A DNA stretch of 64,000 nucleotides, from positions 7,343,501 through 7,407,500 of the forward strand of contig NC_092578.1 of the NCBI RefSeq assembly GCF_037975245.1. Direction: 5' to 3'. The position numbers and the translations under genes are program-made. Below the pieces are notes generated by a model, which was not told the DNA's origin, searched no databases, and was given only the letters and a program-made list of their open reading frames with translations. Positions 1 through 64,000 of the stretch are shown piece by piece; position 1 is the stretch's first letter, and each line of letters begins with the position of its first letter. The stretch is from Apostichopus japonicus (lineage: Eukaryota > Echinodermata > Holothuroidea > Aspidochirotida > Stichopodidae).

Positions 1-2
1 CA

Positions 3-836
3 GATTCATTGTGGGATTTGATTGCATCAATGAAGAAATGCCATGTAACCCTGACAAAGCTAGGTTATACAGGTGACCTCAACAGCACTTCTAATCTCCT
101 GAAGGTACAGGACCTTTTACCCACACACCTACAATCTGCATGGGTAAACAATGCTCATGACATACTAACCAAAGAGAAAAGGGAACCAACATTCAATGAT
201 TTGTTGGGCCTACTTGTCAGGCATGCTGAAGTATCATCCACAATGTTCGGTAAGTACCTAGCTCAATCAAGGTCCTCAAACAACAGGAAGAGACAAGGTC
301 AAGGACATGTTAATGTGAGGTCCAACCATATTAGCAGCAAACCAATAAAATGTTTCATCTGTGATGGGGAACATAAAATCTACACATGTAAAGAGTTCCT
401 AGCAGGTGAGTATGAACAGAGGGTAAATATGGTTATGTCCAAGAGACTATGTTTCAGGTGTTTGATGCCCGGACACATCGGTTCTAGATGTCAAAGGAAG
501 TGGAGATGTGAATGTGGATCCGAGAAGCATCATAATATGCTTCACCCTCCTGCTGAAGAGGTAAAGGTAAGTTCAGGAGTCGTGTCTAGTGGTAATAAGG
601 TCTACATGAGAATACTGCCAGTGACTGTAATGGCAAGAAATGGTGTGAAGGTGAACACATTAGCTCTGTTAGACCATGGCTCGGACACAAGCTTGTGCTC
701 AGACAACCTGAAGAAGAAACTTGGCATCAAGGGTGAACGTAAAAGTACACCTCGTGTACGATCCATGGGAACATGGAAAAGGAAGGATGGCGGTTTAGGC
801 TTACTGTGGAAGGTAAGAACGAGCATGAACCCATGA
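3..836 (+). CDS. BEL/Pao gag C-terminus and start of protease (partial)
   Basis: The frame is already open at the left edge, so this is an internal part of gag and its first ATG is not the true start. About residues 115-170 carry zinc-knuckle-type cysteine clusters (CFICDGEHKIYTC and CFRCLMPGHIGSRC) followed by a further CECG/H cluster, the nucleic-acid-binding part of the capsid protein. Around residues 215-240 the sequence LLDHGSDTSLCSDNL looks like the DUF1758/pepsin-like protease active site. It reads D-H-G rather than the usual D-S/T-G. The frame ends at a TGA at 834-836, soon after the protease starts, while the pol frame is already open from 773 in another phase. The sequence therefore needs a frameshift or has suffered an indel. 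Confidence 0.8.
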   Translation, partial: DSLWDLIASMKKCHVTLTKLGYTGDLNSTSNLLKVQDLLPTHLQSAWVNNAHDILTKEKREPTFNDLLGLLVRHAEVSSTMFGKYLAQSRSSNNRKRQGQGHVNVRSNHISSKPIKCFICDGEHKIYTCKEFLAGEYEQRVNMVMSKRLCFRCLMPGHIGSRCQRKWRCECGSEKHHNMLHPPAEEVKVSSGVVSSGNKVYMRILPVTVMARNGVKVNTLALLDHGSDTSLCSDNLKKKLGIKGERKSTPRVRSMGTWKRKDGGLGLLWKVRTSMNP

Positions 837-3800
837 ACGTTGAGTTCCTGACGGTGCCAAAGATTCCAGCCTCCGAGGAAGGTATTCCCACAATGGAGGA
901 ATTGAGCAAGTGGGAACACTTGAGGCTGATACCGTGGGAAGACCATTGGGCCAAGGAGGTTGGTATCCTAATCGGTGCAGATTCTCCCCAAGCATTCTGG
1001 GTCTTGGAAGAAAAGAAAGGTAAGCCAAAGGACCCCTACGCCATAAGGACCCCACTTGGATGGTCCGTTATGGGACCTGGGGGAAAGGGCTGCAAGAATG
1101 GCTACTTCAACAGAATTCAGGTAAGTAACCAGCAGCTGCTTGACGAGGTGCAAAAGTCTTGGGCTATTGAGAATAGCGGCCTTTACGAAAGGCAAGACTC
1201 AGTTCAAGACTCTAGAGCTCGTAAGGTCATGGAGTCTACCATGAAGAAGACAGAAGATGGTCACTATGAAATGGGACTGCTATGGAAAAACGACAATCAT
1301 GACATGCCGTTGAATAAAGCAATGGCAGAGTCGAGATTAGAGTCTTTGAAAAGGCGATTATCTTCGAACAAAGACCTGCATGCTAAGTATACTGACGTCA
1401 TGGAAGGTTACATCAAGCAGGGGTATGCAGAACCAGTGGTAAACAAGGGCATCCCAGGTAATGTATGGTACCTACCCCACCACCCTGTTGAGAATCCCCA
1501 TAAGAATAAAGTTCGAGTTGTATACGATTGTGCAGCTCGGTTTGCTGGAACATCTCTGAATGATCAACTACTTAAGGGACCGGATCTTATGAATGATTTG
1601 CTTGGTGTCCTCCTTAGATTTAGGCAGGGAAGGGTAGCTATAGTCTCTGACATAGAGGCAATGTTCCACCAAGTCAAAATGATAGAACCAGATCGGGATG
1701 TTTTGAGATTCCTTTGGTGGGCAAATGGCGACATGAAAACATCGCCAAGGGAATACAGAATGTGTGTACACCTGTTTGGTGCCACTTCCTCCCCGTGCTG
1801 CGCAGGAAAGGCCCTGAAGCAGACAGCCGATGACAACGAGCTAACCAACAGAGACAAAGTGGGCAAACAGGCACTAGAGATCATGCGCGATGGATTTTAT
1901 GTCGATGACTGTTTAGGTTCAGTTCAGAGCGTGGAGGAGGCGATAAAGGTTTTACAGAGGCTCTCGACTATCCTCAAAGAAGGAGGATTCAGGCTCACCA
2001 AGTGGTTGAGTAATGAGAGGGCCGTTCTGGCCAGTGTCGATGAACATGAAAGAGCTCCGTCGGTGCGACTATCCGTGGACCGACTGCCTACAGAGAGAAC
2101 ACTAGGCGTTTGTTGGAATGCAGAAAGTGACAGTTTCACATTCCAGCTAACTTTGAAAATGAGCCCAACGACAAGAAGAGGACTTCTTTCAGTGACAAGT
2201 TCTGTCTTCGACCCACTGGGGATGGCCTCTCCATTTGTAATGATAGCTAGGTCTCTTCTGCAAGAAGTTTGCAGGAGAGGTGCTGAATGGGATCAGCCCC
2301 TGACAGATGAAGAGCAAGGTAAGTGGAGTAAGTGGCTTCACTACACTAAAATATTATCACAGGTAAGTGTTCCTAGGTGGTTCAAATTTGATGCCATAAC
2401 AGAGGCACAACTGCACATATTCTGTGATGCCTCCGAGAAGGGCTATGCTGCCGTAGCCTACTTTCGCGTAGAGCAGCCAGCTGGAGGCCACAACGTAGAG
2501 TTTGTGCTTGGTAAGTCTAGAGTCAGTCCCTTGAAGCATATAACTATTCCTAGGTTGGAGCTTATGGCAGCAGTGTTAGCAGCAACCCTTGATAGTACAA
2601 TCAGAAGGGAAATTAGACACTCTTTTGGAGACACCACCTTCTGGAGTGATTCCATGATAGTACTGAGTTATATCAGGAATGAAAACAGGCGCTACAAGAC
2701 CTTTGTGGCGAACAGAGTAGCTAAAATATTGAGTGTTTCCAGCTGTCAACAGTGGAGACACGTACCGACTAATGTGAACCCTGCGGACGGAGGTTCGAGG
2801 GGGGCCCATGAATTAGAGACGTGGTTGAAAGGCCCAGACTTCCTGCCCAAGGAGGAAGCATTTTGGCCAGCATCCAAATTCGATGCCGATGATGACGAGC
2901 AGTTGGCACACGATCTAGAAATCAAACGGTCAGTGATTGTCCAACAGGTAGGTGTGAAACAGAGAAACACGGGCTACGACAGTCTAATATCGACAATGAA
3001 AGGTAAGTTTTCATCCTGGAAAAAGTTGACAAGGGTCTTGGGATGGGTCTTACGATTTGTGAAATCTCTTAAATCCAAAGTGAAGCATCAGCCCACTGTG
3101 AACGGCAACTTACTTGTGTCAGAAATTACCGAGAGCGAGACGATGATATTGTCATGCGAACAGAAACAATCATTTCCAGAATGGCAGTCGGATAAAAGAC
3201 TGAATAGTTTGAGACCAGTCCTCCTAGGACAACTACTTAGGGTAGGAGGCAGACTGGACAACGCCTGTATCGACTATGATGCTAAACATCCGATAATTCT
3301 AGCTGGTAATGGTGAAATTACTAGAATGCTGATTTGGCACTACCACCTGAAGGTTGGACACAGTGGATGGTCAACCACGCTGAATGCTCTTCGGGAAAGA
3401 TTCTGGATTCTGGCAGGTAGGTCAGCAGTTAAAGCCATGTTGAGAAACTGCGTAACATGTAAAAGACACAATGCTAGGCGAGAGGAACAACTTATGGCAT
3501 CTCTGCCTGAGGAGCGTGTCACCGCAGACAAACCACCGTTTACCTATGCTGGGCTTGATTATTTCGGTCCCATAGATGTCAAGCAGGGCCGATCTTCAAT
3601 CAAAATGTATGGATGCATTTTCACTTGTCTTGCATCCAGGGCTGTCCACATCGAAGTTGCCAACAGTTTGAATACGGACTCATTCATTAACGCGTATCAA
3701 AGATTCGTAGGGAGACGTGGAGATCCCGCTAAAATATACAGCGACAATGGGTCGAACTTTGTCGCTGCCCAGAAAGAGCTTAAGAAGGCCTTGTACGAGA

Positions 3801-4444
3801 TGAATCAGGACAGAGTAGAGGAAGTTCTTCACACACAAGGGGTCGAGTGGCACTTCAACCCTCCCTCCGCCAGCCATTTTGGAGGTGTTTGGGAACGTTT
3901 GATACGGTCAGTGAGGAAGGTCCTCCATGGTATCCTTAAACAACAAAGTGTGGACAAAGACGTACTACAAACAGTGTTAACAGAAGTAGAAAATATCCTG
4001 AACTCGAGGCCGATAACAGACCTATCACCGGAGGCACACGACGAGGAGCCGTTGACGCCTAATCATCTACTCCTGATGAGAAAGGGAGCCACAGCGCCAA
4101 TAGGTAAAACTGGGGTGTATAGTAAAAGACGATGGCACCAAGCTCAATACCTATCTTCGCTCTTCTGGACCCGATGGAAGAAAGAGTATCTTCCACTGCT
4201 TCAGAAAAGACACAAATGGACGATACCAAGGAAGAATGTACAGGTAGGTGATATAGTACTGTTAGTCGACGAAGTGTTGCCCAGAGGGAGATGGTCAATG
4301 GGTAAAGTAATCACGGTGTACAGAAGCAAAGATGGCAAGGTGAGAAGTGTCGATCTCAAGGTAGCTGGCGGGACTTTGAAACGTCCTATTACAAAGTTAT
4401 GTGTAATATACAGAGAAGTGATTGATGGAGGAGCAAAAATTTAA
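773..4444 (+). CDS. BEL/Pao pol polyprotein: RT, RNase H, integrase
   Basis: This is one uninterrupted frame of 1223 codons. In order it shows a peptidase-A17-type region, RT with SDIEAMFHQV and the catalytic FYVDD box, RNase H with FCDASEKGYAAVAYF, ELMAAVLAATL and FWSDSMIVL, and a linker. An HH-CC integrase zinc finger follows (HYHLKVGHSG ... CVTCKR), then the DDE core (YAGLDYFG, SDNGSNF, GGVWERLIRSVRK) and a DUF5641-like C-terminus with WHQAQYLSSLFWTRW and VGDIVLLVDE. All expected acidic catalytic positions are visible. The ATG at 773 is only the first ATG in frame; the product is probably made as a fusion with gag. The coding strand has many GGTAAG words, treated as a separate finding. Confidence 0.9.
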   Translation: MEKEGWRFRLTVEGKNEHEPMNVEFLTVPKIPASEEGIPTMEELSKWEHLRLIPWEDHWAKEVGILIGADSPQAFWVLEEKKGKPKDPYAIRTPLGWSVMGPGGKGCKNGYFNRIQVSNQQLLDEVQKSWAIENSGLYERQDSVQDSRARKVMESTMKKTEDGHYEMGLLWKNDNHDMPLNKAMAESRLESLKRRLSSNKDLHAKYTDVMEGYIKQGYAEPVVNKGIPGNVWYLPHHPVENPHKNKVRVVYDCAARFAGTSLNDQLLKGPDLMNDLLGVLLRFRQGRVAIVSDIEAMFHQVKMIEPDRDVLRFLWWANGDMKTSPREYRMCVHLFGATSSPCCAGKALKQTADDNELTNRDKVGKQALEIMRDGFYVDDCLGSVQSVEEAIKVLQRLSTILKEGGFRLTKWLSNERAVLASVDEHERAPSVRLSVDRLPTERTLGVCWNAESDSFTFQLTLKMSPTTRRGLLSVTSSVFDPLGMASPFVMIARSLLQEVCRRGAEWDQPLTDEEQGKWSKWLHYTKILSQVSVPRWFKFDAITEAQLHIFCDASEKGYAAVAYFRVEQPAGGHNVEFVLGKSRVSPLKHITIPRLELMAAVLAATLDSTIRREIRHSFGDTTFWSDSMIVLSYIRNENRRYKTFVANRVAKILSVSSCQQWRHVPTNVNPADGGSRGAHELETWLKGPDFLPKEEAFWPASKFDADDDEQLAHDLEIKRSVIVQQVGVKQRNTGYDSLISTMKGKFSSWKKLTRVLGWVLRFVKSLKSKVKHQPTVNGNLLVSEITESETMILSCEQKQSFPEWQSDKRLNSLRPVLLGQLLRVGGRLDNACIDYDAKHPIILAGNGEITRMLIWHYHLKVGHSGWSTTLNALRERFWILAGRSAVKAMLRNCVTCKRHNARREEQLMASLPEERVTADKPPFTYAGLDYFGPIDVKQGRSSIKMYGCIFTCLASRAVHIEVANSLNTDSFINAYQRFVGRRGDPAKIYSDNGSNFVAAQKELKKALYEMNQDRVEEVLHTQGVEWHFNPPSASHFGGVWERLIRSVRKVLHGILKQQSVDKDVLQTVLTEVENILNSRPITDLSPEAHDEEPLTPNHLLLMRKGATAPIGKTGVYSKRRWHQAQYLSSLFWTRWKKEYLPLLQKRHKWTIPRKNVQVGDIVLLVDEVLPRGRWSMGKVITVYRSKDGKVRSVDLKVAGGTLKRPITKLCVIYREVIDGGAKI

Positions 4445-4577
4445 AGCGACTCTGCATGTATTTACGGTTTGTTTATATATTTTTTAATTTTATTTATCAT
4501 TTTAGCACTGTTCTGACTTGTTCGCTGTTGACATGCTGAAATCTTGTTTCCCTTTTTGTGATTTCAGCCGGGGGGAG
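4445..4577 (+). other. Spacer and polypurine tract before the 3' LTR
   Basis: This is a short T-rich spacer after the pol stop. It ends in a purine-rich run (GGGGGGAG, about 4570-4577) directly before a TG dinucleotide. This is the expected position and composition of the plus-strand primer site of an LTR retrotransposon. Confidence 0.65.
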
Positions 4578-5889
4578 TGTTAGGTATTTCCCTGCTTTGT
4601 TAGTGCGCTCCCATTTTTGCTCAATCGGCCTGCCAAAAATATCAGTACTCAGCAGGTTCGTCGGACTGTCGTGCACTGCACGTTTTCACACTGGCTGCGT
4701 AACCTACCAAATTTATGCTAAGCCACTGAACTTAATCTTTATTGTGTACGTGGACGTTGTCATCAGAAACAGTCGATAATGGGTAAGATGTATTTTGTAA
4801 TTGTGCTTGTATTATAAGTCTTGGTATCCAAGATGACCAATATTTAGTGATCCCAATGTAACGTTACCGCCAGTGCGGTCATTGTAAATAAGCCTAGCGT
4901 TATGTTGTTGGAAAGTAGCGTGATTCGTAACAGTTTAAATGATAATCTACTAAGTCATATATGTCCTTTAATTCTATCAAACACACACACGATCGTTCAT
5001 ATGATGTTCACGATATTTCAGGGTTTCATGAGTGGGAATATTCCAGTAGAAATTGTGTGTTTTATCGATGGCTTATGCACCGTGAGAGCTGCGGTTAATT
5101 ATTATAGGATATTTATACACATGGTCTTTGCTAAGACAGGGGTAACGCTGGTTGTAATGGTGATATGAATATTCATGAGCTATGTGGATTCAGTGGTTGT
5201 AAAGGTCCAGTGACCTTCTGGAGACTTTGAGATAGCCTTTATTGTGTTATAAACAACGCAGATTTGTTTAGTTTGTTATTATTGTGTTTTACTGCAAGTT
5301 GTATTGCAAGATGTACTAATGAAAAGATGTAATTGTTGTCATGTTTATATTACAGGGTTGAAGTCGAGAAAGTTGATGTCTTAAGAGAATGTACGATTTG
5401 TGAGGCCTAGAGCGGTCATATTCACGTGAGCACTGTTGTATTTTATATAGGTTTCTTATAACGTAGCACTGTATTTGTGTATCGCTGTGAATCAGTCTAT
5501 TGTAAAGTCTTATATTTGCATTCATGCTAATGGTCACAACCGGCAGGTTGAGATATTGTGGTCAGAAGACGATTGTTACATATTCCCATATTCGTACCGT
5601 GTTTCTCTTCATCAACCCAATTTCAGTGTCATCATATATAATGTTTGATATCGTGTTACGGTGTAGATTTTATCAATTAAGCATGTTTTTTGTTATTTCC
5701 TTGATTCTTATGTAGTCACCGAACAACGAATGTACAACTTGAAGAAAGTAAGACACAGTTAGAACCAAATAAAGAGTTAAACTGATGGTCATCTAAGCAA
5801 TTGTCATTCTTCGTGTTTGTGTGACGTGACCGTAGAGATCGTAGAGCGCCCTCTACACCAAACTGGCTCCGAGCCCAAGAGCAGTTACA
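4578..5889 (+). repeat. 3' long terminal repeat of the BEL/Pao element (end inferred)
   Basis: The left edge is the TGTTAGG that follows the purine tract. A polyadenylation signal AATAAA lies at 5768-5773, about 120 bases before the proposed right edge GTTACA at 5889, where a minisatellite starts. TGT...ACA fits LTR termini, and the length of about 1.3 kb is on the long side. The right edge is not proved, because the other LTR is outside the window. No coding sequence was recognised inside it. Confidence 0.6.
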
Positions 5890-5890
5890 T

Positions 5891-6072
5891 GCCCTGTGAA
5901 TAAGGTGTATGTGTCTGGCTATTCGCAGGGTTGCCCTGCAAATAAGGTGTCTGTGTTCGGCTGTTTGCAGGGCTGCCCTGTGAATAAGATGTTTGTGTCT
6001 GGCTATTCGCAGGGCTGCCCTGCGAATAAGATGTTTGTGTCTGGTTATTCGCAGGGCTGCCCTGCGAATAAG
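5891..6072 (+). repeat. 42-bp minisatellite, about 4.3 units, with palindromic junctions
   Basis: Units start GCCCTGYRAATAAG and end ATTCGCAGGGCT. Four full copies (5891, 5933, 5975, 6017) and a partial fifth are visible. Junctions at 6005-6027 and 6047-6069 read ATTCGCAGGGC, T, GCCCTGCGAAT, which is a perfect 11-bp inverted repeat around one base. The period is a multiple of three, so reading frames stay open through the array, but nothing indicates coding. Confidence 0.9.
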
Positions 6073-6144
6073 CCCCACCTTTTACTGCGGGGGTATACTA
6101 CGGAAGCCCAATAGTACGGAAGCCCATTAGGGCCAAGGTTATTT

Positions 6145-6692
6145 TTTTCCCTTTAAATCCGAAATCCTTATTTTAAAATCCGAAATCTATTTTTTAAAAT
6201 CCGAAATCCTTATTTTAAAATCCGAAATCTATTATTTAAAATCCGAAATCTGTTTTTAAAATCCGAATTCCGTTATCCTTATTTTGAAATCCGAAATCCA
6301 TTTTTTGAAATCCGAAATCCTTATTGTAAAATCCGAAATCTGTTTTTTAAAATCCGAAATCTGATTTTTTAAATCCGAAATCCTTATTTTAAAATCCGAA
6401 ATCTATTTTTCCAAATCAGAAATCTGTTTTTTTTAAATCTGAAATCCTTATTTTAAAATCCGAAATCTATTTTTTAAAATCCGAAAATTTGTTTTTCGAA
6501 ATCCTTAATCCTTCTTTTAAAATCCGAAATCTATTATTTAAAATCCGAAATCCTTATTTTAAAATCCGAATTCCGTTATCCTTATTTTGAAATCCGAAAT
6601 CCATTTTTTGAAATCCGAAATCCTTATTGTAAAATCCGAAATCTGTTTTTTAAAATCCTTATTTTATAATCCGAAATCTATTTTTTGAAACC
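6145..6692 (+). repeat. AT-rich satellite array with unit AAAATCCGAAATC(C/T)TTATTTT
   Basis: Roughly 25 to 28 degenerate copies of a unit of about 20 bp built from AAATCCGAAATC plus a short T-rich spacer. A longer stretch around 6260-6330 is repeated near 6560-6640, so the array has grown by segmental duplication. The same unit appears in reverse complement at 7843-8112. Confidence 0.9.
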
Positions 6693-7842
6693 TATTTTTT
6701 CTTTAGCGTTTGTAACATTAATTATTGTTAATTGTAAAGTTTGTTGAAGACCAATGCTGCATCATTCATCTTGCATCCATGTTAAGATGGCGGAGAGTGA
6801 AGATTGGATAAAGGGTTATTTACAGCTTGGGCCATCAAACTTAGAAATACGGACAATTTTGGACAAAAACCATTCAATAAAGATCAACTGACCCGCATTT
6901 CGCGGGTTGGACCCTCATTCTAACACCCAAACCTGCTGACCCGCGCAAGCGTCCGAAAAACCCGCATTGTAATTGTCAAGTATACATAAAAACAAATGCA
7001 TCAAATTTTGACTTAGCAACAATCATTTCTTTAGCATAATGCATAAAATGCATATTTCTCACAAAATTTTGGGTGACAAAAGCCTTTCTAAGTGCCACCA
7101 TTTTACATGTAGGCATCACCAGGATTCCAAAAAAAAAATCAAAAGGGGGAGGAAGGCACCCTCTCCCCTTACGGACGGCGATTCGTGGCATGGACCAGCA
7201 TTTGCCCTCTCAAGAGTTGGGAGCTATGAAACAGTCGACACAGTGAGAGGGTCTACTGTGCAAACTTAGGCCGGACCAGCTGTAGGCCTTGGAGCTACGT
7301 TAATCCCTATACTATCCCAGCACTTTGAGCTGTTTTCGAGGATGTCGTAAGGTTAGGCTAAAGGCCCAGGCTTAGGGCCTGATTCAAGTCTAAAACTACC
7401 CCGCCCGTGATCTGCCTTGTTGGCAGTTCACATCATTATGATATTGCATTTGTAACGGTTCTCACAGGGTTTTCATTCTCTATAATTCATTTCTGCAATA
7501 ATTGGAGAGTACACGATACAATGTATTAATGTGTAATACATGTAGAGCCTTTCTGTATAAACAGTATCACTACATTGTGATGCGAGCAAGGAAGCTTTAG
7601 TGTCCGACGTTGGCTATGGATCGCCGCTGGTCTCTACGATCATTCGTTGAAAAGTTGGGTCGCAGGCTAGCACAGTGTCAGGAGGGATAAAAATCCCAGG
7701 CCCTACTGACATACATATATAGCCTCGAATACCCAGGCGCTTTCAGAAAATGGCGCGTAGTTTGTCACTATGTTTTCAATAGCTAACATTTTGATAACAC
7801 TAGCAACGACTGCAAAAGTCGCCCGTACTGCCGTACATTCAA
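6693..7842. other. Spacer between the inverted satellite arrays
   Basis: This is 1.15 kb of mixed sequence with no convincing coding capacity. Short open frames near 7039-7269 have no recognisable motif. Because matching satellite arrays flank it in opposite orientation, it may be the centre of a foldback-type element. Inside I see no transposase, tRNA or hairpin. Confidence 0.4.
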
Positions 7843-8112
7843 AAAAATAGATTTCGGATTTCAAAAAATAGATTTCGAAAAATAGATTTCGGAAAATAGA
7901 TTTCGGATTTCAAAAAATAGATTTCGGATTTTAAAAAACAGATTTCGGATTTCCAAATAATGATTTCGGATTTCAAAATAAGGATTTCGGATTTTAAAAT
8001 AAGGATTTCGGATTTTATAAAACAGATTTCGGATTTTAAAATAAGGATTTCGGATTTCAATAAATAGATTTCGGATTTTAAAATAAGGATTTCAGATTTC
8101 GGATTTTGAAAT
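7843..8112 (-). repeat. Inverted second copy of the AAATCCGAAATC satellite
   Basis: About 12 copies of the reverse-complement unit GATTTCGGATTTTAAAATA. Orientation is opposite to the 6145-6692 array and the spacing and variants (TAAGGA, AACAGA, AATAGA) match. The two arrays could pair as a stem with a loop of about 1.15 kb. Confidence 0.9.
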
Positions 8113-8160
8113 ATTCTGCTTCCACCACCCCCCCCCCCCCCACCCTTCCAAGTTTCTGGC

Positions 8161-8250
8161 TACGTCCCTGTCGTCAGGTGTGCATGACGATGCCCCTTCA
8201 AGGGAAACATAATGCTACAAATAAAATGATCTTAACCAAAAGCCTGTCTG
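8161..8250 (-). repeat. Truncated copy of a U2-snRNA-like repeat
   Basis: On the minus strand it reads CTTTTGGTTAAGATCAT, then TGTAG, and later GCACACCTGACGA. The first part resembles the 5' domain of U2 snRNA. The second part is absent from U2 but is shared with the longer copy at 45571-45771. Similarity between the copies extends over about 75 bases with several mismatches and a small gap. No target duplication was found here. Confidence 0.5.
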
Positions 8251-8831
8251 GCACAAAAATGTCGCAATGTAAGGCGTACTGTACATGGCTGAGAGACCAA
8301 TTGCACTATTAAATTCCTATAAATTCAATATAACGTTGCCCTTTAGACCTGCTGTACAGTACATGTGATGAATCGGGGCACAAAGTGGAGAGGAATGAGA
8401 GAAGCAGAGACACAGAGGGTCGCAGCAGCTGACTGGGAGAGAGAGGGTGGGGGGGGGGGTAGCAGTGGCTGGGTGGGAGCTAGGGTGATCAGGGCATATT
8501 GGAAGGGGATCGGGGTGGAGAAGTGAAATCTGTAATAGTAGGCCTAATTTAAGCTTGCATGAACTTTTGCAGATTGTAACTCTCAGAAGCAATCCATAGT
8601 TGAAATTTAATTCATATGGTTTGAAAGTTGACCCTTTCACTTTAGCTTTCAAACTTGTTTTCAAGCTACTTAATTTTAAATTGGTAAATAAACCCAACTT
8701 AAACTTGTCAACTACAGTGACTGAGGGAACTATAATGAACAACTCACTCAAATTTCTCAATCCTAAAAAAAAAATCTTCTTTATTAAGGGTTGCAAATAG
8801 CATCATTTTAATGTTCCGTCACATATATACG

Positions 8832-9223
8832 TGGTCAAGTGGTTAAGGCAGTGAACTTGTGATCTAAGTATTACAGGTTCGAGCCCTGGCCAGATCAATG
8901 CGTTGTGTCCTTGGGCAAGGCACTTTATCTCCATTGCCTCTCTTCACCCAGGTGTATAAATGGGGACTTGCGAGGTGACTTGTAAATATAGTTTTGTGCG
9001 CCGGTTTGTGGCTGCACCCTATGGGAAGTCCCCCAGGGGACACATGGCTGTGGTGCACTGTGGTGCCCCAGGAGAGATTGATTGAATTGTGCATACTTTG
9101 GTGTGTAGGTGTGACAAGTTACCAATGACAAGGGTTAATCGTAAAGCGCATAGAACTTGTGGTTTATGCGCTATATAAATAACGATGTAATAATAATAAT
9201 ATAACAGCGTAATAATAATAATA
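8832..9223 (+). mobile_element. tRNA-derived SINE with target duplication
   Basis: The head has a pol III A box (TGGTCAAGTGG, about 8833) and B box (GGTTCGAGCCC, 8876-8886) spaced as in a tRNA gene. A conserved-looking body follows (CCTTGGGCAAGGCACTTTA, CACCCAGGTGTATAAATGGG), then a 3' tail GCGCTATATAAAT and TAA-repeat tails. The 7-bp word ATATACG flanks it at 8825-8831 and 9224-9230, the expected target duplication. The tRNA-like head has no intact acceptor stem, so this is not a functional tRNA gene. Confidence 0.85.
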
Positions 9224-9230
9224 ATATACG

Positions 9231-10688
9231 CCCTGATTACTTGACATCATACAGCCTCTAATGTTTGTTTATTTTCAATGCATAACATTGTTTATATTTT
9301 CATTTCCTATTCTCAAAAGAAGTGGATAACTTGGCTGCTAATTTTCTAGAAGATTGCAATATCTGAGGAATGCTTATAACAAAGGCAGAATTCTTAAGAT
9401 TCTAACATGACTGCTAAAATGGGTGAACCCTGACCATGCCCATTAGCAGAGGTGTCAATAGCCTTGCTATGCCCCCCTTTTTGTTTTAGGGAACTTCATT
9501 TTTCAATTATACTATGAATATGAAACACACTTTTCTTTACACCATATTGGGCCCCCTGTACTTTCCACAGCCCCTAATTGACGTCAGTCCCCATGAGCTC
9601 ACCCCTCCTCTCCCCCCCCCCCTGTCAGGCCTGCCCATTTGATCATTATATTCATGGCTGGTTGAAGGTATCCTGTACCATGATCATTAGGTTGCCAATA
9701 ATCACAAAATGCAGTCTATTTCAAATAACTGCAGAACTTGATTCAAGACTTGTTACAAAACCCAAGACAACACTTCATATGATACTTGTTACAACACTTC
9801 ATCAATAAATTAATAATAAAAGTGATGAATCACTACGAATAAATCAAACAGAGAACCCAAAGATAAGCACAAAGTAATTCAATATATGTCACAAAATACG
9901 GGTTTTATTTTCATTATTGTTGTGGAATCATTCTGAAATCAACTTAATTAAAAACAAACAAAACATGTTTTAAAATCCATAGGAAATTTGCACAAATTGT
10001 TACAGATGGTAGTATATATCTGATGGTAATTAAACAACAAGAAAATAGGAAAATTGCTAAATCAAGGAAATTAAATTTGGTTCACAAGGTATTTGATTTA
10101 AAAATTGCAGTTACATAGTTTTGGAATGTACTTTGATAAATACATAAATATTATTGTTATATTTGGAATATAGTCTGTACTGATAATCAATTGCATCAAA
10201 ATTAAATTACAAATTCATTACAAGATCCACCCCCCCCCCAATCCCTAATAATCACCAAAATCAAATAACAGTTATTCAATCAAAAATCAAATCAATCAAA
10301 ATATGAAATTTTTTAGTATCTACATGTACAGGTATGTGGATTAAATTTTAAATGAATGCATTTTTAGAGATACAAGGCACACAAAATTTGTAAAGAAATA
10401 TTTCCATATCTGATTGTACTTTGGGAATACATGGATAATGAAAGCAAAAATACTAATTAGAAAAAAATTAGAATCCATAATTTAAAAGAAGAAAAAAAAA
10501 AGCCTAGAGTGATGTCACAACCCTTTTTTTTCAGATATTAAAATGACCAATCTTGTACACAGTACAATACAACACGAAATAACCCAAAGTATAGTTGTAA
10601 GGGTCATAATGGACCATTTTTCATCGACTAAATAATAATTGTTTAAGGCGCTATGGATAGAAGAAAGTTGACAACAAACTTACAAGAA
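9231..10688. other. Non-coding AT-rich stretch
   Basis: No gene, RNA or mobile-element boundary was recognised. It contains short C-runs (9610 and 10230 regions) and A-rich sequence. It lies downstream of the minus-strand NOSTRIN-like gene, so part of it could be that gene's 3' untranslated region, which I cannot confirm. Confidence 0.5.
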
Positions 10689-10691
10689 AAA

Positions 10692-10975
10692 GCAGAGCTC
10701 AGGCAGGATAAGACTCAGTAACCCCAGGATTAGACCCAGTTACCCCATGATTAGATCCAGTTACCCCAGGATTAGACTCAGTTACCCCAGGATAAGACAC
10801 AGTTACCCCAGAATAAGACCCAGTTACCCCAGGATTAGACCCAGTTACCCCAGGATTAGACCCAGGTACCCCAGGATTAGACCCAGTTACCCCAGGATTA
10901 GACCCAGTTACCCCAGGATTAGACTCAGTTACCCCAGGATTAGACCCAGTTACCCCCACGATTATGAGTGATGCA
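10692..10975. repeat. 21-bp minisatellite (CAGTTACCCCAGGATTAGACC)
   Basis: About 13 tandem copies with few substitutions (GATTAGACT, GATAAGACA, GAATAAGACC, ACCCAGGTACC). The 7-codon period keeps a frame open on both strands with a repeated GVTGSNP-type translation. No start context, codon bias or partner domain supports coding, so I treat it as a minisatellite. Confidence 0.9.
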
Positions 10976-11640
10976 TACTTCATACTTTTGAATGAGCTTT
11001 CCAGCCCTCTGTTTTATGTGTTCTTTGACAATCAAGCTTTTTACAACATGTGACCATCGGATGTCCGATGAGCTGCTGGTGTCTCATGATGCTGATGAAG
11101 ATCTGACCCAGTTCTCACAAGTAATAAGGAGAGCAACATGTAGTATCCTAGTAAGAGTGTGTAGCTTGGTGACAAGATCCGGTGACAAGTCTATGTGTGG
11201 GGATGGAGGTGGGGGGGGGAGTTGAGGTTGGCAATGCTAATCTAGAATGAGTCTAGCTAAACCAGGGAGTAGCTATTGACATATATACACACACTACCTA
11301 TTTTTAAGTGCACTGTCATGAATTGCTGTTTTTGCAGTTTTACTGAAATACATCCCCATATCCTCTGCACTTCTTCCTCCAACCCCCCTCCCCCACCCCC
11401 CGGAATAACGTACTTGTTTTCAATTCAATTCAACTTTATTTCAACCAACAATGTTCAAAGAGAATTTACAGTGATGTGTTCAGACAAGAGAGTTAAAACA
11501 TGATAAATGGTTGAGGGGATAACGCAAGGAAGCTACTAAAAGCTTGTGGGATGTGAATCCCCTTTTACAGAGAGAAAAAAATCATACACAGGATTGGAAA
11601 GAACAATACGGTTAAACAGAAAGAATACTTATCAACAAGC
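10976..11640. other. Non-coding stretch with candidate poly(A) signal for the minus strand
   Basis: No recognisable gene. A TTTATT at about 11435 would read AATAAA on the minus strand, about 1.25 kb beyond the stop of the NOSTRIN-like gene. It is a possible but unproved 3' end. Short G and C runs are present. Confidence 0.3.
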
Positions 11641-11815
11641 TGTCGTAGTAAGTTTCTTACTAAGTAATTAATAAGAAACTTACTACGATACTTACTAAGT
11701 AACTTACTAAGAAACTTACTAAGTAACTTGCTTAGCTGAAGTAACTTATTAAGAAACTTACTAAGTAACTTGCTATGTAACTTACGAAGTACTTACAATG
11801 TTTCTTACAAAGTTT
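11641..11815. repeat. Degenerate AACTTACTAAGT tandem repeat
   Basis: A core of about 12 bases, AACTTACTAAGT with variants (GAAACTTACT, TAACTTGCT), repeats through the segment. On the plus strand it is full of CTTAC, the reverse complement of splice donor GTAAG, so the minus strand carries clustered donor-like words downstream of the NOSTRIN-like stop. Confidence 0.75.
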
Positions 11816-12428
11816 AGGTCGTGATTCCTCAAAAACAAACTAATAATAAAATTGTCCATTATCACATCATGTTACGCAAGGAAGAAACAAAGACGCCCCC
11901 CCCCACGCCCACCAATAAAAATAAGGAAGCAGGATGTACTTGGCAACCTGATAGCAGACTCAACTTGCCTTCAAAAAAAGGTTATTAAAAACACCATTCA
12001 TATCAAGAAACTCAAGCACTCTAAGTAGAACATCCAGCCATTTGTGACTTTTAAACACAAACACCCAGTACTAGAGCCAACTGCCAATCCATTGTGACAT
12101 ATTCAACAAATATTTCATCACCCAATGGAGACCGGTCGTAATCTCTCATCATGGTGATAATCACCAATTTTTTTTTTTTTTAACGTTCTCTAGGTTGTCA
12201 TAGCCTTGGAAAATTCTGTCCTGGTCCAAACTGTTAGGAGTTCTTCTGATAAATTTATGTCTTTTTTTTTTTCAATGAGAACCTCTAGAAAATTAGATAA
12301 GTGAATAATAAATGCAGTTTAAGTACACCACCTCTGTGGGGCCAACTTCTTTTAAAAGGAATAGCAAATCACATCAACTTATGATACAGGCATACGCGCA
12401 GTAAAAGAGATATATATATATATTTATA

Positions 12429-12465
<37 letters not shown>

Positions 12466-12689
12466 GTGTTTGATGTCAAGAAATCTGTGTGTCACCAAAA
12501 CACTGAAAACTTCTTAAAAGAGCATTAAAATCATTATACATTTGTGATATTCATCTCCCATATAACCACAGACATTAATTTACTATAACTGTTCATTACT
12601 TGATCTCAGTTGAACGCCAACTCATCGATCTTTGCTCCAAAAATTTTGTTCCTTCTTTCTTCCATTCTGTTTCTCTTCTCGGTAAACTC
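11816..12689. other. Probable 3' untranslated/intergenic sequence with a TA microsatellite
   Basis: Directly downstream of the minus-strand stop codon at 12690. It holds an interrupted TA repeat at 12411-12464 and poly-T runs near 12170 and 12260. No further SH3 or other coding similarity is seen. Confidence 0.4.
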
Positions 12690-12802
12690 TCACAATCCAT
12701 CTGCTTTCTTCACATACGATTCGGGGAATTGCCCCGTTATCCCGTTCACCGTACCGTTCCACCAACCGTCGTCATCCTTCTGTGTGACAAGAACCGAGTC
12801 CC
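12690..12802 (-). CDS. NOSTRIN-like coding exon 15, end of SH3 and stop (residues 507-543)
   Basis: It completes the SH3 domain: GDSVLVTQKDDDGWWNGTVN, then GQFPESYV and a TGA at 12692-12690. The acceptor is TTCTGCAG. The W-W pair and the P-x-x-Y-V end are the ligand-groove residues of SH3, so the domain should bind proline-rich partners. Confidence 0.93.
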
Positions 12803-13715
12803 CTGCAGAAGAAATGGACAAACCGTGTCGTTAATCGAGGGCCGGATGAAAAAAACAGTTTCTATACTAGGATTTACTTCGCTTTTTCCTTCTTCTTGCA
12901 TGGCGCTACAACTGACGCCCCAAAATTTGTAACTGTTACGCAGGAAAGAGTGGACAAATCATCCTTGAAGACTTCTGCCGTAGAGGTTATTGACCAATGA
13001 TTGTGGTAAAGTTACATCCACGAGCATTCCCCCCCCCCCCCCCCCGATAAATGCACTAAAATTACATTCACGGGCGTTCCCCTATAAATATGCTGAAATT
13101 ACATTCACAGGCTTTCCCTCAATTCCCCCCACCCCTCCCCCTGAAAAACTTTGATGGAGAACAGGCTGGTGGGGGGTGGTGGTAAAGACTCCTGTCCAGG
13201 TGAAAAAAATGGATGAGTTCACTCAGAATTTGACTATTCCCTTCAACCAATTGCTAAAAACTATATTAAATTTTTATATATATTATAAATTTTATTAAAT
13301 ACCCTGAAAAAAAAAACAAGACTCTCCCTTTCCCCAAAAGAGTAGATGCATTTTCTGAACCTTTCTCCATCTCCCCTTCCCTTCTTTAAAATATTAATTA
13401 TGACTTTAATATGCAACTGAAATTGAAAGTCTGATTCTGACAGAGTAACAACAATTATGAAATATGTCATTACGGTATCAACTCAAAATAAACGGCAAAA
13501 ACATTTCGTCAGACAGAACATTCTGTTATAAAATGTAGAACAACCACGAAAAATAATTCAATATATATTGATAATGTCAGTTAATTGGCTAAACGGTGGA
13601 TGGGAATAGAAAAATAATAAATAAAAAAATAAAAGTATAAAAAAAAAATAATAAAAAAAAAATAATAAAAAATAAAAAATAAAATAAAACAAAACAAAAC
13701 AAAACAAAACAAAAC

Positions 13716-13746
<31 letters not shown>

Positions 13747-16700
13747 AAATAAAAAAAAATAAAACTACATCATATCATGAAACCTAACCTGCTTTAAGGG
13801 CAAGCTCTCCTTCACCGGCTGGTTCAAAGTCATAGAGGGCGACATACTTTTCACCGCTATCTGGTTCGTCATCCCAATCATCTCCATCTTCGTCAAATGG
13901 AGTGTTCTGGGTGTTGGTCTGTGCAGCTGGTGGAGGAGCGGGAGCAGGTGGGGCTGCTGCAGCTACTGCAGCCGCAGCCGGTATTGGGTTAGCTGACGGT
14001 GGGGCTGGATCTGAAAAAACCCACAAAAGATCTAGACATGTGAATAACAATGGGTTAGGTTATTAAAAGACAATAGACAGAGATGCCAGCCTCTTGACAC
14101 AAAAAAAAAAAAAAGCCTGAATATCCTAAAAAATCAGATTTTGGAGAGAAAAATCAGATTTTCACGAAAACTCAACACTACCACGTTGGCCCCGGGCCAG
14201 TAAAATGTCAGAAAAATGTTTTACTGGTAAGACTGGCAAGTAAAATGTTTGCTTTTTCATTAACATTTAATGAGAAAATTGTAAAGCTGCCATTTCTGCG
14301 TATTTCCCGCCCATGTAGGCTTGTTGTTCAACGTGTTTGTTGGGGTTTTGGGGGTTACTGTACTTGTACATGTTTCTATGCGATTCTGCTTCCTTTAAAA
14401 AAAAAAAAATTTTTTTTTTAAATGTTTTTTTTTTTTTTTTGGAAAGATGAAAAATCGTATTTTTAAGAGGCAATATCGTATTATCGTATTCACTTGTTTT
14501 TATCGTACTAAATACAATAAAATCGTACTGGTTGGCATCTCTGAATAGAGGATTATCTTAATACGGATGGAAAGTTGCACATCTAGAGTCATGGGCGCAA
14601 CCACATATAGTTATGGGTGGGGGGAGGAGGAGGTTGTAGACATTGGCAAACCCCCCCAGCATAAAGCCAGGGGGGTTTGGTACCCCACCAGACCGACAGA
14701 ATATCACAAAAATGTGTTTTGTAAGATCTACACAAACATGTGACGTGTATATACTATACAACCTAAACAGTCGAAAAATTTTCGGAAAATATTGTTTCAA
14801 AAGGTGCACAAATATAGCAAAAGTTTTGCATCAAAGCAACCTTAATTTTAGTAAATTTTCTTAAGGTGGGAGAGGACACATTAGACCTCTCCCTTTCCTC
14901 TGAACAACCTACCGGTACATAAGACAAACATAGTTGTACCCCCTCTTTTTCCCAACCACCAAGTTAAAACTAAATGAAAGCCATCAAGTAATAACACAGT
15001 GTCTTTTCAAGGTTACATTGGTATGAGTTCAATCCAGGATGTAATATGTAGCCTACCATACCATCCTGCAAATTATTTCCCAATTCGCTTACTTTGTGGT
15101 GCGGCCACTGGTTGCACCTTGGTATTTTCCACTGACAAGTCCACAGTCATCCCAGACGCCGACGTTGTACTGACTGTCAAGGTAGCCTGGCCCTTCTGGT
15201 CTCGAGGAATATTCAAGAACGATTTCACTCCTCCCTGAAATGACGACGTCGACAAACTTAAGGAGTCACACTGTGACGGTATTATTTGATTAAAAATGAA
15301 CCCGTCTTGCACCACAAAAACTGATGCTAGAGATTATCAAACATTGATGATTCTTTAACCTCTACCCTGTGAGACTGTCTCCTTACTGATACGACATTTA
15401 TGGAGTGTCTTATATGGCTGCACAAGCAAGGTCGAAAGGAATTGATATGTTTGTATCCTATCACGAGAGGGGCATATTTTATAGGAGAAGAGTGTCTCTA
15501 TAAAAAGTAATAGAATAAATGCCATGCTTAGTTCTTAGTCCTTCCATCAAATGTTATATTGCTCTTTCAATATAGAGCAGGTAGTGCACGGAATGGATCT
15601 CACGGGTCAAAGTGAACTTTGGCACCCAATCTGCAGGTCAGAACACTAATGGAGGAGGTAACTACTCTTTTAAATTGACGATAGTACATTATATGGTCAA
15701 ATACAAGTCAGAAAGTTCCACATGTGCATTTGGTCATCTGTTATGCAGAGATATCCTATACTATATATATCCTATCTATATATCCTATCTATATATCCTA
15801 TCTATATATATCCTATCAATATATCCTATATATATATATATAAGATAAAAGATATATATATCTTATCCTATATATATCTTATCCTATATATCCTATCTAA
15901 ATATCCTATCTATATATCCTATCTATATATATATCCTATAATATATATAAGATAAAAGATATATCTTATCCTATATATATCCTATCCTATCCTATCCTAT
16001 ATATATCTTATCCTATATATCCAATCGTATACTATAGGAGTAGGCTCAAGACCTATATACAAAACTCAAGTCCTCAGAGTAGGCCTTTCCATTTTTTCAT
16101 GCTCATCCTTGCCGTAAGGTTCTTTTGGACACACGAATAGGTTCTGAAAACCTCTTGGGGCTGAGACTTTTTCGCTCAAGGGCCGCATAGTGGCATCGAG
16201 GGCCGTGCTTTGCCCTCTCGTGATGTAAAGAATAAACTTACACTCCTATCTTTCTCACTCCTTATATACGTGGCAACTGGATTGGAAGGTTTGGGTTTGG
16301 AGTTGACTGTTGCAAGGGCACAGACTAGTCTGTACCTCGATGCATTCCACAAATTTGTCATATCTTTATCCTGCCAAAACAAATCAAAAGAAAAATATTA
16401 AATAATTAAATTAAACATAGAGCAGAGTATAAATAAACCTTTAACACACAGGAGACAATAAATAGAACGTTGCCTCAAATAATACCTGAATGTTTTTATG
16501 AATTACATAAAAGGCACAATTATATTATGTGAGAGCTACAGTAAATACGTACATTTAAAAACCCAAATGAAGATCCCTTTCATTTTTATTCTTATCTGGG
16601 AACTGCGACTGGTATTTTTTCACAAAAATTCCAAAACTTGTCAAGAAATTTGATTTTAACTGTATTTCCTTTTTTGGAATAATGAATTTATAAATAAAAA

Positions 16701-19700
16701 GTTTCATAAAGATACTGTTTGTCTGAAAAGTTTGGATAATCATTCCAAATCTTCGTGTGTAGAAATTCTTGGGTGGAAAGAGATGAAGATCCTGGTATTG
16801 GAATCCTGATCGGTTTATACGAAAGGTGACATTTTTCTAGAAAAAGAACTTCTACAACCTTTGGATGGTCAAAAAATGGGAAGGGCAGTAGACCGGAATT
16901 GGACTGGTCCCCGAGAGATGTTACCAAACAGCTCTGGAGATGTTCAGTTGTTGTGAGGGGGGCAGGTAAGGGTGGAGTGAATCTTATGGAATCTTTGCAG
17001 AACTTGGCACAAAACACCCTGTTATGCAGCAAATATTGCTATAAAATAAGCACATTTTGCGCTGATTCTTTTCATAACTTTTTAAGTATAGCACTCAGAA
17101 AACTCTTTCTTATGTCATTTTGAAGAATATTGTGTCCTCTTTACAATGATGTGTCGTTATTTATTATTCGTGTGAACTAAACCCAGTACTTTTTAATCTG
17201 AAAAAGTAAAAACCACTTCGGAAAGCAGTGAACCTCTTCAAAGTATCCCTTTATCTTAATGATTACATTGTGCTCTCTGGAAGTGTTATTGTGTAACCAA
17301 TTTCTTTCCTATGCCAAAGAAAAGTTTGTCAACTCTTCTCTCTAGTGATATAAAATTTAACTTGATTGCTCGTACTGTTCACCAGCAAATCAAAAGCATC
17401 GTAAGAAATTTGTGGAGTCCTCCTTTACGCGGCTAATCTGAACACAGTACAGCGTACAGTGCTCTCACAGCAATTTCGGAGAGTGAAAACAGTAAAGCTT
17501 CCTGTGCGTGCAACAGCATTTAATTGTCCGACAACGGGCCGTTCATAGAGCAAAAGTTTCCATATGTACATTTTGCTGAGGTCACATGACGTCTTACCTG
17601 AATTGTTTCCAGGTACGAGTAATTTGGAGGCAGCTTATCCACAGATTTTCCTCCAGAACCTGAGTAAATAATTATTTATAATCAATTGACCACTAATCAA
17701 CCAATATCAATTTTATTACATTGAGATGCAAAAGTTCATTGACAAGAACACAATTGTTCAGAGTCATAAGAAATTCAACCATGCTGCCGCCTAGACTGTA
17801 TCTGTGGAGATATAGAAAAGTTTTCCAAAAAATACACAGGTGATTGCTGGTGCAATTGAAATAAAAACACACTGCGTGTTTTGTTTATTTTGCTTACGGC
17901 TTGCAAAAATGCTTGATTTGGCACATTGTAAAGAACATGATTCATGTAAATGCAGGCAATGGGAAATCTATTTCTGCTCAGTCAATATCACTAGTAACCA
18001 AACAACAACCCATCTTGAATAATGATCTAACATTTAATAAACGCTTGATATGCAGCACATGACCAGAAACACATTTGTTCTTTATTCCAATCTTGATAAT
18101 TTGTTCTCTTGCGAGATACATAATTTTAAAATTTATACATGTTATTCAGACGAGTACCCACTCGTGTAATATTTGGTTATGTCATACAAGAACCACATAT
18201 CAATCTTTGTACTTCACCAATCCAATAACAACCCTCCCCCCCACCCCCTCTCTCTACAATTGAAATTACTTTGTTGAAATTAGTTTGATTGTCAAGTTAT
18301 TTTCCAATGTAAAAGAAACTTTTAAGGAAGAAAACAGAGAATAAGTTGCTGATGCGTTGTCCACCATTGCAGTTGTATTATGACATTACAGAATGTCACA
18401 CAATGTACTTATCCTAATAAAATTAATGAATACCAACATGGTTTTATATTTCAGAAATTGAACAGCTATTGAGGTGGTGTGCTAAAACCAAAGTGTTTCC
18501 TTTTACCAGCTCTGAAAAACCTTTGCTATCCATGTAATGAGAAGGAGGCTGAAGGAGAATGGAATTGATATAACACTTTAGTCATAGAGAAGGACATCTC
18601 AACTTCAGTATTGGTAAGACTTCTATCAAGTCACACCTTTCTAGCACCGCATGCACCCCTTACCTCCCCCCCCCCCCTCCACCCAATCAAACATGAGATG
18701 TACACAAATCAACAACCTACTCTTTTGCTCTTTCTGCACGTTGTTGACCACGTTGTCGAGCATTTCCAACTTCCTCTGGAGATGATATTGACGATGCCTT
18801 TGAGAAAGACTGATGTTCATGTCATCCTCCTGAAATTAGAGGCCACACTTGAAAATAATGACATCAAAATGAAGTAAGAGAGGGAAAAACAAACCCAATT
18901 TAACTATTGAACTTCCAATTTATGTAATTATACCATGACCAGATATTTACAATAAACCAACCATGAAGTTTGATTTTTAAGCATTGTTGCCTTATTTCCC
19001 TTCTTTTTTTTTCTTTTCATTTTGACACATTTTTCAATAATCGAGATCCATGTCCATAATGCTGCACATTAATATAGCTCAACCAGCCTCCAAACTGAAT
19101 ACTTTCATTTCAAACTGCGAAGAATATGTGTGATTTATTTTGCATGTTTCTGATCTGTGGTTTTGCGTGTGAATACAAGTCCTATAAAAAAAGTGTATTC
19201 GCAATGAAATGGAATCATTTATAACCTCTTTTTAATTAAAAATTTAATTATTTAACATTTATTTATTTAATTTATTAACATTTATGTTAATTTGATGAAA
19301 CAAAATCCAGGTGGGTGTCTTTCATAGTTAGATTGATTGCAATCTCTCTTTTGTTTTTTCTGGTGTTAATTAACAGTAGATTTGGCACATCTAGTGCAAA
19401 CTGGTAAAGAAATGCAAAGAACCTGGTTTCTATATTTGTCTGATTTGCTACAAACAAAACACAACCTTGAAATTCAAGCAAATTTTGTACACCAAAGCAG
19501 AATATTTGTCATTGGGACAACATTTAGGCAAACATGTCACAAAAACTGCGATTTACATCATAGATCATCATGATTGATGTCAAAGGTCATTGCACTTGGT
19601 GCAAGTTTAGTGGTGTCTTTCATATCTTGGCATTCCTTCATGTTGCCATGGCTACCAAACTCAAGTAAATTACAAGTGTCCACAGACAGTTCCACACGTG

Positions 19701-22700
19701 AAACTTTTTACGGAAAAAAAAGGGAATATTGTTCGCAGAGTTAAGAATTCTCTCAAAAAATGTCCCTAAAAGGTTTAGCATCACTTACAAAACAATCGTA
19801 CAGCACTTGTTCTTCGGGAGTGGCCTGGTTACCCTTGACGATGGCATTCTGTACATCCGTTGCACACGTTACTGATGCAAAGCCGTTCTTCATTGCATCG
19901 TAATTCTGCAGCATAGATTTTAGAATTAGAATTAATATCATTGAAAAGCATGACGAAGAATAGACTCACCAATAGCTGTTTAATACAACAGAGGCTCAAT
20001 GTTGTTTGGTTATTTTCTTCATTATGTTTTGTTGAACAGCTCTATTATTACTGGTGATATGACAAAATCAAATTGAATAAAGCTTTTCTGAAAATAACTG
20101 AATGAGTTATGATCAGATTAAGGTGGACGGACCACAGGGACATAATGAAGTATTACCACTCAACCCTAAAAGCATTTTAATAGGAGGTCATTTTAGGTTA
20201 TAGATATAAGGTCATTTCAGGTAATTGATATAAGGTCATGTCAGGTACTAGCTATGGGTCATTCCAAATATTAGCTATAAGGTAATTTCAGATATTAGCT
20301 ATAAGGTCATTTCAGATATTAGCTATAAGGTCATTTCAGGTATTAGCTATAAGGTCATTTCAGGTACTAGCTATATAGGGTCATTCCAAGTATTAGCTAT
20401 AAGGTTATTTCAGGTATTAGCTATAAGGTCATTTCAGGTATTAGCTATAAGGTAATTTCAGGTATTAGCTATAAGGTAATTTCAGGTATTAGCTATAAGG
20501 TAATTTCAGGTATTAGCTATAAGGTAATTTCAGGTATTAGCTATAAGGTAATTTCAGGTATTAGCTGTAAGGTAATTTCAGGTATTAGCTGTAAGGTCAT
20601 GTCAGGTACTAGCTATAGGATCACTCCAAGTATTAGCTATGTCATTTCAGGTACTAGCTTTGAGGTTATTCCAAGTTTTAGTTTTAAGGTCATTTCATGT
20701 ATAAGCTATAAGGTAATTTCAGGTTGAGCTATAAGGTCATTTCAGGTATTAGCTATAAGGTCATTTCAGGTATTAGCTATAAGGTCATTTCGGGTATTAG
20801 CAATATCGTCATTCCAAATGTTAGCTATAAGGTCATATCAGGTATAAGCTATAAGGTCATTTCAGGTATTAGCTATAAGGTCATTTCAGGTATTAGCTAT
20901 AAGATCATTTCAGGTATTAGATATAAGGTCATTTCGGGTACTAGCTATAGAGGGTCATTCCAAGTTTTAGTTTTAAGGTCATTTCAGGTATAAGCTATAA
21001 GGTAATTTCAGGTTGAGCTATAAGGTTATTTCAGGTATTAGCTATAAGGTCATTTCAGGTATTAGCTATAAGGTCATTTCGGGTATTAGCAATATCGTCA
21101 TTCCAAATGTTAGCTATAAGGTCATATCAGGTATAAGCTATAAGGTACTTTCAGGTATTAGCTATAAGGTCATTTCGGGTATTAGCAATATCGTCATTCC
21201 AAATGTTAGCTATAAGGTCATATCAGGTATAAGCTATAAGGTACTTTCAGGTATTAGCTATTATGTCCCCTCAGTTTATATTTCAGCAATGAGGGTCATT
21301 TCAGTTCAATCCATTATCCCTTCAGGAGGAATATTTCACATCTGTGAAACATTGAAATCTGTTTTACTTGGATTAATAATTGATGCTTGGATAAGCGACA
21401 ACTTTTTCCTGTAATAGTAATCACTTATATGCATCAAACAAGCTTGATACAAAAACTGAGTGCACGAGCAGGTGTGTGACCGCACAAAGAAAATACATCC
21501 CCATCCATCGAAACAGGAATTTAACTTACGCCACGAATGAGGGGAATGATCTGTCCAAGGACATCTACAAACTTGATGATGATTTTCTTTATTTCCTCCA
21601 TGTAGGCGCTCTCGGAATTTTGGAGGGCGAACGCAGTGTGGTTCATGGTGATGATCCTCTGAAACCTTGTCTGCTCAGCCGTCTTCACGGCTTTGAAATA
21701 CTCCCGGTCTGCTTTGTTGATGGCTTCCGACGTCTTGCCATGTTTCGTGCTCAGCTGCGGAAGGAAAAACCAGAACTCTTAAGTCACAGGGAAGAGAAGA
21801 ATATTAAAGGAAAATGGCAGGCCGTGCACAAACACACGTTTCTGTGGAAATCGAACCCACAAAACTTTTGATCTTTATTTTTAAAGGGTTTTGAAACTTT
21901 TCCCCTCGATATTCTCCTCAATCCTTTGTTCCCGTTGTTATCGTGGGCACTCTAATTTTGAGTGCCGACATTTTATCATTAACCTGCCTTTACTTTTGGG
22001 ACCGAATCACTCTGCATGTTTGGAAAGGAATGAAGATAACAGAGAGTGAGAAAAGGGGCAAGGGGGTAAGGGAGAGAAGGACAAATGGGGAGATGGGAGG
22101 GGAGTAAGAGCAAGGGAACCTACCCCCCCTCAAATTTGGAGAAGAGAGTGAGTGTGTATATATCTCTATGCACAATGACTCTAACCATGACGATACAGCT
22201 TGAACTGTTAGTATACATGTGTCTTATTGACCAACGTACGTATCTATGTCCATCTTCGTCTGTGACCGTCTCTGTCCAGTATTAAAGTGTCAGTGAATAC
22301 TAGCTCATTACTTACAAGGGTGCGTGTACTCACCTTACTCCTTTCCTTCTGTGATAGCTCTTTGCCTTTATTGTTCTTAGTTGCCTCGGATCCCGCTGCT
22401 GTGCTTTCAAACTCCTTTGTCTTACTCAGCAAGTTCTTTTGAGCCTGTTGTGAAATGAAATTAAAGTGGCCATGACACGAAAATTTCAACTTCCTGTCAT
22501 TTTGGGATCCATCTAAGCATGCTCTCTAGAACATATATCAACCATTCTGCCAGTTAAAGATGAACGACAGTGATTTTTCACCATCGACGAAAAAATACGA
22601 TTTTATTCATGAGTATTCTAGTTGGTTTCCATTTTACACATGTGAAAATTCAAGTCAATCCGATGATGGGAAAGGCTTAAAAAAAATTCCTAAACTCGTT

Positions 22701-25700
22701 GATTTTTTAAACAAAAATTGGGCTTTTCGCGAAAAGCGATATGATGATCACGTGATCTACAGTGACATGTGACGTCATTATGATGATAACAACGTGAGCT
22801 CGGCGTAGTGTACTTCAGCAGTGTGCACTTAGTGTGTAAGTTTCTTTGCAACCTACTCTATATTGGACTCGACAAACAACGTAAACCACTAGCAAAATCC
22901 AAGAAATTGCGTTGTAGGGGGATGCAACAGAACAAATGTGGACTCTACAATAAGTTTTTTTCAATTTTCCAAGCGGAAAATGTAGTGAGAGATATCGGAA
23001 ACTCTGGATACGATTTGTGAGGAGAACCAGGAAAGACTTCATCGCACCAGGAGTTTCTCATGGCAAGAATGTGAAAGTTTGTTCTGCCCACTTCACAGAA
23101 GATCATTCTCGGGCCCAATTGAAATTTGCGTGTGGCAAGGTCACTAAAGTAATAAAAGTTTGAAAGATTGATGCTTTCATGCCGCATTATTTATATATAT
23201 CCCGATAAATGCAACAGTAAGTGTTGGAACTGGAAGACATGTCAGACGTGAACAACCTAATGACTATGTGAGGAGAGAATCCATGTGCAAATTTCAATTG
23301 GGGCATGGACGTCGCTTAGGCAGAGTTTTTTGGGCAGAGATGTGTTCATACCCTCCAAACCACTATAATGTATTACGAATAGGAAATGTGTGTATGCTCG
23401 AGCGAAACAAAACATCGTGTAAGTATTACTTACGGTAGCGCACTGTCACTTATGTTTGCACAGTGTGAAAGTACCGTTTGTGGACCTAAGTGAAGTTGGG
23501 CTAGAATACGACTCCTCCTGAAGCCCAAACCACGAGGCATGCATGTGAATAAACGCCATAGGCATTACATGTAGTGAGAAAATTGTTCGAGCTAGACTAA
23601 CAACTCGATTGAGTTCGAATGCGGTTGTATTTCAAGCTCAATGAAACCTTTCTGTTGGATTTAATGACGCACGGAACAAGGAACGTTTATGTTTTACAGT
23701 ATAGCCTAGTACATACAAGCGAATCTACTTTGTTTAGAACTTTGGATTTTCTTTCGGATGTTATACTAATCTACGTTTAGGCGTGAGACTATCATCACTA
23801 TTGTTATTGTGCCAGTTTGACTGGTAAGTGAGCACAATTATACATCACTCTGTATAAAACCCGCCAAAAACGTGATCTTGAGATTTACGTTACTTTGGGT
23901 CAGCTTGCGAGTTACCTCTTCAGATATTGGAAAATCGTTGCGAAATCGCCGCAAATTTCGTAAAAAAAAACTTGTAAACACGTGGTGAAGAAATCAAGAA
24001 ACACTATGATATTCATTATCTATTTATGTCTTGAACATTACGCCGGAAAATAACAGTTATGCTGACACGAAATGCACGCACAGCTCCGTACTGAACAGTT
24101 CACAACAGAAAAAGATCATCACAGTGATGTCATTCACTGACCTGAGGGCTGTTCAAGGTCGTTGCAGTGTTTGCAAATTCCTAAATTACGGAGGCGAAAA
24201 AACGTGTTTTAATTCCCTTTTTTATAACTTTCCGGTGTGCTATTTGGAAAATTAAAAATATATGTTGCTTGGTAACATATAAACTACATTATATATGAAA
24301 ATGAGAGATTTTTTTTCTGTCACTATCGTTCTACTTTAAAAATTTGATTTTTCCCTTCGAAAATTGAGATTTAATTTACCCTCTTCGGGCTTGAAAAGTT
24401 TGTTCGGCTGAAAATTTTCCTAATCTCATGACGTCATGTTATGAACACGATTCGGCTCTTGCTGATTCCTCAGAACACATATCATACTTACAGTATGACA
24501 AGTGTTCATAAATACACAAAACAATCGATAACAAGTCAACGCGAAATCAGATCGAAATTTCCCGTGGAATGTCAGATTTAGAACCAAATGCGGTAACCGA
24601 AGTTCAAAGTGATAGTAGTTCTTCACCAGGCAGTGAATTTGGGATATAATTAGAGTGTCCTTTCTCATATTCGAAGCAGAGTGTGAAGGCGATGATCCTG
24701 CTAATATTGAACCGAACATTGAGGGTGGACCTGAGGTGTTAGAACCGTATCAGTTCGAGCCTGTTAAACGAGCCGAAATTGAAGCTCCACAACATATCGA
24801 AGAACAAACCCGTTCGGAACTATTGCAAGGAACATACAACGTGGTAAGAATTTATTAACGAAGCATTTAAAAACAAAATCCCGTCCATTGTTCATGTGTT
24901 GTTGGAATTTGCGGAACTCCCTAAACCGTATTGTGCGTTGTGTTACGGTGACTTACAACCCATATGTACAGTGTGTTCGCTATGTATTCATATACATGTA
25001 CAAGGATCGCCACTTGCCACATTGGAGGTTTCCTGTTCTCCAATCTGGTCTTCGGAGTTTTTAATGTGGAATACTTGACAGAAGAACGACTCGTTTATGT
25101 CGACCCGTTAAAGCCCATTTGTTTTATTTCATAAAAAAAGGAGGGATCGTAGTATGCTTCCGTGAAGTGTTCGCTACATACGGAGCTGTATACTGGCTAG
25201 GCCCAGTGAATCAGCGCTGGTTTTGTGCACTAACTTGGTCATAATCGCCATGTTTTTTTCGTCCTTCGGCCATCGATGAAGGCTAATTGCATGGGTTATG
25301 AGATTTGTGCAGCCCCAAAAAACACAACGGACGGGCATTTCTCTCGGATATTTTACAACATGTTGTAAAGCAAACTTGAAATTTTTAGCGATATAGCATA
25401 ATACAGTGGTTGTTATCTCTGTGTAAATGTGCATGTATGAGTGACGGTAAGATCGTCGCGCATCCGGTACGTGTCTGGGCTTGGCACTTGTGTTCCTACC
25501 ATGACGTCATCATTGTCTTGTTTTGAAATCGCATTTTCAGATATCTATTTTCGGATGCGAATATTAAAATGTTAATTTCTAATTAGTCCTTGAGGTTTTT
25601 AAGGTGATGAGGATAGTTTTTTACATAGATTTTCTCATAGATTCAGAGGAAGTTACTCTTGATTAGTTGGATTTTTCGTGTCATGGCCTCTTTAAGTATT

Positions 25701-26144
25701 TACCAATATATTCCAGAGTGTGTCTTGCCTCTCTATCCCAGTGGCTCAAAATACTACTTCAGTGATTATTGATAACAAATATTTTACCCCACCACCCTCC
25801 TCCTTCCCCTCACCATCCATCCATCTTTCTTCATCCAATCTCAATGTCTTCCTCTGACCCTAACTAACTTCTCAATAATATAATCCTCAATAATATAAGT
25901 TTGGTTGGTTGGCGTCTATCTTGGCGCAGAGTGCTCTATGTCCGGTGGACAGAGGGAAGCATAGGTGAGAATTAGTTGCGACTAGTGGAACACCAGTATT
26001 GTTACTCAGATTTTCATGCGTTGGGTGATCATCAGCCAACTGGTAGCTTCATGTTGTACTCCTGGAATATATATACAACCCAAACAAGTTTGTCAATGCA
26101 TGGAACTCTGAGCAGTGTTCCACTAGCCTCAACTAATTCTCACC

Positions 26145-26184
<40 letters not shown>

Positions 26185-29100
26185 TATATATATATATAAC
26201 CTCAAAACTCATGAAATGCTATTGGATTGCTACAGATTGTAAACCTGACATCCACCTTCTTTATAATTTCTGCTATACTTTACCTTGAACACATCATTTT
26301 TTCGGTCTGTAACGGCTTTGATCGCTTTGTCCACCGGTGCGTCGGCCTACGAAAGGATGAGAACAACATTAACAAAATATTTAACTTCTCAAAACATCTG
26401 TGTTCCTTTTCTCCTCTGGAACCCTGACTCTCCCATGAAATATACTTGCTACATTGTCATAAATTGAATAACAGGGAAGAGCACCAAATTTGGCAAAAAA
26501 ATAATAATACTGTCACTGAGAAATGGGAATAACGTATCTGGGTGAACATAAGGCGAGCTGAAATTATGCAAATGAATACAAATACAAAGATTTAATAACA
26601 ATTTTGTTATGTACACAGAATCATAATATTGTCAGTGTCTTATCTCAAACAGTATTTTATAAACTTGAAAACTGCGACACTAAAATCTGAAAACTAATTC
26701 AATCTCTAAAAATTGGACATTTTAACTAGACTTGCATCTCTCTGATACCAACTTGCAAAACATTGTCAGTCTTTATAATATATATTCATTCCAAGCAGCC
26801 GATGTACTAAAGGAACCACATTATTATGCAAACATTTCCTAGATATATGTGAAAATGGCCATAAGTCCCAAAGGCTTGCACATTGAGTACTGTAAACACT
26901 TTCTTGAACAATTTCTTTCGCAGTTTTCAGAATTTTTTCTATTTGCAAATCGCGTTCAGAATTTCTGTGGAATTTGAAAATCTTGTCTTTCCCCCCCTTT
27001 TTTTTTAATGTGACATATAGTATACAGAGATACAATTTTAATGAGTTTGATTTTGATGAAATGAGAGGGCCACTATGACATTGTTGGTTTTATTATCTCT
27101 TACATAACATACAGAGGTCGGTCTCCCATGAGATCGTCTAATTCACCACTTAGTGTCAGTGTTTAACTTCACCTTGCCGTGGAAGGACCGTCTACAGCGG
27201 TTCTCCCAGCTCCTGAATAGGCTTAGTGTTATACTGTTAGATAATTCGGTGCTTTCCTTCCTGGAATGTGATCCCTCTCCCTGTATGTTACGACGAGATA
27301 ATCTTAATCAAATTTCAACTTCTGCGAAGTCTCATTTAATTTTAGGATTTTTATGAAATAAGAGGGCCAATATGACTTGGTCGGTTTTATTTTGATGAAA
27401 TGAGAGGGCCACTATTACTTTGTGGGTTTATTTTATGAAAATGGGAGGGCCACTATGACTTGTTCGATTTTATTTTGATGAAATGAGAGGGCCACTATGA
27501 CTTTGTCTGATATTTCATCAAGCATGAAACCTTTTAAACATTTACATGCTTTTAAATACTAACGGGAAATAATACTTGTCAAATCAGGAAATCATGCTTG
27601 CAAATAGGAAACATCGTGGGGAGTCAAGGGGAAAGGTTTTCTCGAGACATACAAACAAAACAATGTCCGAACCAAATGGAAATAACTTAAATGATAATAG
27701 AACTGAGAAAGATTTATTAAGAAGGCAAGAAAAACAGCAGTCAGGATTTAAAAAAAAGGTAGATTGAAGGTAAGATTGATCCACCAGGGGATGTTTGATC
27801 CTTTGATTGATTCTTTTGTCATAAAAACAGACAATAATGAATATTTAACATGGAATGAAGGAAAGTACATTGACTCATCCGTGCATAAAGTTATAGGGGA
27901 CGTAAACGTGACAACCATCTTCGACTAAAAACATACGACGGAGATCTTCGTGAAGGACAACCTTTCATAATTCCGAGCTGCCGAGGGAAACTCTTACTCC
28001 GTTTGGGAGATATGATCCGAATTTAAATGTCGAGTCTGGGAGAGCTGTCAGTTTGCCGACAAATCTGTGATGTCATAGTACCACTAGGATCTGAAAAAAC
28101 CTCTCATTTATCTCTTGAGTTTTTTCTCTTAATTTTGCGTGGTATAGATTTGTTTTTCATTTATCTCTTTAGTTTTCTTTCTCTTAATTTTTGCATGGTA
28201 TAGTTTTGTAAGTTTCACATGAAAATAAACATTGTCAGAGTTAAAGTGAACAAAAACGGTTGGTAGCTCATGTGGCTCGATGATGTCATATTTAGACTTG
28301 ACCAAGATATGAGCAAAGAAAAATATTAATTAACAAAGATGGGCTGCAAAACTATCAAACCATCATTGAAAAGGTTAATTTAAAACCAGTGTGGACTATC
28401 AGGAGCTGTACAACAGATCTTTTATTTATATACCCATTAATTGTACATGGACACATGAAAATCACTGTTATGCCAATTACCGGGGGGGTCACAGCCTCCC
28501 CCCTCCCATCCCTGGTGTCTTTGAACCGAATTATTATGAGTAGCTGGTTTTGTAAACTTCTTAACAAGCCATGGCTCAGTTGAAACTGCAACACAAGAAG
28601 GCACATCTTGAAAGAATTTTTGTTTTTCTTTTGTCTGCAAAATATGCAAATATTACCCAAAATGTTTGGTACAAAACTACAATTTAGAATTTTTGTACAT
28701 TTTTCCAATGAATTTGGTATGAAAATAACACTTTTTCAGATCATGTTCTACTGAATCTGAATTGAAAATACGGTTGAAGAGATATCGCCATTATATAAGA
28801 ATTCTACGTTAAGTCCCACCCACTCATCAATATGCATGAGATGGGAACCACATCAACACATCATGGGGTATCTACCTACCAAGCATGACATTGCCTCAAC
28901 TTGTACTTCTTGAGGTATCGTGTTTACAAGCTGGTTGTCACATACACACACACACACATCCACGCCATCACGATTGCAAAGGTCACTGAGCTTTTGGCAT
29001 CGTAACCAAAAACCATAGCTCACTACATGAAGACTCCTGGTGCGTAAAAAAAGAGAGACTTTTTTCCCCCATTTTACTTCCTTTTCTAATTTTTTAGTAG

Positions 29101-32100
29101 GATTTGTTTCTTCCATTCCATAGCACTTTTTTGTATTCCATTACTTTAATGAAATTTCTCAACTGTGTACATGTGAAATTATTGCTTTCTCTTTTTTATC
29201 CTTCTAAAATTTTTGTGCAAAACTTGACCAACTTCTGGTACTACAGCCCACTTACTGAGAATAAACTTTGGTAGACGACATCACATACTGGGATTTATTC
29301 AACCCATTGTGGGTACCAGCACAAATATTATCCAGGACCAGGAGACAATTGCTTTTGAAAAGATGAACCTAGACATATGCACTTTGTAGTCTAAGATTGA
29401 GTCGCTCAGGATTAAATGGCTTCATAATTAAGTCAGGTAATACTTTACGTGGTAAATGGATATTTAAATGAGGGTTTTCTCTCCTTCTTGAGCTGGGGGA
29501 CCTTGATTTATGAGGGTTTTCTCACCTTCTTGAGCTGGGGGGATTGGGGACCTTGATTTTTCAAGGTTTTAACATCAATACTTGTCAGAGATTAAGTATC
29601 GTCCAAACCACCACACCAAGGACTATGAACTCCATTAAGGTTATGTACAGATAACTGGTAGCTGTGTACATGGTGACACATACTGCATATAAGCTGTTCA
29701 TACACGTATCAGGGATGAAATGCATACATGTACAGGCCCACATGTACACACATACTGTACCTACATAAAGTGGACATGTACTTCAGCACATATACTTCAG
29801 GACATGTAGGTATGGATCACACACATACAGACAGTATACAGACACACATATATGTCACAAACATGTATATGAAATGACACAGGTGTGGTAATCACATACA
29901 GTATGGATCAAATACAGTAATATATACAGGTACACTGGTATGTACTGATCACCCACTAGTTAGCCAAACTTAGACATGTAAACCATTTCCAATTTAATCC
30001 AACAAAATATCAAGAAAAAGCATTCTTAATTTACCTTTCATACCCATACCCATCAACCACCTTCCAAGCATAGTACTGCATTACTACTTATTTAATAATT
30101 TCCAATATATGTGTGGGGTTATTAATGTATATGTAAAACAAAACAGAAATTACGAGAAGGCCACTTCAGAACTGATACACACACTGGTAACTACTTATAT
30201 TCAAACCCTGGAAACATATTTGATCTAAACCACATGCCAAAAAACGAAAGAAAGAATAATAATGAAAATAATATTTTATTAAATTATAAGAAAAAAAATG
30301 TTAATTTTGAATGTTGAAAATTGCTTGATATTTATAAGGGGTTACTTATTGAAAGGGTATCAAAGTCATCACTACTGGTCCCAAATGTCAGCTCATGCTC
30401 TGATTGACATTTAACGTCATCAAAAGTACTGTCATTGAGGTTTTGATCCTCTGAATTACCCCTAGCAACCAAAAAGATGGTTCAGTATGGGACAAAAATT
30501 GCTTTGAGGGCTACAGCACAATCCTTGTTAAATTTTTCAGCACGAAATGACAACTTTTTCTATAAAACATATCTGGTGACAATACTAATTAATTGTCATT
30601 TGACTATCTTTCAACGATGGTAATTTTGTTTTATTTAATATCTGCTATTTCAATTTCCACCTTCAAACTCATAATGACGGTAATTATTTGATAAGATAAA
30701 TATTATCTGCTGTCTGAGTCACCCTATATGTGAGTGCGTGCGTGCACGTGTACATTTTTTTCTCCACTTAAAGTCATTTGCTGTAAATGTCATTATGTAA
30801 GTACACTAGGACATCATATTTGTAATTAGACTTTGAAACAAAAGAATTGCTTTAACTATATGACCTGCATAATTAGATATATATGTTAGATATGGAACGA
30901 AGTGTCAGGCAGCTTTAACACATAGCTAGAATGGAACACTATCAATGTTATGCCATGTTTTCCAAACTATGGTGTCACAACCAAAAACTGCAGTTGTCAA
31001 GCTTTTACAGTCTATCACAAACTGGGCACCAGTGGAAAACAAACAACACTCGCTTGGTCAACAACTTTTCCAATGAAATCTGAGAAGAGACTTCCTTCCT
31101 GTCCACGGAATAATTTAGTGTTCAAGTTTTGTTTGTGTTGGCAGTTTCATAGAAGGCTGTATGAACATACTATGGTTCCCATGTAACTATAAGAAGCTGC
31201 AATAGCAATTACATAGTATTTGTATAGCAATTTGACTATACTGCATGGCAGTTTTCAATGCAATGCTGGACAAACTATGTCCTGTCTGTCTCTAATGAAC
31301 AGATCTGATCAAACTGTGTATGTTAACTGACTTTCGATCAATATGCAATCAATCACTCTAGAATCTGCTATTTGCTCCAGGGAGTACATTGGGTGATTTT
31401 ACTGGTCACAACTCGCCTATAGAAATCACAATGTGGCTTGCAAAGGATAGAGTACTGAATATGGACGTTGAACAGGTCGTCCAGGGTACTCACCGATTTC
31501 CTCTCCTTTGCTCTCTGTTCCATTAGTTTCTTCATCGGTTTGATAGCATCATTTACGATCGCTATAGAGATGGTTCTGAAAGCAAAAAAGGATTACTGAA
31601 TTAGATAACATTTTTAACAAATAGCATAAACACCTGAAAACCAACAGGCAATAATGAAACCTTGACATATTTTACATGAAGCCATTAAATGTAGTAACAC
31701 TGCGTACTTTATTTTCAAGTTTTGATCATTGCTGACACACATCCAAGCTGCAATTTTCTCTTTTCATTGATCTCTCCACCAACAACAATAGGGGAGTTGT
31801 ACTCACTAAGATGGCTCTATATGAAGTAAAAACCAACCTAACCATAGCCTTACCTTACCATACAAAACTTTAGACCATACAAACCTAACCATATATACTT
31901 GGGGTGGGGTACAAAACAAACCTAACCATAGCCTTACCATACAAAACCTTAGACCATACAAACCTAACCATATATACTAATGATGGAGTACAAAACAAAG
32001 CTAGCCATACAAAAAAAAACCTTACCTGTACCATAGCCTAACATAACCATACATAACCTTAGACCATACTTAACCTAACCATAACAAACCACCGTACAAA

Positions 32101-35100
32101 ACAAACCTAATGAGGTACAGCGATGGTTTATACAATCGTTGGAAAATTCAGATGAAATCTGGACGTGGGGCTGTGCTTTTTTTGAAATGCCTTGGCTTGT
32201 GTTAACATGATAACTCAATGAGTCATTGAAATTAACAGCTCAAATTCTCTCTGAAGATTCAACAAACAAAAACCACCATACACATGTGCACCATTTCTTG
32301 TCTTTTAGGTGTCTTTTAGGTGTCTTTTAAAATTGGAAAAATTGACATAACTGTATTTTTTGGATAATTTGAATTGGTTGAGACTTGTGAGTATTTATGA
32401 GAGGGTCAAGAAAAAATATGTCCAGCATCGCATCGAAAAATGCCATTCAAAATGGTCAATGTGCTACAAAAGTCCAAAGATGTATAGCAGTTTCTTTACA
32501 CAGGAACACATAGTATTTTATAAGGGACAAAATTCATAGCCTTCAAAACTGCTTCACAAAATTGCAGCACTAAATTATTCCTTGAAGATAACACAAAAAA
32601 ATAAATAAAAGCTCATAATATTAATTATTAATAAATTTATGTTTTGTTACTTCAAATATGGTCTGATTTGTATTGAACAGCCAAATAAATTAGACTTTCA
32701 AAATTTACAACAACAAAAACTGCTAAATATGCATTATCATGGTTTTTGTTGAAAAACCAATTTGAGCGAGATTTTGAGGTCTGCTTCACTATCTAATCCC
32801 TTTAAATTATTTGACCTATATATAACTGAATCTACATGGGTCACTGTTAGGGCATGTTTTCTAATTATAACTTGAAAAGAGAAACACAGGAAAAGCTCAC
32901 ACAGAGATTTCACGCCTAATAGAGTACTGAGGTAAACTATCAACATACAGAGGCTCTATGTCTGATGATTAAGGGGTATACATAATCCACCTGCATCATT
33001 TAAATTCCAGCCTGGGCAATTTTCTTTACAACTGTACCTGAAATATTGACAAAAGCAATCATTTAAGTTCTTCATGGCTCAACAGATCTATCTAGCATTG
33101 TCTTCTCATATTTTATTTTTAACCAAATGAATGACACGCACATGCATTTCCTGGTGTATCATAAAAGCTATCTAATATCGTTATATCATAACATGTATTG
33201 TACTACTATGTATTGTAGTCTTCACTTCCTTCATCACTGCTGTGAAGGACACATTTTTCTTGCCTGTTTCATAGGTTCAAAGGCTTGATACAGAAGCTGT
33301 TCCAAAGGGCATGTGTAAATTAGTCATGGTGCTATACTAATACGCATTGATTCTTGTTGGCATAACTTAATTCTGCATTCTTTGCCCACTTGTTGACAAA
33401 TGCTTCTGAGGCTTCAGTATAGTACAGTAAAGACCAGTTATGATCACAACATTACCGAACATAATAATATCATTGGGCAAACAATGCATAAGTGTATACA
33501 CACATAATCGTGGCTAGAGCAAACAGAGAGACATTGTTAAATCAACTCATTCTCTTTACGATGTCACGGTCGACTAGGAGCAGACCAACCTCGAAATCAA
33601 TACAAATTGGTTTTATTGGAGCGTGTTGCAAATGATAAAACTGAAGGGTTCAAATATTTGACAATTAGTACAATCAATTGTGAAATTGGTTCCTACTATT
33701 TCTAATAGACATAAAAACAAAAATTGTTGTGACATCATATGAAGAATATACTGAAGGGTGTTTTTACACTAGATCGGGATCAGATACCCTGATGGTCATC
33801 AGACGATCATCTCTTCATGGGGTAAACTTATGCATTAATCCGGACGAATTTACACCTGAGTCGTACTCTAATCCTCTCCCGCTTTTCACCTGATGTTGGT
33901 AAAAAAACTTGGGTTGGAAATGTGTCATGCGCAGCCGTGGATCGAATAGTTACGTATACTTCAAAACTTCTGTTGCCATGGTTGCATAGTCGTAGGGTGA
34001 AAATACTACTCTATGCACAGCCCTCACACACTCAATCTACGTAGGAACTAGCACATGCATTATACAGGAATGGAATTTCACGCGAGAATTCATGTGACGT
34101 AATGCGGTCACCGGATACCTCGCTGATGCGGGCTGTTTACATTGCAAACTTGATCTCGATAAAACGGATCAGATCCTGGTCTCTGCCAGCATCAAAATAG
34201 GAGGATCAGATCCGGATCTGAACTGCGTATACTTTACACTACAGCCGTGATCTCGATGTCAGGATCAGATGTCGAGATCTGATCCAGATCTACTGTAAAA
34301 GCACCCCTGGACATTACATTAGCTGGTTTGGATTCATTTTGAAACTGTAAAATTGAAGCACTTCAAACCAAATTCACTAGGTGTTTTTTTCTTTCTTTCA
34401 CTGAATCAATGAGTCCATTGTTTCACATGAATATTGATTAATAAGTAATTGTCCCTTCTAAAGGCACAGCTGCAAGGCTGAATCAATAGCAAACTACTGT
34501 ATGTAGGGCCTATTGTGTGAGTCTGAACAGTACATGTAAATACATTCCTATGCAGCCCATTTCCCCCTCAGCATACTACTCTCGACACAGTGGCAAATTA
34601 ATTTTGAAAAACGTGTACCTTGCCAAGCAATATATATATTAAAATGGATATGATGTGATATTGCTATAATACAAATATGTAACAAACACAAGCAAATGGG
34701 TTAAACTGCTTTGCATGGCCCTGACAGATTGGTTCATGGAATAAAAATACTCAAAACTTTATGAAAAAACAGAAAAGAGAGGTGCACATTGTAATAATAT
34801 TTACAGAATAAGTCCTGGGTTTCGAGATTGGTTCAAACAATAAGGATAAACAATGTCTTTTTATCTTGATTGCAGTATAGCTATGGAAGTCAAAGAATCA
34901 GAATCAATCAGGAAAACTATTAAACAAAAAGTTCTGGTTTAGCCATGTTTTTTAGGGTTTAATGTTAATAACGGTGCTCGCTAAATTCATGGACGCCCAT
35001 TTAAATAATGTACAATCTTTAAAGTGATTATTCATTCTGGTTTTGTTACTCACTTGATGGACCCTAGTCTTAAACCTTGATTTGGTTATCATACATATAT

Positions 35101-35405
35101 ATATATATAAGTACTGTATCTCTTTCGAGATCCGGCTTTAGGAATCACAAATGACTTTGAGTTGGATAGAATCATGTTTGATCTCTAGAGTAAGGCAAAT
35201 ATGTCACAAAAACAGAACTAGTATTGTTCGTTACAGGTGACGAACGCCTACAGTGGAATTACGACCTTCCTTACCGACCAATCAGAGTCCATAGCCTAGT
35301 TGGTTATGGTGTCTGCATGTAAAGCGGGAGGCCCAGGTTCGAATCCCGGTGGAGGCTGGAAGTTTTTTCACTGTTCTAAATTTTCCAACTCATTACATTT
35401 TCAAT

Positions 35406-35473
<68 letters not shown>

Positions 35474-38400
35474 TACATATTACAACAGGGAAGTTAAACT
35501 GCATATGTGACAATCTTTTCACTATAGGGAGAGACTATCACTGTACACACAAGAGATCATAGTGTTTCTGGAATGCAGATTTGTCTTGAAATAATGTGTA
35601 TTTTACCCCAATTGCACTGAATTACCAAGTACAAAGGTCTAGAGCCACCCTACAGATAAAGTAAACAAGAAGTGGCATCTTGTACTGCTAGTTACGAGGC
35701 AGTACTACATAGTTAATAATTGACAGAAATACCAGCTTAATTTACATAGTACTGAATTCGTCTATGTACTGCCTACAGCTTTTCTAAACTTTTGTTACAC
35801 CGAGTTCCTTATCGAATACTTATACGCTTTATTCTGATTTCATTTAAAAGAGGACAACCCTGGGATCCCAATATGTAACTGCACCATTCTCTCTCCTGCT
35901 CCTTACCCTCATCCCCCACGCCCCCAGCCCATCTCACTGTCTCCAGAAATTGATCTTACAAAAATCTACAGTTGGTATCAAGAGGTTCTGTTTATTTATT
36001 TCAAGTCGCAGGGGCACTATGATCAAGTTTAAACTATTGGTTGAAAATCGAACTAGGGTGGGTTAAATTGAAATGCAAAAGACATGAATAATTTCCAAGG
36101 AAGAGGAAGAGATTAGCTTCTGGCTATCAATGGTTTCTTGATAGTACAGATTCACAAAGCAACGTTTGTTACGACTTACGGCATGTAGTGTTCAGTATGA
36201 AATTACATTCACAGTAACGTATGATATCTATAGCACAACAAAAGGCTTACTTTTAAAGATCTTCAGTAAATGAGCAACATCTAAAAGTTCTGCAGATTTG
36301 CTAAAAAAATTCTCAAAAATATTCCACAGTGGTACATTTTTTGCAGGTATTGACCCAACATGTCCATTTACTGCTAAGATATCCAGGAGGCATCTATAAA
36401 TTGGATAATTGTTTTTCCTAAACGATTTAAAAACGAAGATTGGAGAGCTTCCAATGATTTTTGAATATCGCATGATTTGGTAATAACAAAAATGTCACGA
36501 CCCAATCGCCCACTAAATGACCCAATAAGCTATCTGGCAACACCAGTTGGTAAATAAGATGAAGACAAATGACTCAAGAGTGTGAATGATACCCTCTGGT
36601 CAGTTTATAGTGGGTCAGGTTTTCTTGACTGATCAGGGAGATAAGTCACCCTACATTCTTATCAACTATACACTCGTACACACCATCGACAAACAATGAC
36701 CGGTGAGGTATTTGCCTACAATGGGAACACCCTTACTTGGAGATAAGGGAACTTTTAATAGCTGCTTAATTACATCAAGATCATCATCACCATCAACATT
36801 CTGCTTCCTTTAGTTAACGAGGGATCCATTCATGACCGGCCTCTCATACTGTTGTCCATCCCAAACCAACTGTGTGCAGTAAGGCTGCAGGGTTCACCAT
36901 TCAAAATTTTTAATCATTCTTTTATACTCCAAAATTAATAGTACACAAGGACAACATATTTACCTGTATATCATCTGTTTTGCATAAATAGTTTCCTGCT
37001 GAAAGTTGAAAAAACTCCCCACCTTTTAACATTTCAGACCATAAAGACCACGAATAGTAAATATAGGCCTATGTACAATGAATTTAACTTACTTGTGACT
37101 CTGTGCTTCTTGTTCAAACTGCTTACTCAAAGTCTTCCAGGCATTGAGAAATGTACTACAGAAAGAATTACATGATTTCATTGTTAATGGTACACATTTG
37201 GGAGGGAGGGGGTTGGGGGGGTAGAAGAACAATAGAAAGTAGAAGGACTGAGTGTATACTGAAATACATAGAACCAAGTACTTCAATATGAACTAATTAA
37301 TTTAAACCAAATTTCTCACTAATTTCAAACATTTCTATGTACTGTACAGTGCAATTCTGTGCAATTCCAGCAACTTTCCCATCCCCTCCCCCACCCCACC
37401 CCCTGTGTACCTTGGTTGTTGTTTCTCTTTCTAAGCAGAACTGCATTTATTCCATATCCTAATACACTAGAGGCTTACACAAATTAGATGTCTCATCAAG
37501 CATTGTACACAAAATCAATAACCATTATCAATCATTGAAAAATGTGTATGAAATGGTAATAATGTATCAATTCCACCTACAGGAAGTCTAATTGTAGCCA
37601 CGCCTAGCGATCAAGATGGATCGCTGGGCGTAACCACAAACAACATCACTGACTGACGTCAACCTCTTGATTGCAGAAGATGGGGTGACAAAGTACAGTC
37701 TGGAAATCGATTTCAAAAGGCAATAGTTCTGAAATATACAGTAGACATTTTATCACTCGATTTCACCCAGTTTACTCGTATTTTGTATCTATGGATGATA
37801 CAATACCCTCCATACCCCACTCACAAGTTCTAAATTGAAACTAGACTAGATAGATTTATATTTAGTCACGAAAGGGTTTTGTTAAAAGTTGAAATTTTTC
37901 TTTGGAATTGTGTCATATATTTCTTAAGGTTATAAATATCTGTTCTATTCTGTTGTTACACAACTAAATGTCTGATCCTTAACGACCTGTCATTTTGTAA
38001 ATAGATTTAAGGGAATCTGTAGTACAGTCATTAGATAATCAGTAATTTGATTTTTTTTTTTTTAAACGGATTTGGTAAAATACTGATTATGAACAACCAG
38101 CTATTCGGAGGAAACTACATAGTGCTTCAGTCTGTTAACTTTCCCTCCTTGGCAGCCCTTTGAGTTGGAATTATACACTGAGAAGGTACAGGCTCAGAAA
38201 CAGAAGTGACAGTAATGTCATCCAGTTATTTATCTTTGAAATTTACCATTGATGTGTATTAAAATGACCTTCTAAGTTTGGAGTAGGATTCTGAGTGTTA
38301 TTAGGTCAGTGTTATTAGGTCAGTGTACACTGCATTACCAGAACTTTTTGAGGCAAAGCCATCAGCTCAATGTAAACCATTCCTGTGCAATTAGTCAGTC

Positions 38401-40993
38401 ACTGACAATAGGCACAGCCCTCTTACCATTGGCAACCTCTCTTTTCACTGAAAGAGACATTTAACTCCCGATTCCAACAGATAACAGTATAATGTTCAAA
38501 TGCGCAAATTGTCCAAAATCAAAGTAGATCTCAAAGACAATGCTGTCCCAAATCCCCAAATCTACCCCCTTGAGGTATGCAGCAGAAATTTTACTGTTGA
38601 GGTTCATAGAAAACCCTTTTTTATTTTGCTGGACAATCAGCTATAGTTTCTGTATCTCCTGGCAGGAATTCCATCCTGGGCAACATACAAAACCTTGGAA
38701 ATATTTGTAACTTTTGGATCTGATATAATCACTTATAGGAAGAAGCTAGGACAAAATATTCATGAAACTTCATAAATCAGAGAGAGAGATTCTTACCCTC
38801 CTGTCGTCGGATTTATCTTGTTTGCTCGGACGGAGAGCTTTGAGAGGGCCTTCTGATAACTTAATTCTAAGTCTGACCTACAAGAAAGATAAAACAATTG
38901 AGACAAAGTTGAGAATTCTCACAGTACACTTTCATACAACTTAAACAGTCCAGAAATTATATGGTTTGCATTTAACTTACTTCTACCATGTACACAAGGT
39001 TCTAGAAGACTGCAAAATATCTGAATATATTTGCATATTAAACAGCTTGGTCACATCAGTTATTTACACAAATTTAAGAATTAAATGTAAGTTTACACGT
39101 GACAGGTGATCCTTCATCTACATTTTTAGCCCCACTGGGGCTAAAGCCGTCCTACTCTGTTTCACCCTCTCGGTGACCTTTTACCCCTCATCATTGATCA
39201 TTAAAATATTTACACTTTTTATAATGAACATTAATCATGATATTAATCCACTTTCCCATATATTTGACATTAAACACGTGTTTACGACTTTTCACTCAAT
39301 TTCTCTGAACACCACAAAACTAGCTCTCCCTGTAACTGTTAAAAGGTAACATGCTATAGTACAACAACATGATAATACAGAGCACTGCATTTACACTTTT
39401 CAGTGTATACAGTAAGAAGCAAATATACAGTACATCAAATAATGCAACCAAACAAATTGTAGATTGGAAAACTTGTAAGATGTTGTGCTACTGCATTCTA
39501 CTGCACTGGAAAACATTTAAATGCAGTCTGAAATTACTTCAAAACAAAATAGTACAAACAAAGTCCCTTTTTACATTCCATGAACGCTATCCTCAATTAT
39601 TAATTTTTTTCAGTGATGATTCGTAGCCATCCAATTAGATCGTTAGTTATTTCTGCAGATTTCAGCCCTTTGCCAAAGAATAAGAAAGCTTTATGGCCCA
39701 AACAATAGCTCAAACATAGGATTGTAAATGCTCCACATTCATCCTTTGATTTTGACTATTCTTTTTTTCGACATATTTTTCTATAATCATAATAATAATT
39801 GAAATAAACAGTAGTTATTTTACAAAGCTTAAGCGACCACAAATGTGGGAGAAACCCGCTAGGGCTTATGGATTACAACTTACACGTAATATTTCTCGAT
39901 ACATGCATATGTGGCACTTTTATATAATAGAACGCACAATGAGACCCTAAATAAGTCAAGAATCCAAATACTTCAATTTAGAAGTTATTTGAAGATATAT
40001 ATATACTGTAGAACCACAGAAATGTTTGCAAGTTTGGACAAAAACATAAACTCCATGATATTACAATAGTGTACAGTAGCAGAAATTGAACTGATATCGA
40101 TGCTCTTTGAAATTAGACAAGATTAACACAGATATTACCTTTCTTGTAGAACGGCAACCATTTCTTTGCATATGTCTGCATTTTGTTTGGTGTACTTCAG
40201 CAGTTCATCAAAGGTAGGTTTATCCTGGAGACAAAAATGAATTTTTTAATGATAGATTGCTTTGAAAACGGAATGATTTACACATTCTTCAATAAAGATT
40301 ATTTAGATAGCAACAGCACTTACAAAAATGTCAGCCAACCTACAACAACAAAATGCTGCAAAAATATTCGACAAATTTCAAATACATACTGATGCATATA
40401 TGTAATAAAATGAATTTAAGAATTTATGGAATGCGCCTACCAAATGCACATAGTTCACCTACTTAACAACAAAATTACTGAAATCTATTCCATCAAAATG
40501 AAGACAAATTTTCCTGTTCAATGCAATTTAATTTTTCACGATTCTAGTCCTAATCTTAGGCTCTAGGAATAAAAGCTTAAGCTAGCTACCACAGCCGTGC
40601 TCCAAAGGCTTCCACTGAAAATATTCATCATGTACAAGAAAATGGAACTCCACCAGAGGAATGCAAGTTCAAAATCACCAAACAGCAGTAAAAAGGTACT
40701 TAGGCCTAGTATGCATTTATCATGGTACCCATAGTGCAGCAGTCAATATAACTGATCTGCATTAGCGATACGGTTTTATATCAAATAATGAAAAAGAGTC
40801 TCAAGTCATGTTATTTGAAAAATGTTCAGGCAAAAATCTAGAACTTTCATCCCAATGGCCTTACACTTCCTAGGCCAAGAATAATGCAAATTTTCAGTTG
40901 TAAGCTCTTGCCTTGGGTCTTGAAGATGAATGCATCATACTTATATTCAAATTTAAAATCACTTACTATATAAGCAGTTGAGCTGGACGTCAT
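12690..40993 (-). CDS. NOSTRIN-like F-BAR and SH3 adaptor protein (15 coding exons, 543 aa)
   Basis: The spliced product has an F-BAR module (about residues 10-285; FDELLKYTKQNADICKEM, VLQER-SDLELSYQKALSKL, FLNAWKTLSKQFEQEA). An HR1/REM-like helix follows (286-321), then a linker whose LWNASRYRLVCALATVNSKP resembles the human NOSTRIN linker. After that come a unique segment, an Ala/Pro-rich stretch, an acidic patch (DEDGDDWDDEPD) and a C-terminal SH3 (486-540; ALYDF, DGWWNG, FPESYV). F-BAR proteins bend membranes, and NOSTRIN links endocytic membrane to dynamin, N-WASP and, in mammals, eNOS. Coding joins, from the 5' end: 40993-40967, 40224-40139, 38877-38797, 37155-37093, 31575-31494, 26346-26284, 22444-22334, 21754-21530, 19905-19789, 18829-18721, 17659-17598, 16370-16242, 15234-15093, 14010-13789, 12802-12690. 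All junctions are GT-AG and phases agree throughout. Vertebrate NOSTRIN is about 506 aa. Untranslated exons and the promoter were not located. Confidence 0.85.
13020..13780. repeat. Intron 14 simple repeats: C-run, A-rich and (AAAAC)n tract
   Basis: A C-run at about 13029-13045 lies in a block repeated imperfectly at about 13080 (CATTCACGGGCGTTCCC). AAATA-rich sequence spans 13615-13685, followed by about 12 perfect AAAAC units to 13745. No coding. Confidence 0.8.
13789..14010 (-). CDS. NOSTRIN-like coding exon 14 (residues 433-507)
   Basis: An Ala/Pro-rich linker (PAAAAVAAAAPPAPAPPPAA), an acidic patch with NTPFDEDGDDWDDEPDSG, then the first half of SH3 (KYVALYDFEPAGEGELALKA). The acceptor is TTTTCAG and the donor GTTAGG, a weak donor for this gene. 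Confidence 0.9.
14078..14543. mobile_element. Short inverted-repeat transposon (MITE) in intron 13
   Basis: The ends read CAGAGATGCCAGCC and, in reverse complement, CAGAGATGCCAACC, with the six bases AATAGA directly outside each end (14072-14077 and 14544-14549). The interior is AT-rich with no coding capacity. CAG...CTG ends suggest hAT, whose target duplication is normally 8 bp; only 6 are visible here. Confidence 0.6.
15093..15234 (-). CDS. NOSTRIN-like coding exon 13 (residues 386-433)
   Basis: It encodes GGVKSFLNIPRDQKGQ, then TLTVSTTSASGMTVDLSVEN, a short segment with alternating hydrophobic residues that looks like two or three beta strands. I do not recognise it in vertebrate NOSTRIN. 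The acceptor is TTTCAG and the donor GTAAGC; it ends in phase 1. Confidence 0.8.
15755..16025. repeat. CCTATCTATATAT minisatellite
   Basis: Irregular tandem CCTA(TC)TATATAT units. They include two inverted segments (TAAGATAAAAGATATAT then ATCTTATCC) that can fold back on themselves. It lies within intron 12 of the NOSTRIN-like gene and is not coding. Confidence 0.85.
16242..16370 (-). CDS. NOSTRIN-like coding exon 12 (residues 343-385)
   Basis: Its 43 codons include LWNASRYRLVCALATVNSKP then KPSNP. As I recall the human protein, NOSTRIN has a similar L-x-x-A-x-x-Y-x-L ... Q-x-P-Q-P-S-H-P block, and this is the main evidence for NOSTRIN over other F-BAR/SH3 families. The acceptor is TTGGCAG and the donor GTAAGT. 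Confidence 0.85.
17598..17659 (-). CDS. NOSTRIN-like coding exon 11 (residues 322-342)
   Basis: It encodes SGGKSVDKLPPNYSYLETIQ, a linker. The acceptor is TACTCAG and the donor GTAAGA. It starts with the two bases completing the Ser codon begun in exon 10 and ends in phase 0. Confidence 0.82.
18721..18829 (-). CDS. NOSTRIN-like coding exon 10, HR1/REM-like helix (residues 286-322)
   Basis: It encodes EDDMNISLSQRHRQYHLQRK then LEMLDNVVNNVQKEQK, a charged helix matching the HR1-type coiled coil that follows F-BAR in NOSTRIN. It was found from phase logic: exons 9 and 11 do not join directly, and this exon supplies the missing phase-1 end. The acceptor is TTTCAG and the donor GTAGGT. Confidence 0.82.
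19789..19905 (-). CDS. NOSTRIN-like coding exon 9 (residues 247-285)
   Basis: Its 39 codons (NYDAMKNGFASV ... PEEQVLYDCF) close the F-BAR domain. Phase 0 on both sides, acceptor GCTGCAG and donor GTAAGT. It corresponds to the region before the HR1 segment in NOSTRIN and CIP4-type proteins. Confidence 0.9.
20170..21290. repeat. 24-bp minisatellite (GCTATAAGGTCATTTCAGGTATTA) in intron 8
   Basis: About 45 tandem copies with point variants (GGTAATTTC, AATATCGTCATTCC). A higher-order block near 20740-20990 is repeated near 21025-21240. The 8-codon period leaves frames open with a repeated SYKVISGI-type translation on the plus strand, but this is antisense to an intron with no coding sign. Each typical unit carries AGGTCA. 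Confidence 0.92.
21530..21754 (-). CDS. NOSTRIN-like coding exon 8 (residues 172-246)
   Basis: The largest exon: 75 codons, phase 0 on both sides, acceptor TTCCGCAG and donor GTAAGT. It holds most of the last long F-BAR helix (TSEAINKADREYFKAVKTAE, TRFQRIITMNHTAFALQNSE, ending IIPLIRG). Confidence 0.92.
22334..22444 (-). CDS. NOSTRIN-like coding exon 7 (residues 135-171)
   Basis: It encodes AQKNLLSKTKEFEST ... LSQKERSK in 37 codons, phase 0 on both sides, donor GTGAGT. Its acceptor (TTTCACAACAG) is unusual because a TTAA-flanked transposon ends at 22465, so everything more than 20 bases upstream of the exon is transposon sequence. Confidence 0.88.
22908..23165 (+). pseudogene. Decayed THAP zinc-finger coding fragment
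   Basis: The plus strand encodes a C2CH THAP pattern: CVVGGC-N, then SFFQFSK, then after a frame break KLWIRFVRRTRKDF and VCSAHFTEDHS. The C-x4-C, the Trp and the C-x2-H-F are all recognisable, but TAG and TGA codons follow SKRKM and a small frameshift is needed before KLW. It belongs to the surrounding transposon, or was captured by it. Confidence 0.7.
24560..24855 (+). pseudogene. Possible exon remnants with an EPYQFEP motif inside the TTAA element
   Basis: An acidic frame MSDLEPNAVTEVQSDSSSSP is followed in another phase by DDPANIEPNIEGG and EPYQFEPVKRAEIEA, then a GTAAG. EPYxFEP near an acidic N-terminus recalls invertebrate proteins with the P2X7-type cytoplasmic zinc domain, which often occur with THAP domains in mobile elements. 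The cysteine-rich domain itself was not found, so this stays tentative. Confidence 0.35.
25177..25338 (-). pseudogene. Second THAP-like fragment on the opposite strand
   Basis: It starts MPVRCVFWGCTN with C-x4-C, continues ISLHRWPKDEKN and MTKLVHKTSADS, then runs into a stop without the C-x2-H-F half. The N-terminal half matches the THAP layout (C-x4-C-x-N, then an aromatic-P-K-D). It is in the opposite orientation to the fragment near the left end. Confidence 0.6.
25963..26145. repeat. Inverted repeat, 31-bp arms and 121-bp loop, in intron 6
   Basis: The arms 25963-25993 and 26115-26145 are reverse complements at 29 of 31 positions (outer part AGGTGAGAATTAGTTG, inner part CTAGTGGAACAC). The right arm runs into a TA microsatellite. 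It could be a small MITE or a hairpin; no target duplication was clear. Confidence 0.75.
26145..26200. repeat. TA microsatellite
   Basis: An almost pure TA run of about 50 bases directly abuts the right arm of the inverted repeat, about 85 bases from NOSTRIN-like exon 6. Confidence 0.95.
26284..26346 (-). CDS. NOSTRIN-like coding exon 6 (residues 114-134)
   Basis: Exactly 21 codons (ADAPVDKAIKAVTDRKNDVF plus K), phase 0 on both sides. The acceptor is GTAG and the donor GTAAAG. The lysine-rich amphipathic pattern fits the concave membrane-binding face of the F-BAR dimer. Confidence 0.85.
27052..27515. repeat. Interrupted repeat of about 41 bp (TGATGAAATGAGAGGGCCAC)
   Basis: Copies begin at about 27053, 27350, 27394, 27434 and 27476, each about 41 bases and ending GACTTTGTTGGTTTTATTT. 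About 250 bases of unrelated sequence separate the first copy from the other four, so an array was split by an insertion or the first copy is dispersed. Confidence 0.7.
27925..28310 (+). repeat. Dispersed repeat family, copy 1
   Basis: It shares ATCTTCGTGAAG-ACAAC, GGGAGATAT, GATGTCATAGT-CCACTA and CTCGATGATGTCATATTTAG with 45100-45445, in the same order and orientation. This copy has an internal duplication of about 60 bases (CTCTTAATTTT-GC-TGGTATAG twice, 28130-28205). No coding; the family is unidentified. Confidence 0.7.
28311..31493. other. NOSTRIN-like intron 5, mostly unique sequence
   Basis: No exon, RNA or element boundary recognised. A segment of about 53 bases is duplicated in tandem near 29467-29565 (GAGGGTTTTCTC-CCTTCTTGAGCTGGGG), and CA/ACATGTA-rich sequence lies at 29690-29940. 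Confidence 0.5.
31494..31575 (-). CDS. NOSTRIN-like coding exon 5 (residues 86-113)
   Basis: It encodes TISIAIVNDAIKPMKKLMEQ then RAKERKS, the F-BAR segment ending in the I-x-P-L/M-x-x-L motif. The acceptor is CTTTCAG and the donor GTGAGT. Introns of about 5 kb lie on both sides. Confidence 0.85.
31808..32112. repeat. Imperfect tandem repeat (CAAACCTAACCATA ... TACAAAAC)
   Basis: About three degenerate units of 85-95 bases containing ACCTAACCATAGCCTTACC, TTAGACCATACAAACCTAACC and GTACAAAACAAA. Non-coding, in intron 4. Confidence 0.7.
32113..33755. other. NOSTRIN-like intron 4, unique AT-rich sequence
   Basis: Nothing recognisable beyond a short direct repeat GTCTTTTAG at about 32297-32328. 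Confidence 0.5.
33756..34306. mobile_element. Non-autonomous inverted-repeat element (MITE), about 550 bp, in intron 4
   Basis: The left end GGGTGTTTTTACACTAGATC and the reverse complement of the right end GGGTGCTTTTACAGTAGATC match with three differences, and similarity continues into GGATCAGAT. The interior has many GATC-containing palindromes (GGATCAGATCCGGATCTGA) and no ORF. The target duplication is not clear, so the superfamily is not assigned. Confidence 0.7.
34307..35282. other. NOSTRIN-like intron 4, unique sequence
   Basis: No feature recognised apart from a short ATAT run near 35092. Confidence 0.5.
35283..35400 (+). mobile_element. tRNA-headed SINE fragment followed by a TA tail
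   Basis: An A box (TAGCCTAGTTGG) and a B box (GGTTCGAATCCC, about 35335-35346) have tRNA spacing and resemble an Asp/Gly-type tRNA gene. The acceptor stem does not pair cleanly and a short unrelated body leads into a long TA repeat. A true tRNA gene is less likely than a SINE. Confidence 0.65.
35401..35472. repeat. TA/CATATA microsatellite
   Basis: TATATA runs with two interspersed ACATATATA units. It forms the 3' tail of the SINE fragment. Confidence 0.9.
35473..37092. other. NOSTRIN-like intron 4, unique sequence
   Basis: No exon or mobile-element end recognised. Phases of exons 4 and 5 join without needing another exon here. Confidence 0.5.
37093..37155 (-). CDS. NOSTRIN-like coding exon 4 (residues 65-86)
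   Basis: It encodes TFLNAWKTLSKQFEQEAQSH, matching the F-BAR pattern of an aromatic, W-x-x-L, then acidic-Ala-x-x-H. The acceptor is CTGTAG and the donor GTAAGT. The Lys after His is completed by exon 5. Confidence 0.9.
37156..38796. other. NOSTRIN-like intron 3
   Basis: Unique sequence. A short stem (ACGCCTAGCGATC at 37600-37612 against 37619-37631, one mismatch, 6-base loop) and a 15-bp direct repeat GTGTTATTAGGTCA at about 38296-38325 are the only structures seen. Confidence 0.5.
38797..38877 (-). CDS. NOSTRIN-like coding exon 3 (residues 38-65)
   Basis: It encodes SDLELSYQKALSKLSVRAN, the conserved E-x-x-Y-x-K-x-L-x-K-L F-BAR signature. The acceptor is TTGTAG and the donor GTAAGA. It enters with one base and leaves in phase 2, in register with both neighbours. 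Confidence 0.9.
38878..40138. other. NOSTRIN-like intron 2
   Basis: Unique AT-rich sequence with one perfect short palindrome TTTAGCCCCA-C-TGGGGCTAAA at 39125-39145. No coding similarity. Confidence 0.5.
40139..40224 (-). CDS. NOSTRIN-like coding exon 2 (residues 10-38)
   Basis: The acceptor CTCCAG precedes GAT and the donor is GTAATA. It encodes the first F-BAR helix (PTFDELLKYTKQNADICKEM, then VAVLQE). It ends in phase 2; its AG plus G from exon 3 makes Arg in the ER-x-x-LE motif typical of F-BAR proteins. Confidence 0.9.
40967..40993 (-). CDS. NOSTRIN-like coding exon 1 (start codon, residues 1-9)
   Basis: ATG at 40993-40991 encodes MTSSSTAYI, then a GTAAGT donor. It is tiny, as is common for a first coding exon that begins in a leader. 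The start was chosen because the phase-0 donor joins exactly to the F-BAR exon at 40224 and no upstream in-frame similarity is visible. Confidence 0.75.
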
Positions 40994-41800
40994 CTTGAAA
41001 CTTCTTCTCAGAGTCAGGCTCTCCTTGAAAATGGGACTTCAAAATCAAATCTTGGTATAGTCAGGCAATGTTGATATTTACTACAATACTACGTTGATTA
41101 GCACATGTGAAAAATCCTATTACACCATGGGTATCATCTGTGGATCTAAAATACGAGCACATGCAAATGTTAGGAAGCATAGATTTCTTCTCACTGATGT
41201 ATAGGCCTAGGCCTCTATTCTACATTAACAATACCAAACCTACACAAGTTCGTTATATCAGTAATTAGATAGGAGTTACAATCCACATTCACAAATATTG
41301 ATTGCCAGGCCTCGGCTTATGCAAATAACGTTATTCTACACCAAAACAACGAAACTAACGCCTGTAATAATTAGTCACTTTACCTTTACATGTTTTAATT
41401 TAACGTGTAGGATCCCTTAACGTGCTGGACTATACATAGTTAATTTTTGAAGGAACTTTGGAGTGACACCTTGGACTTCGGACACTTTATCAGTAACTTT
41501 GTTAAACAGAAAAAAAAGTTTGAACTTCCACGACAAATGCTGACTACAATTGTACTGTTTAGATTTGCTAGGGTAACTGTCATACTTATGGAGCGCCAAA
41601 TGTGAACTGCGTGTTCATCGAACGCGTTGGTCTATTTGGTCGCAGGTTTTCTACTATTACTATACTCAGAGAAGGTGGATAGGAACAACACGAAAGTTAG
41701 TTTAACGGTATTTTACCAATTAAATGACATTAGCGTTTTCAAAGACATTGTATAAAATATATCTAACGTGAAAATGGACAAAGTTTTGACCATTTTATGT
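40994..41800. promoter_or_regulatory. Probable leader/upstream region of the NOSTRIN-like gene
   Basis: The 50 or so bases before the ATG (minus strand) have no in-frame extension with similarity and are taken as leader. No TATA box, initiator or CpG-rich promoter could be picked with confidence, and an untranslated first exon further upstream is possible. Confidence 0.3.
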
Positions 41801-41802
41801 AT

Positions 41803-42030
41803 GAATGTATTTTAGATCCTCCTGCAAGCAGGAACTCGCGAAGAAGCCTCATTGGCTTATCAAAGCCGCAAGCTGACCGAAGTCAATCTCTTACATTCAT
41901 ATTTAAAGGCCATGATTATGGATTGTCAATTGTCAACAACTCTGTAACTGGACGACATACATTAATCGTGTAGTGACTCTAACCGGGGACCTTATGATTG
42001 GAAGGCACCGGCGTTAACCACTGCCAACAC
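41803..42030 (-). mobile_element. SINE copy A (tRNA-derived)
   Basis: The minus strand reads TGGCAGTGGTTAACGCC (A-box-like), GGTTAGAGTCAC (degenerate B box), GTATGTCGTCCAGTTA and a 3' part CTTCTTCGCGAGTTCCTGC ending TTGCAGGAGGATC. The same order recurs in inverse orientation at 61778-61995, which confirms a repeat family. The B box here has lost GTTC. Confidence 0.75.
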
Positions 42031-43761
42031 TCCTATAAATTGGGAGAACACTTTTATACATTGGGAGAACAGCTAAAAGAATGATTTTATTCAGAGTTTT
42101 CAAATACAATAACTGCGGCTAACACGATGAGTATGTCGTAATCACTCAAATAGGCATTAGAAGTCATGAAAATAGCTGTAACTGCCATCAAACTCCATGA
42201 ATGATATACCATTTTACAAGTGTTTTCTTAGTTTTAGTTTTAGTTTAATATATGAATAAACATTAGCTAATTATGCACACTGATGATGTAAAGGGGGAGT
42301 GACTGCCTAACTTCTGTTATGTTACTCCTTTGTTTTTACAACCTTCGTTTCAAGGACACTGAACACGTACATTTTTGTGGCATCAGGCGATTTTTGGAAA
42401 TATTTTATTGTCTTATTCGGAAAGGGGACTGTGAAATATTTTCGCATGGTCACTATAGCTAAATATTTTGCATGCACATGTCTAGTCAATGTACCTCAAT
42501 TTTATGGTTTATGTTTGTAAACTTAATTAATGACAGTTTACTGACTTCACCGACTTAATTGCCAAAATGTGTGCCCGTTAAAAAAACGTTGTTTGTTTAT
42601 TAACCTTGATGATAATAAAAAAAAACTCAAGTTTTATTTTAGCTTCTTGGGAGGTATTCAAGGTCTCCCATCTTTCACAGTCCGTGAAAATTATAGTCTG
42701 GAATTGTGTGGTTGACTTTGTTTTACTTTAGTTTGCTTATACCGCTTAAAAAATGCCAACATGCCCTAGGAAAACATAGAAAGCCGCATCGAACAGTCGT
42801 AAGACTGCTCTGGCCCCAGCTTGAACTACATTTAGGGGATCATGGGATGTGTATAATTGGCTGGCCCACGGTAAAAACAAAGGGAATTGATATTCCAAAG
42901 AAAAAATGTAAAAATAACTAATGATATTTTGCTTTACATTCTTATATTAGATCAATCGATTGTGTTTCATGTGTCGTATTGTATATGCTGCATTCTCGCT
43001 GTCCTCACTGAAAATGTCAGTTTTACACTAAATTATGTCACACTTCTTGCAGTATTTGGGGAATATATAAGCATGGAAAACATTGTAATCTGTCTTGTGC
43101 AGAAATATGAACAAACGTTGGCTCCGTTTGTTGAGCTTGTTTCGCGGATAAATCGGAATAATCACTCGTACTGCAGTGTTATATCATTTGCCAAAGAAAA
43201 GCCTATATATGCTACCGGATGCAAGGTGTTATACCAACACATGGCAAAGATGTTAGTGGTACTTAAAGTTATATAACGAAGTCTGAAATTCAATAAACAA
43301 AAACATATGGCTCGGAGCAAATAAAAGAGAGATAAAAAACATGGTCTATATAACCCCATCTTGCATCCGATGGTGAGTTTATCACTTTATTCGAAACAGT
43401 ATATGACGCACTAGAATTTGTGACGTCATATATGAAGGAGTACAATCAAACACCAAGCCGAGTCCTCGCGCTTTCCCGTCACCCAACTGACTTATTTCTT
43501 ATTTTTTTTTATTTTAAAGATAAGCAAAAGTAACTATATGGTCCATGTTTATGGTATCAGATATTATCTCGCGATAACTCCAGTTTTCAAGAGTGGAATG
43601 AGCAATGAAGCTGGGAATTGGATCAAGGAAAGCCCTGCTTTGCAAAGTTATCATTTGTGCTTTAAAGATTTTAAGCAATGGTCCCAAATTTTAACAGGCT
43701 AAAAATTGCTATAGAAGTTTGCAAAAGTACTTTCCTGTAGAGTCTCTGAGCTTCCAAAATA
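42031..43761. other. No recognised gene
   Basis: Intergenic-looking sequence. Open frames of about 70 and 129 codons (42706-42921, 42887-43276) lack motifs, good start context and codon bias, and I do not call them genes. A second copy of AACACTTTTATACATTGGGAG next to ATAAATTGGGAGAACAC at 42035-42070 is a small local duplication. Confidence 0.5.
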
Positions 43762-43769
43762 GTCCAAAC

Positions 43770-44121
43770 CATAGGCGTAGGAGCCCAATTTGATCGGGGG
43801 GGGGGGGGGAGGCTGTAACGACTTGCCCGAAAAATATAACCACAATTTTTCGGGCGTGTTCAACGTCGTTATGTACATAGCATATAGGATTGCATCGGTT
43901 ATTGCATCGCATGCCAGTCACATACATTCATTTGTCGTTTTATTACCCTTCCATATTTGGTTATTATTTTTGGGCAAATCGTTACAACAATAATGATAAT
44001 AATAATATAAGTTTAACCATTGAAAAACACATTGCAATTTATATTTCTTTCAGTAGGTGCCCGAAAAAAATATTTGGTTGGTGGCTGCAGCGCCCCCAGC
44101 TCCCCGCCTCCTACGCCTATG
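43770..44121. mobile_element. hAT-like MITE, 352 bp, with 8-bp target duplication
   Basis: The ends read CATAGGCGTAGGAGCC and, in reverse complement, CATAGGCGTAGGAGGC. GTCCAAAC (43762-43769) and GTCCTAAC (44122-44129) flank it as an 8-bp duplication with one change. A G-run of about 14 bases follows the left end. There is no coding capacity. Confidence 0.8.
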
Positions 44122-44129
44122 GTCCTAAC

Positions 44130-45099
44130 CTTTGAGTATTATTAAACATAAACAATTTAATATCTTAGTGCGTATATATACCTATGCATAGGCTACTCTT
44201 AGATATGCAGTAGAAAATGCTTGTTTGAGTATATATGGTGACCATTATTGACTGTCTATTTGGGAGTACAAAAACTGATGCCTTTTGAAATCAAATTAAG
44301 GTTCTTTTTATTTTTAGTGCGATACTAGCAGGCACACACTGGGTGAAATATTTTCCGATATTTATACTGTGAACAAATATGTGTATGTATATATAGGCAC
44401 CATTATATAACAATACTGTATATACATTATTGTATATGTCGGCTCGAAGGGTTCACGTAGGTTGTACAAAAAAAGGGGGCCTAAAATGATCTAATGCAAT
44501 GCTTGTGTTGGCACAATTCTAACCTAAATCATTGTTTCTTCTGTATTCACGTGAAAGAGCGGCATAAATGAAAATGCAGATAATGTGAAAATATGTAGGA
44601 TGGAAGGTCATATATAACGCATCTTTTAAATTCTTTGGTTAAATGTGGATATTACTCCTAACGAGCAGAGGGACATATTTGGGGTTCAGTATATGCTACT
44701 GAACAGTTTGCTCCTCTTCAAGCTCAAAATCTAAATTGTCATGATATGGAAATTTGCAGATGCCGTGAAAGGCCACGCCCTCAGCTATCACGTGGTGAGG
44801 TAGGATACGCCAGTTGAAAACTTCTATCTTAGCTTTAGCGTGCGGACTTGAATGTGACGAACCTATAGTGTGTAAGTCAATGGAACGATTTAATCATGGT
44901 AGGACACCTGTAAGTTGGAGATATCGTTGCGTGTATACGCGACAGAAAAATTGCGCGAAATTTTATGCGCATTCGCATAGTTGAAGGTTATAACTGAAGA
45001 AAATATACAATGTGTTTCTTGTCAGTTTCTCATGCATGTATAATATATTCTGTAAGACTTCGACTTTGTTATTCCTTTCCAAGTGGACACAAGCCCAAT
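44130..45099. other. No recognised gene
   Basis: AT-rich unique sequence; nothing supported. Confidence 0.5.
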
Positions 45100-45445
45100 A
45101 ATCTTCGTGAAGAACAACTTCCCTCAAACAGCTAAGTACACTCTTGCTTTGCTGGGAGATATCCTAGTGAACCGTGCCTGGTAGCCGTCATTTTGTAAAT
45201 TTGCGATGTCATAGTGCCACTAAGACCTGAACTACTTCCTTTCCATTTGCTCAACATATTTTCAAGGTAAAATGTTTACAGTGTTGATACTAAAAACCAG
45301 TGCCATCGTTTAGGTCATGATGAGAGGTTTAATATTTTAGATTCATCATTTGCACAACCCATCTCCATTAGAGAAAATGAAATAAGTAACAGAAATATTG
45401 AAGCACATAGTGCTCGATGATGTCATATTTAGACTTGATCAAGTC
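45100..45445 (+). repeat. Dispersed repeat family, copy 2
   Basis: It matches 27925-28310 in several ordered blocks (ATCTTCGTGAAGAACAAC, GGGAGATATC, GATGTCATAGTGCCACTA, CTCGATGATGTCATATTTAG). The middle parts differ, which suggests an old family with divergent internal sequence. Confidence 0.7.
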
Positions 45446-45570
45446 TTCAACCTTGTGTGTCAAGTTAAGTAACATTAAATATGCGATATCCCAAATGGAA
45501 TCAGATTTTTCTTAGCTGTTTGGGGGAGGTGTTTTTAACTCTTCCATATAGAATTATAGACCAATCATGA

Positions 45571-45771
45571 CGGTACTTTTAAGAAAGGGCCGCCCAGGAA
45601 AGAACCTGGGCACGAAAACCAAACTACTGAACGACTGATCCGCTTCTAACCCCAGTCCCCTTGCATCGGGACTGTGACTGTGTGATCATCATCAGGTGTG
45701 CATCACCATTCCCATCGAAAGGTAACAGATACTACACATAATCTTAGCCAAAAGGCCGAGAAGCGAGAAGC
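45571..45771 (-). mobile_element. U2-snRNA-headed retroposon with target duplication
   Basis: Reading the minus strand from 45771, the sequence CGCTTCTCGGCCTTTTGGCT, AAGATTA, TGTGTAGTATCTGTT follows the first 45-50 nt of U2 snRNA, including the branch-site-pairing GTAGTA. After that it leaves U2: no Sm site and no U2 stem-loops III-IV were found, and the body (GATGCACACCTGATGATG ... CCCAGGTTCTTTCCTGGG) is unlike U2. GACCAATCATGA-GGT flanks both sides (45559-45574 and 45772-45787; one mismatch), a target duplication typical of LINE-driven retroposition. A shorter relative at 8161-8250 shares the non-U2 part. Confidence 0.65.
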
Positions 45772-46184
45772 GACCAATCATGATGGTTGGATTTGTGTCT
45801 CCTTTAAGTACACTATATACTAACATCCTCTTCATTGTGTTTGTAACCCCTTACGTCCGGTAGCACAGACATTCTTTCACTTCACGATGAAGTTATCTCA
45901 TCGGAAAGTGAACAATTCATTTGCCGAATAAAGCTAGGAAAACACACACACATACACATACAAAGTTGTCGTGAAAAACCTTCATACTGCTACACGTGAC
46001 AAGCACGAAAATGCATCATTTAGCTTAATAATTAAGTTTGATCTGTTTGCCATCATGCCAAAATGTTTGCATATTCATGAGCAACAAAAGTTCAAATCTA
46101 TCATTGAAAAGTTATTCGCTCTTTAAACACCCCAACGCCTTGCAGTCTTCCCCTACACCACATCCCCTCTCCACCCCTCACACA

Positions 46185-47918
46185 CAGTGGCGTCACCAGA
46201 CTTTTCAGTCTGGGGGGGCACAGGGGGGGCACCAGCATTTGATGGGGGGGCACTTAGATGGATACGTATCGCCGTCCTGGGGGAGGAGTCTAAGGGGAGG
46301 GGGTGCCCCCCAGGCGCGGCGGAACGGGAAAATTATTGGGAGGGGGGCTAATGTGTAGAGACTATCTAAGCGGAGCGCCACCATCGGTTGGCGCGGAGCG
46401 TACAAGAAAATTTTGGGTTTTTCAAACCCCCAGATGGCCGGAAACGGCACTTCCCGAGTGTTTTATGCTGCGAATAGCTAGCCCTAAAATATGGGTCTCA
46501 AGCCTGCAATTTCTCAGATTGCACGTAAAAGTCTGTAAAAACATTGTAATTTGTATATTCGATGGTGTTTTAAGAGAGTAGCTATTACTCGTAGTGTACT
46601 CGCTAAGACGTTTTTGAGTGTAGTAAGGGGATGTTGGAGAACTGGCTGAAATGAAGCAAGTCATTGGTCTAAGACGAAGTTGTGTTGCGCATACCGGTAC
46701 TCACACTCACTGCTTCCACTTTTCACGGGGCGTGAAGACGCGGTTGGGGTGACAATGTGGTCTATAGTAAGAGGACGGGCCGAGGGTCCCCCCCCCCCAG
46801 CATTTACTAAAATTATTACACCTATATAGTATACGTGTGCATCGGACAGATCGACAAGTATGCATTGAAAAATGGGCAGATGCTCGTTTCAGAGCCTTGG
46901 GGGGGGGGGAGGCTTATCATGCATTTTCCCCCTCAACTTTTTCATTGGGGGCTGAGCCCCCCAAGCCCCCCCCCCCCCCGGTTCCACCGCCACTGCCCTC
47001 CCTCCCCTTTGGAAAATTTTCGCATACGGAGGATGGGCTAGATGCAAAATGCTGCCACATTTGATGCTAAATTCGATCTGAAGATATCTCCAGAAATTGC
47101 TATTTTTGAGGTAATGATTTTAACAAGGCGCAGAATTTTGCAGAGGATATGAACCACATGCTGTCGATATTATGCCTAACCCTATATCAATAGAACCTAC
47201 ATTTGTTGAATTAATGTGTGCATGACCCCCGACTCCTTTCTTGTCCTTCTCGTTTTCGCCCATTATCTATTAAGATGTAACAGGTTTCAGCATCGTTATT
47301 GGCTCCTATCAGGGATCTCACCATGCAATCCAAAATTTGATCACACATCGAGTATGGCTCAGTATGCAGGTGTGAACATTCGCCATTTGTTCCTACAAGC
47401 ATCTGACCTCAAATGACCTCTGCACGCCCTACACAACAGGGTTAATATATGGGTCCACAAATATAGGCAAGTACAGTGCCTGCGGACCCTCACATTCTCA
47501 CATTTCGTCAGCTCCTAACCTGTCAACCTCAGACCAAGGCAACATATTGCAGTACCCTCCCTTCTCACAGTCATGTAGCTCGCGAAGCGGACGTGTATAT
47601 CCGCTGGTACGGCGTGAGCACTGACAAATTCAATGTAAATATCGACACCTGTTGTGAAAGCGCGGGTTACGACTTCGATACCCGACGTTCAAGGATAAAC
47701 TTTTTCATTTTTTCGCAGCTCATTTGAAGAAAATACGAATTACTGCGCTTCTTTGTCCTTATGAAAAACCAACTCAGATGATGGGAGTTGAATATAACAA
47801 AATATATATATATATTTTTTTACCAACCCAAATCTCAGATGGGGGGGCACTCGGGGGGGCACTAGGTTTTCCAGGGGGGGCACGTGCCCCCCCTGGCCCC
47901 CCCTTGGCGACGCCACTG
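46185..47918. mobile_element. Non-autonomous hAT-like transposon, 1.73 kb
   Basis: The left end CAGTGGCGTCACCA and the reverse complement of the right end CAGTGGCGTCGCCA differ by one base. The exact 8-bp duplication CTCACACA lies at 46177-46184 and 47919-47926. Both subterminal regions are G-rich (GGGGGGGCAC repeats). TIR type and 8-bp duplication fit hAT. No transposase frame was recognised. Confidence 0.85.
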
Positions 47919-47926
47919 CTCACACA

Positions 47927-49267
47927 TAGCCTACATCAACCTTGACGCCCTCATTCATTGCCCATCTTCGAAAATAGAATTTATACACGTCACGTCTGCT
48001 CGGAATCTTCACAAGTTTAATACAGGCCTGTATGATGCAGTTGCTGCGTTAATTGCAGTTTATTTTGAGTTATACCACAGTTATATTGAGCTACTTAAAA
48101 AAGCATGGAAGTATAGCCGCCTATTTCGGTAATATTGCCAAATGGTAAAAACAGCGCTTTATATAACATTGTTTCCTAGAAATTGTTAAGTTTAGCACCT
48201 AAAAAATGCCTCATGCATTGTCTTACTGTCATCGCCTTATACCACCCCCCCCCCCGGGGTTGTTATGTTCCCCAGGGACGATGATATGCGGGTATCTACG
48301 GCATGATCAGAAATTGATCTTATAATATTTGATTGCTTGTATCATAACCTCAGTTAATGCGTACACACGCATATACATAAACAGTGCCAGTCATCGTGTT
48401 ATTTCTTTGCAGGAAGGTTACAACTCCATGACGTAAAGGTGGAGATTTTAACTAGATTTAGGTTAAACCTCGCCGTCTGTTTATTGTACAAATTCTTTCA
48501 AGGCGAAAGAGGTCGTGCGTAATACACTAACTTCCGGGTCGCTCTTATAAAATGAGAAGGTCATTCTCATTCAACGGAGTGTGTCAGCTCCCTGGTATAA
48601 AACACACACAACGTCATATATCAGCTTGAATCAAACAACCAGCTACTCAGACAGAGGGGCACTTGTGAATGTCGAGTGGTACTCAATGAACCTTTAGAAG
48701 TCCTGTCAACTTGGTATACGTTACCATTTCAGACCTTTTGTACAGTGTTTGGAATTTTTGTTACCATATGGGTTTACCAGTCTTAAATTGAGCTGGAGAA
48801 CAATAAGTTGTGGAAAAGTATTGACGTATGTCTGTTCTTCTCTGTCAATTGTTACCTAAATGGTTATCTTGGAACAATTCCCTTCTTTCAGAAGTAGAAC
48901 TTGTAAGTATTCTTATAGATCTTCTTACGCATTTTGTTTTTGATTTCTTTAGTTGTTGGAATATCTCGTATGTTAGGACTTGAATATTACTTGGCTTCCC
49001 TATTAAACTTTATATTCTGAGATTAAGAAGGGAACTGTCAAATAACAGGTCCTTGATAATGACATCGTGAGCCGGATTCGGCTTGAGTTGACATGTAATG
49101 AGAAGTAAATCTGTGACGTTGGCACACCAAACAGAGAGGGTCAAAGAAACCATGGAGGTAAAAACTGTTTTTACCTCCATGAAGAAACGTAGGACTTGGA
49201 GAGTCAGTAATTAGGAGAGGGAGATAGGTGAGGGTGGCAGGAGAGGGAGGTATAGGAAAGGGAGCCT
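47927..49267. other. No recognised gene
   Basis: Unique sequence with short C-runs (48245-48254). No ORF with recognisable motifs. Confidence 0.5.
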
Positions 49268-50151
49268 CAGTAGCGTAATTCCTATGGGCTCGTATACCGT
49301 GCTGAGCCGGGGGCCCCAAACAAAAGGGGGCCCGCTATACTGATGCACAGAAAAAGGGTACCGGTATGTTTGCTGCATGAGAAAAAAGCTAGGCTTAGTA
49401 AATTCAAGGTCTAAAAATTGGGATTGCATCTGCAATATAATATTCCTTACTTCAGGAATGGAAATGAGCATTTAGTTCATTCATTGAACATATCAGTAAT
49501 CAATTGTTTCATTACCGTATGTTGTATCTCACTTACAACATGTATCCAGAAGCCGAATTCCTCAATCCTCATTCCATGGTATATAGTTACAAGAAAAACT
49601 TCTAGCTATGTTGATAGATTTTGGTTGGTCATTTCTCTTGATGTATTTTAGCATTTAAATATAATTGTAAGCTGGAACAATGTGTAAATGCTAAATGGCC
49701 ATTCAAATGTTCTAAACCAAGACCCCTGCATTGATCCCGCATAAACCCTTGGACCCATGGGCGTCCACAGGGAGGGGCGGGGCACTTGCCCCCCCCCCTT
49801 ATGTTCATTACATACGAACCCATAATGCATTACTGAAATTATTGAAAGTCAAAATCCCAAGACATTAGATTTCAAAACAACCGATGTGTAAATGCAACTT
49901 GAGACGCCCGTGAAGTGTCTTTTCCGACGATCCATAGGAGATCTAATCGTGGTACGCTCCGCGCCAACCAATGGTGGCGCTCCGCTTAGATAGTATCCAG
50001 AGCCGTATATATACGGGCCTCTGATAGTATCAAGTAGTGTGCTACACCTACATGACCTACTGATTCCCCCACCCCCTTGTGAACATTTCGGCGGACGCCC
50101 CTTGCTTGGACTTCCTGATAGGGGGCCCCCAGGCTCATCCTTACGCCACTG
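49268..50151. mobile_element. hAT-like remnants related to the 46-kb element
   Basis: The left edge reads CAGTAGCGTAATTCC and the right edge in reverse complement CAGTGGCGTAAGGAT. Both lead into GAGCC-GGGGGCCCC, but the flanking 8-mers do not match. A segment around 49940-49995 is the reverse complement of 46360-46420. It could be one decayed element or two nested ones. Confidence 0.4.
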
Positions 50152-53100
50152 TAGGGTGGAAGGTAGGGGTGGAAGGTTGGATGAAGAGGATAGAGGGAGC
50201 GAGCTAGTGATTCGGAAGGAAAGAGGGAGGGACAAACAGGAAGGATGACAAGAAGAGGGAATGTATTGTGGCGTTGAAAAGGGGTTGGAAGTGGGGGTAA
50301 AAAGGATGTAATATTATACACTGTACGTATGACAGCACATTGCATAACATTTTGATATACGATATACCAGATAAAATGGTTCCCTTGTGATAACAGAGAG
50401 TTGGATGTTATTTTCACAATATTTCAGCTGTTTTTCATGAGAATGTCACTCCCAATTCCCATGCGTATACCATGCACATTATTTCACCAAACCCTCCGTT
50501 AAAAATAAACTAAATTAAGTATGTTTGATGCCACTCCCATGATCCCATCCCGCCAATTCTCCGCGCGAAAAGGTTTCCCCTCAAATTTCACACCACTAAC
50601 CAAAATTAATAACCGGAAAATGCAGTTTTTGCTGAATTGACTACCCTCTGGTGATACATGTATATGAGAGACATATTGGGATTAGGTACATAAGAGAGAG
50701 CTGTTAGTCGCTTTATTTATGCTTTGTTATTTCGTATATTTGTTTATACGCCATGCCGAAATGGCTTTAATAGAGGTCAAACTCTTGAAAGCCTTGTAAA
50801 CACGATTTGCCCTATTTTATGGCGGTAGAGGTTTGTTCCAATAATGCGATGGGAGGAATCAAACTTGGAAACAAATGCCAAAGCATATCTCGCAATTACG
50901 TAAATGAGATGAGAAATGAGGGTAAAACTCTTAAGTCATTATATTACAAGGTTTATGTACTCTCGTTCTTTATGTCTCTCTGTGTTAATACCTTTGATGA
51001 ACATAGAATAAAATGCTGGTATAGCGCTACGGTATATATGTAGATCAACAAGAACCGTAGAGTACCAAATTACATCCACGAAGAAAGTAATGCCAGGTAT
51101 ATATATGGACAGGGAATCGAATTATATTACGTTGCAGGTCTTTGTAATGGAAATATAGCGCCTTGTATAATTCTGGGAAAAAATGACATAGGTTGATTCA
51201 ATCGAGAAGAGAAAATATATATACAGATTATATTCTTTCACTCGCGTTAAAAATTTAGTGATATACGTAGGCGTTAACTTGTTGAAACCAAATGAAGAAA
51301 GCAACAAGTTTAATAACAAAAAAATCCCAGTGAGAAAACAGGATTGGAGTATATAGGCCTTTTAACGAATTCTGACTCGCGGGATTCGAGTAAGCACGTA
51401 TCGGACTCAGTCTGCTCTAGACTCGGACTTGCATCCGGGTTATGTTTTTGTACTCTGAACTTGCATCTGGTGGACTCGACTGCAGCCCTGCGTGGGGGGG
51501 GGGGGCGGGACGGGGGGGGTAAAACTCAATATAATATAGTGCATTTAGTCATATGAAGCAAGACAGGCAGATTTCACCTTAATTTCTTTGTCACGATGTA
51601 AAGATCAAATGAGGGAGAAAATTAATTATGACCTGCATATTCATCGCCAGTCGTGGAACAAACGTCCAGTCAGTAGATCCCAACCTCTTGCATTGGAGTC
51701 TGTCCACCCCAGGGCCACATTCCCTCAAGTAAACCCTGTATCCGCCTCTGACCCTTCCATTAACGGCCATGTTCTTACCGTAATCAGTAGGGGAAGTTTG
51801 GAATGCCCCCCCCGACACCCCCCCCCCCCCCGCAATTTAGAAAAATTGTGCTGGTTACTGTATGTGGGAGTATTCATCTTGCTGATCTCTCGATCACTGG
51901 TATTTACCTAACCACGGAGAGTTGCTTTTAGAGTAGCAGCTCCCTGGTCTAACAATAGAAATTATTCATACCCTCCTCCTATATGTAATAACGCCTTGCC
52001 TTGGTCACTAGAGTTCCGTCCTGCTAAATCAAAGTCGAACGGTAACATTACCCTGGTGGTCGTGTGGTATTGTTTCAAGGCTTTTCTCTTAATTTTTTGT
52101 TTATAGTCCAAATAAACATGTGTCTTCCATTTCGGCATTGGTCTGTGGGAGTTGTTATGATATCCTAATTTACAACGATCGTTCATTTTGTGAACGTCCT
52201 TCACTTCCGTGATACTTTCTATCTCAATATCAGGTCTCTACTGCTATATCAACTGACTTGTCTCTGAGTAGTATGTAGCTGCTATACAAAGGGCCCACTT
52301 ACCAAACTAGTTCAAAGTACCCCAGTGCCGTATCAATTATTCTGAGAGTTGCTTACGGTTACGAACGTGTGTACATGTATAACAGGCCAAATACTTCCAA
52401 TATATTGGATCGGCGTGCTGTTGTTTACCCTAGAAAGATGCGTTATTATTCCCTCCGATTTACGAGAGTTTGAGCCGTTGGGGAGGGTTGGGGTGGGGGG
52501 TTAAGGCGGTCCGAAATTATTTTGATTGTCACACATTTTATGAATTAAACTTAAATGATATGAGCTCCAATGGTTCAATGAAAGACATAATTTACAATAG
52601 CGAGTGACTAAACTTGTCCCATGTTGGAAGAACAGGGATATCATTTGCCCCTTTGGTGCAAATAAAAATTTCATTTTAATCTATGCAAAATGCAACAGAA
52701 AGTCATCAATTAATTATTCACATATCGGAAACAAATTAACTGAATTCTGAGACTGATTTTGTTCTTTTACAAATAACATCAATATGTTGAGAGAAAAACT
52801 GCAACCCATTAATGCAATGAGCAATGATGTAATTTATTTGATTAGGCCGAAAAAAAGAATTAAGTTATATCAGGGAGCTGCTAGAGTAGCAGATCTCTGG
52901 TTATGCACACATTGTAACATCCCACACTTTCGTTTTATCGATGTCTTACCTTGGCTATTTTTGCTTCTGAGATAATTTATAGCTTCCTCATTTTCCATTA
53001 AGTCAGCGAATAGCTTTATTTTATGATTATTATTTGTTTTGTATGTGTATGCTACTTTCATAAGTCATTTTGTTGATGCACTGTTTTTCTTTTGTTGTTC

Positions 53101-53307
53101 ATACATATATATATTTTACTGTACTTCATAAAATGTACAGAGTCGGGCTGTATGTAATTGATTTCCTGGCATTAATCACTACATGTATTTGTAGATCTAA
53201 CAATTGGTGAGGGTATCCATGTTCTTTCCATATTCTTTATTCTTTAAGAATCTTGAAAAGGAAGGAAATTTTTGCTGGAACCAAATTATTTTTCGCTCTT
53301 GTTTCAG
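50152..53307. other. No recognised gene
   Basis: Unique sequence upstream of the GPCR. G/C runs occur at about 51494-51525 and 51815-51830, and GACTCG words cluster at 51370-51480. Nothing coding is supported. Confidence 0.5.
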
Positions 53308-53450
53308 GGAGGAGAATCAGTCATTTTAGGTGACAACCCGGGGGACCGGCGGCGGATGCATGTTTTTCATTTCAATTCAGTGATAGTCAACCAGTGAACA
53401 ACAGTGCACCTACCTGACAACAAATAGACCCTTTCAATACCCTTAATACA
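53301..53450 (+). promoter_or_regulatory. Probable 5' untranslated exon of the GPCR with splice acceptor
   Basis: TTGTTTCAG at 53299-53307, with a pyrimidine-rich approach, is a good acceptor. From 53308 to the ATG at 53451 an in-frame TGA at 53415-53417 excludes upstream coding, so this looks like leader spliced to an unseen first exon. Confidence 0.4.
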
Positions 53451-54509
53451 ATGACGTCACAGCCCGAGATTTTCGGTAGCTTTTTACCACCAAAGGACGA
53501 GCTAGCAGAAAGACATTTCAAATTCGAAAGCTACACGCAGAGGTGTATCCTAGCAAGTATTTTCATTCTTGTGTTTTTGACTGGAACCATCGGTAACAGT
53601 CTGGTGATTTTATCTGTCTTATTTAGCAGAAAGTTGAGAACATTTACCAACGTTTTTGTGGTCAACTTGAGTGCCTCGGATTTGCTCATATGTTGTACGC
53701 TCTCTATGAATATAGTGGCATTGCTGAGCCGTGATGGGTTTCCGTTACCAGAGTGGATATGCGCGTGCGCAGCTTTCTTGGCCTTCACAGGAGCAGGGTG
53801 TAGCATCTATACCCTTGCCGCTATCGCGTTTAGCCGCTGGGCAGTGATAACGCGCAGCATCAGTACCCAGAGGAGTTGGTTCACGAGCAAGAAATTGGTT
53901 GCCATGGTAACATTCACGTGGATCTTTCCAGCTCTGATTGCGTTTCTACCGCCTTATCTTGGGCTAGGGACCCTCGGTTACGCCGAGAAATATGGTACAT
54001 GCTCGCACAAGACGTCCAACGAACTGTCGGATTATTACTCTCTACTGCAAGGTGTCCTGTTTTATCCCATTCCTTTGGTAATCATTATCGTCTGCTACTA
54101 TCAGGTGTTTTCATTCGTCAGGTCACACACTAAACATATCATAGATCAGCCAGATATCTCCTCTACCTCTGGCCAAGCTAGTCAAAATCACTTGAACTCT
54201 AAAAATCAACTGACGACCAAAGAGAGATTAAGCAAACGACAAATAGAGATCACCAAAAATCTCTTTTATGTGGTTCTGGCCTTCCTCATTTGCATCACAC
54301 CGTTTGGTGTGAGCTTAATGATCCCACCTAGCGATCCAGTCATTCCTTGGACTTCGGCTTTACTTCTTTTCAATAGCTGTGTGAATCCGATCATTTATGC
54401 GACCAAACATCCTAACTTCAAATCGATATTCCGTCAGATAATCACTTGCCGCTGGGCTGAGATTCCAGAACCTTCCCAGTTTCTTAAATTATTGAGATGT
54501 GGAAAGTAA
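53451..54509 (+). CDS. Rhodopsin-family G-protein-coupled receptor, single exon, 352 aa
   Basis: There are seven hydrophobic segments. Landmarks are GNSLVI (N49, TM1), NLSASDLL (D77, TM2), C104 before TM3 with C184 in loop 2 for the usual disulfide, SRW at 128-130 in place of DRY, W157 in TM4, prolines 206/208 in TM5, CITP at 281-284 in place of CWxP, and NPIIY at 312-316. The N-terminus is short with no signal peptide, loop 3 (about 225-268) is polar, and a short tail with Cys333 and Cys350 could be acylated. The closest impression is the moody/GPR84/melatonin-like orphan receptors that are expanded and often intronless in echinoderms; the ligand is unknown. ATG has A at -3 and an in-frame stop upstream. 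The gene looks intact. Confidence 0.9.
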   Translation: MTSQPEIFGSFLPPKDELAERHFKFESYTQRCILASIFILVFLTGTIGNSLVILSVLFSRKLRTFTNVFVVNLSASDLLICCTLSMNIVALLSRDGFPLPEWICACAAFLAFTGAGCSIYTLAAIAFSRWAVITRSISTQRSWFTSKKLVAMVTFTWIFPALIAFLPPYLGLGTLGYAEKYGTCSHKTSNELSDYYSLLQGVLFYPIPLVIIIVCYYQVFSFVRSHTKHIIDQPDISSTSGQASQNHLNSKNQLTTKERLSKRQIEITKNLFYVVLAFLICITPFGVSLMIPPSDPVIPWTSALLLFNSCVNPIIYATKHPNFKSIFRQIITCRWAEIPEPSQFLKLLRCGK

Positions 54510-54686
54510 TGTTCCTTGAAAACTTATCGTGACGACTTAATAACATTCGTGAGTGAAAATACGCGAGAAGAGGGTAACAGTGCCATGGGTGAGAGAACAT
54601 GATGCAGCGCTTCGTCAAGTATAGTTTCCGTATAGAGGACTCTTCGTATCAGCGTATGGGAAACACGCGCCACCCCATTCGTGTCA

Positions 54687-54712
54687 AATAAAGAGTGCTA
54701 GAACGAAATAAA
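54687..54712 (+). terminator. Polyadenylation signals of the GPCR gene
   Basis: Two AATAAA hexamers, at 54687-54692 and 54707-54712, lie about 180-200 bases after the stop codon at 54507-54509, a plausible short 3' untranslated region. Confidence 0.6.
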
Positions 54713-57401
54713 CAGTGTGTGCCGTTATCTCTTATAACAAATGTACATGATATCTTAGAGATACAGTATACAGAAAGACACTGCGGGGCTGTGGGCCTAC
54801 TTACCGATATAATTGTCTTTTTTTTGTGCGACAGTTGAAGGGGTGACCAACCGTGTGGTCTTCTACTATGCTTCGATATCGAAACTCAGTTCTATTGACA
54901 TCGCAAATCACGGTACACACTCGCTACAAGATCTAAGTGTACTTTTATGGATATTTAGTGCCATGATATTTCAGCACTGTTAAATGAATGGTGTGCCGTT
55001 AGACGCCTCATCTTCATGCTTTACCATAGGCATATACGTTTGAATAAATAGGAGAAGGGAGCATTACATCACATAGAGACTTTCGCATTTCGCAATGTGT
55101 TGTTTTGGTCAAAAACCATGCAGAACACGCAGTGTACGTGAAGGCCTTCATGTTGATGCCCAGACTTACCACGTCACAATGACCATGACTATTGAACTTT
55201 AACCAACAGATTAGGATGTAATGTATATGCCCAATATGCTGCCAAGTGTTCACATCAGTTAATTTAAGGGGTCGTGGTCCCAGTTATCGAACACCACCAT
55301 GATGATGTAATTAGTTAGTTAAACAAAGGAAGAGTTTTGCTGATGTTTCCGCTCTTTCTGGAATTCTATATGTTTGGGCTGAAATGTTCTCGTTTAACGT
55401 CAACACTTGAAAGACATGCGGAAAGGTTATACCAAACACGGAAGTATTACCCTACTTCCATGGTTCAACACCATAGTATGCAGGATTCATTTGTTTTATC
55501 GATTAGGCAACATTGCGCAATTTGCGCTATAACTGTTAACATCTCAATAGAGCAAATAACAAAGAACCGTGTCACCGTAAGACATTTCCTTTCCATAGAT
55601 GCTACTTCAATTTTTTTTGGTTAAATTCCTTTGAGTGGAAGCTTTTTAGATTATTTTGTTTGCAAAATATCATTCTTCCGTGTTAGGGTTACATGCCCTG
55701 CAGGTCCTTATATATGAACTACGTGTATTGTCTTACAGTATATGCTCTCTTAGTGTAGCCAGTCACGCATGCGACATGTCCAAGTGCATCGTTATTCTAG
55801 CTTCTATCATTTCAACGCTATAGTTGAAATACAGTACATTCATTTATGACTTCGTGAAAACGAGGTGTAAGGTGATGGGAGGTGGGGTGGGGGTGTGTGG
55901 ATCGGAGAAGAGGCTGACATAGCACATATACTGATATTTGCAGACATTCCCGAGAGCTGCATATTAACATCGCATACTTAACAGTGCATAAACAGTGAAT
56001 TAATCCCATAGTGCAGAACATATAAGAGACCTTATCAACGGGGGGGGGGGGGGGGGGTGCATCGCCACGCTATTTTATCATTTGTTGGTGTGCAATAAGA
56101 AACACATAGTACTGTGTGCGTGTTTAGTGGTTGGTTTTTGAGTGGTTCATTGATTGGATTCTGGGTGGGGGAGGAGTGGGTTCTCCCCAGCAAGTTGCTG
56201 ACCAATTACCAATGTGTCAGATAACTCATGTTTGGTATCTATGTTTTTCTCACTTAATCTGATGGGTACTGAAGTTTACTTCCGATTATAGCACAGTATA
56301 CTATACACACCCAATGTTAGCGCATATACAACATTCTACAAAGACTATTGATGCCAATTTTTTTTAGCGTCTATATTAGCACTTTGATGATGTATTCATT
56401 TCTATTCCTTCGACGTATATGTAATTTATTCTGTATTATAGTCTTACATTTCGACTGTCCTGTGATCATTATGTTAACCTATATGGTACCTGTTTACTTT
56501 CACTATGTTAAAGCTATACTTTTATTGAAAGTTGCTGGCATCATGCAATATTTTAAGTGTGTCTTGCTTTTATTTAAATTAATTTTATTTTATTGCTTTT
56601 GCTTTGAATCAGTTCAATGTAAAATAAAAGTAAACGACTTTGGACAAGATAGTTGATTGACAAGTTTGGTCAAACTTGGGTCAAAAGTAAACCTTATAAG
56701 ATTATAATAGTAAAAGTTCTTTTTCCCGATGACTATTGATTTCTCATTGTTTATAGTATAAACACTAAATTAAAGTTCAAACAAAGTAAACCACACTTTT
56801 AGTTTGTCTTTTGTATCAACTGTTATAAATTTTACAGTTTTATTTAGTCCTTTAATTGCTGTCATCTTTAAGTGAATTTGCATCTCATGATTGGCATATT
56901 ATATTCCTCGCTGCATGCAAACTGAATATATACAATGGGTTTGGGTGTGTGTGTGTGCGTGTGTGTGTTTGGTTTGTATATACACAGTATAGCTCAAAAC
57001 GTGCACAGTGATGTACAGTAACTTCACACATAGTCCAGTCAATGTGTAAAAACGCAATGGGTCAACCTCCAACTAAATGCAAAAATATGTTTTGGCGGTT
57101 TTCAATGGACAACTGTACCTTGTGACAAACATATTGACAATCTACATGTAAGTAGTAGAAATTGGATTGACTGCAGACAACACTGGCTGTGTCGATCCAC
57201 CATAACAATCGTTTTTCGAGTTAAAACTTAAAAGGTTATCTGAGGTCACCAGATGCCAAGGTGTGAATATGTAGTAAACACGTTAACTCCGAATGTAAAC
57301 ATCGCGTAACGTTATACAGCGGTTGTTGGTCCACGTTAGACTATAGTCAGGTGGCTTAGCAACAATTTTTAGGCTTAACGTTACAGGCTGGACAAAAGTA
57401 C
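54713..57401. other. No recognised gene
   Basis: AT-rich sequence, with a 17-base G-run at 56041-56057 and a GT-rich run at 56945-56970. The open frame at 56348-56656 is hydrophobic and low-complexity and has no motif. Confidence 0.5.
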
Positions 57402-58020
57402 CAAATTTGGCATGGAGTTTCTTTTCGACCTATCTATTGATTTTATACGTGGAACCCACTTGATCGGCTCCGATTTTCCAAGATGGCGGCCAAAATCCAA
57501 GATGGCCGCCAGAAAAAAAGGAAATGTCATATATCTGGCTGTAAAAATCGGAGACGAACAAATGAGGGGTCAATTAAGGTGTTTCCGTGGTTACTGAAAC
57601 AGATGATGGTCATGGCATGTTGCTCGAGTAAGCCACTTCCAAGATGGCTGCCAAAATCCAAGATGGCCGCCAGAAAAAAGGAAATGTCATATATCTGGCT
57701 GTAAAAATCGGAGATGAACAAATGAGGGGTCATTCAGATGTTTCCGGGGTCACTGAAACAGATGATGGCCATGGCATGTTGCTCGAGTAACCCACTTCCA
57801 AGATGGCGGCCAAAATCCAAGATGTCCGACAGAAAAAAGGAAATATCATATATCTGGCTGTAAAAATCGGAGATGAACAAATGAGGGGTCAATAAAGGTG
57901 TTTCCGGGGTCACTGAAACAGATGATGGCCAATGCATGTTGCTTGGGTAACCCACTTCCAAGATGGCGGCCAGAATCCAAGATGGCCATCTGGAAAAAAA
58001 AAGGAAATTTCATATATATT
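57402..58020 (+). repeat. 160-bp tandem repeat with CAAGATGGCGGC motifs
   Basis: Units start with AAGATGGCGGCC at 57480, AAGATGGCTGCC at 57641 and AAGATGGCGGCC at 57800 and 57960, a period of 159-161 bp. Each has a second inverted-type AAGATGGCCGCC about 20 bases on, then ATATCTGGCTGTAAAAATCGG and GGGGTCACTGAAACAGATG. A lead-in AAATTTGGCATG (57401) also occurs at the outer edge of the inverted copy near 61300. Confidence 0.9.
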
Positions 58021-58390
58021 CATTCCCCAGACCCCTGTGCCCTTTACTGATTGGGACCATCAAACCTTCCGTCCTCAAACGTGTAAATGAAACCAGACTA
58101 GAACCCTGACTATATGTTATGGCTGGTATTCTAATTGTGTCACTTTGGCTCAGGAAGCCACTTAGGACTTATTGGGGAACTTTGAGGTGTGATCGACCGT
58201 GGAAAGACACTGTCGCAAAGCCCGTTATTATATGGGAGTAACGAGTGTCATGTAAGACTGATTACATTGAGTCAACTATATAATAGGGTAACTTCAGGGA
58301 AAACCGACCAAATGTGAATACCGACTCATTGGAAGATTTTGTACGATTGTGCACCCTTCATAAACACAACGCCAATGCTGCTAACTTGAC

Positions 58391-60060
58391 TTGATCGAGT
58401 TTGTTAAAGTTCGTGATTTGCCATGTGCACTGGTCTCCTTGGACCAGGAGAAGGCCTTTGACATGGTAGAACACGACTTTCTGTTCAGAACCTTAGAGTC
58501 CTTCGGATTGAACTCAGTGTTTATTCGTTGGGTCATGTTACTAAATAAGGACGTCACGAGCATGGTCACTGTTAACGGATTAACTTCTGGTCCCTTCCCG
58601 GTTCGAAGGTTCGAGTTCATCAGGGTTGTCCCCTCTCCCCGTTGTTGTATGTTCTCTTCAGCAAAACGCTTAGTACCTCGCTGGACAGATGCTTAGGTTT
58701 TCGACCCTTCAATGTACCGGGTGGGGCTAGAGTTACAAGCGTGCAATATGCCGATGACGTCACTTGTATTTTGTCAGACCTCGCCTCCTTCAAGCCTTTA
58801 TTGAAGGTTTTGGCCACCTTCCAAGAGGCTACTGGTGCCAGACTTAGCAAGTCCAAGACCAAAGGGCTGCGTTTAGAAGGTTGGCGCGGCCAATCCCTCC
58901 CGTTCGATGCTACTTGGTCAGATGTCATGATCAGGGTAAATGGCATCTGGCTAGGTTATGGTGCCCCCGAGGCCACCACTTGGGCCGAGAAGGCTGATCA
59001 GGTGGGGGCACGGCTCGACACTTTTAGTCGGAGGTGGCTGTCCCTCCCTGGGAAGGTTACAGTTGTTAATCATTTTATTGTTCCTCTCCTTTGGTATCCT
59101 GGTACGGTGATCGCTGCACCGGATCATGCCTTGGTGAGATTGGAGAGGATCATTTTTGATTTCATTTGGGGAAAGCGCAAACCAAACCTTGTCAAAAGGA
59201 TCGTTCTGTAAAAGACCCCCTTGATCGGTTGGCTATAGTCCACTTACCATCTAAACTGCGCCTTTTCCTTTGAAAGGTGTGTTCGTTGCGTTTGAGAATC
59301 CTTCGTTTCCCTTTGCCTTTCTTGTTAGGTTCTGGTGTGGGTTTCTTTTTGGCCACCACTGGCCTGGATCCTTTTCCAATAACCGGCCAAACGCGACACG
59401 CCCCTCGGGGGTGTATACTCAGATTGGTGACTCACTTCATAGAGTCAAAGAGGTGGGCGGGCCAGATGTTCTGCTGAACGTGGCCCCCTCTGTGTTATGT
59501 TCAATGCCCGCACCTGTGTGCCCGTCGGGTTGCCAAACCGCCATCACTCCAGATGTGTGGCGGTCTGTGTGTTGTAAGTCACTAGATAGCCGTCTCCGGG
59601 ACTTGGCATGGAGGATTGCACATGGGGTTCTCATCACTAACCATTTTCGCCTAGTCAGGTGACGATTAGGTGATGGGATTTGTCAACATGTGGGCTGTGA
59701 GGCCATCGAGACTATGCAGCAACTTTTGCTGGAGTGTCCCTTTGTCCGGTTGGTGTGGGAATGATGGTTTCACGCCTTCGTTATTGGTGTTATTGGTTGC
59801 ACACTGTGGGCCATTATTAGTGATTTTGTTAAGGGATTTGCTGTTGTTGTTTGCCGCTATCATCAGGAGACACATCTGGAACAGCAGTTGCCGCCTATTT
59901 TTTGATGGGGACGTCTGGAGGGCCGAGGCTGTCGTCTCCCTCATGCAAAGTGACATAGGTTGCGCACGGCTTCCCGACACTGACTTCCGTAGACGCTGGC
60001 GCAAGCCTGTCGTCTACTATCGGGTCGGCGTTCCCCGGATGAAATTTGGAGTGAGTTAGT
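58391..60060 (+). pseudogene. Tx1/L1-type LINE reverse transcriptase, 5'-truncated and frameshifted
   Basis: RT blocks are readable over three frames: SLDQEKAFDMVEHDFLFRTL (58430s), TVNGLTSGPFPVRR, then after a shift LYVLFSKTLST, the QYADDVT active site (about 58746-58766), GARLSKSKTKGL, FIWGKRKPN, and at the 3' end LDSRLRDLAWRIAHGVL and ETMQQLLLECPFVRLVWE. The order and wording fit the Tx1/L1 group. The endonuclease domain is missing, the RQGCPLSP block is damaged and stops follow FIWGKRKPNLVKRIVL, so it is dead. Confidence 0.85.
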
Positions 60061-60370
60061 TGTTAGGTGTGGGGGTTTGTGTGGTCGTTACATAATATAT
60101 GGGTTGGTGGGGTGTTTTTCTGTTTGTGGTTTGCTTTTTGGGGCTGGTTTGTAGTGATTTATTGTATTGGTTCTGTTGGCCTTTGGGTCCGTGCCCTTTT
60201 CACGTCACATTAAACGCTACGTTATATACATGTGTGGGTTAGTGGGAGATTTCTGTTTGTGGGTTTCAGTTGGGTTTTTGGTGGTTGTTATACAGACTGG
60301 GATTTTTTTTTGGTTCTGTTGACCTTTGGTCTGTGTCCGTTTTCTTTGCACGTAAAAAGCACACACGCAA
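60061..60370 (+). repeat. LINE 3' tail region with an imperfect duplication
   Basis: The block TTCTGTTTGTGG-TT ... TTGGTTCTGTTGRCCTTTGG ... TGTCCGTTTTC/TGCCCTTTTC, then a CACGT word, occurs at about 60116-60210 and again at about 60251-60355. It is probably the T/G-rich 3' untranslated part of the LINE, duplicated in tandem. Confidence 0.55.
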
Positions 60371-60479
60371 ATGCAGCAAGGCAAATCTGCCTTGCACATC
60401 TCTTTGTCGATGCAATGTTCATCCAAATAGTGTACATCGACTGTGAACTGTCTGGTAAAGAAACATCGTATTGAAACAT

Positions 60480-61084
60480 TGTACACAGAATTCTCGAATA
60501 CTTTCAGTATGTACTTAAAGGTCAGAGGAAGTGTTAACTTACATTTTTGAAGGTCACTTTATGTGCAGCGGATTGGGTTGAAACTTACATAGATGAAAAG
60601 AGTGAATTTCATAACCCCAAATATCAAAGTTTGAGTTTCAAACTCATTTCGTTTTTGTGTTACCTAAATATCCGGGTCCGTTGACGTCAAGAGGGAAACG
60701 AAATGCATGTCGCTAATGAGTTTACACAGAACTTGCTGATTTTTCGTTCTTCCATAGATGAAAAGTTCAAGTTAATGTTTACTTCAAATTCAATGAATGC
60801 CTGCATCTATATATTGTTCAAAATTCTGTAACGTTTCATTCAAATCAGATTCGCCATTCTTAAGTGGCAGAGTTTTGAAATTGTAAACTATGCATTATCT
60901 AATTGCTTCCCCCCCTTGACGTCACAAAAACATTACGTAATAGTAAATTTGCCTAATTTCACACTGCATCGACTAAAAGTCTGTCTGGTGGTTGGATTTT
61001 CAATACTAATCAGAAGGAATCAGAATCTTCAAAGTCAAGTCTACACTTCCACTGACATTTAACAGTGACAACAAGTGTATTTTC
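60480..61084. other. No recognised gene
   Basis: Unique sequence between the LINE tail and the inverted repeat copy; nothing supported. Confidence 0.5.
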
Positions 61085-61305
61085 TGTTATATTGGCCGCT
61101 ATCTTGGTAATAGGTGACCCAAGCAACATGTCATGACCATCATCTGTTTCAGTGACCCCGGAAACACCTGAATTGACCCCTCATTTGTTCATTTCTGATT
61201 TCAACAGCCAGATATATGACATTTCCTTTTTTCTGGCGGCCATCTTGGATTTTGGCCGCCATCTTGAGAATGGGTGGCCCAAGCAACATGCCAAATTTAC
61301 ACTCG
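61085..61305 (-). repeat. Inverted copy of the 160-bp YY1-motif repeat
   Basis: The reverse complement shows AAATTTGGCATG, TTGCTTGGGCCACCCATTCT, CAAGATGGCGGCC, CAAGATGGCCGCC, and the ATATCTGGCTG and CACTGAAACAGATGATGG blocks: a little over one unit. Orientation is opposite to 57402-58020, so the LINE and its surroundings sit between inverted arms. Confidence 0.85.
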
Positions 61306-61777
61306 TAGCGTCGAAGATGTAATTCGTTTTATTGCACATGAAAAAAACTGATATCAAAAGAAGATTGCTTATATAACTTATCTAAATTCTTTCTAATAAC
61401 AGATCTACACGTTCGCGATATATTTTAATTTTAATGCACTCATTCGTCCAAGCATTGAGATACGGAGTCGTCGCTATCAAATATCAATTTCAACCACCGC
61501 GTCTAGCTAGCTACATCATAACATGTAGCATTCTAACAACATTATATATCCATGGCAAATACAGTTACCATAACAACAAAACTTGATAGAAACAAATTCA
61601 AAATGGCCGACACTGAAAATTATAGCAATGACTATTGAAACTGACCAAGAATAAATGACAGCCCATTTCGTCTTCAGCTAATGGTCACCGTCGTCCAGGC
61701 ATGGAGCTACACCTGGTTCGTCGCTATCATTTTCAATTCCAACAACTTTATAACACGTAGCATTCAAACAACATAAT
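61306..61777. other. No recognised gene
   Basis: Contains an internal near-repeat: GGAGTCGTCGCTATCAAATATCAATTTCAACCACC (about 61462-61500) against GGTTCGTCGCTATCATTTTCAATTCCAACAAC (about 61716-61748), with CGTCCAAGCATTGAG / CGTCCAGGCATGGAG in front. It is a partial duplication of about 60 bases. Confidence 0.5.
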
Positions 61778-61995
61778 TAAGTCCAGTCGGTGCCTTTCAA
61801 TCATAAGGTCCCGAGTTCGAGTCACTCCAAGATTAATGTATGTCGTCCAGTTAAGGAGTTGTTGACAATTCATAATCATGGACGTTAAAATATGAATCTA
61901 AGAGACTGACTTCGGTCAGCTGGCGGCTTTGATAAGCCAATGATAGCTTCTTCGCGAGTTCCTGCTTGCAGGAGGATCAAAAATACATATACATA
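61778..61995 (+). mobile_element. SINE copy B (tRNA-derived), same family as 41803-42030
   Basis: It begins GGTGCCTTTCAATCATAAGG with a better B box (GAGTTCGAGTCAC), then GTATGTCGTCCAGTTA, GACTTCGGTCAGCTGGCGGC, CTTCTTCGCGAGTTCCTGC and an ATACATA tail. The A-box part is truncated. Confidence 0.78.
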
Positions 61996-64000
61996 CATCC
62001 ATGGCAATGAAGACATAACTACCCATTATTTTAAATATTTGACAAAGAACACAACTTAGCTTCTGCCTGTATACCATAATGTGACTTTAAAAATTAGGAA
62101 AAGTATTGCCACGCTACATCATGAATGGATTGTAATTTTGAATGGATTTAATTTTCAAATGAAAGAGTAAAGCCGCAAAATTTACATATCGAGGGACTGT
62201 ACAGTGGCTTATGTGTGGCGGCATATTATCTAGCTTCCTGGTCATCAGTAATGTCTCGAAATATGCTAGAAATTTAGAAAATGGTCACCAGTGATAAAGT
62301 TTCAACAAGCATTTTACTGCTATCCTAACCGTAAGGTATTTAGTTCTTCACACTGACACATTTAAATTTGGTTGTTGTTATTTTAACATTCCTGAAAACT
62401 TTTGAAAAAGTAGAAGAATCTGAACCACTAGGAAGTTACTTTTTTTTTTAATTCCTAGCAATTTGTAGCGTGCTCAAATTTAGGGCCAATACTAGTGATG
62501 TCCCTCAAGCAGTACTCAGTTTGATAAACAACCAATGTTGATGAAATCCCCACAACCAGGTAGAGAAGCACAGTAAGCTATTCAGTGATAAAATACCCCG
62601 TAGTGTATATATGGCTGTACATGGGACTGGTGATAACGTCCGTTACATTATAATGGACCCACCCTTCCGACTATGGCAAGCCATATGGGACAAACACCGC
62701 ATAATATATTCTCGCATAACCGACCATCAATGTAAGCTTCAAGAGGTATATTGCAGTCTATCATCAGCTTTTGAGCGTGAATTTAACTAGCCACGCATGC
62801 ACACATATGCCAAATGTCAAATAACCCGATATAAACACGGCGGTGTAATGGCCGAATAAGTGTCAGTATATAACGACGTATCACCATCATTGAGGGATTT
62901 GTGTTATAAACAAATTCAAAACAAAAGTACCAACAATGTATGACCTCACTTTTTTTCCTCTCTCTCTCGATAAGCTCTGTGGCAGCTTATAACACAATGG
63001 AATGCGGCTTTGTCTTTTGTCTGGAAGTCAGAAGGTATTAAATTTTTACAGAGTGATATAAGTAAGATATTATTTTGTTTCGAATTCCTAGTCCATTCAT
63101 TCTTCCTGTTGAAAGAAAAAGTCGCCCTAGTATTGCAGGGAGGGGTGAGTGGCAGTCAGTAGGGAGGAATGCACACAAAGAGTGTCACTATATCATAGGG
63201 TGTAGTAAGCATTCTCAAACCGAAATGATTTTCGAGGGGAGGGGGGGGGGGCTGGAAATGCACGATACGGTCTTCCTGCGATTTTATTTTTACAAAATTA
63301 TGACGGGTGAGGTTGGATCCGAGCGACGGTTGTCAGAAATATCTTTCGGTTTGTGGAGATAATTTGCCTTTTGTCGGGAAAATTCTCCCAGTCATGTTGG
63401 GAAGATAAATTCTTGTCGGAGCCATGATTTTTCGAACTTCAAGGCTAGATTAAATTTATGTTAAACCGGTTTGATCAAGTTTTGCCGGGTAAAATATTTC
63501 AGTAACCCCACCGCCTCCCCCAGTCTGCACTCCTCCCTCGCCCCTGTCATCGTATCTTATTGATGCACCTGAAAGAACTTCGTGTATTAATTAACGGTTC
63601 GAGTAAGAGCTTTATGGATTATACAGTACTCACACTCCACCACACACCGCCACCTCTGCGGGCCACCCATGCTTAGCCTACACGTCTAACGATAAAATAC
63701 ATATGTTATTCCGCATGCAGAGATTGTTGCTAGTCAAGAAAACTACTTTGCCTTTGGACCGTTTTCTGTCTTTAGTAAATTCACTCGGTCTCTCTCTCAG
63801 AAATTTATCGAGTAACCGACTTTCTTTACTGTTCTTACACTGGTTATTCGAACCCTTACCCGAGCGACACCGATTTTTTTATTATTTTTTTACATGGAAC
63901 GTATGGAATAAATTAACATATTCTAATGTTTATGTATACTATTTCATGAATATTCAAACTACTGAAATAAGTCTTAAGTCTTAACCTGAATGAAAACAAG
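61996..64000. other. No recognised gene
   Basis: No host exon or element boundary found. Open frames at 63075-63362 and 63703-63984 (about 95 codons) have no recognisable motif. A G-run lies at about 63239-63250. Confidence 0.5.

Follow-up and report, generated by a model that had tools for sequence, protein, structure and literature searches.

In crocodilian SINEU elements, snRNA heads were reportedly gained repeatedly at the 5' end, mobilization is said to be carried out by a Tx1-type LINE, and insertion is reported to have occurred mainly in a Mariner transposon. An internal promoter is lacking in U1 and U2 genes, hence the puzzle of how snRNA-headed SINEs are expressed; SINEU heads are not known to contain an internal Pol III promoter either. 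A multicopy RNA gene is also the home of R2-type elements, which reside in 28S rRNA genes together with short derivatives formed from them by deletion and use the promoter of the gene by co-transcription. SINEU is given as a class name, with Kojima 2015 as its reference, in PMC5753468, and two LINEs, Keno (APE-encoding) and Utopia (RLE-encoding), are described as inserted before nt 39 of U2 in PMC4640811, which names frogs, fish, lancelet and hydra as hosts of Keno; the hosts it gives for Utopia include a starfish and two sea urchins. In the open literature, by title and start of the abstract, we found no paper on a U2-headed SINE in echinoderms or on SINEs in U2 genes.

The SINE of Apostichopus japonicus described here resembles SINEU in that its head comes from U2 (from U1 or U2 in SINEU) but differs in being found in an echinoderm, inside U2 genes that are its likely sources and at U2-like off-target sites, whereas SINEU is crocodilian and reportedly lies mainly in Mariner. 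The U2 insertion site of this SINE and of the accompanying A. japonicus LINEs is identical to that of Keno and Utopia, and LINE A, one of the A. japonicus LINEs, has an APE-type domain, as does Keno; Keno and Utopia are autonomous LINEs, whereas the body of the SINE measures about 150 nt and does not code for protein. With the R2-type elements it shares a multicopy RNA gene as home and, as we infer, use of the promoter of that gene by co-transcription, but its target is an snRNA gene, its body is its own, and it is also widespread outside the target.

The window, by which we mean the entire 64,000-nt stretch analyzed (C18:7343501-7407500), contains a 198-nt retroposon of this family on its minus strand (Table 1). 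A sequence-only reading had described a near-copy of the 5' end of U2 on this strand that switches to an unrelated body with the hairpin CCCAGG-TTCTTT-CCTGGG and is flanked on both sides by a 15-base word, and all of this was borne out: the head is U2-derived, similarity to U2 stops at the junction, the hairpin is present, and the flanking word is a 15-bp target-site duplication (14/15 identical). The extent given in that reading, 45559..45787, is corrected here to the element proper, the retroposon itself being real. The covariance search that it proposed gave a match of the Rfam U2 model confined to the 5' part of the element (45.3 bits, E 1.7e-7; the gathering score is 46), most of the remaining model being skipped.

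Table 1. Coordinates of the U2-headed SINE copy in the window and of dispersed LINE relatives elsewhere in the genome
Feature	Position	Strand	Remark
U2-headed SINE copy	45574..45771	-	198 nt
GCTTCTC (7 nt) at SINE 5' end, repeating U2 nt 4-10	45765..45771	-	also in copy L012
U2-derived head (U2 nt 4-44)	45724..45764	-	U2 nt 4 = 45764, nt 44 = 45724
SINE body, without U2 similarity	45574..45723	-	3' end AAAAGTA
3' hairpin GCCCAGG-TTCTTT-CCTGGGC	45592..45611	-	
Left target-site duplication GACCAATCATGACGG	45559..45573	+	
Right target-site duplication GACCAATCATGATGG	45772..45786	+	one mismatch
LINE relative L110	C18:7756350		
LINE relative L111	C13:14832600		
LINE relative L112	C11:475560		
LINE relative L113	C8:3937700		
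LINE relative L114	C15:7600150		
LINE relative L115	C9:24946600		

Searches of the A. japonicus genome (671,581,487 bases, 35 contigs) showed that the element is not single-copy. The window element as query gave at least 43 matches with 89-100% identity (best 40 of 2103 candidates scored), and the interrupted U2 gene L060, discussed below, gave at least 50 (2738 first-look candidates). The copies are 191-198 nt long, non-coding, multicopy and non-autonomous, as is typical of SINEs. In the 30 loci aligned, the body is common to the copies, the flanks differ in most cases and many copies have target duplications of their own; L015-L018 and L027 have a single flank in common and are therefore copies of a larger repeat. 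Target duplications of at least 8 nt directly follow the element in 34/55 copies, again as in SINEs. The observation of a U2-headed SINE, distinct from a plain U2 pseudogene, is thus confirmed and its interpretation as a retroposon is supported; the comparison with LINEs for a common 3' tail, which the same reading had suggested, brought to light nothing longer than the final few bases. The head of the SINE consensus is identical to nt 1-45 of the U2 genes of the same genome, i.e., it is an snRNA head in the SINEU sense, and fits the U2 of this lineage because both read ATCATGTG, the local ATCATG variant included. The family majority sequence folds at -73.9 kcal/mol (z -4.76 vs 200 shuffles); 0/50 predicted pairs changed on both sides among the aligned copies, because these are too alike, and the fold is therefore an energy-based prediction.

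An Rfam U2 search yielded 46 genes among the matches listed (best 46 of 40968 candidates scored), 42 of them on C16 (31.015-31.156 Mb), many at 645-bp spacing, and four on C15. In SINE-interrupted genes of the C16 array, the usual upstream sequence and U2 nt 1-45 are followed by the SINE body, inserted directly before U2 nt 39, and then by U2 from nt 39 onward. The resulting 3' junction, AAAAAGTA|TCTGTTCTTTTCAG, is present at seven exact places genome-wide, six in the C16 array and one on C20, with four weaker places of the same type on C5, C8, C10 and at C16:30606221 (up to 3 mismatches allowed; a reversed control pattern gave 0). Complete insertions in array U2 genes are found in L040/L061, in L060 and in the second SINE of L064, and the complete single copies (L040, L060, second of L064) have no second head and lie directly behind the U2 upstream region; in L060, 450 nt upstream are identical to those of an intact neighbor gene. 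The first SINE of L064 and that of L091 are 5'-truncated bodies with U2 nt 39-53 repeated (13-15 nt), duplications that show retrotransposition into U2. The L091 SINE sits behind a LINE A type end within one U2 gene; in L092, a complete SINE and a truncated one are stacked within a single gene; and at the C20 locus, L090, a decayed orphan U2 harbors a headed SINE that belongs to the same subfamily as the window copy. In the 84,029 bases of the ~155-kb array that were classified, 49 nt-39 junctions comprise 31 uninterrupted ones, six with LINE A/A2, six with LINE B and six with the SINE; neither the LINE end in L091 nor the more upstream of the two SINEs in L092 is included in these numbers.

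When nt 1-191 of L060 were used as the query, 14 of the best 40 rows, L060 itself counted, were 100% identical over 191 nt, so that 13 dispersed places are letter-identical to an interrupted gene from U2 nt 1 to the last base of the SINE; nine further rows were 100% identical from nt 2, 3 or 4, and the other 17 were at 99%. Transcription is expected to start at U2 nt 1, and 31 of these 40 rows begin there, a figure to be read in the light of a ranking that favors complete copies. Twenty places were fetched with their flanks: 13 are exact from nt 1, six from nt 2 or 3 and one has a single change, so 19 exact or near-start matches were read in context. Among 17 more copies, nine differ by A50C alone, five by one other change and three within nt 1-3 only, and neither T43A (L040) nor T48C (L064, L092) is present in any of these 17.

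A 25-position pattern for the junction, with two-fold degeneracy at three positions, matched 149 places genome-wide (control 0). Among the places listed, CCCTTCGGG is the commonest variant (more than half by eye) and is absent from all seven U2 insertions that the genome-wide junction search gave; beside it, CCCTTTCGAGGGG is another junction variant of a dispersed subfamily. The L064 variant CCCCTCGGG is also found at C2:21947678 and C17:18377427, and the T43A variant of L040 in the array only, again among the places listed; the one U2 insertion with the window's own variant is the decayed copy on C20. Of the four complete insertions in the array, the three besides L060 differ from it. The interrupted gene and the dispersed copies could descend from another, unsampled ancestor, since identity by itself gives no direction. 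A separate origin of the junction classes from different cleavage points (e.g., L016, with U2 nt 39-50 before GGGAATGG) is not claimed, because changes in a small hairpin loop explain the classes as well.

The target sites of the dispersed copies were compared in 55 loci (six repeated-flank loci were dropped from the set, leaving 61, six of which have no clean end). Positions +1 to +3 after the element are T in 41/55, C in 29/55 and T in 37/55, and TCT ranks first of the 64 trinucleotides there (107/165 vs 48.4 expected, reached in 0/20000 draws); A precedes the target duplication at -1 in 29/34. With the seven copies that have a SINE or U2-head flank left out, TCT still ranks first (92/144 vs 41.4, 0/20000) and A is found at -1 in 27/31, although this A may be the last base of the element itself. 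The dispersed sites have the consensus A|TCT, which forms the core of GTA|TCTG, the site in U2, and at L098 the insertion site reads GTA|TCTGTAACC; given this match, an enzyme specific for the U2 site seems to have produced the dispersed copies by acting off target.

U2 nt 39 follows immediately on the 3' ends of LINEs A, A2 and B (3' flank TCTGTTCTTTTCAG), which places them at the insertion site of Keno. They have stop-free frames for ORF1 (410-510 codons) and ORF2 (1153-1162 codons). LINE A contains Exo_endo_phos (2.5e-11), RVT_1 (6e-36) and zinc-binding domains and is, like Keno, of the APE type, to which A2 and B are assigned by similarity to A alone (36-51% over the whole ORF2); ORF2 identity is 51% between A and A2 and 36-37% between either of these and B. 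In a search with the C-terminal part of A2 (best 92 of 1804 candidates), all six rows at 100% and all five at 50-51% map to C16:31.007-31.165 Mb, in or beside the U2 array, and two rows at 44% are in the array; one of the latter, L117, ends at the U2 nt 39 site and represents a fourth LINE lineage there. The seven rows at 43% are dispersed. More distant relatives of A2 (31-33%) are numerous among the same 92, mostly on C17, C11 and C16, and form dense clusters at C17:15-26 Mb, C11:13-14 Mb and C16:26-31 Mb, many of them with open frames of ~1150 codons. Six of the 43% relatives (L110-L115; Table 1) have A-rich 3' ends; ARAGORN tRNA genes lie just 3' of two of the six (Leu at L111, two Gly at L114), L112, L113 and L115 resemble, by eye, tRNA-containing repeats, and these relatives possibly represent a tRNA-gene-targeting LINE. 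Positions 58388-59761 of the window hold a LINE remnant with 21-46% similarity to the U2 LINEs, depending on the segment.

Comparison of LINEs A, A2 and B with the SINE consensus revealed the U2 head and a few short matches at chance level, and ten further stretches 3' of LINE ORF2 matches, of which L118 and L119 may stop short of the true LINE end, had no SINE match at E 0.5. AAAGTA alone is common to the 3' ends of the SINE and of LINEs A, A2 and L117, and because the ends match in little beyond it, these LINEs are no more than candidate partners.

L008, L103 and L120 begin with an incomplete U2 head that breaks off at nt 37 or 38, after which a full head and body follow; the joint in L103 and L120 is GTAGTA|TCGCTT. 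A search for this double-head pattern gave ten places, seven in a cluster on C2 and one each on C17 (L120), C4 and C9 (control 0); the C4 place is a single U2 head with chance similarity. Double heads are expected if a headed RNA entered U2 at nt 38 and was then retranscribed from the U2 promoter. Tandem SINE copies were noted at C11:20354627-20355219, C5:22560163-22560907, C3:23599889-23600450 and C16:38409884-38410250, some parted by a target duplication and some joined through GTA, and the cut site seems to be restored with every insertion. At L121 (C2:26232380-26233330), a satellite consists of 37-nt units, each corresponding to about U2 nt 2-38, and ends in the decayed start of a SINE body; it may have grown from a multi-headed SINE.

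The sequence-only reading had asked which promoter would drive a SINE headed by U2. No internal Pol III promoter was found in the head: 496 and 460 of 500 shuffles had A-box and B-box matches, respectively, at least as good as the best ones in the element, which are thus no better than chance. The interrupted U2 genes are candidate source loci, and we consider it probable, judging from the sequences compared here, that this is a SINE family that has U2 genes as its source, is transcribed from the U2 promoter and is inserted by a U2-site endonuclease. The body is present in U2 genes behind intact upstream regions, identical copies are dispersed through the genome, the duplications are independent, and the targets are U2-like. 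In the proposed scheme, the body would enter directly before U2 nt 39 by target-primed reverse transcription, at the site of the U2-specific LINEs; the upstream Pol II promoter of U2 would then produce RNA from U2 nt 1 through nt 1-45 and TCTGTTCCCTTAGGGAATGG into the body; and the protein of some U2-site LINE would copy this RNA into other U2 genes or into A|TCT look-alike sites, where the copies, having no promoter, would be dead ends. The window copy would be one of these. The U2 promoter is put forward as the driver because the 450 nt upstream are identical, copies begin at nt 1 and no Pol III boxes rise above chance; the direction from U2 gene to dispersed copies is likewise what we infer.

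A competing account holds that head and body were joined once by template switching, as happened in other chimeric retroposons, that expression comes from read-through or from some other promoter, and that the copies in U2 genes play no part as sources but are by-products. The double-headed L008, L103 and L120, together with the orphan L090, do show headed RNA entering U2 at or near nt 38, and the commonest listed variant, CCCTTCGGG, has no U2 home in the assembly. Against this stand the insertions in L040, L060 and the second SINE of L064, with no second head and right behind the U2 upstream region, the array copy that is letter-identical to 13 dispersed places (best 40 rows), copies that begin with U2 nt 1, an element with no Pol III boxes above chance, and the fact that a double-headed dispersed copy is the very product expected of a source inside U2; we regard this account as rather unlikely.

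The two remaining alternatives concern the nature of the family. Spread of a U2-derived satellite or non-mobile tandem family by recombination would accommodate the tandem copies on C11 and C5 and the 37-nt U2-head satellite on C2, but it is very improbable, and for the dispersed copies it is ruled out, given the independent duplications of at least 8 nt after the element in 34/55 of them. An ordinary U2 retropseudogene or processed U2 fragment would account for the match to U2 nt 1-45 and for a target duplication, but the U2 match stops at the junction and the non-U2 body common to many copies rules this out, leaving it a practically negligible probability.

Taking U2 genes as the source, we tentatively propose, as an idea that is about as easily wrong as right and perhaps slightly more so, a two-phase SINE with its home in U2 genes, under the Pol II snRNA promoter, and export elsewhere, the U2 head serving as a homing arm. 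The head of the cDNA would pair with the 5' end of the target U2, so that the insertion would add no second head and would keep the promoter in register, and each new U2 copy would at once be a new source gene. The last bases of the SINE, GTA, would rebuild the cleavage site, leading to stacked insertions in U2 and to tandem arrays elsewhere, and the SINE and at least four LINE lineages would share an array of a few dozen U2 genes. With U2 genes as its source, this would be a SINE that parasitizes an essential splicing gene in a niche shared with site-specific LINEs. Since coordinates can be given for the candidate source loci, the promoter question becomes directly testable.

The window contains several other features. 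A 1223-codon open frame at 773-4444 is by eye similar to a BEL/Pao-type polyprotein, and a 352-codon open frame at 53451-54509 resembles, also by eye, a seven-transmembrane receptor. Tandem repeats are found at 20161-21334 (24-bp period) and at 57476-58050 (~160-bp period, with an inverted copy at 61093-61293), and a tRNA-like match of 40 bits is located at 35285-35357.
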